DNA from: Segetibacter aerophilus
Lineage (GTDB): Bacteria; Bacteroidota; Bacteroidia; Chitinophagales; Chitinophagaceae
Reading direction: 5' to 3'
Length of the DNA stretch: 64,000 nucleotides
Assembly: GCF_007991655.1 (NCBI RefSeq)
Contig: NZ_BJYT01000006.1
Coordinates: forward strand, 124,001 to 188,000
Part shown: in pieces, positions 1 to 64,000 of the stretch
Layout: every line of letters begins with the position of its first letter
How positions within the stretch are numbered: the first letter of the stretch is position 1
Program-made: the position numbers and the translations under genes
The notes under the pieces: generated by a model
The model's input: only the letters and a program-made list of their open reading frames with translations
What the model was told of the DNA's origin: nothing
The model's database searches: none

Positions 1-1
1 G

Positions 2-1210
2 GGACCTCTATATGAAATGCCTTTGGAGCGTAAAGCGCCTGGGGTAATTTTCAGAGAGCCGGTTAAAGAACCTTTGCAAACTGGTATCAAAGCGATTGAT
101 GCAATGATCCCTATTGGCCGTGGCCAGCGTGAGTTGGTTATCGGTGACCGTCAGACTGGTAAATCTGCGATTTGTATAGACACTATCATTAACCAAAAAG
201 AATTTTACGATGCCGGTAAACCCGTGTATTGTATTTACGTAGCTATTGGTCAAAAAGCAAGTACAATTGCCGGAGTTATGAAAACTTTGGAAGAACACGG
301 TGCAATGGTTTACACAACTATTGTTGCTGCTTCTGCAAGTGATCCTGCTCCTCAACAGTTCTACGCACCATTTGCTGGTGCTGCGTTGGGTGAATTCTTT
401 AGGGATACCGGTCGCCCTGCTCTAATCATTTATGATGATTTGTCAAAGCAGGCTGTGGCTTACCGCGAAGTATCTTTGTTGTTAAGAAGACCTCCAGGAC
501 GTGAAGCTTACCCAGGTGATGTATTCTATTTGCACAGTCGTTTGCTTGAAAGAGCTGCAAAAGTTATTTCGAAAGATGACATTGCACAAAAAATGAACGA
601 TTTGCCTGAAAGCATTCGCCATCTTGTAAAAGGTGGTGGTTCTTTGACTGCTTTGCCAATTATTGAAACACAAGCGGGTGACGTATCTGCTTACATTCCA
701 ACAAATGTAATTTCGATCACTGACGGCCAGATTTTCCTTGAGGGTAACTTGTTTAACGCGGGTATTCGTCCTGCGATTAACGTAGGTATTTCTGTAAGCC
801 GTGTGGGTGGTAATGCGCAGATTAAGTCGATGAAAAAAGTATCTGGTACTTTGAAACTTGACCAGGCGCTTTACCGTGAAATGGAAGCTTTCTCTAAATT
901 TGGTGGTGACCTTGATCCCGCAACGAAAGCTGTACTAGACAAAGGTGCTCGTAACGTGGAGATCTTAAAGCAGTTGCAGTATGCTCCTGTTCCGGTTGAG
1001 AAGCAAGTTGCGATTATTTACCTTGGTACGCAGGGCTTGTTGAGAGAAGTGCCTGTTTCGAAGGTTAAGCAATTTGAAGAGCATTTTTTAACTGAACTAG
1101 AGAACAGAATGCCTGAATTACTCGTTGAATTTAAAAAGGGTAATTTGCCACAGGAAGGAATTAATAAGATGACTGATTTGGCAAAAAGCATTATTCCTAC
1201 TTATAAGTAA
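2..1210 (+). CDS. atpA: F1Fo ATP synthase subunit alpha, 5'-truncated by the window edge
   Basis: Non-catalytic nucleotide-binding alpha subunit of the F1 sector, which makes ATP at the inner face of the cytoplasmic membrane. The reading frame is already open at base 2, so the first roughly 120 residues lie outside the window. Visible family features are the Walker A loop GDRQTGKSA, the [12 protein letters not shown] segment (Walker B region), the [10 protein letters not shown] stretch that carries the conserved Arg facing the catalytic site, and the helical C-terminal domain. It ends in TAA and is followed at once by a terminator-like hairpin. No atpG (gamma) follows, although alpha is commonly followed by gamma; the next genes are on the other strand and unrelated. 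Confidence 0.98.
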
Positions 1211-1231
1211 GAAACCTAAGGATATAAATAA

Positions 1232-1270
1232 AGAGGTGCCTCTATTAATTTAGAAGCACCTCTTTTTTTA
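1232..1270 (+). terminator. Rho-independent terminator after atpA
   Basis: An 8-bp perfect stem (AGAGGTGC at 1232-1239, GCACCTCT at 1256-1263) with a 16-nt loop runs into a T-rich tail. It lies 22 nt after the atpA stop codon and closes the ATP synthase transcript. Confidence 0.8.
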
Positions 1271-1301
1271 TAACATAACCTTCACCCAGAATCTCCCGAT
1301 A

Positions 1302-1493
1302 TTAAAAACGGAACAGCATTTCGCCGTGAAGCAAGTCAGCAGAAGCTTCAACCGCTACTGCCGCCTGCTTTTTATTTTCAATCTTAATCTCATTTTTTAA
1401 GGTACAAGGACGAACAATTTTAGCAGGTATAAGCATAAGTGTCATACTCAGAAACAGGATGTATTGATAAGTAAATGTGATAGTAGCTTTCAT
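1302..1493 (-). CDS. Small hypothetical protein with hydrophobic N-terminus
   Basis: A 63-residue product that I do not recognise. Residues 5-24 are hydrophobic (an ITFTYQYILFLSMTLMLIPA stretch), which could be a signal peptide or a single membrane anchor; the rest is mixed, charged and alanine-containing. Support for a real gene comes from the match to the Bacteroidota promoter consensus 20 nt upstream (1514-1544) and from the ATG start. It sits alone between the atpA terminator and the convergently placed end of the phosphoesterase gene. No functional inference is justified. Confidence 0.42.
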   Translation of the reverse strand: MKATITFTYQYILFLSMTLMLIPAKIVRPCTLKNEIKIENKKQAAVAVEASADLLHGEMLFRF

Positions 1494-1513
1494 GACCAGT
1501 TATTTTGATATTG

Positions 1514-1544
1514 CAAACTTACAGTAGCAATGAAGGGATGACAA
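1514..1544 (-). promoter_or_regulatory. Bacteroidota-type sigma-A promoter for the 63-residue ORF
   Basis: Reading the minus strand, TTG (1544-1542), a 20-nt spacer and TAAGTTTG (1521-1514) match the TTG-N17-23-TAnnTTTG consensus of Bacteroidota. The -7 box ends 20 nt before the start codon. Confidence 0.55.
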
Positions 1545-1613
1545 TCGCATAAAAGTGTGATTGTCTCTAAAGAAAAAAGGTCATTTACTCAAAATATGTG
1601 ATACCTACTTCTT

Positions 1614-2975
1614 CTATCCGTTCCGCGCTTTTGAAACAGCTTCCTTCCACAAAAGGAGTTCTGGGTAGACCCGCCTTGCATCAACCGGCCGCTTCTGAAT
1701 TATCTCATTTGCAGCAATTTCAAATGATTTTGCCACATCACTTTGCGGCGCTGTTTGTATGGTTCGGCCTAAGGCAGTTTGTACAATAATAGGTGTTGTA
1801 GGAGGCTGTGGCGGATCCCAGGGAATGTTATTTGTAAGTGCTTCCGTTATACTGGCTATTCCCTGTGCAGCACGTTTAGTAACTGTTGCCGAAACAGGTT
1901 TTCCCGGTGCAAATTTTTCCGCTAAAAAATTGAGGACTGAGGTATGATCAAATTGAGAGTGACAAACCGATCCAGCCTTTACTAGTGGAGATGCAATAAT
2001 AGCTGGTATTCTAGGGCCAAGGCTGGCAAACGAAAAAGGTGGGTTTGCCTTGGTTTGATAGGTAACAGCCGGCGGAGCAACATGATCATAAAAACCACCG
2101 TGTTCATCGTAATAAGTAATCATCACCGTGCCTTCCCACTTTTTAGTATTTGATATAAGCGCACGATAAGTATTTCTTAGAAATTCCTCACCCCACCCTA
2201 TTGCCAAAGGAGCGTGATTATCGTTTGGCCTGTCCGATCCTATGTGAGGTGCATCCTGGTACGACGGTTCTACAATGATTACCTGCGGTGCAGTTTCTTC
2301 GGGTTCGTGTAAGATATCACCAGCAAGATCTTCGTACTTCCTGAAATTGCTATCAAAAACAAAATGCCAAAGCTTCGGGTATAAAACGAAAAACGAAAGT
2401 CCGTCATGATATACCCTCCATCTTATACCGGCCTTGGTCATCCAGTCAAAAATACTGTTGTCCATATTAATAAGACCTGAGCGGGTCAAGTGGTTAGATG
2501 TGTCGCCGAAAAAAGCCATCGTTCTATTGGGCTGTGTACTTGAAGGAACTGGTGTAAACCAACGGTCACAGGTACAAAATCTACTAGCCAAAAAACTTGT
2601 AATGGGGGCTTGGGTTGATTTAAAAAAACCCATTGGCTGGCATTGAGGATTTGGAGGCAGTTTTGTTGTATCGGCATAAGACTTTACGAAGCCAGACATT
2701 GTAAATTTTCCCGTCACTCCCGATTTTGCCATTTGAACTGAAACGTCAGTTAACTCGTGAGGTAAATCAAAAGGCAATTGAGTATCGCCTTTCATTGCAA
2801 AAGCATTATAAGTATCGCCCTTATAAATGTTATTGAAATTGCTTAACGGGGATTTCAATCCATCCACCTGGTTATTAATTTTTTCGTAGCTAAGGTGCCC
2901 AAGCATATGGTCGAACGACCGGTTTTCAAACATCAACAGAACAACCGTTTTTACTTTATCCAGGATATTTGCCAT
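1614..2975 (-). CDS. Phosphoesterase family protein (phospholipase C / AcpA-like)
   Basis: A 453-residue member of the alkaline-phosphatase-like phosphoesterase family that includes bacterial phospholipases C and acid phosphatase AcpA, which hydrolyse phosphate esters using metal ions. Family motifs in order are ENRSFDHMLG near residue 17, PNRTMAFFGDT, IIVEPSYQD, the metal-binding TYYDEHGGFYDHVAPP, PRIPAIIASP and FDHTSVLNFL. No signal peptide is visible although many relatives are exported. I prefer the ATG at 2975 over one at 3005 because the upstream gene stops with TAA exactly one base before it (TAA-a-ATG), a coupled arrangement; the longer form would overlap that gene by 29 nt. Substrate cannot be read from sequence. 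Confidence 0.88.
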   Translation of the reverse strand: MANILDKVKTVVLLMFENRSFDHMLGHLSYEKINNQVDGLKSPLSNFNNIYKGDTYNAFAMKGDTQLPFDLPHELTDVSVQMAKSGVTGKFTMSGFVKSYADTTKLPPNPQCQPMGFFKSTQAPITSFLASRFCTCDRWFTPVPSSTQPNRTMAFFGDTSNHLTRSGLINMDNSIFDWMTKAGIRWRVYHDGLSFFVLYPKLWHFVFDSNFRKYEDLAGDILHEPEETAPQVIIVEPSYQDAPHIGSDRPNDNHAPLAIGWGEEFLRNTYRALISNTKKWEGTVMITYYDEHGGFYDHVAPPAVTYQTKANPPFSFASLGPRIPAIIASPLVKAGSVCHSQFDHTSVLNFLAEKFAPGKPVSATVTKRAAQGIASITEALTNNIPWDPPQPPTTPIIVQTALGRTIQTAPQSDVAKSFEIAANEIIQKRPVDARRVYPELLLWKEAVSKARNG

Positions 2976-2976
2976 T

Positions 2977-3633
2977 TTATCTTCTTTTATAGGTAAGGGT
3001 TGCATTTATTGTAAGCCTTTCGGGTAACAGAGAGTGATCACCCTTTTCGGCTTGGGTTAGAAGCGACTTAAAAATCCATCTTCCCTCTACAGGTGTTCCA
3101 GCAAAGGCGTTTGAAGACATTTCAGATTTATTAAGTGAGGCCGTACGGTTCGCATGGGTTACAGTTAATGGTCGGCCTGAAGCATTAGAAACAGAAAGCA
3201 CCTCGAAACGGTCTCCCCACACACCCGGATTTTTTTCGTCCTCTGCAACCAGGGTATCGCCTCTAAGCTCAGTACTAAACGTAATGGAAGTTGTGGTGTT
3301 TTTAGGAAGCATTTCTACCTGCACCACCTGGTTCACTTCCTTTCCGTTTTTCTCAACTACTAGTTTCATTTCGAGCACCCTTCCTCCTGAGTCTGGCAGT
3401 TCAGTTTCACTTACCAATAAAGTTGGTTTACCTTTTACATCCCAATTAACCTTTAAAGTATCGTCGGCCGTCATTCTTCTAACCTGGGTAGTATCATGCG
3501 TGGTTACTTTAAATGATTTTATAACAGGTTTGCAAGAACAAGAATAAAAAACAATAGAGGTAAAAAGGAAAAAGAGGGAAGAGACTCCCGGGACAGCCTT
3601 ATTAATTACATGCATACAGCGGCTTTTAAACAT
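2977..3633 (-). CDS. Hypothetical lipoprotein coupled to the phosphoesterase
   Basis: A 218-residue protein, unrecognised. The N-terminus has a hydrophobic segment (SSLFFLFTSIVF) followed by YSCSC, giving a loose lipobox with a candidate lipidated Cys32. The rest is predicted mostly beta, with many Thr/Val/Asp alternations, compatible with an immunoglobulin-like periplasmic or surface domain. An internal Met at residue 7 is an alternative start. Its TAA is one base from the ATG of the following phosphoesterase, so the two are probably made together; the lipoprotein may anchor or accompany that enzyme, which is inference only. Confidence 0.7.
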   Translation of the reverse strand: MFKSRCMHVINKAVPGVSSLFFLFTSIVFYSCSCKPVIKSFKVTTHDTTQVRRMTADDTLKVNWDVKGKPTLLVSETELPDSGGRVLEMKLVVEKNGKEVNQVVQVEMLPKNTTTSITFSTELRGDTLVAEDEKNPGVWGDRFEVLSVSNASGRPLTVTHANRTASLNKSEMSSNAFAGTPVEGRWIFKSLLTQAEKGDHSLLPERLTINATLTYKRR

Positions 3634-3990
3634 TGAATATTGTCAGCAATAACCATGAGCAACAGATAAAGGAGACTCGTTTAAATCAAGATAGAAAGAT
3701 ATTTTGGTACGTACAATAGTGCCTTGTTGAGGCTTTTGTTGCGACGCATTTCGTTCATCTGCTTCCCGCTATTTTGCTTTTTTTCTTGCTTCTAAAAGCA
3801 ATAGTATTTTCCTATCTCATTACCATTTGGAGAATGTGATTTATTATGAGAAGAGGTGAAAACATATAAACACATTTAGTTAAAAAGTGGATAAGAAGTA
3901 GTTTGCACATGCAACAGAAATGCACGCTTTTTTGTCTTATAAAATATGCACTATTAATTGGACGATAGTGTAATAATTCTCGTCGATCAC
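3634..3990 (+). other. Divergent intergenic region (357 nt)
   Basis: Lies between the lipoprotein gene (minus) and the nuclease-like gene (plus). It is AT-rich and holds one copy of the dispersed repeat (3738-3759) next to a small GCCT...AGGC hairpin (3722-3734). No convincing TAnnTTTG promoter is seen in either direction, and no ORF in it looks coding. Confidence 0.6.
3738..3759 (-). repeat. Dispersed intergenic repeat, copy 1 (TGAACGAA subtype)
   Basis: The minus strand reads TGAACGAA, then ATGCGTCGCAAC: a TGCG-T-CGCA near-palindrome shared with 11 other intergenic sites in this window. On the CAAC side a GCCT/AGGC inverted repeat follows. Confidence 0.75.
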
Positions 3991-4482
3991 ATGGAAACAA
4001 ATCTACTTTCTCCTTTAGCTTCAAAGAATAATGAATGGTATTCTGAAGAGTTTATCTACTCAAGTATGGTGACTTACCTAAAAGAAAACGGGTATAAAGT
4101 GCAGAAAGAAAACAGACCGAAAGAAGGAGAAAAGCCGGAACGAATAATTATCGCGTCTAAGTTTTTTCAAAAAGAAATTATAGAGGTGAAAGGTTTTCCA
4201 TATTATCACCCAAACCATTTGCATGCTGTCGCTCCTAAAGCGGTGCAGGCAAAAAGTTGGTTCACAGAAGCGCTCTTTAATTCGTTTGTAAATTTTAGCA
4301 GTTTCGACAATAATGAGGTAGCAATGGCTGTTCCTAATGTTGGTCGATACCAGGCTATCATTAAAAACTTAAATGACTACTTTACTATCAATGATCTTTA
4401 CTTTAAGATATACCTGGTAAACGAAGACGGATCGGTGGAAGTTTCAAATCTTAACCAGAAATACCTTCAGGTCGTTCCTTAG
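3991..4482 (+). CDS. Hypothetical protein with a PD-(D/E)XK nuclease-like core
   Basis: A 163-residue orphan. The N-terminal helix and strand (EEFIYSSMVTYLKENGYKV, about residues 19-37) lead to the segment PERIIIASKFFQKEIIEVKG, where E65-V66-K67 matches the ExK of PD-(D/E)XK nucleases and E49/E50 could supply the upstream acidic ligand. A later helix carries a Gln (KAVQAKSWF), as in several members of that fold. I chose ATG 3991; an in-frame TTG at 3958 gives 11 more residues but has no support. There is no restriction or repair gene next door. The function could be DNA cleavage, or the fold could be degenerate; the call is motif-based only. Confidence 0.6.
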   Translation: METNLLSPLASKNNEWYSEEFIYSSMVTYLKENGYKVQKENRPKEGEKPERIIIASKFFQKEIIEVKGFPYYHPNHLHAVAPKAVQAKSWFTEALFNSFVNFSSFDNNEVAMAVPNVGRYQAIIKNLNDYFTINDLYFKIYLVNEDGSVEVSNLNQKYLQVVP

Positions 4483-4510
4483 AAATCGTTTCGCTATAGT
4501 GGAGAACATA

Positions 4511-4545
4511 AAAAAAGTGAAGATTACTCTTCACTTTTTTTAATG
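4511..4545. terminator. Bidirectional terminator between convergent genes
   Basis: A 13-bp perfect stem (AAAAAAGTGAAGA at 4511-4523, TCTTCACTTTTTT at 4528-4540) with a TTAC loop. A/T runs on both sides serve the plus-strand nuclease-like gene and the minus-strand PorP/SprF gene. Confidence 0.9.
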
Positions 4546-4567
4546 CTATTTTCAAAATTCGTTAATT

Positions 4568-5602
4568 CTAAAATCTGACTGCAGGACATTTAAGATCTCT
4601 TGACTTATCAATTAAACCTTGCTTAATAATTGATACTTCGTAAGCCCCGCGGGTCTGGTTATAATTTTTTAAAGTAGAGGCGGTGGCATCATAACTAAAT
4701 GTAAGCCTGTACCCGCTTTGTGCAAATCCAACCATTGGTATGATCGCGTCTGTAACACGGTAATAAGCGCCCATAATCAACTGCGTGCTACCATCTTCAT
4801 TCAACTTTCTTTGACCATTTACGCCACCTACCACTTCCCATGCAGTACTCATCTTGCTTACATAAACGTTCGGGTTAACAATCCATGCATCTCCCGCTCT
4901 AAAACTTCCGTTTACAAAAGTCGTAAGGCGGGTCGGAATGCGAGTATCAACCAGGCCGGGACTAAAAAAAGATTCGTTTGGTCGGTTGATATTAGAAGCG
5001 CTAAAACCAACATTTAAGTAGGTATTTTCATTGGGATAGTAAGCGTAGTTTAAACCCGCCTGAAGTGAAAAATAATTGACTTGGTTTGCAGCAAAAGGTT
5101 CACCGCTTGGCGCGCCGATGTCGAAGAATTTCCCGTTCCACTGGTTATCGAAAGTGAGCTTTGAAAAATCTATTCTCTTGTTGGTCCAGCCGATATTGAA
5201 ACCCGCACTCACCAAACTTCCCAAGCCAACAGCCTGGTGATAGGCAACAGATCCAAATGCACGTGTGCTTGTAAGATTTCCAGAACCCGCAACATCTCTT
5301 AACAATGCTCCGCCAATACCTATCCATCCGTTTTCAAAACGATCTCCAAAAACCTGCCCGTCAGCAAAGGCACTAAAGGTTTTATAAGGGTTCCCAATAT
5401 TTGCCCATTGCGTTCGGTAGTTCATACCTACCCTATATTCACCGTCAGGTATGAACCCGGTATTGGCTGGATTGACCAGCAACGGCGAATGGAAATATTG
5501 TGAAAAGTGCAAGTCTTGGGCAGAACTATTTGTCTGCCAGCTACAAACTAATATTAGAATAACCAGGTAATTAAATTTCTTATTCATTCTCTTCGTTTTC
5601 AT
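4568..5602 (-). CDS. PorP/SprF family type IX secretion membrane protein
   Basis: A 344-residue outer-membrane beta-barrel of the PorP/SprF family. The signal peptide ends in SSAQ, and the mature N-terminus DLHFSQYFHSPLLVNPANTG is the family signature (HFSQ...PLLxNPAxTG). Members act with the type IX secretion system, and in Bacteroidota they are commonly encoded beside a large substrate with a type B (gliding-associated) C-terminal sorting domain. That is the case here: the preceding gene in the same transcript is such a protein, 50 nt away. The start may be ATG 5602 or the internal ATG at 5587 (MNKKFNYL), which gives a more standard signal peptide. Confidence 0.93.
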   Translation of the reverse strand: MKTKRMNKKFNYLVILILVCSWQTNSSAQDLHFSQYFHSPLLVNPANTGFIPDGEYRVGMNYRTQWANIGNPYKTFSAFADGQVFGDRFENGWIGIGGALLRDVAGSGNLTSTRAFGSVAYHQAVGLGSLVSAGFNIGWTNKRIDFSKLTFDNQWNGKFFDIGAPSGEPFAANQVNYFSLQAGLNYAYYPNENTYLNVGFSASNINRPNESFFSPGLVDTRIPTRLTTFVNGSFRAGDAWIVNPNVYVSKMSTAWEVVGGVNGQRKLNEDGSTQLIMGAYYRVTDAIIPMVGFAQSGYRLTFSYDATASTLKNYNQTRGAYEVSIIKQGLIDKSRDLKCPAVRF

Positions 5603-5652
5603 CTTCTTTAATAATATTATTTCACCTTACATGTTTTTTGTTGCTATTATTT

Positions 5653-8600
5653 CTATCTCAATAATGTGATGTCTCCTTTCTTTTGATATTTTGTATTGTC
5701 AGAATATTCAACATCCAGGATGTAGTGATACACTTCCTTCGGTTGCATTGCTCCCTTATAAGTACCATCCCAACCCTGGGTTATGTCGATTGATTCAAAA
5801 ACAACTGTTCCCCACCTGTTATAGATCTTCCACAGCAGTCTATTAATACCAAAACCTCTCACAAACACTTTATCATTGATTCCATCGTTGTTGGGTGTAA
5901 AGGCATTAGGAACGTCAAGTACCGGAACAATCAAGGCCGAAATTGGTTGGCAAACAGTATCCGCACAACCAACATTATTAATTGCAATCAAACATGTATT
6001 AAAGGTGTTTGTCTCGCTGTAGATATGTTGTATCGGATTAGTTGAAGAAGTAAGTAAAGAGTCAGAGTCGCCAAAAACCCATTTGTATCGGCTGGCCGCA
6101 ATGGAGTTATTAAAGAACCTAACAGGGGTATTTTCTTGCGGAGGATTGGGTGAAAAAGTAAATGAAGCAACAGGCTTTCCTGCAATAGTAATAGTAAAAC
6201 TGGCGGAGTCTTGTAGGTTACAGGTGGCAGAGTCAATCACTCTTAAATTTACAATAAAAGTTCCGGGTGTTGTATATAAATGTTGAGGATTTGTGAGGGT
6301 TGATGTTGTTCCATCCCCAAAATTCCAGTTAAATTGTTGGCCTCCTGCAGAAGTATTTTCAAAGATCGCATTGTAAGGTGCGCAACCACTTGCACCAGTC
6401 TTAAAACTCGCTTTTACATTGGCTGATATTCTGATTGTTTTTTCAATAGAATCCGGAGAATTACAAAATGTTGTGTCATTCAAAAAGAGTTTGACAACAT
6501 AACTACCGGCACCGGGAAAACTATGATTTACCGGATTAGTGCCTGCAACAACAGGAGCAGAATTGTCTCCAAAATTCCATTTGAATGAACTGGATGAAAA
6601 AGATCTTGCAGCGGGTGAAACAAAAGACGTATTAGTAAATCGATAATTAAAAGAATCGCAGGGTTGAAGCTTTGTCGAGTTGAAATCGAGGTTTGCTCTA
6701 AAGGTCCTTACCCGGATATTTGTATAGGCGGTATCAGCAACATTACATTTTAAACTATCAATGGAAACAAGCCTGATTCGGTAATCTCCAACACTCGTAA
6801 AGGTATGACTGAGGTTAGGGGTCGTCGTAACAATATCGCCTGTATTATCCCCGAAGTTCCAGATATAACTATTTCCCTGTGCTAACGTATCAGAGAAGTC
6901 AACAGTAAGAGGCACACAGCCCGTTGTATCATTTACTGCGCCTTTTATAGAGGATCTCACACTTCCGGTAACGCCTGCAAGATTAAAAGCAATTTTTACG
7001 GCTGCGAGGTTACAATTATTCGATCCATTGTCGGGCGACCAGACACCGGGCGTTGTTGGAAACGTAACCCCTTTATTGCAATTAGCGCAAAGCGCCTGGT
7101 AGATAACACCGTTTCGATCAAATCTGCTTGTGCCGCCATCTACGTGTTCGCCCACGCCCCCATTCTGACCGAAAAAACTTCCATATAATTGGCTGGTGGC
7201 ATTTTTTGCTAGCACGAAAAAGTAAAAGTCGCTATTGTCGGTTCCTTTTTGTATTGCGTCAGAAGTAACAGTTAAACCAGAAGTTCCTGCATTTGGATAT
7301 TTAGCATCCTGGTCCACAGAGCCGCCCCACCCTGATACATACACATTCTCACATCGGTCAACCAAAAAGGCTATGGGTGAAATATTAGGAAACGGGTTGT
7401 TAGTTCCAAACACAGTTGAATACTCATAGCCAGAAAGATCAGGTTTTAATTTCGATATAAATTGCTTTCCTCCAGCCTGGCGAAATACTGCATTTACAAC
7501 CGGCCAGTCTCCTGTTGTAGTTCCCATTATATAAGGAAATGAAAACCTGTCGAACTGGATGCCGTACAACATATCATTCCCTGGCGTACCCATATAACTG
7601 GTTTTTACCAATTGGCCTCCAGAAGTAATAATCGAAACAAATCCGTCCGTTTCGCCGCCCTGGAAAGTAGCATGTAAAATACCGGCTTTATCCCCCGGCA
7701 AATTTTGACTCACAGTATTACCTCCCAAATAAATGTTGTTATTTGATGGATTAATAGCCAGCACAAAAGCAGCATCATTTTCACTACCTCCAATGAAACT
7801 GCTGTACAAAATATTGCTGATATCCGCGCTTGCTTTAATAAATACCCCATCCTGTTTGCCACCTAACGACTTTTGGAAAGCATCGGCAGTAGTTCTAAAA
7901 TCAGAAGACTGGGTGCAGGAGGCAAGCAAAATGTTCCCGGCATTATCAAGAATTACTTCGCTCCTCGAGTCGTCCCCATAATTCCTTCGAAGACTTTCAA
8001 CCGACAACTGGTTTCCACCGGAATATTTAGGACCTATATTAACCCCGTCCATTTGAGAACCTCCAATTTTTCTTGAACCTAACAGGGCATTTCCTGCTGC
8101 ATTTAATTTAGTCAAGACAATATCATAACCCCCACCCGTACCGAAAATGGTAGATCTCACCGGGTAATTATCCGAAGTCGTTCTTCCCGCCATCACCAGG
8201 TTGTCCTGCCCATCCACCACTAAGCTATGAGGATATTCGTTTTTCGATCCCCCGATGTAAGTGGCGTAGGTTCTATTTCTTCCATCGGGAGAAAATTTCA
8301 TTATCCCTATATCAAAACCACCAAGTCCTTCTGAGTCACTTTCTCCACCAGCATAACTTGTTTGAAAAGCACCAGGACTTGTAGGAAACCCTGTACCAAA
8401 GACAATCCCTCCGGCATAAAAGCTACCATCGGCGCCATAGGTTGCAGTATAGCCCCAGTTATCCGCTGTGCTACCAGTAAAGGTTGAAAAAACAAGTGTG
8501 GGATCTATCACTAAAGTTGATGTAGCTGAGTAATTGCCAACAGCAAATTTCACTGTATTACCTGCCACCTTAAATCTACAATCAATTGTCTTTTTCTGCC

Positions 8601-9264
8601 CGTTAACTACCTGGTAAGCGTAAGGGGCAAGTTCGCGCATGTTACCAACTGAAGTCTTTATAATGAGTTGTTCGTTTTTTACTTCCAGGCCGTCTACACC
8701 TTCGTATTTCATAGCCAGAGGAGACAGGTCTGCTCCTGCATTTACAACAATGTCATACTTTAACTGCCCTTCGTTTGTATAATACCTCACGTCTATGCCG
8801 GGATAAATATTTTGATAAGTGATAGCCTGGTAAATACTACAATTACCCTTCCATTTTGCAGGATCGTTACCGATAAAATAATTGTTATAAGAGGTCAGAG
8901 GTTTATCGCCTGAAATAAGAGGTTTTACTGCATTTATAAATTGCACGTTATATGCATGAGAATGAACTACAACGCTGCTTTCCGGAGCAGGAGCAATCGT
9001 TTTTGCTGCAACCCTCTTTTCGTATTGCGCATTACCATGGTTTAGGTGCTGCAGAAAAGAAAGGTCATTGGGATTATGTTGAACGACAGTAAATCCTTTC
9101 TCTTGTAGAAAAAAAGCTCCACTATTCATCAAACCCTTAAACTTTATATTATTTTCCCACTGGCCTTTATTCTCTACAAATTCAAGGTTCGAATTTTGGC
9201 AAAAGCTATATAAACTGCTACAAAGAATTAAAGCTGTGAACGCAATTGAAAGAAGTAGTTTCAA
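5653..9264 (-). CDS. Large secreted PKD-repeat protein with gliding-type (type B) T9SS sorting domain
   Basis: A 1203-residue secreted adhesin-like protein. Signal peptide 1-22 (LYSFCQ). Residues about 25-260 form the conserved N-terminal region beginning FVENKGQW, typical of large Bacteroidota SBBP/PKD proteins. Residues about 265-770 contain beta-propeller-like repeats (YIGGSKNEY, SFIGGSENDA, YMGTPGNDM). Four PKD domains span about 772-1110, each with a WNFGD or WVFGD motif. The last 92 residues are a gliding-motility-associated C-terminal domain (FTPNNDGINDKVFV, IYNRWG, GWDGTYKG, YHYILDV). It is therefore predicted to be exported by T9SS and fixed to the cell surface with help from the downstream PorP/SprF protein. 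The ligand is unknown. Confidence 0.93.
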   Translation of the reverse strand: MKLLLSIAFTALILCSSLYSFCQNSNLEFVENKGQWENNIKFKGLMNSGAFFLQEKGFTVVQHNPNDLSFLQHLNHGNAQYEKRVAAKTIAPAPESSVVVHSHAYNVQFINAVKPLISGDKPLTSYNNYFIGNDPAKWKGNCSIYQAITYQNIYPGIDVRYYTNEGQLKYDIVVNAGADLSPLAMKYEGVDGLEVKNEQLIIKTSVGNMRELAPYAYQVVNGQKKTIDCRFKVAGNTVKFAVGNYSATSTLVIDPTLVFSTFTGSTADNWGYTATYGADGSFYAGGIVFGTGFPTSPGAFQTSYAGGESDSEGLGGFDIGIMKFSPDGRNRTYATYIGGSKNEYPHSLVVDGQDNLVMAGRTTSDNYPVRSTIFGTGGGYDIVLTKLNAAGNALLGSRKIGGSQMDGVNIGPKYSGGNQLSVESLRRNYGDDSRSEVILDNAGNILLASCTQSSDFRTTADAFQKSLGGKQDGVFIKASADISNILYSSFIGGSENDAAFVLAINPSNNNIYLGGNTVSQNLPGDKAGILHATFQGGETDGFVSIITSGGQLVKTSYMGTPGNDMLYGIQFDRFSFPYIMGTTTGDWPVVNAVFRQAGGKQFISKLKPDLSGYEYSTVFGTNNPFPNISPIAFLVDRCENVYVSGWGGSVDQDAKYPNAGTSGLTVTSDAIQKGTDNSDFYFFVLAKNATSQLYGSFFGQNGGVGEHVDGGTSRFDRNGVIYQALCANCNKGVTFPTTPGVWSPDNGSNNCNLAAVKIAFNLAGVTGSVRSSIKGAVNDTTGCVPLTVDFSDTLAQGNSYIWNFGDNTGDIVTTTPNLSHTFTSVGDYRIRLVSIDSLKCNVADTAYTNIRVRTFRANLDFNSTKLQPCDSFNYRFTNTSFVSPAARSFSSSSFKWNFGDNSAPVVAGTNPVNHSFPGAGSYVVKLFLNDTTFCNSPDSIEKTIRISANVKASFKTGASGCAPYNAIFENTSAGGQQFNWNFGDGTTSTLTNPQHLYTTPGTFIVNLRVIDSATCNLQDSASFTITIAGKPVASFTFSPNPPQENTPVRFFNNSIAASRYKWVFGDSDSLLTSSTNPIQHIYSETNTFNTCLIAINNVGCADTVCQPISALIVPVLDVPNAFTPNNDGINDKVFVRGFGINRLLWKIYNRWGTVVFESIDITQGWDGTYKGAMQPKEVYHYILDVEYSDNTKYQKKGDITLLR

Positions 9265-9526
9265 GCAGGATATATTTAAAAGAAGTTACGAGTTTTCACT
9301 AAATAAAGCTATATACAGTTTAGCTTCAGTGTTGTTAAAATTAGTGACTAAACTACCAATAAAAGTGTGATCCTAAGAGCGTAAAGTACTTACTCCACTA
9401 TTCTCTTTAAAGGCGCTCTGGTTAGCGGAAATACGTCTGGAAACTTTTGATTATATCAGGACCATAAACGTTGCATGCTTCCGGAATTTATTTTCCTGTT
9501 GATCCGGCAGTTGTTTTTTATAGCTT

Positions 9527-9550
9527 CATCGTTGCGACCCTCCCTTGTAC
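9527..9550 (-). repeat. Dispersed intergenic repeat, copy 2 (GTACAAG subtype, degenerate core)
   Basis: On the minus strand GTACAAGGGAG is followed by GGTCGCAACGATG. Both ends of the GTACAAG-type consensus are intact but the palindromic core is damaged. Confidence 0.7.
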
Positions 9551-9632
9551 TGTAAGTTATAATGGAACCCTTTTAGCTACCTTTCCTTTGAACCTTTTTG
9601 ACAGGCTTTTCTGCAAAACTAAAAATGGATAC

Positions 9633-9661
9633 ATGTTTTTTAGAGAGACGATCTAAATTTG
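9633..9661 (+). promoter_or_regulatory. Probable promoter of the transporter-egt operon
   Basis: TAAATTTG at 9654-9661 is an exact TAnnTTTG -7 box. An ATG triplet (one mismatch to TTG) lies 18 nt upstream at 9633-9635. The box overlaps the TTG at 9659 that could extend the ABC gene, which argues for the later ATG start at 9764. Confidence 0.45.
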
Positions 9662-9763
9662 AAAGCTGTTGCTGAACGCTTGCTGCCAAGTAGCGACAGT
9701 ATCCCAAGTTTCAAAATATGTATCTTACTTTTTCACTCGAAAATCAAACATGTAGTTTTTGGA

Positions 9764-10729
9764 ATGATCCGATTACAAAATGTAAGCAAACAATATTCTA
9801 ATGGCAAAGCAGTAGATGATATCTCCTTCTTCATCAAAGAAGGTGAAACGCTCGTGCTTTTGGGAACCAGTGGTTGCGGAAAAACAACCACCCTCAGAAT
9901 GATTAACCGTTTGACTGAGCCAACGCAAGGAGACATCACTATAAACGGACAGAATATAAAAACACAATCACCCGAATTACTTAGAAGAGGAATTGGATAT
10001 GTACTACAACACCATGGTTTGTTTCCTCACTATACAGTTGCAGAAAATATTTCGATCGTTCCCAACTTGCTAAAATGGACCAAGGAAAAAACTACAAGTC
10101 GCGTCAATGAATTACTGGAAAAACTAGAACTCCCCTTAAAAGTTGCAAACCTTTACCCGGCACAATTAAGTGGAGGGCAACAGCAACGTGTTGGCCTGGC
10201 AAGAGCCTTGGCCGCTAACGCACCTGTTCTACTGATGGATGAACCGTTAGGTGCCCTTGACCCCGTGACCCGGGCAAGCATAAGAAAAGAGTTCAATACA
10301 CTTGACGAGCTGAAAAGAAAGACGATTCTTATGGTAACTCATGACGTGCAGGAAGCCTTTGAATTAGGCGATCGCATCTGCCTGATGAACGAAGGAAAAA
10401 TTGTGCAGATCGGTACAGCTACAGAACTATTGTTTAAACCTTCCAATGATTTTGTTTCCACCTTTTTTAAAGAACAACGCTTTCAATTGGAATTGGAAAG
10501 TATCCAACTAAAGGATATCTGGCAACTTCTACCTAAAACAATTGAAGGAACAGACGAAAAGGTGCTATCGCCTGAAACTACATTGTGGGAAGCAATAGAC
10601 ACAATATCGCAGGCAACAGGGTTGGGAGCTGAAAGATTTGTTACGACAGTAAACAATCAAAACAAACAAGTTGAAACAGGTTCTTTGATGGCTGCTTACA
10701 CAGCTTATAAAAATTCATTTACTGCATGA
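9764..10729 (+). CDS. OpuB/OpuC-type ABC transporter ATP-binding protein (candidate EgtV)
   Basis: A 321-residue ATPase of the quaternary-amine uptake (QAT) group of ABC importers. Walker A is GTSGCGKTTT, the Q-loop region LQHHGLFPHYTV, signature LSGGQQQRVGLARA, Walker B LLMDEPLGALDP and switch His VTHD. A C-terminal extension of about 80 residues follows. The ATG at 9764 is preferred over an upstream TTG at 9659 that falls in the promoter. The stop overlaps the start of the permease gene by 4 nt (ATGA), and egtB and egtD follow, so the cargo is more likely ergothioneine or a related betaine such as hercynine than a generic osmoprotectant. The cargo assignment is inference from context. Confidence 0.92.
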   Translation: MIRLQNVSKQYSNGKAVDDISFFIKEGETLVLLGTSGCGKTTTLRMINRLTEPTQGDITINGQNIKTQSPELLRRGIGYVLQHHGLFPHYTVAENISIVPNLLKWTKEKTTSRVNELLEKLELPLKVANLYPAQLSGGQQQRVGLARALAANAPVLLMDEPLGALDPVTRASIRKEFNTLDELKRKTILMVTHDVQEAFELGDRICLMNEGKIVQIGTATELLFKPSNDFVSTFFKEQRFQLELESIQLKDIWQLLPKTIEGTDEKVLSPETTLWEAIDTISQATGLGAERFVTTVNNQNKQVETGSLMAAYTAYKNSFTA

Positions 10730-12297
10730 ATGAGCAGCAACAAAGTCTGTGGAGTTTTATACAGCAACAATCTGATAAGTTGCTCCAACAAACGGCTGCT
10801 CACATTGGACTGACCTTCATTTCCCTGCTCCTTTCCATCATCATCGGAATTCCTTTGGGCATTTGGATCAGCAGGAAAAAGCAATGGAGCGGTACGGTGC
10901 TGGGCATTGCAGGTGTACTTCAAACCATTCCAAGTATTGCCCTACTTGGCTTTATGATACCCTTGTTAGGTATTGGGGTTAAACCTGCAATTGTTGCGTT
11001 GATGCTGTACGCATTTCTTCCAATTATTCGTAACACATTCACTGGTATTAACCAGGTTAATGCAGCGGTAACCGATGCGGCAAAAGGCATGGGCATGACT
11101 TCTAATCAAATACTTTTTAAGGTTGAGTTACCACTTGCTATGCCGGTTATACTTGCCGGCATCAGAACAGCCACCGTCATCAACGTTGGTGTAGCAACCC
11201 TCGCAGCTTATATCGCTGCCGGTGGTCTTGGCGAATTCATTTTCGGTGGAATTGCTTTAAACAACACCAACATGATTTTAGCCGGTGCAATTCCTGCTGC
11301 TTTGCTTGCAATCTTTTTTGATTTTTTGCTTGCGCGCGTTCAGCAACTTAACATTCGAAATGCCCGCATTTCTTTGATTATTTTCCCGATTATATTGATT
11401 GTTCTCTCCTCTTTTTACCTCCTTCCTGCTACAATAAAAGGCAAGATGCTTGCTGGCTTTACGCCGGAATTTATGGGAAGAAGTGATGGATATCTTGGGT
11501 TAAAGGATAAATACAAATTAAACATAAGAACGGTAGTTATAAGCGATGCAATAATGTACAAAGCGGCTTTCGAAAACCAACTCGATGTGATCAGCGGGTA
11601 TAGCACGGATGGAAGATTGAAAGCGTACGACCTTGTAGTGTTAAACGATGATAAAACCATCTTCCCGCCTTACTATGCAGCACCAATTGTGAGACAGGAT
11701 GCGTTAATAAAGTACCCCGAACTTGAGCCTGCGCTAAATTTATTATCAGGTAGAATTAAAGACTCTGTTATGACTGATCTTAATTACCGCGTTGATCATT
11801 TAAAGGAGTCTCCTGAAAAAGTTGCGAAGGAATTTCTGATGAGACAAAATCTATACAAAAAACCTCGAAACGGAAACAAAGGAATAGTAAGGCTAGGTTC
11901 AAAAATATTTGGTGAACAGTACATTTTGTTACAGATGTATTCAATGCTGATAAATGGCAACACCGACCTCCAAGTAGAAACGAAAACAGGGCTTGGTGGT
12001 ACAAAAATTTGTTTTGATGCTTTAAACAACAACCAGATTGACATGTATCCTGAATATACAGGCACTGGCTTGTTGGTTATACTGCAACCAAAGAATAATA
12101 TTGTTCAGGAGATTATTGGGAATAAAGAAAAAGTGTACGAATATGTTCAAAAGGAGTTCATCAACCAATACAAAATAAAATGGTTGAAACCTATTGGTTT
12201 TAATAATGCTTATGCCTTAATGATGCGGAAGAAGCAGGCCGATGAATTGCACATCCGAACTATTTCCGATTTAAAAATGTTTATCGATAATAATTAA
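10726..12297 (+). CDS. ABC permease fused to a circularly permuted substrate-binding domain (candidate EgtU)
   Basis: A 523-residue membrane protein. Residues about 20-205 are a MetI-type permease with the EAA-like loop AAKGMGMTSNQILFKVELP (about 118-136). A transmembrane anchor follows at about 214-234. The rest is an OpuBC-type binding domain with its halves in swapped order: residues about 239-378 match what is normally the second half (GYSTDGRLKAYDLVVLNDDK, FPPYYAAPIVR, NYRVD, VAKEFL), and residues 386-523 match what is normally the first half (GIVRLGSKIFGEQYIL, TGLGGTKICFDAL, DMYPEYTGTG, LKPIGFNNAYAL). Overlaps the ATPase gene by 4 nt; egtB starts 4 nt after its stop. Known EgtU importers of ergothioneine are also permease-binding domain fusions, so that role is plausible here; betaine or choline uptake is the alternative. 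Confidence 0.9.
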   Translation: MNEQQQSLWSFIQQQSDKLLQQTAAHIGLTFISLLLSIIIGIPLGIWISRKKQWSGTVLGIAGVLQTIPSIALLGFMIPLLGIGVKPAIVALMLYAFLPIIRNTFTGINQVNAAVTDAAKGMGMTSNQILFKVELPLAMPVILAGIRTATVINVGVATLAAYIAAGGLGEFIFGGIALNNTNMILAGAIPAALLAIFFDFLLARVQQLNIRNARISLIIFPIILIVLSSFYLLPATIKGKMLAGFTPEFMGRSDGYLGLKDKYKLNIRTVVISDAIMYKAAFENQLDVISGYSTDGRLKAYDLVVLNDDKTIFPPYYAAPIVRQDALIKYPELEPALNLLSGRIKDSVMTDLNYRVDHLKESPEKVAKEFLMRQNLYKKPRNGNKGIVRLGSKIFGEQYILLQMYSMLINGNTDLQVETKTGLGGTKICFDALNNNQIDMYPEYTGTGLLVILQPKNNIVQEIIGNKEKVYEYVQKEFINQYKIKWLKPIGFNNAYALMMRKKQADELHIRTISDLKMFIDNN

Positions 12298-12301
12298 AAG
12301 A

Positions 12302-13447
12302 ATGGATTTTTTAGAGCGTTATAAAATAGTCAGAAAACGAACGGAAGACATTTGCAGACCGTTGGAAACGGAAGATTTCGTTGTTCAACCTGTTGCAGAT
12401 GTAAGTCCACCTAAGTGGCACATTGGTCATACAACCTGGTTCTTCGAAACATTCATACTTAAGAATTACTTGCAGGGATATAAAGAATTTAACCCCGAAT
12501 ACAATTATGTATTCAATAGTTATTACGAAACAGTTGGTGCGAGAGTTATCAGGACTGATCGCGGTAACTTAAGCAGGCCCACTGTAAAAGATATTTTTCA
12601 ATACCGGAAGTATGTAGACGACTCAATGGAGCAATTGCTTTCTACAGATTACGCAAACGAGTTGAATGAGCTTCTTGAGCTCGGCTTTAACCACGAAGAA
12701 CAACACCAGGAGCTTCTGTTAACTGATATAAAATATATTCTGGGAAATAATCCCTTGTTTCCAGCTTACACTCCCTCAATTGAAACAATCGAACATAGTT
12801 CAGTTGAGAGCTTTATAACAATCGATGAAGGAATTTATGAAATCGGTTTCAACGGATCGAGCTTTTGTTTCGATAATGAATTGGGAAGACATAAAGTGTA
12901 TTTGCCTCAATTTGAAATAGCTACTACACTGGTGACTAATGGAGCATTTATTGAATTTATCGAAGCTGGAGGTTATACTGATTTTAGACATTGGCATGCA
13001 GAGGGATTGGATTGGGTGAAGAACAACAACATTTCTGCTCCCATGTACTGGCACTCAATATACGGAACCTGGCATCATTACACTTACACTGGATTAACTC
13101 CTGTAAATCCCCACGACCTTCTGAACCATATAAGTTTTTATGAAGCAGCGGCTTTTGCCGCATGGAAAGGCATGCGCTTACCCACAGAATTTGAGTGGGA
13201 AGCAGCAGCAGACAAATTTACGTGGGGACAACGTTGGGAGTGGACCGAGAGTGCTTACCTGCCTTACCCTGGTTTCAAAAAAGCTCCCGGTGCAATTGGT
13301 GAGTACAATGGAAAATTTATGGTCAATCAAAAGGTATTGCGTGGTGCTTCGGAAGTTACATCACCCGGCCATAGTCGTATTACTTACCGCAACTTTTTTC
13401 ATCCCCACCTTCGCTGGCAATACACCGGTATCAGGTTAGCACAATAA
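12302..13447 (+). CDS. egtB: Ergothioneine biosynthesis sulfoxide synthase EgtB
   Basis: A 381-residue non-heme iron enzyme that joins hercynine to a cysteine-type thiol using O2, giving a sulfoxide. The N-terminal DinB-like domain shows WHIGHTTWFFE (His40/His43) and the HX3HXE iron motif HEEQHQE (His131, His135). The C-terminal formylglycine-generating-enzyme-like domain includes RLPTEFEWEAAA, WEWTESAYLPYPGF and the end region RITYRNFFHPHLRWQYTGIRLA. It is 4 nt from the transporter gene and 5 nt from egtD. No egtA, egtC or egtE is nearby; the thiol donor (cysteine or gamma-glutamylcysteine) and the C-S lyase cannot be read from this window. Relatives such as OvoA or SenA are less likely given the adjacent egtD and the absence of a fused methyltransferase or selenium genes. 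Confidence 0.93.
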   Translation: MDFLERYKIVRKRTEDICRPLETEDFVVQPVADVSPPKWHIGHTTWFFETFILKNYLQGYKEFNPEYNYVFNSYYETVGARVIRTDRGNLSRPTVKDIFQYRKYVDDSMEQLLSTDYANELNELLELGFNHEEQHQELLLTDIKYILGNNPLFPAYTPSIETIEHSSVESFITIDEGIYEIGFNGSSFCFDNELGRHKVYLPQFEIATTLVTNGAFIEFIEAGGYTDFRHWHAEGLDWVKNNNISAPMYWHSIYGTWHHYTYTGLTPVNPHDLLNHISFYEAAAFAAWKGMRLPTEFEWEAAADKFTWGQRWEWTESAYLPYPGFKKAPGAIGEYNGKFMVNQKVLRGASEVTSPGHSRITYRNFFHPHLRWQYTGIRLAQ

Positions 13448-13452
13448 CAAAC

Positions 13453-14391
13453 ATGAGTCAATTTCTAGAGGATGTTTTGAAGGGTCTTTCTGCGAAAGAG
13501 AAATATTTGCAGTCAAAATATTTTTATGATGCGAACGGCGATAAGTTGTTCCAAAGTATTATGGGCTCAAAAGAGTATTATCCTACAAAATGTGAAATGG
13601 AAATTTTCACGCAAAAAACAAGCGAACTGGTTACAGTACTTACGGGGCAGAATAAAGAATTTGATATCGTTGAATTAGGTGCCGGTGATGCTACGAAATC
13701 GGTCCATCTACTAAAAGGGCTTCTCGATAATAAAGTAACCTTTACCTATTTTCCCGTTGATATTTCTGCTAACGTAATTGACCTGTTGCAGAATGAACTT
13801 CCTAAAAAACTTCCCACATTAAAGCTGCAGGGTTTGAACGGGGAATATTTTAAAATGCTTGAAAAGGCAAAGACATTATCTGATAAAATCAAAGTGGTTC
13901 TTTTTCTAGGTAGCAATATTGGCAATGTTCCGTTGGAAAAAGCAGGTGACTTTGTTACATTGTTAAGACAACATTTGAAACCGGGCGATCTTGTCTTAAT
14001 CGGCTTTGATTTAAAAAAAGATCCAAAAACAATTTTAGATGCTTATAACGATAGTTGCGGATTTACCCGAGACTTCAATCTAAACTTACTACGAAGAATC
14101 AATAACGAGTTACAAGGAAATTTCAACCTCGATAATTTCTATCACTATCCCACCTACGACCCCGCTACAGGGGCAACCAAAAGTTATATTGTCAGCAAAG
14201 TAGAACAACAGGTAAGCGTCGCAGAAAACCTCTTTGATTTTTCGGAGGGAGAGTCAATATTTATGGAGATCTCACAAAAATATACTGTGCAGCAAACTGA
14301 CGAACTAGCAAAACAAACAGGCTTTGAACCTATTCATCATTTCTATGATACAAAGAAGTGGTTTTTGGACGCGATTTGGAGGTGCGTGTGA
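13453..14391 (+). CDS. egtD: L-histidine N-alpha-methyltransferase EgtD
   Basis: A 312-residue SAM-dependent enzyme that trimethylates histidine to hercynine, the first step of ergothioneine synthesis. The SAM-binding motif is IVELGAGDATKSVHLL, followed by FPVDISANVI and VVLFLGSNIGNV. Near the C-terminus, GESIFMEISQKYT matches the conserved segment whose Glu holds the histidine amino group. It is the last gene of the operon, 5 nt after egtB. Confidence 0.95.
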   Translation: MSQFLEDVLKGLSAKEKYLQSKYFYDANGDKLFQSIMGSKEYYPTKCEMEIFTQKTSELVTVLTGQNKEFDIVELGAGDATKSVHLLKGLLDNKVTFTYFPVDISANVIDLLQNELPKKLPTLKLQGLNGEYFKMLEKAKTLSDKIKVVLFLGSNIGNVPLEKAGDFVTLLRQHLKPGDLVLIGFDLKKDPKTILDAYNDSCGFTRDFNLNLLRRINNELQGNFNLDNFYHYPTYDPATGATKSYIVSKVEQQVSVAENLFDFSEGESIFMEISQKYTVQQTDELAKQTGFEPIHHFYDTKKWFLDAIWRCV

Positions 14392-14779
14392 TATAAGAAG
14401 TAAAGCAAGAGACAGCTCAAACCATTTTATCAAATAAGCAGCAAAAGTGTTTTTAAACGTGTCTCAAGCAGTGGTTGTCCGGCTATGATTTTAAGTAATG
14501 GTATGCAGCGGAGTGGGTTGTAGGAAGAAGTACCACATTGTTATGCAGTTGAAGTGATTGCGACGCAACGATGATGCTATGAAAAACCTACTGCCCGTAT
14601 TAAAAAAAGTTCATTTATAAGATGGCTCTGAAAAGAGAGCGGCGAGGTCGACACCGACAAAGACAATAGTTACCAAATTAAAGCGTTCATTCTTTTACAA
14701 TAGATCTCATTAATTTTTAAAAACTGACATTATTCCCTGATTTTTACTTTAATTATTGTTGATTTTGTAATTTTTCTTC
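14392..14779 (+). other. Intergenic region (388 nt) between egtD and the PorV-like gene
   Basis: Contains a dispersed repeat copy at 14551-14573. No clear terminator hairpin with a T-run and no exact TAnnTTTG box was found; the last 90 nt are AT-rich and probably hold the promoter of the PorV-like gene. Confidence 0.5.
14551..14573 (+). repeat. Dispersed intergenic repeat, copy 3 (5' half degenerate)
   Basis: Plus strand: the core and 3' end GCGACGCAACGATG are intact (14560-14573). The expected GTACAAGA or TGAACGAA end is replaced by unrelated bases. Confidence 0.65.
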
Positions 14780-15883
14780 ATGAAATTGAAAGAACTAGGT
14801 GCCTTTGTCCTTGCGATAATGGCGTGTGTGAATGCATCGGGACAATTTAGAAAATATTCTAATGAATTTCTAAACATCGGAGCCGGAGCCCGGGGTCTTG
14901 CAATGGGCGGTGCCCAGGTAGCATCGGTAAAAGATGGAACGGCAGGATATTGGAACCCCGCCGGATTAGTAGGCGTGAAAGAAGTTCCTTCTTTGCACTT
15001 AATGCATGCAGAATATTTTGCCGGAATTGGAAAATACGACTACGCCAGCCTCGCAATTCCTCTCCGCGACGAGAAAAGGGTAGTAGGGTTATCGTTATTG
15101 CGCTTTGCAGTTGATGACATTCCCAATACTCTATTTCTTGTAGAACCGGATGGTTCAGTCAACTACAATAACATCAAAACTTTTTCTTCGGCCGATTACG
15201 CCTTTCTCTTGTCCTACGCACAAAGTGTGATAGACAACGATGATGAGAAATTGAGCTTTGGCGGAAATGTAAAAATCATACACAGAAAGGTGGGCAGTTT
15301 TGCCACAGCATGGGGTTTTGGAATCGACGCCGGTGCACGTTACCAGAAAAATAACTGGAGTTTGGGCGCCACAGTTCGCGACCTTACAACAACTTTTAAT
15401 GCATGGTCTTTTTCTTTTAATGAAAGAGAAAAAGAGGTCTTATATCTTACAAACAACGACATCCCCGTAAAGTCTACTGAACTTACTGCTCCGAGGCTAA
15501 TTCTTGGAGCTGCGCGACTTTTTCCTTTCAGCGAGAAATTTAGTTTGACTGCCGAGGCTAACCTCGATCTTACTTTCGATGGACAAAGAAATACGGTAAT
15601 AAGTAATAAAGCTATCAACGTAGACCCGAGGATTGGCTTGGAAGCTTCTTATAACGAAACCGTCTTTTTTAGGGCAGGTATCTCCAATTTTCAGAAAGCA
15701 CTTGCTGACGCAGATACGCTTAACCAGAATAAAGTTTGGGTGTACCAGCCAAGTGTAGGTGCGGGTTTTAAGATAAACAATGTAATGATTGATTACGCTT
15801 TTACAAACCTGGCTAATCAGTCAAATCCCCTATATACCCATATTTTTTCGCTGCGGGTAGATCTCACAAAAAACAAGAAATAG
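14780..15883 (+). CDS. PorV/PorQ-family type IX secretion outer membrane protein (PorV2-like)
   Basis: A 367-residue FadL-like beta-barrel. A signal peptide ends at ASGQ. The mature start FLNIGAGARGLAMGGAQVAS and GYWNPAGL are hallmark motifs of the PorV/PorQ family, whose members carry T9SS substrates to the surface sortase. A PorU-like gene begins 35 nt downstream in the same direction, the pairing expected for a PorU-PorV attachment complex. The family has several paralogs, so this could be a second, specialised PorV rather than the canonical one. Confidence 0.9.
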   Translation: MKLKELGAFVLAIMACVNASGQFRKYSNEFLNIGAGARGLAMGGAQVASVKDGTAGYWNPAGLVGVKEVPSLHLMHAEYFAGIGKYDYASLAIPLRDEKRVVGLSLLRFAVDDIPNTLFLVEPDGSVNYNNIKTFSSADYAFLLSYAQSVIDNDDEKLSFGGNVKIIHRKVGSFATAWGFGIDAGARYQKNNWSLGATVRDLTTTFNAWSFSFNEREKEVLYLTNNDIPVKSTELTAPRLILGAARLFPFSEKFSLTAEANLDLTFDGQRNTVISNKAINVDPRIGLEASYNETVFFRAGISNFQKALADADTLNQNKVWVYQPSVGAGFKINNVMIDYAFTNLANQSNPLYTHIFSLRVDLTKNKK

Positions 15884-15918
15884 GCGTGGTAGCAGGTACT
15901 ACATATAATTTGAAAAGC

Positions 15919-18900
15919 ATGAAAAAGGTTTTTGTCTTTATTCTATCATTACTATTCGCAGGTGTTGCTATTGGCCAATCTTACTACAACGAATGGATTG
16001 ATTACAATAAAACGTATTATAAATTCAAGGTCGGCTCTACCGGTTTATATAGGATTTCTGTAAACGATTTAACTGCTATAGGGCTCGCTAGTGAAGGGGC
16101 ACAAAACTTTCAACTTTGGAGAAATGGTAAGCAGGTGCCTTTGTACACGAGCACATCAGCAGGTGCTTTGGGAAGCGGAGGTTATATCGAGTTTTGGGGT
16201 GAAAGAAATGATGGCGTTACAGATCGCGATCTGTATAGGAATCCCAACAACCAATTATCGAATAGAGAAAGTTTACTAACAGATACGGCTGCTTTCTTTT
16301 TAACCGTAAACACAACCGGTAATAATCTCAGGTTTTCTCCCACTGACAATAATCTTACAGGAAATACAAGAGCCGCTGAGCCTTATTTCATGTATTCGCT
16401 GCGACATAGTTTTAAAGACAGAATACATAGAGGCCAGGCATTGGTCGCTGGCAGCGAGTATGTGTATTCAAGTACTTATGACGCTGGCGAGATGTGGTCT
16501 TCGTTTGATATTTACCCTGCTTCTCCTGCGGCTGTTAACTTTAACGATCTGCAGGTTGCTACTGCCGGGCCAGCAGCTAGTTTCAGCGTTGCCATGGCGG
16601 GAAGTGCGCCCAACAACCGCGACTTCAGAGTGGACTTAAACAATACTTCTATTATCGATACTACCATCAGCGTCTTCGCTTCGCGAATTAGTAGCAACCC
16701 TGCTGTGCCTCTAGCGGTGATAGCCTCAAATACCGCTTCCTTCAAAATCACCAATAAAAGCTCCAATGTAAACGACCGGATTGTTTCCAGTTTTTTTGAG
16801 TTAACCTATCCCAGATTGTTCAATTTTAGCAATCAATCAACTTTTGCTTTTTCTCTGCCTGCGTCAGCCGCTCCAAAATATATCGAAATCACCAACTTCA
16901 ACGCCGGTGGTTCTGTTCCAGTTTTATATGATTTAACTAATCTTCGCAGGTACGTTGCCGATGTCTCTACTGTGGGAGTGCTTAAGTTTCTTGTTCTTCC
17001 ATCTGCTACAGCGGCCAACCTTACTTTGGTAGCACAAAACGCCGGGAATGCAAAATCAGTCGGCACGTTACAACAAAGAACATTTATTGATTATCATGCT
17101 CCCGCTAACCAGGGAGATTTCATGATTATTACCCATCCTTCTTTGCAGGTACCCTTTTCTGGCGCTAACCAGGTGGAATTGTATAGAGCTTATAGAAGTT
17201 CTGCTGTGGGCGGTGGTTACAATGGTAAGATTTATGATATCGACCAGTTGACGGATCAGTTCGGTTACGGTATAAAGAAGAATCCGCTTGGAATAAAGAA
17301 CTTTCTTCGATACGCCAGGAACACTTTTTCAGTTGCGCCAAAATTTGCTTTCCTGGTTGGAAAGGGTTTAACCTATTCTGACTATCGTGAAAATGAAAGC
17401 AATCGAAATGCAGACAGGTTGAATTTGATTCCAACTTTTGGCTATCCCGCTTCAGACATTTTACTTGCTTCAAACAGCCTTGACCCCGTGATGAGTACTT
17501 TCATCAGTCGCTTGTCTATTTTATCTCCAAAAGAATTGGCGGAGTATTTAGATAAGGTAAAGCAATACGAGCAGGCGCAGCAAAACACGACGCAGACGTT
17601 CGACAATAAAGCGTGGATGAAAAACATTGTGCATGTAGTAGGTGCTAACGATGCCAGCTTAGATCAAAGCCTTTCGAGTTATATGAAGAACTACCAGACC
17701 ATTGTGGAAGACACGTTGTTTGGTGCAAAAGTTACTAATTTCAACAAAGCCTCCACTGGTCCTGTTACGCCCATTGTTAATAGCTTAATGAGTAGTTTAT
17801 TCCAACAAGGCATCAGCATTCTCTCTTATTTCGGTCACTCTTCGGCTTCTTCATTAGACTATAACCTCGATGATCCAGCAGCTTATAACAACACAGGGAA
17901 ATATCCAATGTTCCTTGTAAGTGGTTGTAATGCCGGCGACTTGTTCTCTTTTGATACATCCAGGTTTTCTTTCTTAGGAACTTTATCAGAGAAATTTGTG
18001 CTGGCACCGAATAAGGGTGCAATTGGTTTCATAGCAAGTACGCATTTTGGTATAGATACCTACCTTGACTATTACAACAGGTATTTATACAAATCGATAG
18101 CTACAACTGGTTACGGAAAGAGCATCACTTTTAATATCAATGAAGCTATTAACGCAGTTAACAGTTATTTCGGAACAGAAAGCCTTGGAGGAAGATTGCA
18201 CTCTGAAGAAAATACACTTCATGGTGACCCGGCCATAAAAATTAATAGTTTTCCAAAGCCTGACTTTGATGTGGAAGATCCGATGGTGCAGACGGTGCCT
18301 AATATCGTTTCTGTCGCTGACACAAAGTTTACCGTAAAAGTTCAGTTGTATAATATAGGTAAAGCGACAGGCGATTCTGTAATGGTTCAAATCAAGCATC
18401 GCTACCCTAACGGAACTGATACTTTGATTTATAATAGACGTATAAAATCAGTTCGTTATAATGACTCAATCTCTCTTGAAGTTCCCATTGTCGCCACTCG
18501 CGATAAGGGTGAGAATAAGATCATTGTTACTATCGATCCTGAAAATGCATATTCCGAACTAAGCGAAACAAATAATACTGCTACCAACACCTTTACTATT
18601 TTCGAAGATGAGCTCACACCCGTTTATCCTTACAATTTTTCTATCGTAAATAAGGCTAGTCTAGAACTGGCAGCGAGCACGGCAAACCCGGTGGTAGATA
18701 GCCGACAATATTTGATGGAAATTGATACGACCGAAAATTTCAACTCGTCATTTAAGGTAAGTCGCAGTGTAGCATCAAAAGGTGGATTGATAGAATTTGA
18801 TCCCGGATTTTCATTTACGGATAGTACCACTTATTACTGGCGCGTCGCACCGGCTTCTTCAACTGCCGTCCGCTGGAATACAGCCTCATTTACTTATATC

Positions 18901-21024
18901 AGTGGTAGTAATGTAGGCTTCAACCAGTCTCATTTCTTCCAACACAAAAAATCAACTACAACAGATATAGCTATCGACAGCGCTTCGAGGAAGTGGCAGT
19001 TCACCTCGAAGCCCAATACCTTAACGATTGTCAACTCTGTCTTCCCCGTAAGTGGCGACGAAGACAATCACTTTAGTTTTGCCATTAATGGCATCATAAG
19101 AGCACAGAGTGCATGTCTCGGTCATTCTATCGTATTTTTTGTTTTTGATCCAATAACACTCAAACCTCTATACAACCAGGCAGTTCCATCTACTACAGCT
19201 GGAGTATTATCGGGTGGCTTCATGGGCAGTGCTGCGAATTGTGGTAAGAATCTTCGTGAGTTTAATTTTGAATTTTCTTACATGGACACTGCCTCCAGAA
19301 GAAAGATGAGAGATTTTATCGATTGGATACCTTCCGGTTATTATGTCGCTATGCGTCTTAACCTCGATGGTCCTTATGATCAAAACCCTTACGTAGACGT
19401 CTGGAAGAATGATGCTGCCGTATACGGCGAAGGAAACACTTTGTACAACAGGTTAAAAAGCGCGGGCTTCTCAGATATTGACGCGTACACCTACGCACGC
19501 ACTTGGGTTTTCGCCTATAGAAAAAATAATACTTCTTTCACGCCTGTCTCTAAAATGAGCAGCGCACTTGAAAGAGTGACTTTAAACGCCACCATTAACA
19601 CACCGGCAACTGCGGGATATATTAGTTCTCCTGCCTTTGGCCCTGCCAAAACATGGAAAGAGGTAAAATGGAGAGGCGCCAGTGTTGAAGCTGCACCACG
19701 CGACGTATATTCTGTAAAAGTGATTGGCATTACCTCTACAGGTAGAGAAGATACTTTATACACTTTGCAGCCTAACCAGCAGGATTTTGCTTTGACTAAT
19801 GTGAGTGCCGTTCAATATCCTTACATCCGTTTAGGCATGCCTAACCAGGATCTTGATACTGCTGCATTAACGCCTTACCAATTGCGCTACTGGCGATTGT
19901 ACTATGATCCTGTTCCTGAAGGCGCCCTTGCTCCTAATATTGTTTATCGTGGAAAAGACACGTTGGAAGTGGGTGAAAAACTGAATTTCTCTATAGCTTT
20001 CAAAAATGTGAGCGATGGAGTATTTTCTGATAGTCTGAAAGTGAACATGATCGTTTACGATAAGAATAACGTCGCGAATGTTGTTCCCGTTCCAAGACGA
20101 AAAAGCTTACAGCCGGGGGATACCACAAGCGTAAGTTATTCCATCGATACAAAATCGTTACTTGGTAACAACACCCTCTTTGTTGATGTTAACCCAACAC
20201 CCGGGCAGCCCGAGCAATATCATTACAATAACGTTTTGTATAAAAACTTCTTTGTAAAAGCTGATACTTATAATCCAGTAATGGATGTAACGTTCGACGG
20301 CGTGCATATCCTAAATGGTGACATTGTTTCTGCCAAACCAAAAATTGTAGTCAAGCTCAAGGATGAGTCGAAGTTCCTCGCACTAGATGATACATCGCTG
20401 ACAACCGTTTTTGTACGCTACCCAGGCAGCAATGGAAGACTGCAACGTTTTGCCTTTGGTACCGATACGCTTAGGTTTGTTCCCGCGGACTTGGCAAGCG
20501 GTAAAAACGAGGCTACTATTGAGTTTTCTCCGGCCTTTTTGCAGGATAGCGAAGGAGACTTTTACGAGTTGCATGTAAAGGCGAAAGACAAAAGTGGTAA
20601 TGCTACAGGAACGATCGAATATAGCGTAAGGTTCCAGGTGTATACCAAGCCGATGATCTCTAATATGTTCAACTATCCAAATCCCTTTACGACTTCTACG
20701 GCCTTTGTGTTCACGGTTACCGGAAGTGATATTCCTCAAAACATCAGGATCCAAATCATGACGATAACGGGCAAAATAGTTAAGGAGATTACAAGGCAGG
20801 AATTGGGAAACCTGCATATAGGCAGAAACATTACTGACTACAAGTGGGATGGCACTGACCAGTATGGACAAAAGCTCGCAAACGGCATTTACCTGTACCG
20901 CGTCATAACTAACTTAAACGGTGCATCACTCGACAAGTTTAATACGACAGATGCTAACGGCGATAAAATAGATACTGATAAGTATTTCAATAAGGGCTAT
21001 GGTAAAATGTATTTAATGAGGTAG
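15919..21024 (+). CDS. Very large PorU-like C25 family cysteine protease / T9SS sortase (long form, PorU2-like)
   Basis: A 1701-residue secreted protein. Signal peptide MKKVFVFILSLLFAGVAIGQ. A beta-rich N-terminal region precedes a gingipain-like C25 catalytic domain with His640 (SYFGHSSASS) and Cys670 (VSGCNAGD), 30 residues apart as in the family. CARDB-like beta domains follow (TVKVQLYNIG, ENAYSELSETNN). The C-terminus resembles a FlgD-like or type A sorting fold (NYPNPF, YKWDGTDQYGQKLANGIYLYRV). PorU cleaves and attaches T9SS cargo; characterised PorU proteins are nearer 1150 residues, so this is the long form. I start at ATG 15919, where the signal peptide begins; a GTG at 15886 adds 11 residues. 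The neighbour is the PorV-like barrel. Confidence 0.88.
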   Translation: MKKVFVFILSLLFAGVAIGQSYYNEWIDYNKTYYKFKVGSTGLYRISVNDLTAIGLASEGAQNFQLWRNGKQVPLYTSTSAGALGSGGYIEFWGERNDGVTDRDLYRNPNNQLSNRESLLTDTAAFFLTVNTTGNNLRFSPTDNNLTGNTRAAEPYFMYSLRHSFKDRIHRGQALVAGSEYVYSSTYDAGEMWSSFDIYPASPAAVNFNDLQVATAGPAASFSVAMAGSAPNNRDFRVDLNNTSIIDTTISVFASRISSNPAVPLAVIASNTASFKITNKSSNVNDRIVSSFFELTYPRLFNFSNQSTFAFSLPASAAPKYIEITNFNAGGSVPVLYDLTNLRRYVADVSTVGVLKFLVLPSATAANLTLVAQNAGNAKSVGTLQQRTFIDYHAPANQGDFMIITHPSLQVPFSGANQVELYRAYRSSAVGGGYNGKIYDIDQLTDQFGYGIKKNPLGIKNFLRYARNTFSVAPKFAFLVGKGLTYSDYRENESNRNADRLNLIPTFGYPASDILLASNSLDPVMSTFISRLSILSPKELAEYLDKVKQYEQAQQNTTQTFDNKAWMKNIVHVVGANDASLDQSLSSYMKNYQTIVEDTLFGAKVTNFNKASTGPVTPIVNSLMSSLFQQGISILSYFGHSSASSLDYNLDDPAAYNNTGKYPMFLVSGCNAGDLFSFDTSRFSFLGTLSEKFVLAPNKGAIGFIASTHFGIDTYLDYYNRYLYKSIATTGYGKSITFNINEAINAVNSYFGTESLGGRLHSEENTLHGDPAIKINSFPKPDFDVEDPMVQTVPNIVSVADTKFTVKVQLYNIGKATGDSVMVQIKHRYPNGTDTLIYNRRIKSVRYNDSISLEVPIVATRDKGENKIIVTIDPENAYSELSETNNTATNTFTIFEDELTPVYPYNFSIVNKASLELAASTANPVVDSRQYLMEIDTTENFNSSFKVSRSVASKGGLIEFDPGFSFTDSTTYYWRVAPASSTAVRWNTASFTYISGSNVGFNQSHFFQHKKSTTTDIAIDSASRKWQFTSKPNTLTIVNSVFPVSGDEDNHFSFAINGIIRAQSACLGHSIVFFVFDPITLKPLYNQAVPSTTAGVLSGGFMGSAANCGKNLREFNFEFSYMDTASRRKMRDFIDWIPSGYYVAMRLNLDGPYDQNPYVDVWKNDAAVYGEGNTLYNRLKSAGFSDIDAYTYARTWVFAYRKNNTSFTPVSKMSSALERVTLNATINTPATAGYISSPAFGPAKTWKEVKWRGASVEAAPRDVYSVKVIGITSTGREDTLYTLQPNQQDFALTNVSAVQYPYIRLGMPNQDLDTAALTPYQLRYWRLYYDPVPEGALAPNIVYRGKDTLEVGEKLNFSIAFKNVSDGVFSDSLKVNMIVYDKNNVANVVPVPRRKSLQPGDTTSVSYSIDTKSLLGNNTLFVDVNPTPGQPEQYHYNNVLYKNFFVKADTYNPVMDVTFDGVHILNGDIVSAKPKIVVKLKDESKFLALDDTSLTTVFVRYPGSNGRLQRFAFGTDTLRFVPADLASGKNEATIEFSPAFLQDSEGDFYELHVKAKDKSGNATGTIEYSVRFQVYTKPMISNMFNYPNPFTTSTAFVFTVTGSDIPQNIRIQIMTITGKIVKEITRQELGNLHIGRNITDYKWDGTDQYGQKLANGIYLYRVITNLNGASLDKFNTTDANGDKIDTDKYFNKGYGKMYLMR

Positions 21025-21060
21025 CTTTTTGTAACCAGCGTATGAAAGTCTATAAGGCAT

Positions 21061-21081
21061 TGTTGCGTCGCACTCTTGTAC
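21061..21081 (-). repeat. Dispersed intergenic repeat, copy 4 (GTACAAG subtype)
   Basis: The minus strand reads GTACAAGAGTGCGACGCAAC, the full 5' part of the consensus, followed by AATGCCT. It lies between the PorU-like gene and the RDD gene. Confidence 0.85.
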
Positions 21082-21113
21082 GCCAGTAGAAGACGCACCG
21101 GGCTAGAAATTCA

Positions 21114-21147
21114 TTGCAAATGCTCATGTTGTTTTTGGGTAAATTTG
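21114..21147 (+). promoter_or_regulatory. Promoter of the RDD gene, leaderless geometry
   Basis: TTG at 21114-21116, a 23-nt spacer and an exact -7 box TAAATTTG at 21140-21147. Only four bases separate the box from the ATG at 21152, so transcription probably begins at or very near the start codon. Confidence 0.55.
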
Positions 21148-21151
21148 CGTT

Positions 21152-21529
21152 ATGAACGAAGTAGGAATAGGCAGTCGTGTTATAAATTTCTCTGTAGATA
21201 CCATTCTCATTGCTTTAATAGCGTATGGATTGTACAAATGGAACAATTTCTACGTGTACTACTGGCAGCATAAGTTTTATCCTTTCTACCTGTTTTTCTA
21301 TCCGATGGTTTTTATTTACTACACCCTCTTTGAAGCGTTTGCCGGTCGTTCACCAGGCAAATGGCTCTCTATTACAAGAGTGAGAAACCTAAAAGGAGAG
21401 AGGCCGGCGTTTTACCAGGTCCTCCTAAGATCACTTTTGCGGTTAACCTTTATCGACATGTTTTTCATCATCATTTTCGATCGTCCCTTGCACGACCAGC
21501 TAAGTAAGACAAGAGTGGTCGAAGCATAA
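21152..21529 (+). CDS. RDD family membrane protein
   Basis: A 125-residue polytopic membrane protein of the RDD family. The Arg and Asp of RVINFSVDT are at the start of the first helix, FEAFAGRSPGKWL precedes the last, and the C-terminus DRPLHDQLSKTRVV carries the conserved Asp and the typical HD-x-LS-x-T-x-VV ending. About three transmembrane helices are visible. The function of most RDD proteins is not settled. A -7 box lies 4 nt before the ATG. Confidence 0.88.
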   Translation: MNEVGIGSRVINFSVDTILIALIAYGLYKWNNFYVYYWQHKFYPFYLFFYPMVFIYYTLFEAFAGRSPGKWLSITRVRNLKGERPAFYQVLLRSLLRLTFIDMFFIIIFDRPLHDQLSKTRVVEA

Positions 21530-21666
21530 TCAGGTTGGTGGGAGACGAGAGTTTGAACCTTTTACAGCAAGCTTTCCTAAATTCCTCAATCAGTTTTGTT
21601 ATCAAAACGAACAGGGGACGGAGTTGTTGAATTACTTTTTTAACTTTAGCTCTATATGTAATTACA

Positions 21667-21903
21667 ATGACCTACACCGAAAACCATATTATTGAGACGT
21701 ACACAAAATTGCTCGAAGGCTTGAATGCAAACAGCAAGCTTGAACTAATCGAGAGACTTTCAAAATCGGTAGAAGAAGACAAAAAGAAAGAAAAGGCATT
21801 CTATAACTCCTTTGGTGGTTTTTCGTCGGAAAAATCTGCAGAAGAGATTATCAAAGAAATTAAAGAAACAAGAAAGTTTAGAAACAAGGATATAGAGCTC
21901 TAA
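21667..21903 (+). CDS. Putative antitoxin of a VapBC-type module
   Basis: A 78-residue highly charged protein, predicted largely helical (LNANSKLELIERLSKSVEEDKKKEK), with no recognisable signal or membrane segment. The C-terminal part (KSAEEIIKEIKETRKFRNKDIEL) resembles toxin-wrapping tails. Its stop overlaps the ATG of the PIN-domain gene by one base (TAATG), the usual antitoxin-first order. The assignment rests mainly on this coupling. Confidence 0.75.
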   Translation: MTYTENHIIETYTKLLEGLNANSKLELIERLSKSVEEDKKKEKAFYNSFGGFSSEKSAEEIIKEIKETRKFRNKDIEL

Positions 21904-22304
21904 TGCAATATCTTCTAGACACAAATATTTGCATTTTTTTCCTTCGTGGCAAACTTGATCTTGATCGGGTGATTAGAGAAAAAGGAAGAGAAAATTGTTT
22001 CATTTCTGAAATTACTGTCGTTGAACTTCGCTTTGGTGCAGAGAACAGCAATCACCCCTTTAAATCCCATGAGGCAGTCGATAATTTCCTCGCAGGTATT
22101 TCAATAATACCTATCTACAGTTGTATAAACTTATATGCAAAAGAAAAGGTGAGGTTACGACGACTTGGCACGCCAATAAATGATGAATTTGATTTATTGA
22201 TTGGAGTTACCGCAATAGAAAACAAACTGATCTTGGTTACAGATAACACAACGGACTTTCAGCGATTAGAAAAAATTCAAATCGAAAACTGGTTCAATCG
22301 GTAG
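21903..22304 (+). CDS. PIN-domain ribonuclease toxin (VapC-type)
   Basis: A 133-residue PIN protein. The acidic and polar positions of the family are all visible: LLDTNICIFFLRG near the N-terminus (Asp6), SEITVVELRFGAE (Glu), and NDEFDLLIGVTAIENKLILVTDNTTDF (Asp residues in the last two motifs). VapC toxins cleave tRNA or rRNA and are silenced by the partner antitoxin. Both genes form a compact two-gene module with no other gene nearby on the same transcript. Confidence 0.9.
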   Translation: MQYLLDTNICIFFLRGKLDLDRVIREKGRENCFISEITVVELRFGAENSNHPFKSHEAVDNFLAGISIIPIYSCINLYAKEKVRLRRLGTPINDEFDLLIGVTAIENKLILVTDNTTDFQRLEKIQIENWFNR

Positions 22305-22382
22305 TATACCTCCCTTTGATAATTAAGATAATCTGGCTTACCACAATTCCCCAAATCAAAAACCTCTTGTAATTTCTTATGC

Positions 22383-22390
22383 TACATTTG
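22383..22390 (+). promoter_or_regulatory. -7 box upstream of hscA
   Basis: TACATTTG is an exact TAnnTTTG match ending 16 nt before the ATG. A TTG at 22367 is only 13 nt away, so the -33 element is uncertain. Confidence 0.45.
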
Positions 22391-22406
22391 CAGAAATAGC
22401 AGAAAA

Positions 22407-24263
22407 ATGGCCAAAATAGGAATCAACATAGCTACCGGAAGTTTGCAAAAAGAAGAGATGATTGTGGGTATAGACCTGGGAACAACCAACAGCCTTGTTG
22501 CCATTATCCATCCTGAAACTAAACAGCCAATCGCCTTAAAAGAGCATAACTCAAGCAGCCTTGTTCCGAGTATTGTTCACTTTGATGATGCTGGCAATGT
22601 AACGGTGGGAGAGGGGGCGAAACAATTCCTGGTAACAGAGCCGCACAACACCGTTTTTAGTGCGAAGCGTTTGATGGGCAAAAGCTACAACGACATCAAG
22701 GATAACGCATCATTTTTTACCTATAAAGTTATTGACGACAATACCGAAAGCCTGGTAAAAGTGCAGGTGGGAGATAAGTTTTATTCACCAATAGATTTAT
22801 CATCTTTCATCTTAAAAGAACTAAAGCAACGTGCTGAACATATCTTGAAAACCCCGGTCACGAAAGCCGTTATAACCGTTCCCGCTTATTTTAACGATGC
22901 GCAACGACAAGCAACCCGAGATGCAGGTAAACTTGCAGGACTTGATGTACTTCGCATCATTAACGAACCTACAGCAGCAAGCCTTGCATACGGATTGGGC
23001 CTGGGAAAAGAAGAAATCAAAACGATCGCAGTGTACGACTTAGGCGGTGGAACTTTTGATATTTCCATTCTCCAAATTACCAATGGCATTTTTGAAGTAC
23101 TGAGCACAAACGGCGATACTTACCTCGGTGGCGATGATTTTGACAGGGTTGTTGTACAGCATTGGATGGCACAATCCGGACTTTCAGAGGTGGAGCTTTT
23201 TGGCAATAAAGAATTGTCTCAGACCCTAAGATTAAAAGCTGAGGAAGCCAAAAAACAATTAAGTAGCACAGATAGCTTTGAAGCTGAAGTAAATGGTGAC
23301 TTATTGAAAATTTCAAGAATGGAGTTTGAAACACTAATAGCTCCATTAATTGAAAGAACAATCAAAAGCTGTAAAAATGCGATAGCTGACGCGAACATTT
23401 CAACGAGCGAAATCGAAAGCGTGGTTATGGTTGGCGGCAGTACAAGGGTACCGGCAGTGATTAAGGCTGTAAGCGCTTTCTTTGGACGACCCGTTAATGA
23501 TTCAGTCAATCCCGATGAAGTAGTTGCTTTGGGTGCAGCCATCCAGGCAGATATTCTGGCAGGAAATAACAAAGAATTCTTACTACTCGACATAACTCCG
23601 CTTAGCCTCGGTATTGAAACAATGGGGGGTTTGATGGACGTTTTAATTCCTAGAAATTCTAAAATTCCAACCAAAGTAGGCCGACAATACACCACCCATA
23701 AAGATGGCCAAAGCGGAATGCGAATAAGTGTTTTTCAAGGTGAAAGAGACTTGGTACAAGACAATCGCAAACTGGCAGAGTTCAATCTATCAGGTATACC
23801 TGCTATGCCGGCAGGGTTACCAAAAGTTGAAGTTTCCTTCTTAATAAATGCTGATGGAATTTTAGTGGTAAAAGCAAAAGAACTCCGTAGCGGAATTGAG
23901 CAAAGTATAGAGGTAAAACCTCAATATGGTTTGAGTGATGAGGACGTAGAAAAAATGTTGCTCGACAGTATTACCAACGCAAAAGATGATATAGCAAAAC
24001 GGGCATTAGTCGAAGCGCGGACTGAAGGCGAACAACTGCTTGAAACAACCGAAAAATTTATAGGGAAGAATGCTTCGCTGCTAACGCAACAAGAATTGAT
24101 CGCTACAGCTGAAGCGATGCAAGCGCTACAACTTGCACTAACAATGGAAGACAAAGATCTAATGCACAGAAAAGTTGAAGAACTGAACGATATCAGCCGG
24201 CCGTACGCAGAACGAGTAATGGATATGGCCGTAAGTTCTGCAATGAAAGGAAAGTCGGTTTAA
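22407..24263 (+). CDS. hscA: Hsp70-family chaperone HscA
   Basis: A 618-residue Hsp70. The N-terminal extension [12 protein letters not shown] before [13 protein letters not shown] is characteristic of HscA, the iron-sulfur cluster assembly chaperone, rather than DnaK. Nucleotide-binding motifs [14 protein letters not shown] and [11 protein letters not shown] are intact, as is the linker region ([17 protein letters not shown]), followed by the substrate-binding domain and helical lid. HscA normally works with HscB to hand clusters over from IscU; no isc gene or hscB is in this window. Confidence 0.92.
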
Positions 24264-24335
24264 CATTCATTCATTTTCACCCTGTCCTAACCTTCGTATT
24301 ATTTTTCATTGATTTATCGTTTCTATATTTAAATC

Positions 24336-25661
24336 ATGAAAAGTAAAACCTTGCTTGTTTGTATTGTACTACTTGCAGGAATAAACATACTATTCTTCTG
24401 GCCAGGAAATTTGTATTTTCTAAATGACGATTTGCTGCATATTCCACTAACAGATCAAGGGCATTTATTTCAGACAAACTCTGTTCGTCCCGTGCACGAA
24501 TTGTTGGTTAGGCTTGATTTGTTTCTTTGGGGAAGGCATTCATATGGGTATCATGTTAGCGCTTTATTACTCCATTTTGTTGTCTGCCTGCAACTTTATG
24601 ACCTCTGTCTTTTAATGCAGCTACGATGGTTGAAAATTGAGAAACGGCAAGCAGTACACGCGTCTTTATTAGCAGTCGTGCTGTTTTTAGCTTACCCCCA
24701 ATCGTCCGAGTCCTTAGCCTGGATCCTGGGAAGAACACCGGTTCTTTCAGCAATTTTCCTTATGATGACTTTCCGCCTGTTTTTTATTGAAAGGTATCGG
24801 TGGCCGATTTATATAGCTGGCGCTTTTTTGTTTGCAGCGGCTCTCTTTACTTATGAACAAAGTGTGTTATTACCCATAGCTCTGTTAGGAGTTGCTTTTT
24901 TAGAGAAGCAAAAAGTAAAAAGAAAAGGAATGATTGTGTATGCTTCCGTTTTGTCTGGGGTCGATGTAGTGTACGTGATCGTAAGAAAGTTAATTACGAC
25001 TGAAGTAGTTGGAGACTACGAAGGAAGCAACCTGTTGGCCTTTAATTGGTCAACGTTACTGGCAAATGCTTTCCGTATTCTTTCTAGACTTGTATTAAAT
25101 CCAGCTAATAAAAATGTATTCATTTGTGCGGTTGTTATATTGCTTGCTGCGGTTGGTTCATTAATTTTTCTTTTCAGACGGATGGCTTTAAACACAGTAG
25201 CAATTGCTTTTTTTGGTGGAAGTATTTTATTGTTGATTGCTCCGGTGATTTCCCTTGGACTTGCTGTAAACTCATTCGAATCCGGCCGATATCTTTATTT
25301 GCCGTCTATATTTTTTGTTGCGGGAATAAGCATTGCTGCTGTCTCCGTCTTTTATCACTCAAAAAATTTAAGAAGGCCGGTATCGGTAATTTTAATATTG
25401 GTTACAGGATATTGGTTGCTCGGAAAGTATACTGCATCACATCACTATTTTGAAGCTTCTACATATGCTCAAAATACAGAACAGAAGATTCAGCAGCATT
25501 TTAAAGCCACTTCAGATACTTTATATATCGATACTTTGAATGTTACTATTAATCGCTTACCGGTTTTTAGATTAGGCTTTAAAAGGGGCATAAATTGGCT
25601 TAATCATAACATCGATACAAACAAGATTATTGTGAGAAACTATATTGAGGAAACGAAATGA
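24336..25661 (+). CDS. Polytopic membrane protein, GT-C-like
   Basis: A 441-residue integral membrane protein with about ten hydrophobic segments. After the first helix comes LYFLNDDLLHIP, an acidic loop like the catalytic loop of GT-C glycosyltransferases that use lipid-linked sugars, followed by the conserved-looking NSVRPVHELLVRLD. The C-terminal tail is soluble and short. It may transfer sugars to cell-surface molecules, but no specific family could be named. It converges with the YfhO-like gene. Confidence 0.6.
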   Translation: MKSKTLLVCIVLLAGINILFFWPGNLYFLNDDLLHIPLTDQGHLFQTNSVRPVHELLVRLDLFLWGRHSYGYHVSALLLHFVVCLQLYDLCLLMQLRWLKIEKRQAVHASLLAVVLFLAYPQSSESLAWILGRTPVLSAIFLMMTFRLFFIERYRWPIYIAGAFLFAAALFTYEQSVLLPIALLGVAFLEKQKVKRKGMIVYASVLSGVDVVYVIVRKLITTEVVGDYEGSNLLAFNWSTLLANAFRILSRLVLNPANKNVFICAVVILLAAVGSLIFLFRRMALNTVAIAFFGGSILLLIAPVISLGLAVNSFESGRYLYLPSIFFVAGISIAAVSVFYHSKNLRRPVSVILILVTGYWLLGKYTASHHYFEASTYAQNTEQKIQQHFKATSDTLYIDTLNVTINRLPVFRLGFKRGINWLNHNIDTNKIIVRNYIEETK

Positions 25662-25683
25662 TTTATTTCAACCAGGCTTTTTG

Positions 25684-27765
25684 TTAATCATATTCTAACA
25701 CGTTGCGTCCTCTTTTCTTAAAAATATAAATAGAGATGAAAATCACCATAAAGCTTACGAGGCTGATGCCCGTAAAAACGTATAGCCAATTGTCTTCGTA
25801 ACGAAAGGTTACAGTATGTGAGCCTTCAACTAGCGGAACCGACAAGAAAGTAATAAACGACTTGTTTACCTTAACCTCCTTGTTGTCAACTTTTGCTTTC
25901 CAAAAACGATAGTGGTTCTGTAGCAACACAAGAGAATCACTTTGGTTTAAATTTACGTTAGCGGTAATTTCTTGAGAAGAAAAAGAAGTGACGCTTATGT
26001 TCTGATCGTGGTAGTAGTGACTGCTACCAGAACTATCAATATCACTTTTCAAAAAAACATATGGAAAATCATTGATAGTATGGGGTAAGTTGCTATTAAA
26101 ATAGGCCTCGGTATTAACAAAATAAGAAGGGTAGTCTTGTAATTGGGTAATTCCAATCTTCCTGTTATAGAACCCCCAACTTCCAATTAGACCAGTTGTT
26201 TTGGTCGGCAGTGTGTCGATGTCTTTTATACTTATTAATGGTGGTATTACAATCCCTTTAGGGCTTTTGTCATATTGCTGTTGTATTTCTGATAGCGTTA
26301 CAACCCCTACCCCTGAAAAAGGCAGATAAAGAATGCTATTAAGAATTAGATCGAGAACTATGATAAAAGACAGCTTTTTTAAGTCTCCCTTCATCGCTAA
26401 CAAAGCGATTACAATTGTTAAGTTTATAATCAAGCTGACGAGCAGAACATGCGGGAAAGTCAAACTATCTATAACACCCTTTAAACCTTTTATGGTGTCT
26501 TTTGAATAATTAGTGAAATGATCGAGGTTCGTTACCAACACAAAACAAAGCAGGACTATACCGACAACAAGGATCGATTTCAATACTGTTCTTAGCAGGG
26601 CCAATTGGCTTTTGCTTTTTCTTTCGATCTCCATAAAGGCAAACCCAGCCAGCACACAGAAACAGCTTATCGTGAAGACTCTAAACTCGCCGTTCGTTCT
26701 TATGTAGCCTAGGAAAGGTAAGTTGGAATAGAGCAGCCTTTTTAGATAACCTCCCGTACTTAGCACTAACATAAGAACGCCGCAAACAAGTAACGAACGA
26801 ACTATAAAGCTTTTGTTTCTTAATTGCGTAAGCACTAAAGCAAACCCTGCAATAGAGAAATAAGCATTTCGCATTGCAAGGTCATCAGTGAAAAAAGATG
26901 CATTTTTGGTAGTAGCAAACGGGTACAGAAGCGAGAGATATGATGACAAAGAAAACCCTGTTTGCATAGCGCCTTTGGTGGATTGCTCAGCAGCTGCGCC
27001 TCGCCCGTATTCAGGTAGAATGCTTAGGTAACTATAAAGAGCCGGAGAGTAAAGTACTACAAATACTCCAATTGAAATGGCATGATACAAGAGCAACCGT
27101 TTCCAATTTTGCCTAAGAGTTGGATTAAGAATAAGAAAAGAAACAGACAACGTAAATAGAAAATAAACGCTTCCAATGGGTATAGCAGGATGACCGCCGG
27201 CGAAAACCATGTAGTCGGCGATGGCTAAAAGGAATGCATTTTTTATAGCCTGATTCTGAAAAAGGGCTAAAAATCGTTGAAGTAAAAATGGTAGAAAAGC
27301 AGCACCTGTGAGGAAGTTTATATGTTGTAGCTCGCCGGTAAAAAAGCCTGAACACATATACATAGTCGCTATTGTAATGGATATAGTTGGGGTGAACTTT
27401 AGATACCTCCCTAAGTGATACATGGTAATGCCTGCCATATAAATGTATAAGAGCACCTCTACAGTGAGCGTATAAGCGTTATACCCGATAATGGCTCCAA
27501 AAAACCAGGTAATTGGGCTCCAAAATGCAAAACCGGGATCAGCATAAACGGGGAAACCGAAATTTAAATAGGGATTCCATAAAGGCAGGGAGACAGAACG
27601 AAGCGACTGGGTGAAGAAAAATTTATTTGGGAAGTTATCGCTGAAGGCATCATTCTTCATCCCGAAATGAAAGGTGCTTAAAGGCAAATACGCCAATAAA
27701 AGAATGACTAGCAAAAGCAGGTAAGGTTGAAGCTTGCTCAGTTGCGAAGTCCTTTGTTTATTCAA
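25684..27765 (-). CDS. YfhO family membrane protein
   Basis: A 693-residue protein with about twelve transmembrane helices and a C-terminal beta-rich extracytoplasmic domain before a final helix, as in the YfhO family (linked to glycosylation of teichoic acids in Firmicutes; broader role unknown). N-terminal features are FSDNFPNKFFFTQSL and LPLWNPYLNFGFPVYADPGFAFWSP. The start is a TTG: an in-frame TAA lies 18 nt upstream and the next ATG is 35 codons in, past the first membrane segment. Together with the GT2 gene and the GT-C-like gene it suggests a surface-glycan role, which is inference. Confidence 0.85.
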   Translation of the reverse strand: MNKQRTSQLSKLQPYLLLLVILLLAYLPLSTFHFGMKNDAFSDNFPNKFFFTQSLRSVSLPLWNPYLNFGFPVYADPGFAFWSPITWFFGAIIGYNAYTLTVEVLLYIYMAGITMYHLGRYLKFTPTISITIATMYMCSGFFTGELQHINFLTGAAFLPFLLQRFLALFQNQAIKNAFLLAIADYMVFAGGHPAIPIGSVYFLFTLSVSFLILNPTLRQNWKRLLLYHAISIGVFVVLYSPALYSYLSILPEYGRGAAAEQSTKGAMQTGFSLSSYLSLLYPFATTKNASFFTDDLAMRNAYFSIAGFALVLTQLRNKSFIVRSLLVCGVLMLVLSTGGYLKRLLYSNLPFLGYIRTNGEFRVFTISCFCVLAGFAFMEIERKSKSQLALLRTVLKSILVVGIVLLCFVLVTNLDHFTNYSKDTIKGLKGVIDSLTFPHVLLVSLIINLTIVIALLAMKGDLKKLSFIIVLDLILNSILYLPFSGVGVVTLSEIQQQYDKSPKGIVIPPLISIKDIDTLPTKTTGLIGSWGFYNRKIGITQLQDYPSYFVNTEAYFNSNLPHTINDFPYVFLKSDIDSSGSSHYYHDQNISVTSFSSQEITANVNLNQSDSLVLLQNHYRFWKAKVDNKEVKVNKSFITFLSVPLVEGSHTVTFRYEDNWLYVFTGISLVSFMVIFISIYIFKKRGRNVLEYD

Positions 27766-27847
27766 AAGTTGCTGGCTTTATAGAGGAAATGCGAGGTATT
27801 CTTTCAGTAATCAAAAATTGAAAAAAAGTTGCTTAAAGATATGCCGA

Positions 27848-27871
27848 TGAACGAAATGCGTCGCAACGATG
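27848..27871 (+). repeat. Dispersed intergenic repeat, copy 5 (TGAACGAA subtype)
   Basis: Plus strand TGAACGAA followed by ATGCGTCGCAACGATG, a full-length copy, between the YfhO-like gene and the GT2 gene. Confidence 0.85.
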
Positions 27872-27932
27872 ACTCAACGAAAAACAAATGCTTGTATCAA
27901 AATGAAAATCAAATGTATACAAAGGCATTTTG

Positions 27933-28964
27933 CTATAGCTCATGCTTTTTTAGCTTGCTAAACTCCTTTATGTTATTAATATAATATTGCCAGGCCACGG
28001 AGGTTTTGAGCACGAAAGGGATCGACCATAACGCTTTCTTTTTAGCAGGAAACTTATCCTTTTCAAAAATCAGCCATTTGATAAAGTCTTTGTAAGCCAG
28101 CAATACTGCCTTACAATTATTCCAATCGTTCATTAAAAAGCGCAACGCGGCGGCAAGATCTAAAACGAGTCTCGTAGGTATCAACCAAAGATTAACGTAC
28201 CAGGGAGAATTTCGAAAACACATAATAATGTTGTTTCTGAAATTGAGGTACGTTTTACGCGGAGATTGGTGCGAAAGCGTGCCACCACCGAGGTGATATA
28301 TATAGGAGTCTGGGCAATACTTAACCTTATAACCTTCGGAGATAAAACGCCAGCACATATCAATTTCCTCTGAATGCATAAAAAAGAAATTATACATCCC
28401 TTTTACTTTCCAATACGCCTCTCTTCTAACTAAGCAGCATGCACCGCTCGCCCAAAAGATTTCTGTTTCCTGGTCGTATTGTCCGCGGTCAGTCTCCGAG
28501 GCGTCGAAAATTCGTCCACGACACAAAGGGTAGCCAAGAAAGTCAATCATACCGCCAGCGGCACCTCCATGTTCAAGTAGCGTATGATCTTTTAATGAAA
28601 GCAATTTAGGTTGACTGCTTGCGATGGTTGTATCGCTTTCCATCATGCTGACTAGGGGTTCAATAAACGAGGGGGAAACTTCCACGTCGGAATTTATCAT
28701 TAAGTAATAATCCTCATTTAAAAGACTTAAACCTTTATTGTAGCCTCCGGCAAAACCATTGTTGCCGTCAAGTTCAATTACTTTTATAGCAGGGTAGGAG
28801 GACTGAATGTAGGCAACCGAATTATCGCTGCTTTTATTGTCAATAACATACACAGTATAATTCGGATAAGTTAGTTGTTGAAGCTCGGGCAGTAATGATT
28901 CAAGAAATTTTTTCCCGTTCCAATTAAGAATGGCAATAGCAACAGAAGGAGCAGGTTTATTCAT
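27933..28964 (-). CDS. Family 2 glycosyltransferase
   Basis: A 343-residue GT-A fold enzyme. VAIAILNWNGKKFLESLLPEL is the nucleotide-binding N-terminus, NSDVEVSPSF supplies the DXD-type metal site, and FFMHSEEIDMCWRF with GGGTLSHQSPRKTYLNFRNN is the acceptor-site signature of rhamnosyltransferase-like GT2 enzymes. The C-terminal region has hydrophobic stretches suggesting membrane association. It starts one base after the riboflavin synthase stop. Donor and acceptor are unknown. Confidence 0.93.
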   Translation of the reverse strand: MNKPAPSVAIAILNWNGKKFLESLLPELQQLTYPNYTVYVIDNKSSDNSVAYIQSSYPAIKVIELDGNNGFAGGYNKGLSLLNEDYYLMINSDVEVSPSFIEPLVSMMESDTTIASSQPKLLSLKDHTLLEHGGAAGGMIDFLGYPLCRGRIFDASETDRGQYDQETEIFWASGACCLVRREAYWKVKGMYNFFFMHSEEIDMCWRFISEGYKVKYCPDSYIYHLGGGTLSHQSPRKTYLNFRNNIIMCFRNSPWYVNLWLIPTRLVLDLAAALRFLMNDWNNCKAVLLAYKDFIKWLIFEKDKFPAKKKALWSIPFVLKTSVAWQYYINNIKEFSKLKKHEL

Positions 28965-28965
28965 A

Positions 28966-29556
28966 TTATTTCTGTAGTGCTAACATCCTGTTTAAATATT
29001 TTCCAATCATATCAAACTCGATGTTTACTGTACTTCCTTCTTTAACCTGTTGTATGTTAGTGTGGGTATAAGTATAAGGTATGATCGCCACTGAAAACGT
29101 ATCTCCACCTACATTAAAAACAGTAAGGCTAATGCCGTTTAAGCTAATAGATCCTTTCTCAATAACCAGCGATGCAAACTCTGTGGGAAACTGAAACTGA
29201 AATTCCCAACTTCCGTCGACATCTTTTTTTTCAATGCAAGTTGCGGTTGTGTCAACATGACCTTGCACGATATGCCCATCAATTCTTCCGTTGAAAGTCA
29301 TGCAGCGTTCCAGGTTCACCAAAATGCCCTCCTGCCATTCAAAAAGGTTCGTTTTTTTTAGCGTTTCTTCTATAGCAGTTACACGATGGCGTCCCTCAAG
29401 GACTTCTTCTACAGTAAGGCACACGCCATTATGAGATACGCTTTGATCAATTTTTAACTCATTTGAAATGGGTGATGAAATCCAGAAAGTGGTGTTAGTA
29501 CCTTGTTTTTCAATTGAATGAACAATACCAAATGCTTCAATAATTCCTGTAAACAT
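28966..29556 (-). CDS. ribE: Riboflavin synthase alpha chain
   Basis: A 196-residue enzyme that dismutates two 6,7-dimethyl-8-ribityllumazines into riboflavin. It has the invariant start MFTGIIEA and two tandem lumazine-binding barrels (SHNGVCLTVEEV with NLERCM in the first; GSISLNGISLTVFNV with VNIEFDMIGKY in the second). The GT2 gene follows with one base between, so the two may be co-transcribed although unrelated. A near-consensus -7 box (GTAATTTG) lies five bases before the ATG. Confidence 0.96.
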   Translation of the reverse strand: MFTGIIEAFGIVHSIEKQGTNTTFWISSPISNELKIDQSVSHNGVCLTVEEVLEGRHRVTAIEETLKKTNLFEWQEGILVNLERCMTFNGRIDGHIVQGHVDTTATCIEKKDVDGSWEFQFQFPTEFASLVIEKGSISLNGISLTVFNVGGDTFSVAIIPYTYTHTNIQQVKEGSTVNIEFDMIGKYLNRMLALQK

Positions 29557-29596
29557 GCCTGCAAATTACCGCTCTTTTTAAAAAATCTTCAGATAT

Positions 29597-29626
29597 TTGG
29601 AATTTTAAACACTTATCCTATCTTTG
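29597..29626 (+). promoter_or_regulatory. rpsU promoter
   Basis: TTG at 29597-29599, a 19-nt spacer and TATCTTTG at 29619-29626: a full match to the Bacteroidota consensus. It predicts a leader of about 28 nt that includes the Shine-Dalgarno site, and places an upstream in-frame ATG (29624) inside the promoter. Confidence 0.75.
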
Positions 29627-29643
29627 CCATCCAAAAATTTACC

Positions 29644-29652
29644 AAAGGAGGT
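29644..29652 (+). promoter_or_regulatory. Strong Shine-Dalgarno site of rpsU
   Basis: AAAGGAGGT, complementary to the 16S 3' end over nine bases, seven bases before ATG 29660. It is the only strong Shine-Dalgarno sequence I saw upstream of a gene in this window, and it fixes the start of rpsU. Confidence 0.85.
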
Positions 29653-29659
29653 ATCTACT

Positions 29660-29857
29660 ATGCTCATTATTGATTCAAAAGATTGCGAAAACATTGACAA
29701 AGCGCTTAAAAAATATAAAAAGAAATTTGAGAAATCAAAGACTTTATTGCAATTAAGAGCCCGTCAGTCTTTCACTAAACCTTCTGTTGAACGCAGAACG
29801 CAGGTGTTGAAAGCAATCTACCGTCAGCAAATGGCTAACGGCGAATTTGAAAGTTAA
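29660..29857 (+). CDS. rpsU: 30S ribosomal protein bS21
   Basis: A 65-residue small-subunit protein. It has the bS21 pattern: MLIIDSKDCENIDKALKKYKKKF, then a basic helix (RARQSFTKPSVERRTQ) and a second helix. It binds near the 16S 3' end beside the anti-Shine-Dalgarno. In Bacteroidota, bS21 helps hide the anti-Shine-Dalgarno, and the unusually strong Shine-Dalgarno of its own mRNA is thought to serve autoregulation; the site here fits that model. A recombinase gene follows after 68 nt. Confidence 0.93.
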   Translation: MLIIDSKDCENIDKALKKYKKKFEKSKTLLQLRARQSFTKPSVERRTQVLKAIYRQQMANGEFES

Positions 29858-29925
29858 TTTCAGTTTTCTTAAACATATTTAAACTGGTAGTTGTAAAGTA
29901 ATAACTTTAGGCTATCAGTTTTTTT

Positions 29926-30828
29926 ATGTCCCAATCTTTCTATCCACACGTCCAATCTTTTATACAATACCTGCAGTTCGAGAAGCGATATTCTCAGCAT
30001 ACCATCATCTCTTATCAAACTGACCTCGACCAGTTTTTTGCGTTTCTGGCTAGCCAATACGATAGTCCTTCTCTAACGGCGATTACACCAGGTTTTGTGC
30101 GATCATGGCTTGCTGAAATGCGAAATGAGAACATCACTCCTAAAAGTCTAAATCGTAAAATATCCTCTCTAAAGTCTTTTTTTAAGTACCAGATGAAAGT
30201 GGGCGAGGTAAAGCAAAGCCCAATGACGACTATCATTTCTCCGAAAGTTGGCAAACGGCTTCCTTCCTTTGTTTCCGAAAGCGATATGGATACCCTACAG
30301 CAGTACGTTGAGTTTCCGGATACCTGGAAAGGCCAAACAGATAAATTGTTATTGGAGTTGTTTTATGGGACCGGGATGCGATTGAGCGAATTAATTGGTA
30401 TTAAAGAAAGTCAACTCGATGTGGCCAATGGCCAGGTGAAAGTTTTAGGAAAGGGTAACAAAGAACGGATTATACCGGTTTCAAAAGAGCTGGCAAATCA
30501 GCTCGCAAATTACATTAATGATAAGAGCAGCCATTTTTCAAACCTGACTTTTTCGAACCTTTTTGTAAATGAGAAAGGAAAGCCGCTTTACCCAAAATAC
30601 GTGTACAATGTCGTGAAGGCAAATCTCTCATTGGTTACAACTCTGCAAAAGAAAAGTCCCCACGTATTGCGCCATACGTTTGCAACCCATTTGACAAATA
30701 ACGGGGCTGACCTAAATGCAGTCAAAGAATTGCTAGGACATAGCAGCCTTGCTGCAACCCAAATCTACACTCACAATACTATAGAAAAACTCAAAGACGT
30801 ATATAAAAAGGCGCACCCAAAGGCTTGA
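29926..30828 (+). CDS. Tyrosine recombinase XerC/XerD-like
   Basis: A 300-residue site-specific recombinase, probably one of the chromosome-dimer resolution pair acting at dif. The N-terminal SAM-like domain is about 1-100. The catalytic residues are all present: Arg152 (GTGMRLSE), Lys176 (LGKGNKER), His246 and Arg249 (HVLRHTFATHL), His272 (LGHSS) and Tyr281 (QIYTH). Length and the absence of an integrase-type arm-binding domain favour XerC/D over a phage integrase, and no mobile element surrounds it. It is downstream of rpsU and likely co-transcribed. Confidence 0.9.
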   Translation: MSQSFYPHVQSFIQYLQFEKRYSQHTIISYQTDLDQFFAFLASQYDSPSLTAITPGFVRSWLAEMRNENITPKSLNRKISSLKSFFKYQMKVGEVKQSPMTTIISPKVGKRLPSFVSESDMDTLQQYVEFPDTWKGQTDKLLLELFYGTGMRLSELIGIKESQLDVANGQVKVLGKGNKERIIPVSKELANQLANYINDKSSHFSNLTFSNLFVNEKGKPLYPKYVYNVVKANLSLVTTLQKKSPHVLRHTFATHLTNNGADLNAVKELLGHSSLAATQIYTHNTIEKLKDVYKKAHPKA

Positions 30829-30934
30829 ACTGAAGGAATTCTTTCTAGCATTTGATGAGGTGTTTTCTTGTTTATAAAAAAATGAGTTAACAATTATATA
30901 ATGCCTATAGTACTGCTGCAGGTTACCTTAAAAT

Positions 30935-30942
30935 TACTTTTG
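30935..30942 (+). promoter_or_regulatory. -7 box of the response regulator gene
   Basis: TACTTTTG, an exact TAnnTTTG match ending 16 nt before the ATG at 30959. The -33 region has CTG rather than TTG. Confidence 0.45.
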
Positions 30943-30958
30943 TGTAAACAATTTGTTA

Positions 30959-31645
30959 ATGGAGGCCAACTTAAAAAAGGTTTTGATAGTTGATGATGAA
31001 CCGGATATTCTTGAGATCATTTCCTACAACTTGATAAAAGAAGGATACCAAATCTTAACTGCTAAAAACGGAACCGAAGCGCTAGAAAAAACTGCCTCTT
31101 TTAAACCCGACCTCGTTATCCTCGACATCATGATGCCTAAAATGAACGGGGTAGAGGTTTGTAGAATTTTGAGGTCAAAACCGGAATATAACAATACGCT
31201 CATCATCTTCCTTACAGCGTTAAGTGACGAGTCTTCGCAAATCAAAGGCCTTGAAACAGGTGCTGACGATTATGTCAATAAACCTATTAGCCCGAAAGTT
31301 TTGACAAGTCGGGTAAATGCTATCTTAAGAAGAATACACAAAGAAGAAGAAGGTAAAACGCTCCGCCTTGGAAACATGATCATCGACCCTGAAAAGTTTA
31401 TGGTAATTATAGATGGTAAAGACGTAGTGCTTGCAAAGAAAGAATTTGAACTGCTTTACTTGCTTGCATCAAAACCCGGCCGTGTGTTTTTAAGAAATGA
31501 AATCTTAAGCCAGGTTTGGGGCGCAGAGGTAATTGTGGGAGACCGTACGATAGATGTACACATAAGAAAAATAAGACAGAAGCTTGGGATAGATTGTATA
31601 ACAACAGTAAAAGGCGTTGGTTACAAATTCGAATTGCAGGATTAA
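30959..31645 (+). CDS. OmpR/PhoB-family response regulator
   Basis: A 228-residue two-component regulator. The receiver domain has the acidic pair VDDEPD (Asp12/13), phospho-acceptor Asp56 (VILDIMMPKMNG), the Thr of FLTALSDE and Lys of YVNKPISP. The C-terminal winged helix (KKEFELLYLLAS, VIVGDRTIDVHIRKIRQKLG, VKGVGYKF) binds DNA. The start is ATG 30959; a TTG six bases earlier is in frame. The sensor kinase follows 60 nt downstream, and the pair resembles PhoB/PhoR, so phosphate sensing is possible but not shown. Confidence 0.94.
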   Translation: MEANLKKVLIVDDEPDILEIISYNLIKEGYQILTAKNGTEALEKTASFKPDLVILDIMMPKMNGVEVCRILRSKPEYNNTLIIFLTALSDESSQIKGLETGADDYVNKPISPKVLTSRVNAILRRIHKEEEGKTLRLGNMIIDPEKFMVIIDGKDVVLAKKEFELLYLLASKPGRVFLRNEILSQVWGAEVIVGDRTIDVHIRKIRQKLGIDCITTVKGVGYKFELQD

Positions 31646-31705
31646 AAAATCCGTTAATACTCCAAAAGGCACCTTTAAGCTTCATAGCTGTTGTAAATTC
31701 GTAAC

Positions 31706-32749
31706 ATGTTCGCAACTAAAAATCTTTCACCACAACAGCTTTCACTATACACTGCGGCAATCTTAACTTTCCCGATAACAGTTGGCTATTATGTGATGCA
31801 TCCAAAGTGGTGGGTGTCTTTAATTGTGTTTGCGATTGTTTTTTTGGGCAGCTTTCTTCTAATAAAATTTACCCTTGAGCGATTTATTTATCGCAAAATC
31901 AAACTCATCTACAAATTCATCTACCAAACTAAGGCATCAAAGCGCGAAGAGACTTATTATAAATACATACTTCCGCAAAAAAGCATCGATGAAGTGAGGG
32001 AAGATGTAGAAAAATGGGCATCGCAACAAAAAGAGGAAATCGAAATTTTAAGAAGTAACGAAGCCTACAGAAAAGAGTTTCTTCAAAACCTTGCACATGA
32101 ATTCAAAACTCCCATTTTTGCTATCCAGGGTTATGTCGATACGCTGTTAGACGGGGCAATGGAAAACAAAGAAGTGAGCAAACGTTTTTTAGAAAACACG
32201 GCTCGCAATGTCGACAGGCTCGTTACCCTAGCTAGTGATCTCGATGAAATAACTAAGCTGGAAAGTGGTGAACAACCTTTAAACAAAACCCACTTTATTA
32301 TACAGGATCTGATAAAAGAAATTTATGATTCTCTATCTATAAAAACTGCCGCTAAAAATATAAGAGCTTCCATCAAAAAGGGTTGTGATCAACCGGTGTC
32401 TGTATTTGCCGACAAGGAAAAAATCAAGCAGGTCATCAGCAATATTGTAAGTAATTCAACTAAATACGGAAAGGAAAACGGTCATATCGTAGCAAGCATT
32501 TATAAAACGGATGGCCAGCATGTTTTAATAGAAATAAGCGACGATGGCATTGGCATAGCAGAGGAACACCTGCCTCGGATCTTTGAAAGATTTTATCGCA
32601 CCGATCGCGGTCGCAGCCGTGATGTCGGAGGCACCGGCCTCGGGCTGGCGATTTGCAAACACATCATTGAGGCTCATGGACAAACCATTCATGTTCGTAG
32701 TAAGCCCGATATAGGAACCACTATTGGTTTTACCCTGGATGTCAAGTAA
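31706..32749 (+). CDS. PhoR-like sensor histidine kinase
   Basis: A 347-residue membrane kinase with two N-terminal transmembrane helices (about 13-31 and 36-54) joined by only a few residues, so it has almost no extracellular sensor domain. The H-box is LAHEFKTP with His131, followed by N-box (IVSNSTKYG), G1 (ISDDGIGI), F (FERFYRTD) and G2 (GGTGLGLAI) motifs. Its partner is the regulator just upstream. With so little outside the membrane, it may sense through the membrane or through another protein, as PhoR does. A 7-of-8 -7 box (TAAATTCG) ends four bases before the ATG. Confidence 0.94.
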   Translation: MFATKNLSPQQLSLYTAAILTFPITVGYYVMHPKWWVSLIVFAIVFLGSFLLIKFTLERFIYRKIKLIYKFIYQTKASKREETYYKYILPQKSIDEVREDVEKWASQQKEEIEILRSNEAYRKEFLQNLAHEFKTPIFAIQGYVDTLLDGAMENKEVSKRFLENTARNVDRLVTLASDLDEITKLESGEQPLNKTHFIIQDLIKEIYDSLSIKTAAKNIRASIKKGCDQPVSVFADKEKIKQVISNIVSNSTKYGKENGHIVASIYKTDGQHVLIEISDDGIGIAEEHLPRIFERFYRTDRGRSRDVGGTGLGLAICKHIIEAHGQTIHVRSKPDIGTTIGFTLDVK

Positions 32750-32788
32750 TATTTCTATGTATCCAGCTAGAGTAATTCTGTCAACTTT

Positions 32789-32810
32789 GGTTGCGTCGCA
32801 CTCTTGTACC
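32789..32810 (-). repeat. Dispersed intergenic repeat, copy 6 (GTACAAG subtype)
   Basis: The minus strand reads GTACAAGAGTGCGACGCAAC. It lies between two convergent genes (histidine kinase and DUF885), so it cannot be a promoter element here. Confidence 0.85.
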
Positions 32811-32899
32811 GCCGTTCATTATTCAACCAGTGCCCCTTTGTATAAAAGAGACGCAATAATGTTGAGCTGTCAAAAACATTGAAGTAGGTAGCCCTTCTT

Positions 32900-34681
32900 T
32901 TACTTCTTCTGTCCTTTAGCCCACTCATCCATTTTCTTTTCTAACACGTCGAGCGGCAACGCACCGTCTTTTAAAATGTTGTCATGAAAGTTCGCAAGAT
33001 TGAAATGGCTCCCCAACTCTTTTTGGTACTTGTTTCGTAGCTCCGCTATTTTCAATGCTCCAATTTTGTAGCCCAGTGCCTGGCCGGGTATAGCCATATA
33101 GCGTTCAATTTCTGCAGTAGCACCTTGTTCGCTGATGGCTTCATGTTCCATCATATATTTTATAGCTTCTTCTCTTGTCATGTTTTTTGTGTGCAAGCCT
33201 ACGTCTACTACAAGCCGGATTGCTCTATGTATTTCATCTCCCAATGCGGCCATATACTGGTAGGGATCGGTGTAAAGACCGAGCTCTTTTCCTAACGACT
33301 CGCAATACAAAGCCCATCCTTCTATATAAGCATTATTGCCTCCAAAACGACGAAACCTCGGGAGGGTAGTATCTTCCTGCTGCAACGATATTTGGTAGTG
33401 GTGGCCCGGGATTGCTTCATGCAGAAACAAACTTTCCATACCACTGGTAGAGTTGAAAGTGGTGGCATCTAGAATGGGTACATAAAATATTCCCGGCCTT
33501 GCTCCATCCGGTGAACCCTGGTTATATTCTGCACTTGCACTTGCTGCCCTGAATGCTTCTGTCTGCCTGATTTCAAAAGCTGTTTTGGGAACATGATTGA
33601 ACATCTTTTTAAGATTAGGTTCTATCCTTTGATGGATCTTCTCAAAGGCTGCCAATACTTCTGCAGGTGACTTGTAAGGCATGAACTGCTTATCGTTTTT
33701 CATGAATTCGAAGAAAGCATTCATATTTCCTTTAAACCCTACTGAATTTTTTACGCTGTCCTGCAGCTTTCCAATCCTGGCTACTTCGCTTAAGCCTAAC
33801 TGGTAGATTTCTTCAGGAGTTTTGTTAGTAGTTGTTTGCGAACGTATGAGATATTGATAGTACTCTTTTCCATTTGGTAAGGCGCTTATGCCAGACGTTG
33901 CCCTTGCTTTTGGTAAATATTCATTAGAAAGAAAGTCCCCTAACTTTTTATAAGCTGGTTTTATTTGTTGATGGATCAAATTTGCAAAAGCCGCCTTCAA
34001 ACGACTTTTATCATTATCTGAAAAGTTGCTTGGAAAGGTTCTAACCGGATCGAAGAACAAACTGGCTGTATCTTCTTTTACCTGCATTGCCTCCATCTGA
34101 GGTATCATTTTTACAACCAGTGCTTTTGGTAAAACATAATTTGCAGTTATACCTTTTCGGAAATAAACGATCGAACTGTCCGCCCAGGCAGGAAACTTAC
34201 CAGCACGACTTAACCAATCGTCATAATCTTTTACTGTTTTGAAAGGCTGGTTTCCTGCGCCGCTGCCGAGTTGTCCCATGGTTAAAGGAAGCCCCCAAAA
34301 TTGCTGGAACGGAATGTAATTCTCCTGGTACTTTAAGCCTTCCAGGTTTATTTCCATTTCTCTCTTAAAATCATCGTAACTAAGCTTATCCTTTTGGTTT
34401 AAGTTCTCGCGATCGTACTTACCTATATAGGTAAGGTATCGGTTATAAAAATCTTTAAGAGTATCGCGATAGCTATTTGTAAATTCAATGGGCAGAAGAT
34501 TATTATAACGGGCATCGCCAATACCGGTTGCTTCAAGAGGGTACAACTTCAGTCTTTCTTCGTAGTAATTGTTTAAAAGGGTTGAAAGCTCTTTGTTGCC
34601 TTCATTGCCTGGGTTGGTGTTACTGAGTTTGCAAGCAGTGACAGTGATTATTGCAAATACAAGAATTATCGATCGTTTCAT
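32900..34681 (-). CDS. DUF885 family lipoprotein, putative metallopeptidase
   Basis: A 593-residue protein. The signal peptide ends in the lipobox VTAC, so the mature protein is probably anchored at a membrane facing the periplasm. The DUF885 signature with a zinc-site-like motif, LFLHEAIPGHHYQI, is present, followed by EGWALYCESLGKELG and MEHEAISEQGATAEIERYMA, typical of the family. Members have been linked to peptidase activity, but the substrate is unknown. Single gene, flanked on both sides by dispersed repeat copies. Confidence 0.9.
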   Translation of the reverse strand: MKRSIILVFAIITVTACKLSNTNPGNEGNKELSTLLNNYYEERLKLYPLEATGIGDARYNNLLPIEFTNSYRDTLKDFYNRYLTYIGKYDRENLNQKDKLSYDDFKREMEINLEGLKYQENYIPFQQFWGLPLTMGQLGSGAGNQPFKTVKDYDDWLSRAGKFPAWADSSIVYFRKGITANYVLPKALVVKMIPQMEAMQVKEDTASLFFDPVRTFPSNFSDNDKSRLKAAFANLIHQQIKPAYKKLGDFLSNEYLPKARATSGISALPNGKEYYQYLIRSQTTTNKTPEEIYQLGLSEVARIGKLQDSVKNSVGFKGNMNAFFEFMKNDKQFMPYKSPAEVLAAFEKIHQRIEPNLKKMFNHVPKTAFEIRQTEAFRAASASAEYNQGSPDGARPGIFYVPILDATTFNSTSGMESLFLHEAIPGHHYQISLQQEDTTLPRFRRFGGNNAYIEGWALYCESLGKELGLYTDPYQYMAALGDEIHRAIRLVVDVGLHTKNMTREEAIKYMMEHEAISEQGATAEIERYMAIPGQALGYKIGALKIAELRNKYQKELGSHFNLANFHDNILKDGALPLDVLEKKMDEWAKGQKK

Positions 34682-34883
34682 TGATAGTAGTTAAAGCAAT
34701 AAATCTAACCAATTGTTGCAGATCACAAAAAATTGGACTCCTGCCGGTGATTCATAGATAAGATGAAAGCACAAATAAATTGCTTGATTATATCGTTATA
34801 TAAATTCTAAGCGAGGACAAGTTTTAGCGTTTTGAAAGAGTGCTGTTGTACCGGTTTTTATTGATCAAATCAGAGAAACAACC

Positions 34884-34904
34884 GTACAAGAGTGCGACGC
34901 AACA
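34884..34904 (+). repeat. Dispersed intergenic repeat, copy 7 (GTACAAG subtype)
   Basis: Plus strand GTACAAGAGTGCGACGCAAC; the GCAACAA end is also the left arm of a local hairpin. Confidence 0.85.
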
Positions 34905-34965
34905 AAGGCCTATTGAAGCCTTGTTGCAGGGTTCATAATATTCTTTTCCTTACAAAAAGCTTTAT

Positions 34966-34973
34966 TACATTTG
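34966..34973 (+). promoter_or_regulatory. -7 box of the DUF4290-murA operon
   Basis: TACATTTG, an exact TAnnTTTG match, ends 16 nt before the ATG of the DUF4290 gene. The -33 region (TTC) is weak. Confidence 0.45.
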
Positions 34974-34989
34974 CTCATAATTTTTTTAC

Positions 34990-35796
34990 ATGGAATATAA
35001 CACGCAGCGCAACCATTTAACTATGAAAGAATATGGAAGACATATTCAAAGAATGGTAGAACATGTGCTGACAATTGAGGACAGGCAAAAGCGCCAGCAA
35101 CAGGCGCAAGTGGTGATTGAACTGATGGGAACTCTTAACCCGCACTTAAAAAACGTAGAGGATTTCAGGCACCTGCTCTGGGACCATTTGTTTTTTGTAA
35201 GCGATTTTAAACTAGACGTTGATTGCCCTTACCCAATACCAACAAAAGAGACTTATAAACTAAAACCAGATCCGCTTCCTTATCCTAAACGCAAGCCGCG
35301 GTATAACCATTTAGGTAAGAATTTGGAGATTGTAATTGATAAAGCTTTAAAGGAAGAAAATCCTGATAAAAGAGCCGGTTTTGCAAATTCAATAGCCTAC
35401 TACATGAAGCTGGCTTATAGCAACTGGCACAAAGAACTGGTGCATGATGATGGTATTCGTGCTGAGCTAAACGTAATTACTAACGGCCAGCTTGAGTTCG
35501 ATAGTACTCCTTTTGTAAAACATTACCGTGCAAACGAAGGTCGCGACAACAACAGAAGTGGCGGCTTTGGTGACAACAATCGCTTTAAACGCAATAACAA
35601 CGGCGGACAGTTTCAACGCAACAGCCGTGATGGCGGAGGTGGTGGCGGAAACCGCGAGGGTGGCAACACAGGTCGCGACAATAGAAATGCCGGCAGTGGA
35701 GGTAGTCGCGATAACCGAAATGCACCTGGCAATAATGGTGGCGGCGGACGAGACAACAGAAATAATAAATTTGGAGGCAATAAAAAGCGTTTTTAG
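34990..35796 (+). CDS. DUF4290 family protein with Arg/Gly/Asn-rich tail
   Basis: A 268-residue protein. Residues 1-180 are the DUF4290 domain (MEYNTQRNHLTMKEYGRHIQ, HLLWDHLFFVSDF, YYMKLAYSNWHKE). From about residue 181 it becomes a low-complexity tail of about 88 residues rich in Arg, Gly, Asn and Asp with RDNR repeats, like the RGG tails of RNA-binding proteins. The domain is largely confined to Bacteroidota and its function is unknown. Its TAG stop overlaps the GTG start of murA by one base, so the two are translationally coupled. Confidence 0.88.
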   Translation: MEYNTQRNHLTMKEYGRHIQRMVEHVLTIEDRQKRQQQAQVVIELMGTLNPHLKNVEDFRHLLWDHLFFVSDFKLDVDCPYPIPTKETYKLKPDPLPYPKRKPRYNHLGKNLEIVIDKALKEENPDKRAGFANSIAYYMKLAYSNWHKELVHDDGIRAELNVITNGQLEFDSTPFVKHYRANEGRDNNRSGGFGDNNRFKRNNNGGQFQRNSRDGGGGGGNREGGNTGRDNRNAGSGGSRDNRNAPGNNGGGGRDNRNNKFGGNKKRF

Positions 35797-37103
35797 TGAG
35801 TAGTTTCCAGGTTACGGGTGGCAAAAAGCTTACAGGTGAAATTGTTCCGCAGGGAGCAAAAAATGAAGCGCTTCAAATTATCTCAGCGGTTTTGCTTACG
35901 GCAGAACCGGTGACTATCTCAAACATTCCCGACATCGTAGATGTAAACCTGCAAATCGAGTTGTTGCAGGAGATGGGGGTAAAAGTAAATAGAGTGTCTA
36001 GAGACACTTGTATTTTTCAAGCTGATAATGTAAACGTTGATCATCTCGGATCAGAAGACTTCAGGCAGAAAAGTGGAAAACTACGCGGTTCAGTTATGCT
36101 TGCCGGTCCCCTGCTTGCTCGTTTCAAAAAAGCTTATGTCCCCAAACCTGGTGGAGACAAAATTGGTCGCAGAAGGCTAGATACTCATATCATAGGTTTT
36201 CAAAAACTAGGGGCAAATTTTCACTTCGATGACGCCCAGCATTTCTTTCAGCTAAGCACAACGGGACTAAAAGGGGTTGATATACTTTTAGATGAACCTT
36301 CGGTTACCGGCACCGCAAATATCCTGATGGCTGCGGTAATGGCTGAAGGAAAGACCTCCATTTATAACGCTGCATGCGAGCCATACCTGCAACAACTTTG
36401 CAGGATGCTTATGCGCATGGGTGCGAAGATCGCAGGTGTTGGCAGTAATCTACTTATTATTGAGGGTGTCGAATCATTGAAAGGAACAGAACATCGTATG
36501 CTTCCGGATATGATTGAGGTGGGAAGTTTTATAGGTCTTGCAGCAATGACCCAAAGCGAGATAACCATAAAAAATGCAGGCATAGAACACCTGGGTGTTA
36601 TACCGGAAAAGTTTGCTCAGCTTGGGATAAAAATGGAGTTTCGGGGAGATGACATTTTTATTCCTTACCAGGAGAAGTACGAGATACAGACCTTTCTTGA
36701 TGGAACTGTTTTAACGATTTATGATCATCCCTGGCCAGGTTTTACGCCTGACTTAATAAGCATTGTTTTGGTAGTAGCAACACAAGCCGTCGGAAGCGTA
36801 CTTATACACCAAAAGATGTTCGAAAGCCGCCTTTTCTTCGTTGATAAGGTAATGGAAATGGGGGCCCAAATTATCTTGTGTGATCCTCATAGAGCCACAG
36901 TTATAGGGCTTGGCAGAAAACATCCACTGAGAGGTATTACAATGAGTAGCCCAGACATTCGTGCAGGCGTAGCAATGCTGATTGCAGCCTTAAGTGCCGA
37001 AGGGAAAAGTACGATTCAGAATATCGAACAAATTGACAGAGGTTATCAAAATATTGATAAGAGACTGCAAGCCTTAGGTGCAGAAATAGTCAGGGTTAAT
37101 TAA
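35796..37103 (+). CDS. murA: UDP-N-acetylglucosamine 1-carboxyvinyltransferase, Asp-type active site
   Basis: A 435-residue enzyme that transfers enolpyruvate to UDP-GlcNAc, the first committed step of peptidoglycan synthesis. KNEALQIISAVLLT and GPLLARF are intact. In the catalytic loop the usual PGGC is PGGD (Asp121, codon GAC at 36156-36158) in PGGDKIGRRRLDTH. Asp at this position is known in naturally fosfomycin-resistant MurA enzymes because the drug alkylates the Cys thiol. The start is GTG, overlapping the previous stop (TAGTG). The protein is otherwise full length. Confidence 0.95.
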   Translation: MSSFQVTGGKKLTGEIVPQGAKNEALQIISAVLLTAEPVTISNIPDIVDVNLQIELLQEMGVKVNRVSRDTCIFQADNVNVDHLGSEDFRQKSGKLRGSVMLAGPLLARFKKAYVPKPGGDKIGRRRLDTHIIGFQKLGANFHFDDAQHFFQLSTTGLKGVDILLDEPSVTGTANILMAAVMAEGKTSIYNAACEPYLQQLCRMLMRMGAKIAGVGSNLLIIEGVESLKGTEHRMLPDMIEVGSFIGLAAMTQSEITIKNAGIEHLGVIPEKFAQLGIKMEFRGDDIFIPYQEKYEIQTFLDGTVLTIYDHPWPGFTPDLISIVLVVATQAVGSVLIHQKMFESRLFFVDKVMEMGAQIILCDPHRATVIGLGRKHPLRGITMSSPDIRAGVAMLIAALSAEGKSTIQNIEQIDRGYQNIDKRLQALGAEIVRVN

Positions 37104-37161
37104 ACCACACACGGCCCAATCAACAAATTCATTTTTCCGAAAACTACTTGCCTGGAGTTAA

Positions 37162-37953
37162 CTACTCTGCTATAGATGATTCAACTATTTGCTTGGCAGG
37201 TTTCCTTGCTTTCACTTTTTCAAAATGAGAGTCGTAGTCAGATCTAAGGGTTCCCATTAACCTGTCCCAGAACAAAAAGTACAAACTATAGTTCCCTTTA
37301 AAATACTGGTGGTGTTGATTATGATTTACAGAAGTATTAATCCATTTTCCAACAGGATGTTTGGTAAAACCGGCAGGATATAACTCCCAGCCCAAATGAC
37401 CGTAAACGTTGTATACCATCATTACAAGAAAAAATACAAACAGGTGAATAAGGTGGAGGGGCATAATCATTATTAAAAGAACAAAAATGCCCGCCTCAAA
37501 AAAAGCTTCCGAAGGCTGAAAAGAAAAAGCAGCCCAGGGAGATGGATTGGTAGACTTATGATGGAGTACATGAAAAAGCTTAAACAATTTCGGATGATGC
37601 ATAGTCCGATGCATCCAATAGAAGTAAGTATCATGCACAATAAACATCACGGGAAAAGCCAACCAAAACCACCACATGCTATGCTGATCAATATGTTGGT
37701 AATATTGGGTGTATTGCCTGAATGGAGTTAACAACATTGCTGCCGGTACCAGGGCGAAAATGACTATAGTAACTAGGGGATAGAAAATCTCTCTCTTGTA
37801 ATCTTCATTATCAGGAAAACGCTGCTGTATCTTTTTATAGGCTATTTTATCCCTTTTCAGTTTGTACCAGATAAGGTAAGCTACCCCTGCAATAAGAAAA
37901 TAGCGAAGGGTAATAATGGTGAGTAATCCGTACCAGGTTTCAGCAGAAAACAT
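37162..37953 (-). CDS. Fatty acid hydroxylase / sterol desaturase family protein
   Basis: A 263-residue membrane di-iron enzyme with about four transmembrane helices. The histidine clusters are HDTYFYWMHRTMHH, HVLHHKS and NHNQHHQYF, the pattern of the family. Such enzymes hydroxylate or desaturate lipids at the cytoplasmic face; the substrate is unknown. A -7 box lies four bases before the ATG, and an 82-residue ORF ends 26 nt upstream. Confidence 0.92.
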   Translation of the reverse strand: MFSAETWYGLLTIITLRYFLIAGVAYLIWYKLKRDKIAYKKIQQRFPDNEDYKREIFYPLVTIVIFALVPAAMLLTPFRQYTQYYQHIDQHSMWWFWLAFPVMFIVHDTYFYWMHRTMHHPKLFKLFHVLHHKSTNPSPWAAFSFQPSEAFFEAGIFVLLIMIMPLHLIHLFVFFLVMMVYNVYGHLGWELYPAGFTKHPVGKWINTSVNHNQHHQYFKGNYSLYFLFWDRLMGTLRSDYDSHFEKVKARKPAKQIVESSIAE

Positions 37954-37957
37954 GGTG

Positions 37958-37965
37958 CAAAATTA
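37958..37965 (-). promoter_or_regulatory. -7 box of the hydroxylase gene, leaderless geometry
   Basis: The minus strand TAATTTTG matches TAnnTTTG exactly and ends four bases before the ATG at 37953. No TTG was found at the usual distance. Confidence 0.45.
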
Positions 37966-37979
37966 TCTAAAAAGTAAGG

Positions 37980-38228
37980 TTATTCGCTTGTTAGTAGTAC
38001 TTGCCACGCTTCATTAACTTTTCCTTCAGCTAATAATTTTGATGCGTATTTGTGAACTTCTGTATCCATTTCATCCGGAGTGAGCGAATAGTATTGAAAG
38101 ATGCTTTTAAGTTGACTATCGTAGAACGAAGGGGCTACTGTCGGAAGTTCCATGACAGCCGACAATTTATTTTTATCCTCGTCTGTAAGGATAGTGCTGT
38201 ATGTAATATGCGCAGGTAGTTCTACCAA
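37980..38228 (-). CDS. Hypothetical protein at the end of the neu operon
   Basis: An 82-residue product with no recognised family, mostly polar and probably helical (LTPDEMDTEVHKYASKLLAEG). There is no ATG near the start: the frame opens at TTG 38228 after an upstream in-frame stop, and the first ATG is codon 25, which would leave 58 residues. It lies 20 nt after neuA on the same strand and could be the last gene of that transcript. The content looks protein-like, but this is a low-certainty gene. Confidence 0.5.
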   Translation of the reverse strand: MVELPAHITYSTILTDEDKNKLSAVMELPTVAPSFYDSQLKSIFQYYSLTPDEMDTEVHKYASKLLAEGKVNEAWQVLLTSE

Positions 38229-38248
38229 AGTTTGGCTTTAAATGATAG

Positions 38249-38953
38249 CTACGAAACTACGAATAACATTTTGGCTATCATTTCTGCCCGCTTCCAGTCT
38301 TCAGCAGTATCAATGTTTACATGCCACATTTCGTCCGTTTCCACATAGGAAATCGTCTGTCCAAAAATTGAATTCCTGTTACGGATATTGTCCGCTTTAA
38401 AAATATAGACGCTTCCGTCTCTCGCAAATGATTTAGGCAACAATTGCCTGGAAGGGATAATCACTTCTTCGCCTGTAGCAATTTTTAAATAACCTGATGG
38501 ATTAGCTTCAAAAACCCAATGTGGATTGTATTCGTGCGGAACAACTTTTACTGAAACGAGGCAATCGGCGCCAGAGGAAATAAAATTTTCGAAACAGAGA
38601 TCAACAAATCCTTCACTCCTAAAAGGGCAGGTAGGTTGTAAGAGGCAAATATTATCGTAGAACTGTCCGCGCTTGTCAAAGTAGTGCAGAGCATGTTTAA
38701 TGACCTCAAGGGTAGGAGTTGTATCGTTTGCGAGGTGTGCGGGCCTAAGAAAAGGAACTTCTATAGAAGCTTTTTTTGCAGTGGCTGCAATAGTTGTACA
38801 ATCTGTACTTAGAACGATTCTATCTAAAAAGCTACATTCAAGCGCAGCGTCGAAAGTATATTGTATTAAAGGCTTTCCGTTAAGCTGCTTTATGTTTTTG
38901 CCGGGCACTCCTTTTGAGCCTGATCGGGCTGGAATTATACACAGGTTTTTCAT
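38249..38953 (-). CDS. neuA: Acylneuraminate / nonulosonate cytidylyltransferase (NeuA-like)
   Basis: A 234-residue enzyme that activates a nonulosonic acid as CMP-sugar. The N-terminal IIPARSGSKGVPGKNIKQL is the nucleotide-binding signature, followed by STDCTTIAATA, LLQPTCPFRS and ARDGSVYIF. The gene starts inside the end of neuC (74-nt overlap), an unusually long overlap in a different frame. The order neuB-neuC-neuA encodes a complete route from UDP-GlcNAc to a CMP-activated nonulosonate. Whether the product is sialic, legionaminic or pseudaminic acid is not certain from sequence. Confidence 0.92.
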   Translation of the reverse strand: MKNLCIIPARSGSKGVPGKNIKQLNGKPLIQYTFDAALECSFLDRIVLSTDCTTIAATAKKASIEVPFLRPAHLANDTTPTLEVIKHALHYFDKRGQFYDNICLLQPTCPFRSEGFVDLCFENFISSGADCLVSVKVVPHEYNPHWVFEANPSGYLKIATGEEVIIPSRQLLPKSFARDGSVYIFKADNIRNRNSIFGQTISYVETDEMWHVNIDTAEDWKRAEMIAKMLFVVS

Positions 38954-40112
38954 CTTGGAACTGTAGAATTTTAGAATATCGGAGTTTTACTGTGGCTAAG
39001 ACATCTGCCATTTTTTTGCCTGCATCGCCCTTTCCGTATACAAATGACCTGTTTGGTCTTTCACTTTCTTGCCAAAAACGAACGGCGTTTACGATTTCCT
39101 GCTTGTCATGCTCAACATCAATCAGGTTGCAGCCTCTTTCTCTTCCACTCTGCCTGTTGCCAATATTTATCACCGGGACGCCCATGTAAGAACACTCTCT
39201 TATCCCCATGCTACTATTGCCGACAAGGCAGATTGAATTGTAGACGAGCCTCAGGAAGTCGTCGGGAACCATGTTGTCGAAAAAATGAACATGCGACAAA
39301 TCGTAATGGCTGCGATAATAACTGATGCTTTGCGATACAGCGTCGGAGCCAGCATCGGCATTCGGAGAAAACCAGAAGGTCGGTATTTTTAGATCTTTTA
39401 TAGCCTGCAAAGTTTCTTCAACCTGCAATTTTGCTTCACCAAATTCAGTCGTTACTGAATGTTGCATCACCACTATATAGCCTTTCTGGTAATTTGGCTT
39501 GCTTCCAAAGCCTCCGTACTTTTTATACGGGTCAAAATTTAAATCAGGATTTTTTAAAACATTGCGCGCGAGGTCTATAGAAGGGCACCCAGTGTTGAAC
39601 ACGTAGCCGGGATCTTCTCCCAGCTTTATCACCGTTTCCATTGCCCTGTTATTGCAGACTAAATGAATATCGGCAAACTTTGTATTTGCGTGTCTTACTT
39701 TCTCGTCTATGCTACCGGTTATTTCGCCGCCTTGAATATGAACCAGGGGAATGTTTTGATAAGATGCAGCTATGGAAACTGAGATGGTTTCAAAACGGTC
39801 AGCAATCACTACGACCATATCAGGCTGTAGTTTAAAGAAAACGTTTGATAACTCAACCAAGCCAACTCCAACAGTCTTAGCCATCGAGGTCAGGTTTTCT
39901 CCATCAAGCATGGTGTAGACCCTTTCCTTTACTTCAAAGCCATCATTGTGCAATATGTCGTCAACATTACCGTATTTGTTTAGAAGCGCCGGTCCTGCCA
40001 ATACAATCTGCAACTCGAGTTTCGAGTGTTTTTTTATTGCCTGAAGCGTCGTTTTAATGCGGCTGTAACTAGGTCGAGCTGTAATAACCACACAAATTTT
40101 TCGCTTATTCAT
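38880..40112 (-). CDS. neuC: Hydrolysing UDP-N-acetylglucosamine 2-epimerase (NeuC-like)
   Basis: A 410-residue enzyme that releases ManNAc (or a derivative) from UDP-GlcNAc. ICVVITARPSYSRIK, VVIADRFETISVS, IPLVHIQGGEITGSIDE and LVGNSSMGIRECSYMGVPVINIGNRQ are family landmarks. The ATG at 40112 overlaps the neuB stop by 8 nt (ATGAATAA); an ATG at 40130 would add six residues. The last 25 residues (after TVKLRYS) are encoded in the region that overlaps neuA and look like a loosely constrained tail. Confidence 0.93.
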   Translation of the reverse strand: MNKRKICVVITARPSYSRIKTTLQAIKKHSKLELQIVLAGPALLNKYGNVDDILHNDGFEVKERVYTMLDGENLTSMAKTVGVGLVELSNVFFKLQPDMVVVIADRFETISVSIAASYQNIPLVHIQGGEITGSIDEKVRHANTKFADIHLVCNNRAMETVIKLGEDPGYVFNTGCPSIDLARNVLKNPDLNFDPYKKYGGFGSKPNYQKGYIVVMQHSVTTEFGEAKLQVEETLQAIKDLKIPTFWFSPNADAGSDAVSQSISYYRSHYDLSHVHFFDNMVPDDFLRLVYNSICLVGNSSMGIRECSYMGVPVINIGNRQSGRERGCNLIDVEHDKQEIVNAVRFWQESERPNRSFVYGKGDAGKKMADVLATVKLRYSKILQFQDEKPVYNSSPIRLKRSARQKHKAA

Positions 40113-41109
40113 AGGTATTGAAGTCTTCATAGTTTAAAAATTCCCACTGGTGTAAAGCTTTATTCAACTTTTTGCCAATAATAGATTTATAGTCAGACGG
40201 CGCTATTCCATAACCTGATGGCTTCTTTGACTCCAGGTCTTCAACAGTGATGGTGTGATCTGCAGGTAGGTGTTTGTTTATGCAAAGAGACTTTCCAAAC
40301 AGCTGTTTTAAGCCAGACATGTTTTCGGAAAGCCCGTTTTTACAATACTTGTTTTTCAATGAATCCTTAATCTGTTTTACCCCCTTTACCAATCTTCCAA
40401 CTTCATCAATTTCGATCGATGCTTTTGCGTCAGGTCCAAACATTCTTTTATCAAATACTACATGAAACTCCAATATCTCGGCTCCTAATGCTGTTGCAGC
40501 AAGGCAAGACACAATATCGCCGCTATGATCAGAAAGGCCGGTAGCTATATTATAACGGATGTTTAATTGTTTTATTATATGAAGGCCCCATTGCTCGGGC
40601 TCTGTTGGGTACGACGTCGTACACTGTAAAACAGCTACTTGTACTTTGTTTTCTTTAAAAATTTGTACGGCAACATCTAGTTCTTCTAAAGTGCTCATGC
40701 CGCTTGATAGAATTACAGGTTTACCAGTACCCGCTATTTTCTCAAGCATTAAAAGGTTTGTCACTTCACCCGATCCTATTTTGTAGCCGTCTACGCCTGC
40801 TTCCTCCAGGATATCTACAGCTTTGCAAGAAAATGGGGATGAAAAAAATAGCACTCCCACTTTGTGACAATGGTTCTTGATCTCCACCCATTGCGCAGTT
40901 GTTAGCTGCATTCGTTGCCAATAATCAAAACGGGTTTTATCGACGTAGCTAAAAGGCACTCTAAATGTTTCAAAGGCGCTGCTTTCTGCCTCTGCTATAT
41001 GGGTTTGAAACTTAATTGCGTCAACACCAGAATCTGCAAGAGCATCTATATAGGAGTGCAAAATGCCTACACTTCCATCATGTGCCTGTCCAATTTCCGC
41101 AATGATCAT
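40105..41109 (-). CDS. neuB: N-acetylneuraminate / nonulosonate synthase (NeuB-like)
   Basis: A 334-residue enzyme condensing ManNAc-type sugar with phosphoenolpyruvate. A TIM barrel begins MIIAEIGQAHDGSV with AIKFQTH; SGEVTNLLMLE, ILSSGMST and GLSDHSGD are conserved active-site segments. The SAF (antifreeze-like) domain is at the C-terminus (SLCINKHLPADHTITVEDLESKKP). First gene of the neuBCA operon; upstream is a divergent intergenic region with a dispersed repeat. Confidence 0.94.
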   Translation of the reverse strand: MIIAEIGQAHDGSVGILHSYIDALADSGVDAIKFQTHIAEAESSAFETFRVPFSYVDKTRFDYWQRMQLTTAQWVEIKNHCHKVGVLFFSSPFSCKAVDILEEAGVDGYKIGSGEVTNLLMLEKIAGTGKPVILSSGMSTLEELDVAVQIFKENKVQVAVLQCTTSYPTEPEQWGLHIIKQLNIRYNIATGLSDHSGDIVSCLAATALGAEILEFHVVFDKRMFGPDAKASIEIDEVGRLVKGVKQIKDSLKNKYCKNGLSENMSGLKQLFGKSLCINKHLPADHTITVEDLESKKPSGYGIAPSDYKSIIGKKLNKALHQWEFLNYEDFNTYE

Positions 41110-41150
41110 ATTGGTTTAATTTTTTACCGAGCCAAGGTGGTGCTATGTAT

Positions 41151-41174
41151 CATCGTTGCGACGCACTTCGTTCA
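41151..41174 (-). repeat. Dispersed intergenic repeat, copy 8 (TGAACGAA subtype, full length)
   Basis: The minus strand TGAACGAA then GTGCGTCGCAACGATG: the best-preserved member of the TGAACGAA subtype, upstream of neuB. Confidence 0.85.
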
Positions 41175-41394
41175 ACTTTGGCTAATTCTATTAAACTGTT
41201 TTTTAAGTTTTTTATTATGAACACGACGTAGGAGTTGGCTTAATCAAGAGCTTAGAAAATCAAAAGAAATTGGGAACGAACTAGGGCTTACCATTAAATG
41301 ATGCCGTTCTGCAGAAATTAAAACAGGGAAAGTGGAGGATTTATACATGCAACGATTTTTAATTGGCTATTGTCAGGCTAAAAAAATAATTCAA

Positions 41395-41799
41395 ATGAAA
41401 GTTTTACTCTGTATCGCTGCATTCTTTTCAACCGTTTTATTTTTTGCCTGCACTAAAAATTACATTGTAGACGATTCAATAAACTCAGCTATTGTAGGCA
41501 AATGGTTCCTGGTCGAAACTCTGGCAGACCCGGGCGACGGTAGTGGTAGATGGACACCTGTGAGCGACCCAAATAGATACTACATGAAATTTAATAGTGA
41601 TGGCAGCCTTGAAAATAATACGCCGGGAATATTAGCAAACCTCAGGCGATATAAGACCCCCAACGATTCATCTATAAATTTTGTTTATCCGGATGGTGCA
41701 AGCTTTTCCCTTCGATATAAAATAGAAGGTAATTCTCTAACTCTTTCCGGTGGATGTATTGAGGCTTGTGGTTCCAAATTCATTAGAAGGCCTCTTTAG
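41395..41799 (+). CDS. Small lipocalin-like lipoprotein
   Basis: A 134-residue putative lipoprotein. The signal peptide ends in the lipobox LFFAC, with the Cys followed by TKN. The mature part begins IVGKWFLVETLADPGDG and continues with alternating beta segments (RYYMKFNSDGSLE, SFSLRYKIEGNSLTLSGG), the pattern of the lipocalin-like domains common in Bacteroidota. ATG 41395 is chosen because it begins the signal peptide; the frame is open further upstream. Two late Cys (GGCIEACGS) may form a disulfide. No operon partner. Confidence 0.7.
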   Translation: MKVLLCIAAFFSTVLFFACTKNYIVDDSINSAIVGKWFLVETLADPGDGSGRWTPVSDPNRYYMKFNSDGSLENNTPGILANLRRYKTPNDSSINFVYPDGASFSLRYKIEGNSLTLSGGCIEACGSKFIRRPL

Positions 41800-41830
41800 C
41801 CGCCAGACTTGTTTTCGAGTCTTTCCAAAA

Positions 41831-42166
41831 TTACCATCTTTCCGCTTCCGGAATATCAGGAGGATTATTCTTGAAAGCTTTTCTCGTTTCTATTTTTTGC
41901 AATTGCCTTTCTACTATCAGCTCAGCAATAATATCTCCGGCGGTTGCTTCTCTTGTTTGAGCCAGTAGCTGCTTGAGCTTCTTTTCAGAAATATCTAAAC
42001 GATACAGGATAGAAACGACGAGTGAGAAATCATGGGTAATTAGGTAGTTGAGGCGTTCCGCAAGTTCACGCTGCAGTTGTTGGTAAGAATTAATTTGAAC
42101 CGTAAAGGCGAGCTGCACATTTTGGAGTTGCTCTACAACTTCTTTTATCGTCTCTGTACTTTGCAT
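41831..42166 (-). CDS. Hypothetical coiled-coil-like protein
   Basis: A 111-residue protein, unrecognised, predicted almost entirely helical (TIKEVVEQLQNVQLAFTVQI, LQRELAERLNYLI, LKQLLAQTREATAGDIIAEL). No signal or membrane segment. It follows the TIGR02757 gene on the same strand with a 23-nt gap, so the two are likely co-expressed. Confidence 0.65.
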   Translation of the reverse strand: MQSTETIKEVVEQLQNVQLAFTVQINSYQQLQRELAERLNYLITHDFSLVVSILYRLDISEKKLKQLLAQTREATAGDIIAELIVERQLQKIETRKAFKNNPPDIPEAERW

Positions 42167-42189
42167 GTTTCTAATGCATTTTTTCTTTT

Positions 42190-42960
42190 TTAGAACTTTT
42201 CAACCACACCTAGTGCAAATAAAGCAAAATCGTATTTCACAGGATCGGCTCGATCTAAGAATCGGAGATTAGCTGTCAGTTCAACACCAGCAGTCCAATC
42301 GATTTGATTTCTTTGAAGGAGGTCAAAACGATAAGCAACCCGCGCGACATGGACATCAATCGGACAAACAAGTTGGGCCGGACTTATTTTTTTCCAAATA
42401 CCAAAATCTACTCCTTTTTTATCGTTTCTAACCATCCAACGTAAAAACATGTTGAGCCTTTTACAAGTGCTTTTTTTACCGGGCGAAGCAATGTGTTTTT
42501 TAGTTCTTGCCGGCGCATCTTCCAAAGAAAAGAAATACCTGAAAAAATGGTTTAAACCTTGCTCTGTTGTTTCGTCTTCTTTATTCATGCCATTTGTAAA
42601 TGCCGTTTCTAAAGATTTGTTGTGAGTGTAATGGTGTCGTAAAAATTCGACGAAGTATAAGAGGTCTGTGTCGTTAAAGGTGCGGTGCTTGAAACCTAAG
42701 AGAGCCTTTAAATGATTATCAGTATGATTTACAATAAAGTCATAAGGAGCGTTGTCCATTCGCTGCAAAAGATCTTTCGACTTTTTAATGATAATCGTGC
42801 GGTTGCCCCATGCAAAGATGGATGCGAATAACGCTGCTATCTCTATGTCTTGTTTTTCGGTAAAAAGGTGGGGAATACAAACAGGATCATCTTTTATAAA
42901 AGCAGGAGTGTTGTACTGCTCGACTTTGCTGTCAAGAAAGTCTTTCAATTGATCATTCAC
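42190..42960 (-). CDS. TIGR02757 family protein (DUF2400)
   Basis: A 256-residue protein of a family with unknown role, found mainly in Bacteroidota. Landmarks are DPVCIPHLFTEKQDIEIAALFASIFAWGNR at the N-terminus, CKRLNMFLRWMVRNDKKGVDFG, and PIDVHVARVAYRF, the last resembling helix-hairpin-helix glycosylase folds. The start is GTG at 42960. A -7 box lies four bases before it, so the message may be leaderless. The downstream gene encodes a helical protein. Confidence 0.9.
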   Translation of the reverse strand: MNDQLKDFLDSKVEQYNTPAFIKDDPVCIPHLFTEKQDIEIAALFASIFAWGNRTIIIKKSKDLLQRMDNAPYDFIVNHTDNHLKALLGFKHRTFNDTDLLYFVEFLRHHYTHNKSLETAFTNGMNKEDETTEQGLNHFFRYFFSLEDAPARTKKHIASPGKKSTCKRLNMFLRWMVRNDKKGVDFGIWKKISPAQLVCPIDVHVARVAYRFDLLQRNQIDWTAGVELTANLRFLDRADPVKYDFALFALGVVEKF

Positions 42961-42964
42961 GCGG

Positions 42965-42972
42965 CAAAGATA
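42965..42972 (-). promoter_or_regulatory. -7 box of the TIGR02757 gene, leaderless geometry
   Basis: The minus strand TATCTTTG matches TAnnTTTG exactly and ends four bases before the GTG start at 42960. No TTG at the usual distance. Confidence 0.45.
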
Positions 42973-43023
42973 ACGGCAACGCGTAAGGTATAATTAATGG
43001 AAGCGGCTCAAGAACGTTTTATA

Positions 43024-43047
43024 GTACAAGGGAGTGACACAACGATG
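43024..43047 (+). repeat. Dispersed intergenic repeat, copy 9 (GTACAAG subtype, variant core)
   Basis: Plus strand GTACAAGGGAGTGACAC then AACGATG. The core is GTGACACAAC instead of GTGCGACGCAAC; the copy at 49209 has the same variant. Confidence 0.75.
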
Positions 43048-43078
43048 TTGATAAAAGATCTTCAGCCTGCGACAAAAA

Positions 43079-43114
43079 CAATTCCCTGCTAACTTAAGCA
43101 GGGATTGTTTTGAA
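43079..43114 (-). terminator. Terminator after the cystathionine gamma-synthase gene
   Basis: Hairpin of AGCAGGGAATTG-type arms (CCCTGCT at 43084-43090, AGCAGGG at 43097-43103, extended with a one-base bulge), followed on the minus strand by TTGTTTTTG. It lies 38 nt after the stop. Confidence 0.7.
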
Positions 43115-43151
43115 CGTTTATTGTCTATTTCCGAATTTTTACTCCATCCAT

Positions 43152-44291
43152 CTATCCGATTGCCTGGTTCAAATCTTCGATCAAATCCTCCGCATCTTCG
43201 ATGCCTACACTCAACCTGATTAGAGAGTCTGACAACCCGTTTTTGATCCTTTCTTCCTGAGGAATAGATGCATGAGTCATCGATGCCGGATGGTTAATAA
43301 GAGATTCAATTCCACCGAGGCTTTCGGCCAGCGCAAACACTTTTGTTGACGACAACACTTTTGTTGCAGTCTCTATGCTGTCATCTTTTAAAGTAAAACT
43401 CATCATTCCGCCAAAACCCCGCATTTGCTTGCGAGCAATTTCAAAATTGGGACTGTCTTCAAAACCACACCAGTACACCCTTTCAACCTTTGGATGGTTG
43501 CGAAGGAATTGAGCGACCTTTTCTCCGTTTTCACAATGCCTCTGCATACGAACATGCAATGTTTTAATGCCCCGAAGCACAAGAAAACAATCCTGAGGTC
43601 CCGGCACAGCCCCGCAACTCTTTTGAATAAAAAACAACTTATCACGCAACTCCTGGTCATTCATCATCAGGCAGCCATGGATGACATCACTGTGGCCACC
43701 AAGGTATTTAGTAGCTGAATGCATTACGATATCTGCGCCAAGGTCCAGAGGGTTTTGAAGATAAGGCGATGCAAAAGTGTTGTCGACGCAGACAAGTATA
43801 TTGTGTGGTTTTGCAATTGCTGTTACAGCCTCAATATCCGTAATATTCATCAAAGGGTTTGTTGGCGTTTCGAGCCAAATGAGCTTTGTATTTTCATTTA
43901 TATAATCACTTACGTGGCTGGCGTCGTGCATGTTTATATAATGAAACTTAATCCCAAACTTTTGAAAGATTTTAGAAAACATTCGGTAAGAGCCGCCATA
44001 CAAATCATTACTTGCAATCACTTCATCACCAGGCGAGAGTAACTTAATTACCGCATCTGTTGCTGCTACCCCGCTGCTAAAACTTAAACCAAACTTTGCA
44101 TTTTCAAGGGCTGCCAATGCGGTTTCAAGCGCAGTTCGTGTTGGATTTTGAGAACGTGCATATTCATATCCTTTATTCTTTCCTGGTGCCTCCTGCACAT
44201 ATGTGGAGGTCTGGTAAATAGGAGTCATGATAGCGCCGGTCGAAGGATCAGGTTCGGCACCTGCATGTATAATTTTTGTATTCAGTCTCAT
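43152..44291 (-). CDS. metB: Cystathionine gamma-synthase-like PLP enzyme
   Basis: A 379-residue member of the Cys/Met metabolism PLP family. LNTKIIHAGAEPDPSTGAIMTPIYQTSTY opens the protein, YARSQNPTR binds the phosphate of the second subunit's cofactor, and the Schiff-base Lys is in MHSATKYLGGHSD. SLGGIESLINHPASMTHAS is conserved. It makes cystathionine in methionine synthesis, or it could act as a lyase (MetC/MccB type); family members are hard to separate by sequence alone. Single gene with its own terminator. Confidence 0.9.
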   Translation of the reverse strand: MRLNTKIIHAGAEPDPSTGAIMTPIYQTSTYVQEAPGKNKGYEYARSQNPTRTALETALAALENAKFGLSFSSGVAATDAVIKLLSPGDEVIASNDLYGGSYRMFSKIFQKFGIKFHYINMHDASHVSDYINENTKLIWLETPTNPLMNITDIEAVTAIAKPHNILVCVDNTFASPYLQNPLDLGADIVMHSATKYLGGHSDVIHGCLMMNDQELRDKLFFIQKSCGAVPGPQDCFLVLRGIKTLHVRMQRHCENGEKVAQFLRNHPKVERVYWCGFEDSPNFEIARKQMRGFGGMMSFTLKDDSIETATKVLSSTKVFALAESLGGIESLINHPASMTHASIPQEERIKNGLSDSLIRLSVGIEDAEDLIEDLNQAIG

Positions 44292-44470
44292 ATAAGAATA
44301 ATGATATTTTGAATTGAATTAAGGAATGCAAAGATGGATGAATTATTTCCATTAGCCCGCTTTCCAAAGCCGATTATATTTTAGACGCTGAGCTTAATTG
44401 TAAGAAAATGCTTCAAAGCTTGTATGGGCGAGAGTTTGAGAAACACGTGAACAGCCCGAGCTGGGCGACA

Positions 44471-46333
44471 TTAAATACATTGGGAGGCGCATAAGTATCG
44501 CCAGTCGAAGTTGCCTGCTTCATGTGCTGCCTGGTGGCGCACCGGCTTTTGTAATACCTCAGGTTTAAGAATTCCTTGCTTTACCAATTTCTTCCTGCTT
44601 TCAATTATCAGCTCTTCTACTTTTGGATGTTTCATCCATTGTTTTTGGGGTGGTTCAAAGCCTACTTTGTCTTTTCGCCAAACAATGGAATTAGGCAAAA
44701 AATCATTCATACTAAGCCGTAGTATTTGCTTTGTGAACCCTTCATATATTTTTAGTGCCGAAGGAACGCTGAAAATAAATTGAACCAAATCGTGGTTTAA
44801 AAAAGGAAGGCGTACCTCTCTTGAGTGCGCCATAGAATTTCTGTCGGCATACCGTAAAAGCTCTTCGAGGCCAAACTGCATCGTGTTGAAATAAAGGATG
44901 TCATTCAATTTGGTGACCGCAGGCTTAAAAATCTTCGTTCTGTCGTTATAGCCCTCAAAAAAATCAGCAGTTATATCAGGATGGTTTACCTGCTTTTTGT
45001 AAGAAAGTTTGTTAAGCTGATTCGCAGCCAACTGGGGCATAAAGGCGGCAACATAATTCTTCCAGCTCCAGTTAATTTGCTGACCATTTTGCTTTGCTAG
45101 TTCTATTTCTTTTTTAGCTTCCTTCCATTGCCGGCCTGCTATAATTTCCTGCCAATACCATTGGTAGTATTTTGTATAACCGGCCATGGTCTCATCCGCT
45201 CCCTGGCCGTCTAAGATTACGGTCACATCTTTCTGTCGGGCCAGTTCGTACACCTTAAATTGGGCGTAGATGCTCGAGGATTGAAAAGGCTCCTCCTGGT
45301 GATACACGAGTTTTTCAAAGTCTGCAATAAAATCATTTGGCTCTGGCGTTACTTTAAAATTGTCTAACCCAAATTGACGAACCACCTCATCAATTTGTGC
45401 TGACTCATCTTTTTCAAACCCGGGAAAGACTGCTGAAAACGTTTTCTGGTTTCCCGTACCACCTAATATTTTATGTACTATCGCAACGATCGAAGAGCTA
45501 TCCAGTCCTCCACTAATGCTAGAGCCTATAGCTACATCACTTCTTAGTCTACGTTTTACAGATGTAGTAAAAAGCTCCAAAAATTTCTCCTTAATACAAT
45601 CGTTTGAACAATCAGGTATTTCAGCTTCCTTATCAATATCCCAGTAGCTCCTAACTTCCAGGTAAGGTTCGCGATTGTCGATTTTGTAAATCAAATAGTG
45701 AGATGGAGGCAATGACACAATCTCTTCAAAAAAAGTCTGTTGCTTATTTACCGGGTTCTGTACCCACCCAAGTGTGAGATAATTCAGCAACATCTCATTG
45801 TCCATTTTTTTATTGATACCCGCAGCCCACAACGCTTTCATTTCGCTTGCAAAGACGAACTGATTGTGTTGATATGAATAGTGGTAATAGAAGGGCTTCT
45901 CCCCAAAGCGGTCTCGCGCGCAGAATAAAAGTTTCTCTTGTTCATCCCATATCGCAAAAGCAAACATGCCGTCGAAATACTGGAGACATTCTTTGCCATA
46001 GCAGGCGTACGCCGCCAGCACAACTTCTGTATCGCAGTGAGATTTGAACGAAAATCCCTGCTTTTCCAGCGTTTCCTTTATTTCAACGTAGTTATAAATT
46101 TCGCCATTGTAGGTAATGGTGTAGCGATCGAAATAGTGCATAGGCTGAGCCCCGGCGTCTGTAAGATCAAGAATAGATAATCGCCGGTGGCCAAAGGCCG
46201 TAGTGCGGTCAGCATTCATCCAGAATCCCTCACCTTCAGGTCCGCGATGCTTCATTGCATTGGTCATTTTCTGCAAGCGTTCCCTGCTTACATTTCTATG
46301 ATCCGGTGATAATATTCCTGCTATGCCACACAT
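44471..46333 (-). CDS. asnB: Asparagine synthetase (glutamine-hydrolysing)
   Basis: A 620-residue enzyme. The start is fixed at ATG 46333 because the mature glutaminase needs Cys as residue 2 (MCGIAGIL); an upstream in-frame ATG at 46366 would block it. The class II glutaminase domain (MKHRGPEGEGFW, YNGEIYNYVE) is followed by the synthetase domain with the PP-loop SISGGLDSSSIVA and DGQGADETMAGY. It makes asparagine from aspartate; similar proteins also amidate sugars in surface-polysaccharide loci. No such locus is directly adjacent. Confidence 0.92.
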   Translation of the reverse strand: MCGIAGILSPDHRNVSRERLQKMTNAMKHRGPEGEGFWMNADRTTAFGHRRLSILDLTDAGAQPMHYFDRYTITYNGEIYNYVEIKETLEKQGFSFKSHCDTEVVLAAYACYGKECLQYFDGMFAFAIWDEQEKLLFCARDRFGEKPFYYHYSYQHNQFVFASEMKALWAAGINKKMDNEMLLNYLTLGWVQNPVNKQQTFFEEIVSLPPSHYLIYKIDNREPYLEVRSYWDIDKEAEIPDCSNDCIKEKFLELFTTSVKRRLRSDVAIGSSISGGLDSSSIVAIVHKILGGTGNQKTFSAVFPGFEKDESAQIDEVVRQFGLDNFKVTPEPNDFIADFEKLVYHQEEPFQSSSIYAQFKVYELARQKDVTVILDGQGADETMAGYTKYYQWYWQEIIAGRQWKEAKKEIELAKQNGQQINWSWKNYVAAFMPQLAANQLNKLSYKKQVNHPDITADFFEGYNDRTKIFKPAVTKLNDILYFNTMQFGLEELLRYADRNSMAHSREVRLPFLNHDLVQFIFSVPSALKIYEGFTKQILRLSMNDFLPNSIVWRKDKVGFEPPQKQWMKHPKVEELIIESRKKLVKQGILKPEVLQKPVRHQAAHEAGNFDWRYLCASQCI

Positions 46334-46684
46334 AAACTTCTTAGATTTTTTTTGGGAACCCAACACTTAGCGCTATTCAACATCGTTGCGTGGCACTCTT
46401 CAATGAAGAAAAAATTCTCACCCATCAAATGCCAGAATAAAGAACGAAAGTTAAAAAGATGTTCGAATTTCTGCTAGTCCCTTAGAATTCGCCTGAAACT
46501 AAATACGTGGAAATAAAGCTTTGGTTTGTTGTAGAAAAGAAAGGAGCAAAAATAACACTAAAAGGAGAACCCATAACGCAAAGAAACCAAAGGAAGAAAA
46601 CGTCAACGCGGGAATAATGGTTTCATGAACTTGTTGGATAAAAACAGCACATGCCAGGCAACTGAGGTTTGAAGCAAAAGAAGC
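46334..46684 (-). other. Intergenic region (351 nt) upstream of asnB
   Basis: Holds a dispersed repeat copy at 46381-46402. No ORF, hairpin terminator or exact TAnnTTTG box was recognised. Confidence 0.5.
46381..46402 (-). repeat. Dispersed intergenic repeat, copy 10 (degenerate)
   Basis: The minus strand reads GAAGAGTGCCACGCAACGATG. The core has one substitution (GCCACGCAAC) and the GTACAAG end is lost. Confidence 0.65.
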
Positions 46685-47032
46685 CTATTTTTTCAGATTG
46701 GCCATATATTCTTCTTCATCAAAGCCTACTAACAGTTTTCCACCTGTTTCAATAACGGGCCTTTTAATTATTGAAGGCTTTTCTATCATTAATTCTATAG
46801 CAGTCTTTTCATTTTTTACCTGCTGTTGTTGTTCCGGTGATAGTCCTCTCCAAGTCGTGCCTTTCTTATTCAACAGTTTTTCCCAGCCAACTTCTTTAGA
46901 CCATTCCTTTAACTTCCCTTTTGTAATCCCGTTCTTCTTGTAGTCATGAAATTCGAACTGCACATTATTACTCTTAATCCAGTCGATCGCCTTTTTTACT
47001 GTGTTACAATTAGGGATTCCATACACTTTCAT
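46685..47032 (-). CDS. ArsC/Spx family protein (YffB-like)
   Basis: A 115-residue thioredoxin-fold protein. MKVYGIPNCNTVKKAIDWI has the single redox-type Cys of the YffB group rather than the CxxC of Spx or the Arg-rich site of true arsenate reductases; KRPVIETGGKLLVGF is the conserved cis-Pro region. The biochemical role is unclear. ATG 47032 lies two bases after the gmk stop, so it is the second gene of a gmk operon; longer starts would overlap gmk. Confidence 0.88.
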   Translation of the reverse strand: MKVYGIPNCNTVKKAIDWIKSNNVQFEFHDYKKNGITKGKLKEWSKEVGWEKLLNKKGTTWRGLSPEQQQQVKNEKTAIELMIEKPSIIKRPVIETGGKLLVGFDEEEYMANLKK

Positions 47033-47034
47033 AC

Positions 47035-47604
47035 TCAATCGATATTTACAAATTGTTTGATGGCTTCCTCTGTTTTTGTGCAAGCATGGCTGAGGTCATC
47101 ATTTACGATTACTTTATCAAACGAGTGATTGAACGACATCTCATAACTAGCCTTATTTAACCTTGTGGCAATATTCTCAGGAGTTTCTGTTCCCCTGCCT
47201 TCAAGTCTTTTCTTCAGTTCTTCAACCGACGGTGGCTGTACAAAAATAGTAAGTGTATTGCTGGGATATTGCCGCTGCACATGTATCGCTCCCTTTACGT
47301 CAATATCTAAAATTGGTGTTTTGCCTTCTGTCCAAATCCTTTCAAGTTCACTTTTAAGAGTACCGTAGTACTTGCCTTCATAAACCATTTCCCATTCAAT
47401 AAATTCATTGGCCTTTATTTTTTCTTGAAATTCCTCAAGCGACAAAAAATAATAGTCGACCCCATTTTTTTCTTTTCCACGTGGAGGCCTGGTAGCCGCA
47501 CTGATCGAAAAAGCGAGCTTGGGATATTTATTAAGCAAATACCGGGTAATGCTTGTTTTTCCTGCTCCTGATGGAGCCGTTATAATGATTAGTTTTCCGG
47601 TCAT
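47035..47604 (-). CDS. gmk: Guanylate kinase
   Basis: A 189-residue enzyme phosphorylating GMP to GDP. The P-loop is APSGAGKTSI, followed by SISAATRPPRGKEKNGVDYYF (GMP-binding) and LDIDVKGAIHVQRQYP. It is full length, with the YffB-like gene directly downstream. Confidence 0.96.
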   Translation of the reverse strand: MTGKLIIITAPSGAGKTSITRYLLNKYPKLAFSISAATRPPRGKEKNGVDYYFLSLEEFQEKIKANEFIEWEMVYEGKYYGTLKSELERIWTEGKTPILDIDVKGAIHVQRQYPSNTLTIFVQPPSVEELKKRLEGRGTETPENIATRLNKASYEMSFNHSFDKVIVNDDLSHACTKTEEAIKQFVNID

Positions 47605-47860
47605 AAGTGAAAAATGAATTGCAAATAAAGCAAAGTAATTTGAACGAAGACGCCTTTCAGGAAATGAACCCTAGATAGACCAAGTGAAAAGACTGCCGTC
47701 CTTCTGGACCTAGACTTTGGGTAAGCGTAACTTTTTAAATTGATGTATAAACAGTTGTTTATAAAAAATATGTTAACGAAAGTTAATAAAGCTGCTAAAA
47801 ATTGTTTAATGAGGCCTATTTCCTTAGCTTTACCGCAATCACCTATATTAAATTTTTACT

Positions 47861-48127
47861 ATGTTACCAGAGCAGATTGCAAAATTTGTTGAAACCGAAC
47901 AATTAAACAACCCAACAGTTAAAGTTGAATTCAAAAAACGTAATTCTATTACTGGAATTTTCATCAAGCACACAGATTACGAAGAACTAAAATCTAAAAA
48001 CTTCTGGAGATTGGTTACTGAAGCTAACCTTGAAACCTACAACAAGTCGAAGGACGTAAACGCTGGCAGAATGTTTAACGGAAGCGAGTTTACCCGTCTA
48101 TCAGTTACTAAGAAGAAAGCTGTATAA
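47861..48127 (+). CDS. Small conserved hypothetical protein
   Basis: An 88-residue basic protein not matched to a named family. It is probably an alpha/beta domain (TVKVEFKKRNSITGIFIKHTDYEELKSKNFWRLV) with a lysine-rich C-terminus (TKKKAV). It has its own strong terminator and stands alone, suggesting a monocistronic and perhaps well-expressed small protein. The codon use and composition are like those of its neighbours. Confidence 0.75.
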   Translation: MLPEQIAKFVETEQLNNPTVKVEFKKRNSITGIFIKHTDYEELKSKNFWRLVTEANLETYNKSKDVNAGRMFNGSEFTRLSVTKKKAV

Positions 48128-48150
48128 TCTCCTATCAATTAATTTAAGTT

Positions 48151-48202
48151 TATTTCTAAAGGCAAGGATTGAGTAAGTACTACTTCCTTGCTTTTAGAAA
48201 TA
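48151..48202 (+). terminator. Strong hairpin terminator
   Basis: An 18-bp stem with one G-T wobble (48151-48168 with 48185-48202) around a 16-nt loop, starting 23 nt after the stop of the 88-residue gene. The right arm contains CTTTTAG. Confidence 0.75.
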
Positions 48203-48303
48203 GACATTTTTGATCCCAGGCTTTAAGATCCGTCTCACGTCTTTGTATAGCCGGCTTTTTCCCCCGATCCACATTTGCAACCCTACAAACCTCATCTGGA
48301 TTA

Positions 48304-49209
48304 ATGGCGCGGATAACAGGCAAAGAGTTTATAAAAATTTGCGCTATTTCATTTGACGAATTCAAGCGAAACGAACCGCTGCGCCTTGCGGGAGCAACGG
48401 CTTTTTTTACCACCTTCGCACTTCCTCCGATTATAATAATATTGGTCCAGATAATAGGACTTGTATTTCAAATACAAAATCTTCGCGACAAATTTTTTGT
48501 TCGACTTGCTGAAGTCTTAGGGCGTCGAAGTGCGGCACAAGTCAGAGAAACATTTCTCGGCTTTACATCTCTTGCTAAAAATTGGTTTTTAGTAGCTGCT
48601 GGATTTGTCTTCTTAATGTTTGTTGCTACCACGCTCTTTAAAGTTATTCAAGACTCAATTAATCAACTTTGGAACGTAAAAGGAACACCGCAGCCCTTCA
48701 AGTTGCAAATAGAAAAAAGAGCAGTATCTCTAATCATAATATTGCTTGCAGGGATCTTATTTATTAGCGGAATGCTTATAGAAGGATTGGAAGCTTTTTT
48801 ACTTCGATATACTGGTGAAATCCCGCCTCACACGGCCAATGTCCTAACCGTCCTTTTTAACCAGGCTTTTTCAGTAGTTGTTGTTTCTACCTGGTTTTCT
48901 ATTTTATTTAAGGCGCTCCCAGCCGCAAAGGCTACATGGAAAGTAGTTATAGTAGGTGGAGTTTTTACCGGAGTACTTTTTACGATCGGTAAAATAGTCA
49001 TTCGATACATGCTCTCACTAGGCGACATTACAAATATATTCGGCGCATCAGGTTCACTTGTACTGCTATTATTGTTTGTCTTTTACTCCTCATTCATTTT
49101 GTATTACGGTGCATGTTTTACTAAAGTGTACGCCTCTTACATCCACAAACCAATAAGGGCGTCTAGTCACGCTATCAAGTATAAGATGGTTGAGGTGAAG
49201 GGCGAATAG
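48304..49209 (+). CDS. YihY/BrkB family inner membrane protein
   Basis: A 301-residue protein with six predicted transmembrane helices. Family features are EPLRLAGATAFFTTFALPPIIIIL at the first helix, VIQDSINQLWNV, and the final GASGSLVLLLLFVFYSSFILYYGACFTKVYA. The biochemical function of the family is not established, and the older annotation as ribonuclease BN is not supported. A 7-of-8 -7 box (CACATTTG, 48270-48277) lies upstream. The stop codon forms the first base of a dispersed repeat copy. Confidence 0.92.
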   Translation: MARITGKEFIKICAISFDEFKRNEPLRLAGATAFFTTFALPPIIIILVQIIGLVFQIQNLRDKFFVRLAEVLGRRSAAQVRETFLGFTSLAKNWFLVAAGFVFLMFVATTLFKVIQDSINQLWNVKGTPQPFKLQIEKRAVSLIIILLAGILFISGMLIEGLEAFLLRYTGEIPPHTANVLTVLFNQAFSVVVVSTWFSILFKALPAAKATWKVVIVGGVFTGVLFTIGKIVIRYMLSLGDITNIFGASGSLVLLLLFVFYSSFILYYGACFTKVYASYIHKPIRASSHAIKYKMVEVKGE

Positions 49210-49231
49210 TACAAGGGAGTGACACAACGAT
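49209..49231 (+). repeat. Dispersed intergenic repeat, copy 11 (GTACAAG subtype, variant core)
   Basis: Plus strand GTACAAGGGAGTGACAC then AACGAT, nearly identical to the copy at 43024. It begins on the last base of the YihY stop codon. Confidence 0.75.
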
Positions 49232-49334
49232 ATTGCCATGAAAATTTACCGTCCACTTATAAAAACAAAGAAACTTTAAACGGATGGGAGATTAGATCGC
49301 TTTCACCATACATGCCTTTCCATTTCTAAATCCC

Positions 49335-49342
49335 TAATTTTG
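49335..49342 (+). promoter_or_regulatory. -7 box of lysS
   Basis: TAATTTTG, an exact TAnnTTTG match ending 27 nt before the ATG. No TTG at the expected -33 distance. Confidence 0.4.
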
Positions 49343-49369
49343 CGCTTCTTTTAAAAAAGTAGAATTATT

Positions 49370-50914
49370 ATGAGTCAACATTTGAGCGAGCAGGAATTGA
49401 TACGCCGTGAAAAACTCGCTGCTTTACAAAATTTGGGGATTGATCCTTTTCCTGCCCCTTTATACCCTGTTAATACAACTTCAGTATACATAAGAGAGCA
49501 TTATAAGGGTGAAGAGAATAAGACAGATTTTGCAGATGTATGTATTGCAGGGCGCTTAATGAGCATTCGCGACATGGGTAAAGCTGCATTTGCAGTGATA
49601 CAGGATAGCGTTGGTAAAATGCAGGTGTACCTAAAACGTGACGAGATCTGCCTGGGCGAGGACAAAACTTTATACGACCAGGTTTGGAAAAAGCTGTTGG
49701 ACATTGGTGACATAATCGGGGTGAAAGGATATGTGTTTACAACCAAAACCGGCGAAACATCTATACATGTTAAGGAGTTCACTCTACTAACAAAGTCGCT
49801 GAAACCACTGCCGATAGTGAAAGAAGCAGAGGGACATACTTTTGATGCGGTAACCGATCCTGAGTTTCGATACAGGCAACGTTATGCTGATCTGATCGTA
49901 AATCCACACGTGAAAGAGGTATTTGTAAAACGTGCGAAATTGATGAATGCCATTCGCGAGTTTTTGAATGAAAACGGTGCACTTGAAGTAGATACGCCGG
50001 TTTTACAAAGTATTCCCGGAGGTGCAGCGGCTAAGCCTTTTATCACTCACCACAATGCTTTGGATGTTCCTTTTTATATGCGGATTGCAAATGAATTGTA
50101 CCTAAAAAGGTTGATAGTAGGCGGATTTGATTGGGTGTATGAATTCAGCAGAAATTTTAGAAATGAAGGAATGGACAGAACTCATAATCCTGAATTTACT
50201 GTGTTGGAATTTTATACCGCTTACAAGGATTATGAATGGATGATGAACGTGACAGAGCAACTGATGGAGAGAGTTGCGCTTGCAGTTAATAACACAACTA
50301 CAGCTACCGTTGCAGATAAAGAAATTGATTTCAAGGCTCCTTATAAACGCATTAGTATTTACGATGCCATTAAAGAACATACCGGCATTGATGTGAGTGA
50401 AATGAACGAAGAACAGCTAAGAGAAGTTTGCAAACAACTACATTTAAAAAGTGATGCAAGCATGGGCAAAGGCAAGCTGATTGACGAGATTTTTGGTGAG
50501 AAATGCGAAGAGCATTATATACAGCCAACTTTCATAATCGATTACCCGGTTGAGATGAGTCCTCTCACGAAAAAACACCGTAGCAAAGCAGGGCTTGTTG
50601 AGCGTTTTGAGCTTATGGTAAATGGTAAGGAGATAGCAAATGCTTACACTGAATTAAATGATCCGATTGATCAACGCGATCGGTTCGAGGACCAGGTAAA
50701 GCTAATGGAAAGAGGGGATGATGAAGCGATGTTTATTGATTACGACTTTCTGCGGGCACTTGAATACGGGATGCCTCCAACTTCGGGAATTGGTATTGGA
50801 ATAGACAGGTTGTGCATGTTGCTAACAAACCAACCTTCTATCCAGGATGTATTGTTGTTTCCACAAATGAGGCCTGAAAAGATGGAAGAGAACGTACACA
50901 CTACGCAAGCTTAA
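49370..50914 (+). CDS. lysS: Lysine--tRNA ligase (class II)
   Basis: A 514-residue class IIb synthetase. The N-terminal OB-fold anticodon-binding domain (DVCIAGRLMSIRDMGKAAFAVI) is followed by the catalytic core with motif 2 (FRNEGMDRTHNPEFTVLEFY) and motif 3 (GIGIGIDRL). Usual length for the family. Single gene, closed by a strong terminator. Confidence 0.97.
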   Translation: MSQHLSEQELIRREKLAALQNLGIDPFPAPLYPVNTTSVYIREHYKGEENKTDFADVCIAGRLMSIRDMGKAAFAVIQDSVGKMQVYLKRDEICLGEDKTLYDQVWKKLLDIGDIIGVKGYVFTTKTGETSIHVKEFTLLTKSLKPLPIVKEAEGHTFDAVTDPEFRYRQRYADLIVNPHVKEVFVKRAKLMNAIREFLNENGALEVDTPVLQSIPGGAAAKPFITHHNALDVPFYMRIANELYLKRLIVGGFDWVYEFSRNFRNEGMDRTHNPEFTVLEFYTAYKDYEWMMNVTEQLMERVALAVNNTTTATVADKEIDFKAPYKRISIYDAIKEHTGIDVSEMNEEQLREVCKQLHLKSDASMGKGKLIDEIFGEKCEEHYIQPTFIIDYPVEMSPLTKKHRSKAGLVERFELMVNGKEIANAYTELNDPIDQRDRFEDQVKLMERGDDEAMFIDYDFLRALEYGMPPTSGIGIGIDRLCMLLTNQPSIQDVLLFPQMRPEKMEENVHTTQA

Positions 50915-50952
50915 AAGGTTTAAAGAATATCTAATTACATCTTACCAGGAAT

Positions 50953-50996
50953 AAAAAAAGGAAAGGATTCCTTGTCGGCAATCCTTTCCTTTTTTT
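50953..50996. terminator. Bidirectional terminator between lysS and the SDR gene
   Basis: A 17-bp perfect A/T-ended stem (50953-50969 with 50980-50996; inner part GGAAAGGATT/AATCCTTTCC) and a 10-nt loop serve both convergent genes. Confidence 0.92.
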
Positions 50997-51011
50997 ATAG
51001 AAAAAACTATT

Positions 51012-51830
51012 TTAAACAAACAAATCCTGGTACAGTTTTGCTCCCGGAACAACACTGTACTTATCCAGGTCAGTTATTCCTTCGGTAGCTAACACAGCTT
51101 CATCAATAAATGCGTTGCCGGTGTACTCGGTAGAAGGCTTGCTAAGAATGTAATACACCGCGTCGGCGATGATGTCTGTTTTTCGACTCATCCTCATAAG
51201 CGTTTCTCCACCCAACAAGTTTTGAACAGCAGCAGTAGCAATGGTGGTGCGGGGCCAAATGCAGTTGGCCGCAATGTTATATTTTTTCAATTCTGCTGCA
51301 AGCCCTAATGTGATCAACGTCATGTTGTACTTGGTAATGGTATAGGCAACATGATTTTTAAGCCATTTAACGTCGAGGTTAACAGGAGGAGACAAAGTGA
51401 GAATATGTGGATTGGTGCCTTTTTTTAAGTGAGGAATACAAGCCTTGCTAACGAAGAAAGTCCCCCGCACATTGATATCATGCATCAGGTCAAAACGCTT
51501 AATCTCTGTTTGCTCAGTTGTCGTTAGAGATATTGCTGAGGCGTTATTGATTAAGATATCGATGCCTCCAAACATCTCAACTGCTTTATTAACTGCATTA
51601 TCAATTTGCTTTTCGTCTCTGATGTCGCATTGAACTGCGAGCGCTTTACCCCCTGCCTGTTCTATTTCTGCTGCCGCACTTTGAATGGTTCCCCCAAGCT
51701 TTGGATCTTCTTCTATACTTTTTGCTACAACTACAATATTGGCTCCTTCAGCAGCGAGCTTAAGAGCAATGGCTTTACCAATTCCACGACTGGCGCCGGT
51801 AATAAAAGCAGTTCGGTTTTGAAATAACAT
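51012..51830 (-). CDS. Short-chain dehydrogenase/reductase (HSDL2-like)
   Basis: A 272-residue Rossmann-fold oxidoreductase. The cofactor motif is TGASRGIG, with NNASAI after strand 4 and the catalytic YTITK. The segment KGTNPHILTLSPPVNLDVKWLKNHVAYT is typical of the hydroxysteroid dehydrogenase-like 2 group. The substrate is unknown. Confidence 0.9.
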   Translation of the reverse strand: MLFQNRTAFITGASRGIGKAIALKLAAEGANIVVVAKSIEEDPKLGGTIQSAAAEIEQAGGKALAVQCDIRDEKQIDNAVNKAVEMFGGIDILINNASAISLTTTEQTEIKRFDLMHDINVRGTFFVSKACIPHLKKGTNPHILTLSPPVNLDVKWLKNHVAYTITKYNMTLITLGLAAELKKYNIAANCIWPRTTIATAAVQNLLGGETLMRMSRKTDIIADAVYYILSKPSTEYTGNAFIDEAVLATEGITDLDKYSVVPGAKLYQDLFV

Positions 51831-51972
51831 GGCAAGTGGTTTAGTTTGTAATTTAATGTAACAGATGGATTAGTTGTAATGTTCTCATGAATAAAAGGAA
51901 AGTCCCAAAGGCGAGCATTTACTGCAATCATTACTTTGACTGTTATTTGCACACATTTTTAATAAACAAAAA

Positions 51973-51991
51973 ACCCGGCAAGAAGCCGGGT
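51973..51991 (-). terminator. Terminator after the DUF2911 gene
   Basis: A 7-bp stem ACCCGGC/GCCGGGT with a 5-nt loop, followed on the minus strand by TTTTTTGTTTATT. A short T-run on the plus side is also present. Confidence 0.85.
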
Positions 51992-52013
51992 CTTTTGTAG
52001 TTATTACGATAAT

Positions 52014-52562
52014 TTAAAAAGTAAAAGGGACAGCTACCTTTAAATTCTCCCATTGAATAATTAAAGAATTAGCATCGAAATACATTGAAAGCGCTTCAAC
52101 ATTATCCGCGGTCTTTTGAACCGGAACATCTACTCTTGCAATGTCTTTGTCAGCTTTATAAGTGAAACTTCCCCAACTATAGTTGTCTCTGTTTATCACA
52201 ATTGTCCATTTTGCTTCTGTGGGAATGCAATACAATGTGTAACGTCCCTTTGGAATTTTCTTTCCACCGATAGAAGCATTTTTAAACAATTCAAGTTCGG
52301 TGGCTTCATTTGCACCTAACCTCCAGACATCATTATACTTAACCTCTTCGCCAAAAATTTCCCTGCCTTTTTTTTGTGGCCTACTGTATATAACACGTGC
52401 TAAGGGATCTCCATTTGCTTGCCCGCGCATTTTGGTAATAGGGTAGTTGGCAGGAAAATAACTAACATCCATGGGGCTTTTATCAAGATCCGTGGGTTTT
52501 TGCTGTGCCATTAAACATTGCCCTGCTAATACAAATCCGACTAAAAAAAATAGTTTTTTCAT
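52014..52562 (-). CDS. DUF2911 domain periplasmic protein
   Basis: A 182-residue exported protein. The signal peptide ends CLMAQ. The domain is recognised by ARVIYSRPQKKGREIFG, YNDVWRLGANEATELELF, IPKGRYTLYCIP and WTIVINRDNYSWGSF. DUF2911 is common in Bacteroidota, and its function is unknown. It has its own promoter inside the end of the upstream gene and its own terminator. Confidence 0.92.
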   Translation of the reverse strand: MKKLFFLVGFVLAGQCLMAQQKPTDLDKSPMDVSYFPANYPITKMRGQANGDPLARVIYSRPQKKGREIFGEEVKYNDVWRLGANEATELELFKNASIGGKKIPKGRYTLYCIPTEAKWTIVINRDNYSWGSFTYKADKDIARVDVPVQKTADNVEALSMYFDANSLIIQWENLKVAVPFTF

Positions 52563-52579
52563 TTGTTTTTCTTTGGTGA

Positions 52580-52607
52580 CAAAGATATAGACCTATTAAT
52601 TTCTCAA
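52580..52607 (-). promoter_or_regulatory. Promoter of the DUF2911 gene
   Basis: The minus strand TTG (52607-52605), a 17-nt spacer and TATCTTTG (52587-52580) match the consensus. The -33 element lies in the last codons of the AcpH-like gene. Confidence 0.6.
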
Positions 52608-53186
52608 TTGTTCAATCTGTTCAAAAGAAAATGCCTTAACAGAAGGGAAGAAATCATTATAACAATTCTGTAACGCGGAATAATGCTTTTGAAAAAGTTC
52701 AAACACTTCAACGCTGCTTTGTAGATAAGCGGCTCGCCTTACAACACCTCCAAAACTACTTTCGGTACCGGACATGCTTCTATAGTTGTACAGCCAGTTC
52801 TGAGATTGCATGTATGGAAACATCTTTTGAAAGATGTCTGGTAAGATTGCATTGTGAGTTGCAAGAATTTGGTAGGTGTGAGTTGCATGCAGGCGAAGGG
52901 AAGTATCGCTAAACTCGTTGGCATCGTTTGCGAGGAAATGATCGTAAGCAACATCTACAAAAGCGCCCGAGTACAAACCAACAGCCGATTGTAAGAAAGT
53001 TTTTGCTTCTTTGGTTGCAGGGTGGATGTCTGTAAATGCATCAATCTGTCTATGTAAATTAATTCCCTGCTGTACTCCTTTTGAGTAATCAAACTTTTTC
53101 TTACCCTTTACAAAATCACTGATCATATTTCCAACCAGTATTTCAGGATGATTAAAAGATAGGTATGCATGGGCAAGAAAATTCAT
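52596..53186 (-). CDS. Acyl carrier protein phosphodiesterase (AcpH family)
   Basis: A 196-residue metal-dependent hydrolase that removes 4'-phosphopantetheine from acyl carrier protein, as known for AcpH of Escherichia coli. MNFLAHAYLS, ILVGNMISDFVKGK, GINLHRQIDAFTDIHP and VDVAYDHFLANDA carry the conserved His and Asp residues of the family. A longer intergenic gap lies upstream. Confidence 0.9.
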   Translation of the reverse strand: MNFLAHAYLSFNHPEILVGNMISDFVKGKKKFDYSKGVQQGINLHRQIDAFTDIHPATKEAKTFLQSAVGLYSGAFVDVAYDHFLANDANEFSDTSLRLHATHTYQILATHNAILPDIFQKMFPYMQSQNWLYNYRSMSGTESSFGGVVRRAAYLQSSVEVFELFQKHYSALQNCYNDFFPSVKAFSFEQIEQLRN

Positions 53187-53395
53187 GAGGCTTCTTTCTG
53201 TTTTTCAATTATAGATACAATGTAGTGATCAGGGAACTACTAAGTCATTCTAAGATAAACTTTACGGTTTCTCATGAGACCACATTCACAGTTCCTGCCA
53301 AGTTAACAATTATGCCTTTTCGAATTCACTTGTTGTGTTATGGCGCCAAATTTTCACAATGGTGCTCATATTAAGAATGCATCCTTAACGGGTAA

Positions 53396-54046
53396 TCATT
53401 TTTTATGCAACTGGTAATAACGATAGGAGTAAACAGTAGGAATGATGGTGATGATTGCGACAATAGAAATCATTACTATTAGTGCAGAATTTGCGGGTAC
53501 TATAAGCGTAATAACAGTTATGACGATACCTCCTGCAAACCAAAGTTTTCCAGCAAGTTGGTGTGTCTTTCTCCAGGTATCTTCATCTTCAAGGGCCCAT
53601 GGTGTCCGTATTCCTACAAAGTAGTTAGGCTTTACGCTATGCATAAGGTTGCCGAGGTAGGCAAAGAATAGACCCAGCATTGGTAACATGACTTTATTTA
53701 AAGAGAACCCATTATTAACGGCAGAATAAATGATTCTAACTGCAATAGAGCTTAACAGAACAACTATGGCGATGGCCATTTTTTGCATTGTTTCTTTCGA
53801 TTGGTTAGCGGCTTTCTTGGGATCTATCCTATTTATATTAGAAAGTAATAAATACATGCCTATCGTTATCAGCTGCATGAAACCAATTACTAGTATCAAA
53901 GTGCTCTTGCCCCTATAGTCGTCTGGCTTTCCGTCCAATGAGAAGTGAGTAGCAACTTGCGGTGGTAACGAATTATAGACGAGACCCAAATAGATTAAAG
54001 GGATAACGGCAATAATAAGTATGACGATGAAAAGTTTATTCTTCAT
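53396..54046 (-). CDS. sdpI: SdpI family immunity / signal-receptor membrane protein
   Basis: A 216-residue protein with about six transmembrane helices. The N-terminal DUF1648 region reads PPQVATHFSLDGKPDDYRGK, and the C-terminal SdpI region contains GNLMHSVKPNYFVGIRTPWALEDEDTWRKTHQLAG. In Bacillus subtilis, SdpI gives immunity to the SdpC peptide toxin and sequesters the repressor SdpR. The sdpR-like gene is directly upstream with one base between. No sdpC, sdpA or sdpB is present here. Confidence 0.92.
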   Translation of the reverse strand: MKNKLFIVILIIAVIPLIYLGLVYNSLPPQVATHFSLDGKPDDYRGKSTLILVIGFMQLITIGMYLLLSNINRIDPKKAANQSKETMQKMAIAIVVLLSSIAVRIIYSAVNNGFSLNKVMLPMLGLFFAYLGNLMHSVKPNYFVGIRTPWALEDEDTWRKTHQLAGKLWFAGGIVITVITLIVPANSALIVMISIVAIITIIPTVYSYRYYQLHKK

Positions 54047-54047
54047 T

Positions 54048-54317
54048 TTATTTTGTTTTAGAGTGATTGTTAAATTGTAGCAGCCACGTTAGAATTTCAT
54101 CTATGACGGTGGTGTTGATGGAATAATAAATAAACTGTCCCTGCTTGGAGGAAGTGACAAGGTTAGCTTGACGCAGCAAATCCAGGTGGTGTGATATACT
54201 CGGCTTTGAAATATTGAACTTGTCTGCGATATCTCCTGCTGTTAAATCTCCCTCTTTTAGCATCTCAAGAATTTCTCTGCGGGTTCGGTCATTCAAAGCC
54301 TTAAAAAGAATGTTCAT
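54048..54317 (-). CDS. sdpR: ArsR/SdpR family winged-helix repressor
   Basis: An 89-residue DNA-binding protein. LFKALNDRTRREILEML, the recognition helix region DIADKFNISKPSISHHLDLL and KQGQFIYYSINTTV are very like SdpR of Bacillus. It has no Cys, so it is not a thiol or metal sensor of the ArsR type. A perfect inverted repeat lies 14 nt upstream of the ATG, giving autoregulation a clear target. Co-transcribed with the sdpI-like gene. Confidence 0.93.
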   Translation of the reverse strand: MNILFKALNDRTRREILEMLKEGDLTAGDIADKFNISKPSISHHLDLLRQANLVTSSKQGQFIYYSINTTVIDEILTWLLQFNNHSKTK

Positions 54318-54331
54318 TAGAAAGAGTTGTA

Positions 54332-54353
54332 TATTTAGACAAATGTCTAAATA
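54332..54353. promoter_or_regulatory. Candidate SdpR operator
   Basis: Perfect 10-bp inverted repeat: TATTTAGACA, AA, TGTCTAAATA. It lies 14 bp before the sdpR start, the place expected for an autorepressor site. Confidence 0.75.
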
Positions 54354-54490
54354 CTTTTTCTTATTTCCTAACTTTTATCAAGCTTTTTTGTAAAAGAAGA
54401 ATAAATGCCAGCTCCCTACTCCGCCATTCATCACAACAGAAGCGGCGTTAAAAATTCTTCTCCTGCCGAATGCTGTTTTAATGTGATTGA

Positions 54491-54521
54491 TCAATACCGG
54501 TAGAACCCTTACCAGTATTGA
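54491..54521. repeat. Imperfect inverted repeat of unknown role
   Basis: TCAATAC-c-GGTA, a 7-nt loop, then TACC-a-GTATTGA: 11 of 12 positions pair. It has no T-run and is far from the gene ends, so it is not an obvious terminator; it could be a protein-binding site or an RNA hairpin. Confidence 0.5.
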
Positions 54522-54599
54522 GTTCTAACCTTTTTACTAAAATCTACACCACACATATTACTACCACTCATCACAAGGAGTAGCCTGTAGTTCTCGTTT

Positions 54600-54643
54600 C
54601 ATCACAATTCAATTCTCAACCGCTATTCCTCGATATACTTTTG
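54600..54643 (+). promoter_or_regulatory. Conserved promoter of tandem paralog 1
   Basis: CATCACAAT (54600-54608), exactly 27 nt, then TACTTTTG (54636-54643). The same arrangement precedes the other two paralogs. TTG is absent at -33. Confidence 0.6.
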
Positions 54644-54697
54644 ACTTATCACTTTTGACAAACAACAATTAGTATAAGAATTTTCAAAAATATTATT

Positions 54698-55081
54698 ATG
54701 AAAAGTATATTCTTCACCCTATTACTTGCATTCTTGGTAACAGCAAAAGGACACGCAGCACCAGCTTTTGAAAAAGTAAAAATTCAAAAGTCACAAAGCC
54801 TGCAAATGGCAGTTGAACAAACGTCTAAAACAATGTCTTTTTTCGATATTAATGGCAAGAAAATCGAGGAAAGTAAAAAAACAAATGAGAATCAATTGCC
54901 AGTTCCGGCAAAAAGAACTTTCGCAAAAATGTTTGACGGATACGAAATAAAGCAAGCCGTTCGCTCAGTAGGAAATGATGGCGAGTGCTACTTCATTACA
55001 GCAGAAAATGATAAAGAATCCATCATAGTGAAAATAGATGAGACATTGGAGGTATCGGTTTTTACAAAAAGTAAAAAATAA
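54698..55081 (+). CDS. Secreted PepSY-like small protein, tandem paralog 1
   Basis: A 127-residue exported protein. The signal peptide is MKSIFFTLLLAFLVTAKGHA. The second half, LPVPAKRTFAKMFDGYEIKQAVR...ECYFITAENDKESIIVKID, is homologous to the next two genes and has the pattern of the PepSY-like (BLIP-like) fold. The first half of the mature domain is about 17 residues shorter than in its paralogs and divergent. The role is unknown; secreted PepSY-like proteins are abundant in Bacteroidota. The promoter is shared in type with paralogs 2 and 3, so co-regulation is likely. Confidence 0.8.
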   Translation: MKSIFFTLLLAFLVTAKGHAAPAFEKVKIQKSQSLQMAVEQTSKTMSFFDINGKKIEESKKTNENQLPVPAKRTFAKMFDGYEIKQAVRSVGNDGECYFITAENDKESIIVKIDETLEVSVFTKSKK

Positions 55082-55130
55082 AAAATAAAAAAATAAAAAG
55101 TAAAAAGTTGAAACGCACTAGCGTTCTTAG

Positions 55131-55156
55131 CCTCTGCTCTAGCGGAGGTTTTTTTA
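55131..55156 (+). terminator. Terminator of paralog 1
   Basis: CCTCTGC/GCGGAGG stem (one G-T pair) with a TCTA loop and a run of T. A second small hairpin (AACGC/GCGTT, 55112-55125) precedes it. Confidence 0.8.
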
Positions 55157-55408
55157 TGGCGCTTTTGTATGATTTAAGTTCAGAAAGATCTTCTCCAAAG
55201 CTTTAGTTTTCCTAAAAAAACACGTTATCAAATATCTTTTTTACCGTTCATCCAAATTTTAATTCTGTCTGTTTTGCTATCGCCAACGTGGCGCGTTCGT
55301 TTAGATCAACGAAATTGTTCGTAATTGCCTCATTTACAATAAAATTTTCTCCTCTTTGGATAAGAAACGGAGGAGAGGATGATTTTTTTTCTTCACCTGG
55401 TTTTCGCT

Positions 55409-55452
55409 CATCACAATCTCATAGAAAACTCCTCTCACTCGTTATACTTTTA
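55409..55452 (+). promoter_or_regulatory. Conserved promoter of tandem paralog 2
   Basis: CATCACAAT (55409-55417), exactly 27 nt, then TACTTTTA (55445-55452). Confidence 0.6.
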
Positions 55453-55501
55453 AATAGTCATTAAAAACCAGATGGCCCCTTTTACAACAAAAACTTTCAT
55501 T

Positions 55502-55936
55502 ATGAAAAATTTAATCCTCTCCGCATTATTAGCAGTTACTGTATCAACCGCTTTTGCCACCGGCGAAACTAAGATCAGCTATTTTGTTCTTAATAGTTTC
55601 AAACACGATTTTAAAGATGTTACTAATGTAACATGGACTTCGAAGACTGGTTTAGCAAAAGCTTCCTTCATATACAACAATCAAAAGATGGATGCTTTCT
55701 ATAATCCTAATGGAAGTTTGTTTGCTACTAGCAAGAATATCAATTTAGATGAACTACCGGTTGGTGCGAAAAGATCATTTGCAAAAAGATACGAAGGATA
55801 CTCTGTCAAGGAAGCCATCAAATATGAATCTCAAGACGAACAGAGCTATTATATATCTGCAGAAAATGAGAAAGAAAGCTTAATCATTAAAATAGATGAA
55901 GCTGAGCACTTGCAGCTCTTCAAGAGAATAAGATAA
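55502..55936 (+). CDS. Secreted PepSY-like small protein, tandem paralog 2
   Basis: A 144-residue exported protein. The signal peptide MKNLILSALLAVTVSTAFA is followed by two sub-repeats: YFVLNSFKHDFKDVTNVTWTS...AFYNPNGSLFATS, then ELPVGAKRSFAKRYEGYSVKEAIKYES...YYISAENEKESLIIKID. ATG 55502 starts the signal peptide; an in-frame ATG at 55472 would add ten residues. Closest relative is paralog 3. Function unknown; see paralog 1 for the fold. Confidence 0.85.
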   Translation: MKNLILSALLAVTVSTAFATGETKISYFVLNSFKHDFKDVTNVTWTSKTGLAKASFIYNNQKMDAFYNPNGSLFATSKNINLDELPVGAKRSFAKRYEGYSVKEAIKYESQDEQSYYISAENEKESLIIKIDEAEHLQLFKRIR

Positions 55937-55953
55937 AGTTTGACATCGGCAAT

Positions 55954-55991
55954 AATTTAAAAAGCTCAACGAAAGTTGGGCTTTTTAAATT
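55954..55991 (+). terminator. Terminator of paralog 2
   Basis: AATTTAAAAAGC...GCTTTTTAAATT outer stem continuing into CTCAAC/GTTGGG with a GAAA loop. It is long and AT-rich at the base, and lies 17 nt after the stop. Confidence 0.85.
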
Positions 55992-56118
55992 TTAGGGAGT
56001 GTTTGATTTTACCATTTATCAAACCTGCTTTCGTTAATACACATTTCGTCCTTTTAGCCAATTCAATTTCATATTTTTTTTGCCGCTTATCAAGTGCGCA
56101 TTTTGCAGCCTCTCATCT

Positions 56119-56162
56119 CATCATTATTCAGTTGTCGCCGCTTGTTTCACACTCTATTTTTG
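56119..56162 (+). promoter_or_regulatory. Conserved promoter of tandem paralog 3
   Basis: CATCATTAT (56119-56127), exactly 27 nt, then TATTTTTG (56155-56162). The upstream word is a three-mismatch variant of that in paralogs 1 and 2. Confidence 0.5.
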
Positions 56163-56222
56163 AATTGTCAATACGATATAACTGACAAAAATTAATCAAA
56201 AAAATAAAAACAAAACTACATT

Positions 56223-56660
56223 ATGAAAAAGTTATTACTGGCAGCATTCGTCGTTGCCACCTTCGCAACCACCGCTTTCGCAGAACCTACTAAGGTTAAT
56301 TATTTGGCGCTTAAAAACTTTGCTGCTGAATTCAAAAAAGCATCAGATGTGTCATGGAGCACAACCGGAGAATTTGTGAAAGCAACCTTTGTTGCAGACA
56401 ATCAAAGGATGGAAGCTTTCTACACTTTAGCAGGAGAAAAAATTGGAACAAGCAGGGGGATTTCAATTGATGAATTGCCTTTGAAAGCCAAGAGAGCTTT
56501 TGCAAAAAAGTATGAAAGTTACAATGTAAAAGAATCTATTCTTTTTGAAGGAACTGATGAAGACGCATATTTTATTAAAGCCGAAAATGATGCTGAAGAA
56601 GTTATTGTAAAAGTATCGGAAGGCGGTTCAGTTTCAGTGTTTAAAAGGAATAAAAAGTAA
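56223..56660 (+). CDS. Secreted PepSY-like small protein, tandem paralog 3
   Basis: A 145-residue exported protein, signal peptide MKKLLLAAFVVATFATTAFA. The mature domain YLALKNFAAEFKKASDVSWS...EAFYTLAGEKIGTS and ELPLKAKRAFAKKYESYNVKESILFEG...YFIKAENDAEEVIVKVS aligns along its full length with paralog 2. It is the last gene of the tandem array, followed by a shared bidirectional terminator. No conserved Cys or catalytic residue is evident, pointing to a binding or structural role rather than an enzyme. Confidence 0.86.
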   Translation: MKKLLLAAFVVATFATTAFAEPTKVNYLALKNFAAEFKKASDVSWSTTGEFVKATFVADNQRMEAFYTLAGEKIGTSRGISIDELPLKAKRAFAKKYESYNVKESILFEGTDEDAYFIKAENDAEEVIVKVSEGGSVSVFKRNKK

Positions 56661-56674
56661 AAAGCAAATATTAC

Positions 56675-56710
56675 AAAAAAGCCGTTTTGCAACAGCAGAA
56701 CGGCTTTTTT
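56675..56710. terminator. Bidirectional terminator between paralog 3 and the RND gene
   Basis: AAAAAAGCCGTT...AACGGCTTTTTT stem (12 bp), with TGC/GCA inside around one mismatch and an AACA loop. Confidence 0.92.
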
Positions 56711-56729
56711 ATGGGTATATAAATCAGTT

Positions 56730-59700
56730 TTAAAACCAACTCCTAATCCAGGTTTCGCTGGCTCTTCCCTGCAGTCTTTTGTAGCGACGACTAACTTCCA
56801 TTCTATGCCGAACCATAGTAATCAGCATTAGTGGAATAAATAAGAAGGTTAGTGGTGGAATGCCTAACATACTGATCCATGTACCGCCGTATTGCCTTCT
56901 CATTGGGCGTTTCAATCGCTCAGCAATAAGGTACATGGCAGGAACAATAACCAGCGTCATAAAGAAGGCGAAAGCCAATCCGAAGATGATTGTCCAAGAT
57001 AAAGGTTTCCAGAAACTAGCGCTTGGACCACCAAAGAAAATGTGTGGATTTAATTCTGAGAACATCGTCACAAAATCTATGTTGAAGCCAATAGCTAAAG
57101 GTATCAGCGCCAGGATCGCTGCTATAGCGGTTAGCATTACCGGAATGATACGCGTTTTACCTGCTTGTATGACTGCTTCCCTTGTTTTTAAACCACGGCT
57201 TCGGAGCTCATCTGCAAATTCAATTACCAGGATACCATTTTTGACCACGATACCCGCAAGACCAACAATACCAATCCCTGTCATTACCACCGAAACTTCC
57301 ATACCGGTGATTGCAAATCCAAGCATAACACCTATGACACTAAACAGGATTTCTGTTAAGATGATCACGGGTTTACTTACCGAATTAAATTGCAATACCA
57401 GCACAAACAAGATCAGCATCAAAGCAATGATTAAGGCTTTAAATAGAAACGCTCCTGTTTCAGCTTGTTGTGCGCCTTCACCTGTCTGGGTAATGCTAAC
57501 ATCGTCGCTTACTTTAGTGAAATCGTTAATTGCGGCGCTGATGTTTGCATTTACAACAGTAGGAGTGTAGCCACTTAGTACGTTTGAATAAAGCGTAATC
57601 ACACGCTTAACGTTCTTGCGTTTGATGCTACCATAAGTACTTGTATAATCAACTTTGACTAAAGAACTAATTGGAATTTGTTTTATTCCACCTGTCATTT
57701 CGCGAAATACAATTCTCATGTTCAAAAGGTCTGAAAGGCTCTTGCGCTGCAGCTCATTATTTCGAAGCTGTACTTTGTATTCATCCTCGCCCTCTTTTAT
57801 TTTAGAGACTTCTCTTCCAAACAACGCAGTACGAAGCGCCATACCAATTTGTGCTGTTGAGACACCCTGGATCATTGCTTTCTCCCGATCTATCGAAAGG
57901 CTGATTTCAGGGTTTGTCAGGTCTACATCCAGCTTAAGTTCTTCTACGCCGGGGATCTGTTTATTGTCCAGGTAGTTTTTAAGATCTACGGCAGTTTTTG
58001 TCAAATAGTCAAAATTTTCACTGGAGACCTCAATGTTTATTGGCGACTCAGTTGGAGGTCCACTTGATTCTTGTGCAACCGAAATAGTGGCTCCGGGAAT
58101 ACCTTTTAACGCAGTTCGGATAGAGTCGAGGTAAGGCGCAGACGATACGCCATGACGTTGTTCATATTCAACAAAAGACACTTGCACACGCCCAAGCTCT
58201 GGTCTCGTACTGCGGTCACCACTCGATGGGTCAGAAGCGCCAATGGCAACGTTTGAAATAACACTTTCTACAATTGGATTTGTCTTGCCATTTTCATTCC
58301 CTAAAACATGGTTCACTTTTGCTTCAAGTGTACGGGTAATAGAGTCTGTATAATCTACACTTGAACCAACGGGTAACTTAAGATATACGTACACCTGGTT
58401 CGGATCGCCTTTCGGAAAGAACACGACCGGAACTTGTCGTACCACAAATAGGATGATGGATAAAATAAATAAACCGACGGTTCCTAGTAGCAGGTGGACA
58501 GGCCGCCAACCCACAAGCGCCCAGCGTAGCAGGTTTTCATAATGACCCATAATCCATGGAAGCGCGCGGTGTTGAAACTTATGTATTAGGTCGTCGAAAA
58601 CATACGTATTAAGAACTATTAGCAATGCAAACAAGATGAGGAGGTTTCCCGCGAAATACAGACCTAGAATATCAAGCAAAATTCCAAGCCCAAGCAAGCC
58701 TAAGAATATCGGCCTCTTAAATACTGCCTTCTTCGGTGGTTTACTATCCCCTTCAGGGTGGTTCATAAAATCAACGGCAAATACCGGGTTCATAATAAAT
58801 GCTACTACCAGCGAAGCTGCCAACGTAAAGATCAACATCGTCGGTAGGTAGATCATGAATTTTCCGATAAGGCCCGGCCAAAAAAGCAATGGAAAGAATG
58901 GAGCCAACGTAGTTAATGTACCAGCAAGAACCGGTATGAATACTTCTCCTGCAGCGATACGTGCAGAAAATGCAGAAGTTAATTTACCTCGTCCCTCAAC
59001 AAATATCCTGTGCGTGTTTTCGATTACCACAATCGCATCATCCACTATTATCCCTAATCCAAACAGCAAGGCGAACAGCACCATGAAGTTCAGCGTGACA
59101 CTAGAGCCGGTTATAAGCTCCGCCGCAGGCAAAAACAGGAACGCTACGAACATACTTAGCGGTACTGATAAAGCCACAAAGAATGCGTTTGTTACCCCCA
59201 TAAAAAACATCAGAATAATAAGCACCAGTATAAAGCCGATTACTATAGAATTGACCAGGTCTTTAAATGAGGTTCGGGTTGCTTTACTTAAATCACCTGT
59301 AATCACCACATTCAAATTTTTCGGGATAGTGGTGCCCTTCATTTCCTCGACCGTTTTTTTAACTCCATCAGCCGTTTCAATCAAGTTTTCGCCCGCACGT
59401 TTAATCATGCTAAGCGTAACCACATTTTTTCCGTTCAGTCGGGCATAGCTCTCTCTTTCTTTTACAGCGTCTTTTATTTCAGCAATATCTTTTAGGTAAA
59501 TAGGCGCGCTCGAAGTATTGCGAACAATAATCTTTTCGATATCAAGCGCAGTCTTAAATTGCCCTTTTACCTGTAGTGTCCGTTTCATATTTCCTACTTC
59601 CAGCAGTCCTCCCGAAATGTCTACATTCTCACGGGCCACTGCATTTGCAATGTCATCAAACGTGATGTTAGAGGCCTGCATTTTGTAGTTGTCTACATTA

Positions 59701-60299
59701 ATCTGGAACTCCCGTTCCGGTGCACCCACAATATCCACTCTTGTTATTTGAGGCAGTTCTTCCAGCTTTTCCTGCATGTCATTAGCAAACTCACTCAACT
59801 TCAACACGTCGTAATCACCGCTGATATTTACAAACATGATCGGAAATTCAGAGAAACTTACCTCTTGCACATTTGGCTCCTGTGTAAGATCCGTCGGCAA
59901 ATCTTTCTTTGCTTTGTCAACGGCGTCTTTCACTTTCTGCAGGGCCACGTCTACCACTACGTCCGTATTAAATTCAACCATCACAGCTGAATAATCCTGC
60001 AAAGACGTGCTTGTTAACTTGGTAATTTTTGCCCCCGTAATACCCTTAATCTCTTTTTCGATGGGTTGTGTTACGAGGTTCTCAATATCTCTTGGCGAGT
60101 TACCGACATTTATGGTAGAAACATAAATAGTAGGGATTACAATATCTGGAAACTGCTCTTTCGGTAAAGTAGCAAAAAGCGAAACCCCAATAGCTGATAC
60201 GAAAATGATCAGCAGGTATATCGATGTTTTATTTTTAATGGACCACGTCGTTGGTCCAAATTCCTTAAACTTGTCTTTGACGTTTTCTAATGCACTCAT
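56730..60299 (-). CDS. RND-family efflux transporter permease (AcrB/HAE1-like)
   Basis: A 1189-residue proton-driven inner membrane pump with twelve transmembrane helices and two large periplasmic loops. The N-terminal helix ends in FATLPKEQFPDIVIPTIYVST. The proton-relay region GLGIIVDDAIVVIENTHR contains the Asp pair of the fourth helix. The C-terminal half has GIGIVGLAGIVVKNGILVIEFAD. It is longer than AcrB (about 1050) because of an extra hydrophobic segment around residues 525-560. It works with the adaptor and TolC-like genes upstream in the operon. The substrate may be a drug, bile-like compound or lipid; metal specificity is not indicated. Confidence 0.94.
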   Translation of the reverse strand: MSALENVKDKFKEFGPTTWSIKNKTSIYLLIIFVSAIGVSLFATLPKEQFPDIVIPTIYVSTINVGNSPRDIENLVTQPIEKEIKGITGAKITKLTSTSLQDYSAVMVEFNTDVVVDVALQKVKDAVDKAKKDLPTDLTQEPNVQEVSFSEFPIMFVNISGDYDVLKLSEFANDMQEKLEELPQITRVDIVGAPEREFQINVDNYKMQASNITFDDIANAVARENVDISGGLLEVGNMKRTLQVKGQFKTALDIEKIIVRNTSSAPIYLKDIAEIKDAVKERESYARLNGKNVVTLSMIKRAGENLIETADGVKKTVEEMKGTTIPKNLNVVITGDLSKATRTSFKDLVNSIVIGFILVLIILMFFMGVTNAFFVALSVPLSMFVAFLFLPAAELITGSSVTLNFMVLFALLFGLGIIVDDAIVVIENTHRIFVEGRGKLTSAFSARIAAGEVFIPVLAGTLTTLAPFFPLLFWPGLIGKFMIYLPTMLIFTLAASLVVAFIMNPVFAVDFMNHPEGDSKPPKKAVFKRPIFLGLLGLGILLDILGLYFAGNLLILFALLIVLNTYVFDDLIHKFQHRALPWIMGHYENLLRWALVGWRPVHLLLGTVGLFILSIILFVVRQVPVVFFPKGDPNQVYVYLKLPVGSSVDYTDSITRTLEAKVNHVLGNENGKTNPIVESVISNVAIGASDPSSGDRSTRPELGRVQVSFVEYEQRHGVSSAPYLDSIRTALKGIPGATISVAQESSGPPTESPINIEVSSENFDYLTKTAVDLKNYLDNKQIPGVEELKLDVDLTNPEISLSIDREKAMIQGVSTAQIGMALRTALFGREVSKIKEGEDEYKVQLRNNELQRKSLSDLLNMRIVFREMTGGIKQIPISSLVKVDYTSTYGSIKRKNVKRVITLYSNVLSGYTPTVVNANISAAINDFTKVSDDVSITQTGEGAQQAETGAFLFKALIIALMLILFVLVLQFNSVSKPVIILTEILFSVIGVMLGFAITGMEVSVVMTGIGIVGLAGIVVKNGILVIEFADELRSRGLKTREAVIQAGKTRIIPVMLTAIAAILALIPLAIGFNIDFVTMFSELNPHIFFGGPSASFWKPLSWTIIFGLAFAFFMTLVIVPAMYLIAERLKRPMRRQYGGTWISMLGIPPLTFLFIPLMLITMVRHRMEVSRRYKRLQGRASETWIRSWF

Positions 60300-60419
60300 A
60301 AGTGATAGTTTTTTAAAACTGCCTGATCATAGTAACATAACTGTTACTGAAAGGCATTGCATCAATGTAATTCTTACTGCTTGTATTTTTCTTGTACCGG
60401 GCTGCCTTGCTACTCTCAA

Positions 60420-60443
60420 CATCCTTGCGTCGCACTCTTGTAC
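60420..60443 (-). repeat. Dispersed intergenic repeat, copy 12 (GTACAAG subtype)
   Basis: The minus strand GTACAAGAGTGCGACGCAAG then GATG, a full-length copy with one change, located inside the efflux operon between the adaptor and permease genes. Confidence 0.85.
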
Positions 60444-60472
60444 ACGGCAACCAACTCAGCTTTTGCCCGGGC

Positions 60473-61669
60473 TTAAGCTCTTGTAGTAACAGTTTGTCCA
60501 TCGTATAAACTTTGGAAACCTTCGGTCACAATAACATCACCTGATTGTAATCCGCCTTTTACTTCAAGCCTGTCGCCATACAATTCACCAACTTGTATTT
60601 GTCTTTTGCGAGCAACCATGTTATTGCCCTCTTTCACCGCTACTAAAACAAATTTTCCCTGCTCGTCGGTTTGCAAAGTATTCACAGGTATTGTTATCGC
60701 ATTTGGTGTACTGTAATCCTGGATCCTAACGCTGGCGGTAAGATTTGGCTTCAGATTTTTATCCTGCGGAACCTTTGCTTCGGCCATAAAACCTCTTGAA
60801 GTAGCGCTAATAGATTGGCTGATTAAAGAAATTTTAGAGGTATATGTTTTATTGATATCAGGAACTGAAATAAGAACCGGGGTACCTTTTTTTATCCTTG
60901 ATAAGTAATTCTCCGGTACATCCGTAACGACTTTAAGATTGCTTGTATTTACAATTTTAATTCCTGCTGTTGGAGCGCCTGTAAACATTTCGCCCACATG
61001 GATATTTACCTCGTCTGCCACGCCCGAGACATTGCTTACCACGTTTGTTGTAGCTAATTGTGCTTCGGCAACTCTTATATTTTCCTGCTGTGTCTTTATT
61101 TGGTTCTCCAGTACATCAACATTTGTTTTAGCCTGTAGCAATTGCATCTCCGTTCCAATGTGCTGATCCCATAGATTTTTAGTTCGCTGGTATACGCTCT
61201 TTGCCAGTTCAAGTTGATTTCTTGTTGCCGCCATTCCTTGTCTTGCCGCCACCACGTTTTGTCGAACAATCTCATCATCCAGCTTCAAAAGCAATTGGCC
61301 TTTTTTTACAAACTGGCCTTCTTTTACATAAACTGCCCTTACCTGTCCGCCCGCGCCACGTGGACTGATGTAAGAAATATTATCCGCATCTACTTTACCC
61401 TGCAAGTCTATATAGTGAGTAAAGCTTTCAACTTTTACAGTGTCTAATATTACCAGTTTTGCTTTCTCGGCTTTTGAATTGGATGTATCAAGCTTTGCTA
61501 ATTCAAGCTCGAGTTTTTTTACTTCAGCAGTTTTTTCAGCCTGCTCCTTTTTAAGTTTTTCAAGGGTTTCTTTCTTTTTGTCAAGTTCTGCATTCTTACT
61601 GTTTCCACCGCACGAAACCATAAAGAGCACCATGGCAGATAATAAAGAAGCTTTTATAAGCGATTGCAT
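60473..61669 (-). CDS. RND efflux periplasmic adaptor (membrane fusion protein)
   Basis: A 398-residue lipoprotein (lipobox VSC, then GGNS). A lysine/glutamate-rich coiled coil at about residues 27-65 precedes the barrel-sandwich hybrid domain (GAGGQVRAVYVKEGQFVKKGQLLLKLDD), the helical hairpin and the beta-barrel (PTAGIKIVNTSNLKVV...VLISVPD). It bridges the pump and the TolC-like channel. A 173-nt gap with a dispersed repeat separates it from the pump gene, the widest gap in the operon. Confidence 0.94.
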   Translation of the reverse strand: MQSLIKASLLSAMVLFMVSCGGNSKNAELDKKKETLEKLKKEQAEKTAEVKKLELELAKLDTSNSKAEKAKLVILDTVKVESFTHYIDLQGKVDADNISYISPRGAGGQVRAVYVKEGQFVKKGQLLLKLDDEIVRQNVVAARQGMAATRNQLELAKSVYQRTKNLWDQHIGTEMQLLQAKTNVDVLENQIKTQQENIRVAEAQLATTNVVSNVSGVADEVNIHVGEMFTGAPTAGIKIVNTSNLKVVTDVPENYLSRIKKGTPVLISVPDINKTYTSKISLISQSISATSRGFMAEAKVPQDKNLKPNLTASVRIQDYSTPNAITIPVNTLQTDEQGKFVLVAVKEGNNMVARKRQIQVGELYGDRLEVKGGLQSGDVIVTEGFQSLYDGQTVTTRA

Positions 61670-61701
61670 AAGTTATGTTTTGATGTTGATTTTAAATTTT
61701 A

Positions 61702-63090
61702 TTAGTCAAGCTTACCCAAGGCAGATTGGTAAGAAATTTTAGCTATGATGGCATTATACAGACCTGTGAAATAATTAGATTGAGCAGTCTGCCAGTCGTT
61801 GTCAGCCTGCAGCACTTCGAAGCTTGAGCCGATGCCCGATTCAAATTTCTTCTTCGTTGTTTGGTAAACATTTTCGGCAAGCTGCACGTTGCGTTGTTGT
61901 GCATCTAAGTTTAGCAACGCATTTTTCAAGCTCTCTTTCGAGGCGGTATATTGTAAGTCAATTACTTGCTTCAAATTCTCTATACCATTGTCTACTTTTT
62001 GCAGGTTGAACTGCGCCTGTTGTACTTTATACCTCCGTTGAAAACCATCGAAAATGGGGATGTTGAGGTTTAAACCTATTACGGCACTTTTAAACCAAAT
62101 GAAATTATTGTTGGTAATAAATTGCTGCCCCATACCTGAGATGGTATAACCGCCAATGGCAGACAGGGTTGGTAAATAGCCCATCTTATACCTTTTAACG
62201 TCCAGCTCCTGCAATCGCCTTGAATAACCTATCGCCTGGATCTCTTTTCTGTCTTCATATTTGAATTGAGCGTCTAGTGCGTTACGCTTAATGTCCTCAT
62301 TTGTCAGTCCTTCTCTTAAAACAACCGTATCATTTTGGCTGATACCAATTGAATATTTAAGTGCAGCATAAGCAAGCTTTATTGAATTATCTAAAACACT
62401 CTGTGATGTTTGAAGGTTGGTTAATTGTACCTGTACTTTATCCAGGTCTAGCCTCTCTGCAAACCCGTTTACAAACATGATAGAGTCGTCGTGATACAAC
62501 TTCTGAAGCCGCTCAATTCCGCCTCTTAAAAAGTCTGATTGCTTTTGCGCAATCAGTATTGCGTAATACCTTCTATAAGCAGAGTCTTTTACTCTTTCTT
62601 TTACTAATTCCAAATTCGCCTGTGATAGGTTTAATGCAGTTTTTCTTGCCTTTAAGCCTACAAACACATCCGGTTGAAAAAGCAATTGTGATAGGCTGGC
62701 ACCTATACTCGTGTTCCAGGGTTGTTGAAAGCTAAAGGACGTGAAGGTGGGAGGTGGAGCTTTTGTTGTAGGAGCAACCAATCCATTTTCTTTTAAAACT
62801 TTATAGATGCCTTCTTCTGACGACGGAAAAAGAACTTGCGGCAACTTTATATAGCGGTTGATAGATCCTGCGCCTGATACTTGTGGAAGTGCCTGCCCTG
62901 TTATTTCTTTGTTTTGTGCATTTTGAATCTCATAGTCCAGCTCTGCATTTTTTACTTCTGTTACATTTTTGAATGCTAGTTCTACAGCCTCTTTCACTGA
63001 CAAGTCATAGCGCTTCTGAGAAAAAGCATTGCTGAGACACAGTAACAACAAAAAGGTAAACATTAGTTTCACTAAAGTCTGTTTACTCAT
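61702..63090 (-). CDS. TolC family outer membrane efflux channel
   Basis: A 462-residue outer membrane factor. The signal peptide ends NAFSQ. Two long repeats of helical hairpins carry the family pattern (LSVKEAVELAFKNVTEVKNAELDYEIQNAQ at the start; NVYQTTKKKFESGIGSSFEVLQADNDWQTAQSNYFTGLYNAIIAKISYQSALG at the end). It forms the exit duct for the RND pump. Its start is one base from the tetR stop. Confidence 0.93.
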   Translation of the reverse strand: MSKQTLVKLMFTFLLLLCLSNAFSQKRYDLSVKEAVELAFKNVTEVKNAELDYEIQNAQNKEITGQALPQVSGAGSINRYIKLPQVLFPSSEEGIYKVLKENGLVAPTTKAPPPTFTSFSFQQPWNTSIGASLSQLLFQPDVFVGLKARKTALNLSQANLELVKERVKDSAYRRYYAILIAQKQSDFLRGGIERLQKLYHDDSIMFVNGFAERLDLDKVQVQLTNLQTSQSVLDNSIKLAYAALKYSIGISQNDTVVLREGLTNEDIKRNALDAQFKYEDRKEIQAIGYSRRLQELDVKRYKMGYLPTLSAIGGYTISGMGQQFITNNNFIWFKSAVIGLNLNIPIFDGFQRRYKVQQAQFNLQKVDNGIENLKQVIDLQYTASKESLKNALLNLDAQQRNVQLAENVYQTTKKKFESGIGSSFEVLQADNDWQTAQSNYFTGLYNAIIAKISYQSALGKLD

Positions 63091-63091
63091 A

Positions 63092-63709
63092 TCAATTAGT
63101 TTTAGTTCTTAATTTTTCGTATTTCTTAATTAGTTTCTGCCCTTCCGGCGTACACAAGCCGTAGAGGTAATGCTCCAATATTTCCTTCTGAACTTCTACC
63201 ATACTAAATTTTCCAAAAGGAAAAATGTCTTGTCTAAAAGGCAGAAAAACATTTTCTATTCTTACTTTAGTAATGATATCAATATTCAGCTCTTTCCTGT
63301 AAAAGCCCTCTTTAATACCTGTAAGCAGGTTGTCTTTAACCTTTTTTGCCAGGTACTCATTCTTATGTTGATATAATTTTATAAACACCGCCGGGAAAAA
63401 TTTTTCGAGGTCCTCAAAAACGGTTGGGTTCATTTCTCCAACCAACTCCTGGATAGTTTCAATGTTTAAAAAGATTTCATGGACAGCGTTTTCTGCATTT
63501 GCACAATGAGCCTCGCATATTCCGCAACTCCGGTTGATATGTTCTTCAACAACAGCATTTACTATCTCGTCCTTGTTCTCGAATGACTGGTAAATTGTTT
63601 TTTTACTCATCCCGGTTTTTAGAGCAATCTCATCCATCGTAACCCTGCGAAAACCGAAACGGTTGAAGAGCTCATGGGCCTTAACTAATATTCTTTCTCT
63701 TGCTTCCAT
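63092..63709 (-). CDS. TetR/AcrR family regulator of the efflux operon
   Basis: A 205-residue repressor. The N-terminal helix-turn-helix reads RILVKAHELFNRFGFRRVTMDEIALKTGMSKKTIYQSFENKDEIV; the C-terminal helices form a ligand-binding domain with a CGICEAHC cysteine-containing stretch near residue 60. ATG 63709 is chosen over 63751 because the promoter box overlaps the longer form. First gene of the tetR-tolC-adaptor-RND operon. A perfect inverted repeat within its promoter suggests autoregulation and inducible efflux. Confidence 0.92.
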   Translation of the reverse strand: MEARERILVKAHELFNRFGFRRVTMDEIALKTGMSKKTIYQSFENKDEIVNAVVEEHINRSCGICEAHCANAENAVHEIFLNIETIQELVGEMNPTVFEDLEKFFPAVFIKLYQHKNEYLAKKVKDNLLTGIKEGFYRKELNIDIITKVRIENVFLPFRQDIFPFGKFSMVEVQKEILEHYLYGLCTPEGQKLIKKYEKLRTKTN

Positions 63710-63720
63710 AATAGAGATTG

Positions 63721-63751
63721 CAAAACTAGGGAAACTTTTTCCACAATACAA
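63721..63751 (-). promoter_or_regulatory. Promoter of the efflux operon
   Basis: The minus strand TTG (63751-63749), a 20-nt spacer and TAGTTTTG (63728-63721) are an exact match to the Bacteroidota consensus. Confidence 0.7.
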
Positions 63752-63757
63752 GTTTCC
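63730..63757. promoter_or_regulatory. Candidate TetR operator
   Basis: Perfect inverted repeat with 8-bp arms GGAAACTT and AAGTTTCC 12 bp apart, occupying the spacer and -33 element of the tetR promoter. Confidence 0.65.
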
Positions 63758-63965
63758 TCAGTTCTAATTGTAGTTATTTTAAAATCCGTGATGCTTCAGA
63801 GGCCTCTTCATCCATTATTTTCTACAACTTTTTCGTTGTATTAGGTATTTGTCATACTTGTTTAACCTTAGTGGCCAAGCTGTTTTGTATAATTACACAA
63901 TATTGATATCCCTTTTGGCACGGTTCTTTAATTACCCTTTTCTATAACAGAAAAACAGAAAGATT

Positions 63966-64000
63966 ATGAAAAGAATGAAATTTTTACTCGTAGCGTTATC
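63966..64000 (+). CDS. Start of an exported protein gene, cut by the window end
   Basis: The last 35 bases open with ATG and encode MKRMKFLLVAL, a typical signal peptide start. It is divergent from the efflux operon. Nothing more can be said from this window. Confidence 0.5.
   Translation, partial: MKRMKFLLVAL

Follow-up and report, generated by a model that had tools for sequence, protein, structure and literature searches.

What does an ABC importer whose nearest family models are those of ProV, ProW and OsmF carry into the cell, when its genes are followed directly by two genes of ergothioneine synthesis? The question is raised by a locus of the soil bacterium Segetibacter aerophilus, within the 64,000-nucleotide stretch of contig NZ_BJYT01000006.1 that was analysed as a whole and is called the window here. 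The locus holds the following features, in window coordinates.

9764..10729, + strand: ATPase of the ABC importer, OpuCA/ProV-like, without a detected CBS domain (PF00005)
10726..12297, + strand: permease-binding-domain fusion with a circularly permuted binding domain (PF00528 and PF04069; halves reversed versus EgtUC)
10774..11343, + strand: permease part of the fusion, about residues 17-206 (PF00528 at residues 41-207; helices in the predicted model)
11440..11853, + strand: first piece of the binding domain, about residues 239-376, matching the C-terminal half of EgtUC
11890..12294, + strand: second piece of the binding domain, about residues 389-523, matching the N-terminal half of EgtUC
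12302..13447, + strand: egtB, for a hercynine-cysteine sulfoxide synthase like that of Chloracidobacterium thermophilum (TIGR03440; match to C. thermophilum EgtB)
13453..14391, + strand: egtD, histidine N-alpha-methyltransferase (PF10017)

Coordinates and family matches confirm the gene order ATPase, fusion, egtB and egtD, with all four genes on the + strand. The spacing of 4-5 nt given in an earlier note on this DNA also holds, as the ATPase and fusion genes share a 4-nt ATGA overlap, and gaps of 4 and 5 nt separate the fusion from egtB and egtB from egtD, respectively. A promoter scan returned 11 sites, including one 10-of-12 site at 9598-9626; since shuffled sequences gave 14.5, no promoter is claimed.

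EgtB scores 533.5 bits against TIGR03440 (cut-off 360), its closest solved relative is C. thermophilum EgtB (6o6l, 6qki and 8qf6, E about 1e-120), and the iron-binding histidine motifs WHxxH and HExQHQE, together with the Tyr pair, are kept in all 76 alignment rows. EgtD scores 318.5 bits against PF10017 (cut-off 23) and 282.1 bits against TIGR03438, slightly below a cut-off of 290.9 that is reached in 106 of the 128 Bacteroidota genomes with a match. The canonical egtABCDE set is incomplete in this genome, as EgtA and EgtC have no match anywhere in it and the EgtE model scores no higher than 76.5 bits (cut-off 400), with weak matches also present in 14/14 control genomes. According to the excerpted account in PMC10903977, C. 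thermophilum EgtB prefers cysteine; the closeness of the present EgtB to this cysteine-using Chloracidobacterium enzyme would explain the absence of egtA and egtC. Thus, where the earlier note had left both the thiol donor and the lyase open, the donor now has a candidate in cysteine, and the lyase stays as it was. Of 20 comparison regions, hand-picked from genomes in the two surveys described below that have egtD and no fusion, four contain a PLP aminotransferase-V-like gene, to which the present genome has only a 21-bit match.

The importer itself resembles osmoprotectant systems in its family matches. Its ATPase scores 135.6 bits against PF00005, its best NCBIfam model is TIGR01186 proV (294 bits, below the cut-off of 326.6), and the ProV, ProW and OsmF models nearest to the importer parts all stay under their cut-offs. 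This likeness favours a reading in which choline or a small betaine enters through the importer, to serve as osmoprotectant or source of methyl groups, and the link to egtB and egtD comes only from shared regulation or inheritance. We regard this reading as unlikely. OpuA and OpuC usually sense osmotic state through CBS domains on the ATPase, and the finding that no CBS model matched this ATPase at E up to 10 speaks against it.

The binding domain has its nearest PDB relative by sequence in EgtUC (E = 1.3e-57), with the first piece matching EgtUC chain 137-277 (120.7 bits) and the second piece chain 10-134 (76.5 bits). The two halves are thus reversed relative to EgtUC, which amounts to a circular permutation. 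The same order of permease, C-half and N-half was found in 109/109 fusions checked, so that the permuted arrangement is common to many related bacteria; an assembly or gene-model error as its source was rejected, because 106 unique proteins have it. In the predicted models the binding domain follows the chain order of OpuAC and not that of EgtUC. A Foldseek search with the whole fusion model placed OpuA at ranks 1-4, while the binding domain model alone gave OpuAC at ranks 1-5 with 13-14% identity, and the permease fold of the predicted fusion resembles OpuA and MetNI. These model-based matches count in favour of betaine or choline uptake. Even so, OpuAC itself was rejected as the ancestor of the binding domain: structural identity is low, and a PDB sequence search gave no OpuAC hit at E up to 0.01.

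Pocket positions, given in EgtU residue numbers, were compared across the 106 unique permuted fusions. Eight residues (K242, T275, T296, N339, Y341, E375, R379 and Y443) are retained in all 106, Y419 in 102 and I243 in 94, which preserves the carboxylate and imidazole contact sets K242, T296, R379, T275 and E375, and most of the cage. Other positions have changed: G244 of EgtU is converted into Phe in 102/106 and Gln in 4/106 fusions, and F293 into Tyr, Y337 into Phe and T274 into Gly in every one of them. The EgtUV-type domain layout claimed earlier for this importer therefore fails inside the binding domain, where the halves are reversed and EgtU-specific pocket residues are replaced as well.

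In the part of the EgtU study drawn on here (PMC9732360), G244, F293 and Y337 are tied to ergothioneine affinity, and F244, Y293, F337 and G274 are pocket residues of the betaine binder AfProX, which again favours a betaine or choline substrate. The same excerpt describes OpuAC as binding through a Trp cage (PMC9732360); the present binding domain, by its translation, has a single Trp, so an OpuAC-like cage is absent, and this weighs against that substrate. With a permuted domain and without the EgtU-specific residues, the sequence by itself does not decide between ergothioneine and a smaller betaine. The changed residues also bear on whether the importer mainly serves hercynine (histidine betaine), feeding EgtB directly: EgtU discriminates ergothioneine from hercynine about 10,000-fold (PMC9732360, as excerpted), and the loss of residues tied to ergothioneine affinity means that hercynine could be tolerated. 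However, the operon already provides for hercynine through EgtD, which leaves no obvious need for a separate source. Since, in addition, we know of no bacterial importer specific to hercynine, a main role in hercynine uptake appears improbable, to about the same degree as betaine or choline uptake.

The linkage of the importer to egtB and egtD was surveyed in 395 evenly drawn Bacteroidota genomes. egtD is present in 22/22 genomes with the permuted fusion compared with 128/395 overall, and among near relatives in 18/18 compared with 35/119, the P values for these co-occurrences ignoring kinship. This genome-wide link speaks against betaine or choline uptake. The fusion lies within 10 kb of egtD in 16 of the 22 genomes and is not near it in six. 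Of 77 named loci that extend far enough for a judgement, 75 have egtB downstream of the fusion in the same orientation, and in 65 of the 77 the distance between the two is within 40 nt. Such close spacing is a further point against betaine or choline, and the position of egtB as the adjoining gene is one in favour of hercynine. Two loci depart from the pattern, one (L118) with neither egtB nor egtD nearby and the other (L070) with both on the opposite strand. A contig scan confirmed 540 relatives, of which the best 80 carry Bacteroidota names.

Chance adjacency of importer and egtBD is excluded by these surveys; the proposed tie of the importer to both genes stands, and the gene order, far from being unique to this genome, recurs well beyond it. 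Conversely, 76 of the 128 egtD genomes in the survey have neither the permuted fusion nor the SBD-first type described below, so synthesis can do without the importer. In the 20 hand-picked regions without a fusion, egtB was near egtD in all 20 and a fusion nearby in none. Literature under CC0, CC BY and CC BY-SA yielded neither an importer-egtBD operon nor a permuted EgtU-type domain, which is weak evidence of absence.

On balance, the operon probably couples the synthesis of ergothioneine to its uptake, and possibly to that of hercynine. In favour of this reading are the linkage to egtB, the co-occurrence with egtD, the nearness of the binding domain to EgtUC, the retained pocket contacts, the ATPase without a detected CBS domain and the catalytic motifs of EgtB. 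Against it stand the replaced affinity residues, the permuted fusions away from egtD, the egtD genomes that lack any fusion, and the SBD-first fusions, which accompany egtD with nearly the same pocket but are rarely near it. EgtD would trimethylate histidine to hercynine, EgtB would join hercynine with what is probably cysteine as the sulfoxide, and an unlinked C-S lyase, to which no gene is assigned, would free ergothioneine. The importer, by family likeness two fusion subunits with two ATPases, would recapture ergothioneine lost by the cell or made by neighbours, and hercynine, on which EgtB could draw, may be a further substrate. Lobe D2, and not D1, would connect its permuted binding domain to the membrane part. 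Export of ergothioneine by this transporter is suggested only by its co-localisation with biosynthesis genes and is highly improbable, as a fused extracytoplasmic binding domain and an OpuA/MetNI-like permease fold are importer features.

In 58 of 71 related loci, the ATPase gene has a flavin disulfide reductase gene ahead of it; no close copy of this gene was found in the present genome. With the reductase encoded beside the operon in related genera, it can be tested directly whether ergothioneine disulfide is recycled enzymatically.

More tentatively, Bacteroidota may share a phylum-wide ergothioneine economy, in which co-expressed EgtB and EgtD make the compound, a D2-tethered permuted importer with a pocket unlike that of EgtU recaptures it, and its oxidised form is recycled, in many of the related genera, by a flavin disulfide reductase dedicated to this task; the permutation might represent another, independent way of arriving at a chain order like that of OpuAC. 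EgtU has been described as an ergothioneine supply for bacteria that do not make ergothioneine, and a conserved make-and-import operon would point to leakage or sharing of ergothioneine among soil and plant-associated bacteria, and to a benefit from taking it back up. The permuted domain is also a natural experiment on what the position of the tether and the order of the chain mean for an ABC importer. Its pocket gives a second case, beside that of EgtU, for asking what fixes specificity.

Several known systems share parts of this design. The Bacteroidota SBD-first fusions (31/395 genomes) combine the same two domain families and have nearly the same pocket, but the binding domain is unpermuted and stands in front of the permease in 31/31; egtD co-occurs with them in 30/31 genomes and is near in only 6/31. 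OpuA, a TMD-OpuAC fusion, likewise carries its binding domain behind the permease and with the same chain order, and differs from the present importer, which has an EgtUC-type Tyr cage, a single Trp and an ATPase without a detected CBS domain. On the biosynthetic side, C. thermophilum EgtB reads LRGGSCATS where the present EgtB reads LRGASEVTS. An ergothioneine importer of Helicobacter pylori, a bacterium that to our knowledge does not make ergothioneine, was reportedly described by Dumitrescu et al. in 2022, and 8dp6, which we take to be its binding domain, is among the PDB matches listed for the domain studied here. As relayed in the excerpted EgtU study (PMC9732360), the H. pylori importer contributes to ergothioneine uptake with lower affinity and falls outside the SpEgtU subcluster. 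EgtU of Streptococcus pneumoniae, an EgtUA ATPase with an EgtUBC fusion (PMC9732360, in the same excerpt), is likewise a two-gene ABC importer with the binding domain after the permease. Its domain is unpermuted, however, and has the G244, F293, Y337 and T274 that are replaced here; and the present importer sits with egtB and egtD, whereas the bacteria in which EgtU was described do not have to be ergothioneine producers.

The four genes of the operon lie on the forward strand, the first two overlapping by 4 nt and the others separated by 4 and 5 nt, in the order and with the tight spacing that the earlier note had described.

Features of the operon and its surroundings
5653-9264, reverse strand: 1203-residue protein with a T9SS type B sorting domain (TIGR04131), upstream of and divergent from the operon
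9764-10729, forward strand: ABC ATPase, first of the four genes
10726-12297, forward strand: permease-binding-domain fusion, overlapping the ATPase gene by 4 nt
12302-13447, forward strand: egtB, 4 nt after the fusion
13453-14391, forward strand: egtD, 5 nt after egtB
14780-21024, forward strand: PorV2-like gene (NF052325, 564.6 bits) and PorU2-type sortase gene (NF052324, 875.9 bits)

The fusion has a single match in the whole 5.9 Mb genome, and no CBS domain appears among the domain-model matches of the ATPase. The PorV2/PorU2-like genes, a putative second type IX secretion sortase pair, start about 390 nt downstream of egtD.

The importer-egtBD operon is far from unique to the host genome. 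Among 80 named loci (the best 80 of 540 relatives, an uneven sample from Segetibacter, Mucilaginibacter, Pedobacter, Dyadobacter, Chitinophaga, Parafilimonas, Ilyomonas, Flavihumibacter and others), egtB was found in 78, egtD in 76 and the ATPase gene in 77. The egtB gene follows the fusion on the same strand in 75 of the 77 of these loci with at least 1.5 kb past the fusion, and within 40 nt in 65 of the 77; the exceptions are L070, where both egt genes (egtB, egtD) lie on the opposite strand, and L118, which has neither. The survey of egtBD neighbourhoods across Bacteroidota proposed in the earlier note thus recovered the same order at many loci, and the concern that it might be peculiar to one genome fell away. 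In 395 evenly drawn Bacteroidota genomes, the fusion profile was matched in 64, comprising 22 permuted fusions (binding-domain halves in reverse order relative to EgtUC of the Streptococcus pneumoniae importer EgtU), 31 unpermuted ones, and 11 matches to the permease part only, which were left uncounted. egtD, present in 128 of the 395, occurs in 22/22 genomes with a permuted fusion (within 10 kb in 16), in 30/31 with an unpermuted one (within 10 kb in 6) and in 76 with neither. Among 119 near relatives, all 18 fusion genomes (including G001 and G042, whose fusions are incomplete) carry egtD, as against 35 of the 119 overall; by coordinates, 15 of the 18 are linked to egtD, two have it on another contig (G010 and G058), and in G001 the linkage is interrupted by a contig end. 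Fisher P values, which ignore kinship, were 4.6 × 10−12 for the 395 genomes and 1.8 × 10−13 within family f1 (72 members, a number taken from the genome numbering).

The EgtB His motifs and a Tyr pair are kept in 76/76 rows (the window EgtB and 75 ORFs), the His conservation being partly by construction since the ORFs were chosen by a motif containing one His motif. Where the C. thermophilum enzyme reads LRGGSCATS, Bacteroidota EgtB often carries Glu instead of the Cys (E in 52 of the 76 rows). In a search of solved structures the C. thermophilum enzyme was the closest relative of the operon EgtB, and it prefers cysteine according to a review (PMC10903977). EgtA and EgtC have no match anywhere in the host genome, and nothing there reaches the model cut-off for EgtE. 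The route is likely synthesis from cysteine followed by some lyase. Near egtB and egtD in 4 of 20 importer-free regions (L209, L212, L215 and L219) lies a PLP aminotransferase-V-like gene, whose product is a candidate C-S lyase there; a search of the host genome found nothing comparable.

Of the 80 named loci (the best 80 of 540 relatives), 71 have a complete ATPase gene and sufficient sequence ahead of it. In 58 of these 71 a flavin disulfide oxidoreductase gene precedes the ATPase gene in the same orientation, with a median gap of 16 nt (for example in L198, from 2160); the 13 loci lacking it include four of the five Segetibacter loci. The protein has about 461 residues, PF07992 and PF02852 domains and a GGTCxNxGC motif. 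For one example the top NCBIfam model is PRK06370, below its cut-off (533 versus 629), and the RclA, MerA and mycothione reductase models rank lower. A 93-residue DUF427 protein is encoded near this gene in 40 of the 80 named loci. The host genome has no close copy (best identity 33%), and none was seen beside the unpermuted fusions L165-L195, where L180 has one distant 33% match. From context, we would guess that the enzyme reduces ergothioneine disulfide; the 8 of 24,950 matches listed by a literature search included no enzyme in print with this activity.

The pocket of 106 unique permuted fusions was compared with the EgtUC residues reported in PMC9732360. K242, T275, T296, N339, Y341, E375, R379 and Y443 are kept in all 106, I243 in 94 and Y419 in 102. 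Four residues are never kept: G244 (F in 102, Q in 4), T274 (G in 106), F293 (Y in 106) and Y337 (F in 106). The 31 unpermuted fusions differ mainly at 243 (K 14, L 8, H 3, A 3, others 3). According to the same paper, G244 and the Y-to-F switch are linked to ergothioneine affinity and missing in other subclusters, yet an H. pylori transporter from the wider cluster takes part in ergothioneine uptake, with lower affinity. Given both points, the pocket neither proves nor excludes ergothioneine as the ligand. The earlier reading of the system as an importer of ergothioneine or hercynine is plausible from its gene context and gains no support from the pocket.

The real surprise of the operon is its conserved permuted binding domain. 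In a sequence search its best solved-structure match was the pneumococcal ergothioneine binder EgtUC (E = 1.3 × 10−57), in two pieces whose order is swapped: the first (domain residues 1-141) corresponds to EgtUC chain 137-277 and the second (residues 152-280) to chain 10-134. The order permease, C-half, N-half holds in 109/109 fusions checked, a set without eight of the 80 named loci (L061, L062, L063, L065, L100, L105 and L107, from genomes already represented, and the incomplete L124) and without the partial fusions L013 and L018. In a second Bacteroidota fusion type, an unpermuted domain precedes the permease in 31/31 cases (L165-L195). In a tree of the permease part, 33 permuted rows form one group (support 87/88) that adjoins three unpermuted fusions (joint group 100/100, with a long-branch warning there); in two of these three, L165 and L166, both egtB and egtD lie no more than a few kb away, egtB on the opposite strand.

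A precedent within the superfamily was known before: OpuAC, E. coli ProX and AfProX are related to one another by circular permutation (PMC2395249). The permutation of the fusion looks separate, because its halves retain about 45% identity with EgtUC, which is unpermuted. When the complete fusion was modelled with AlphaFold2 (pLDDT 81.7, pTM 0.66), OpuA was the first structural match. The alignment of this model to OpuAC (2b4m) spans 295 columns (TMt 0.70), whereas that to EgtUC spans just 140-145 columns out of some 275 residues (TMt ~0.46, identity 44-46%). For the domain alone (pLDDT 80.0, pTM 0.81; residues 1-20 and 44-51 poor), OpuAC fills ranks 1-5 (247-254 columns, TMt 0.55-0.60, identity 13-14%), AfProX reaches TMt 0.25, and EgtUC was not seen among the best 50 structural matches listed. 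The two-piece EgtUC match and the OpuAC-first model matches therefore describe an EgtU-like sequence arranged in OpuAC-like order. Both termini of EgtUC sit in lobe D1, as stated in PMC9732360; the junction of the permuted domain falls inside D2, so that the permease tether should leave from lobe D2.
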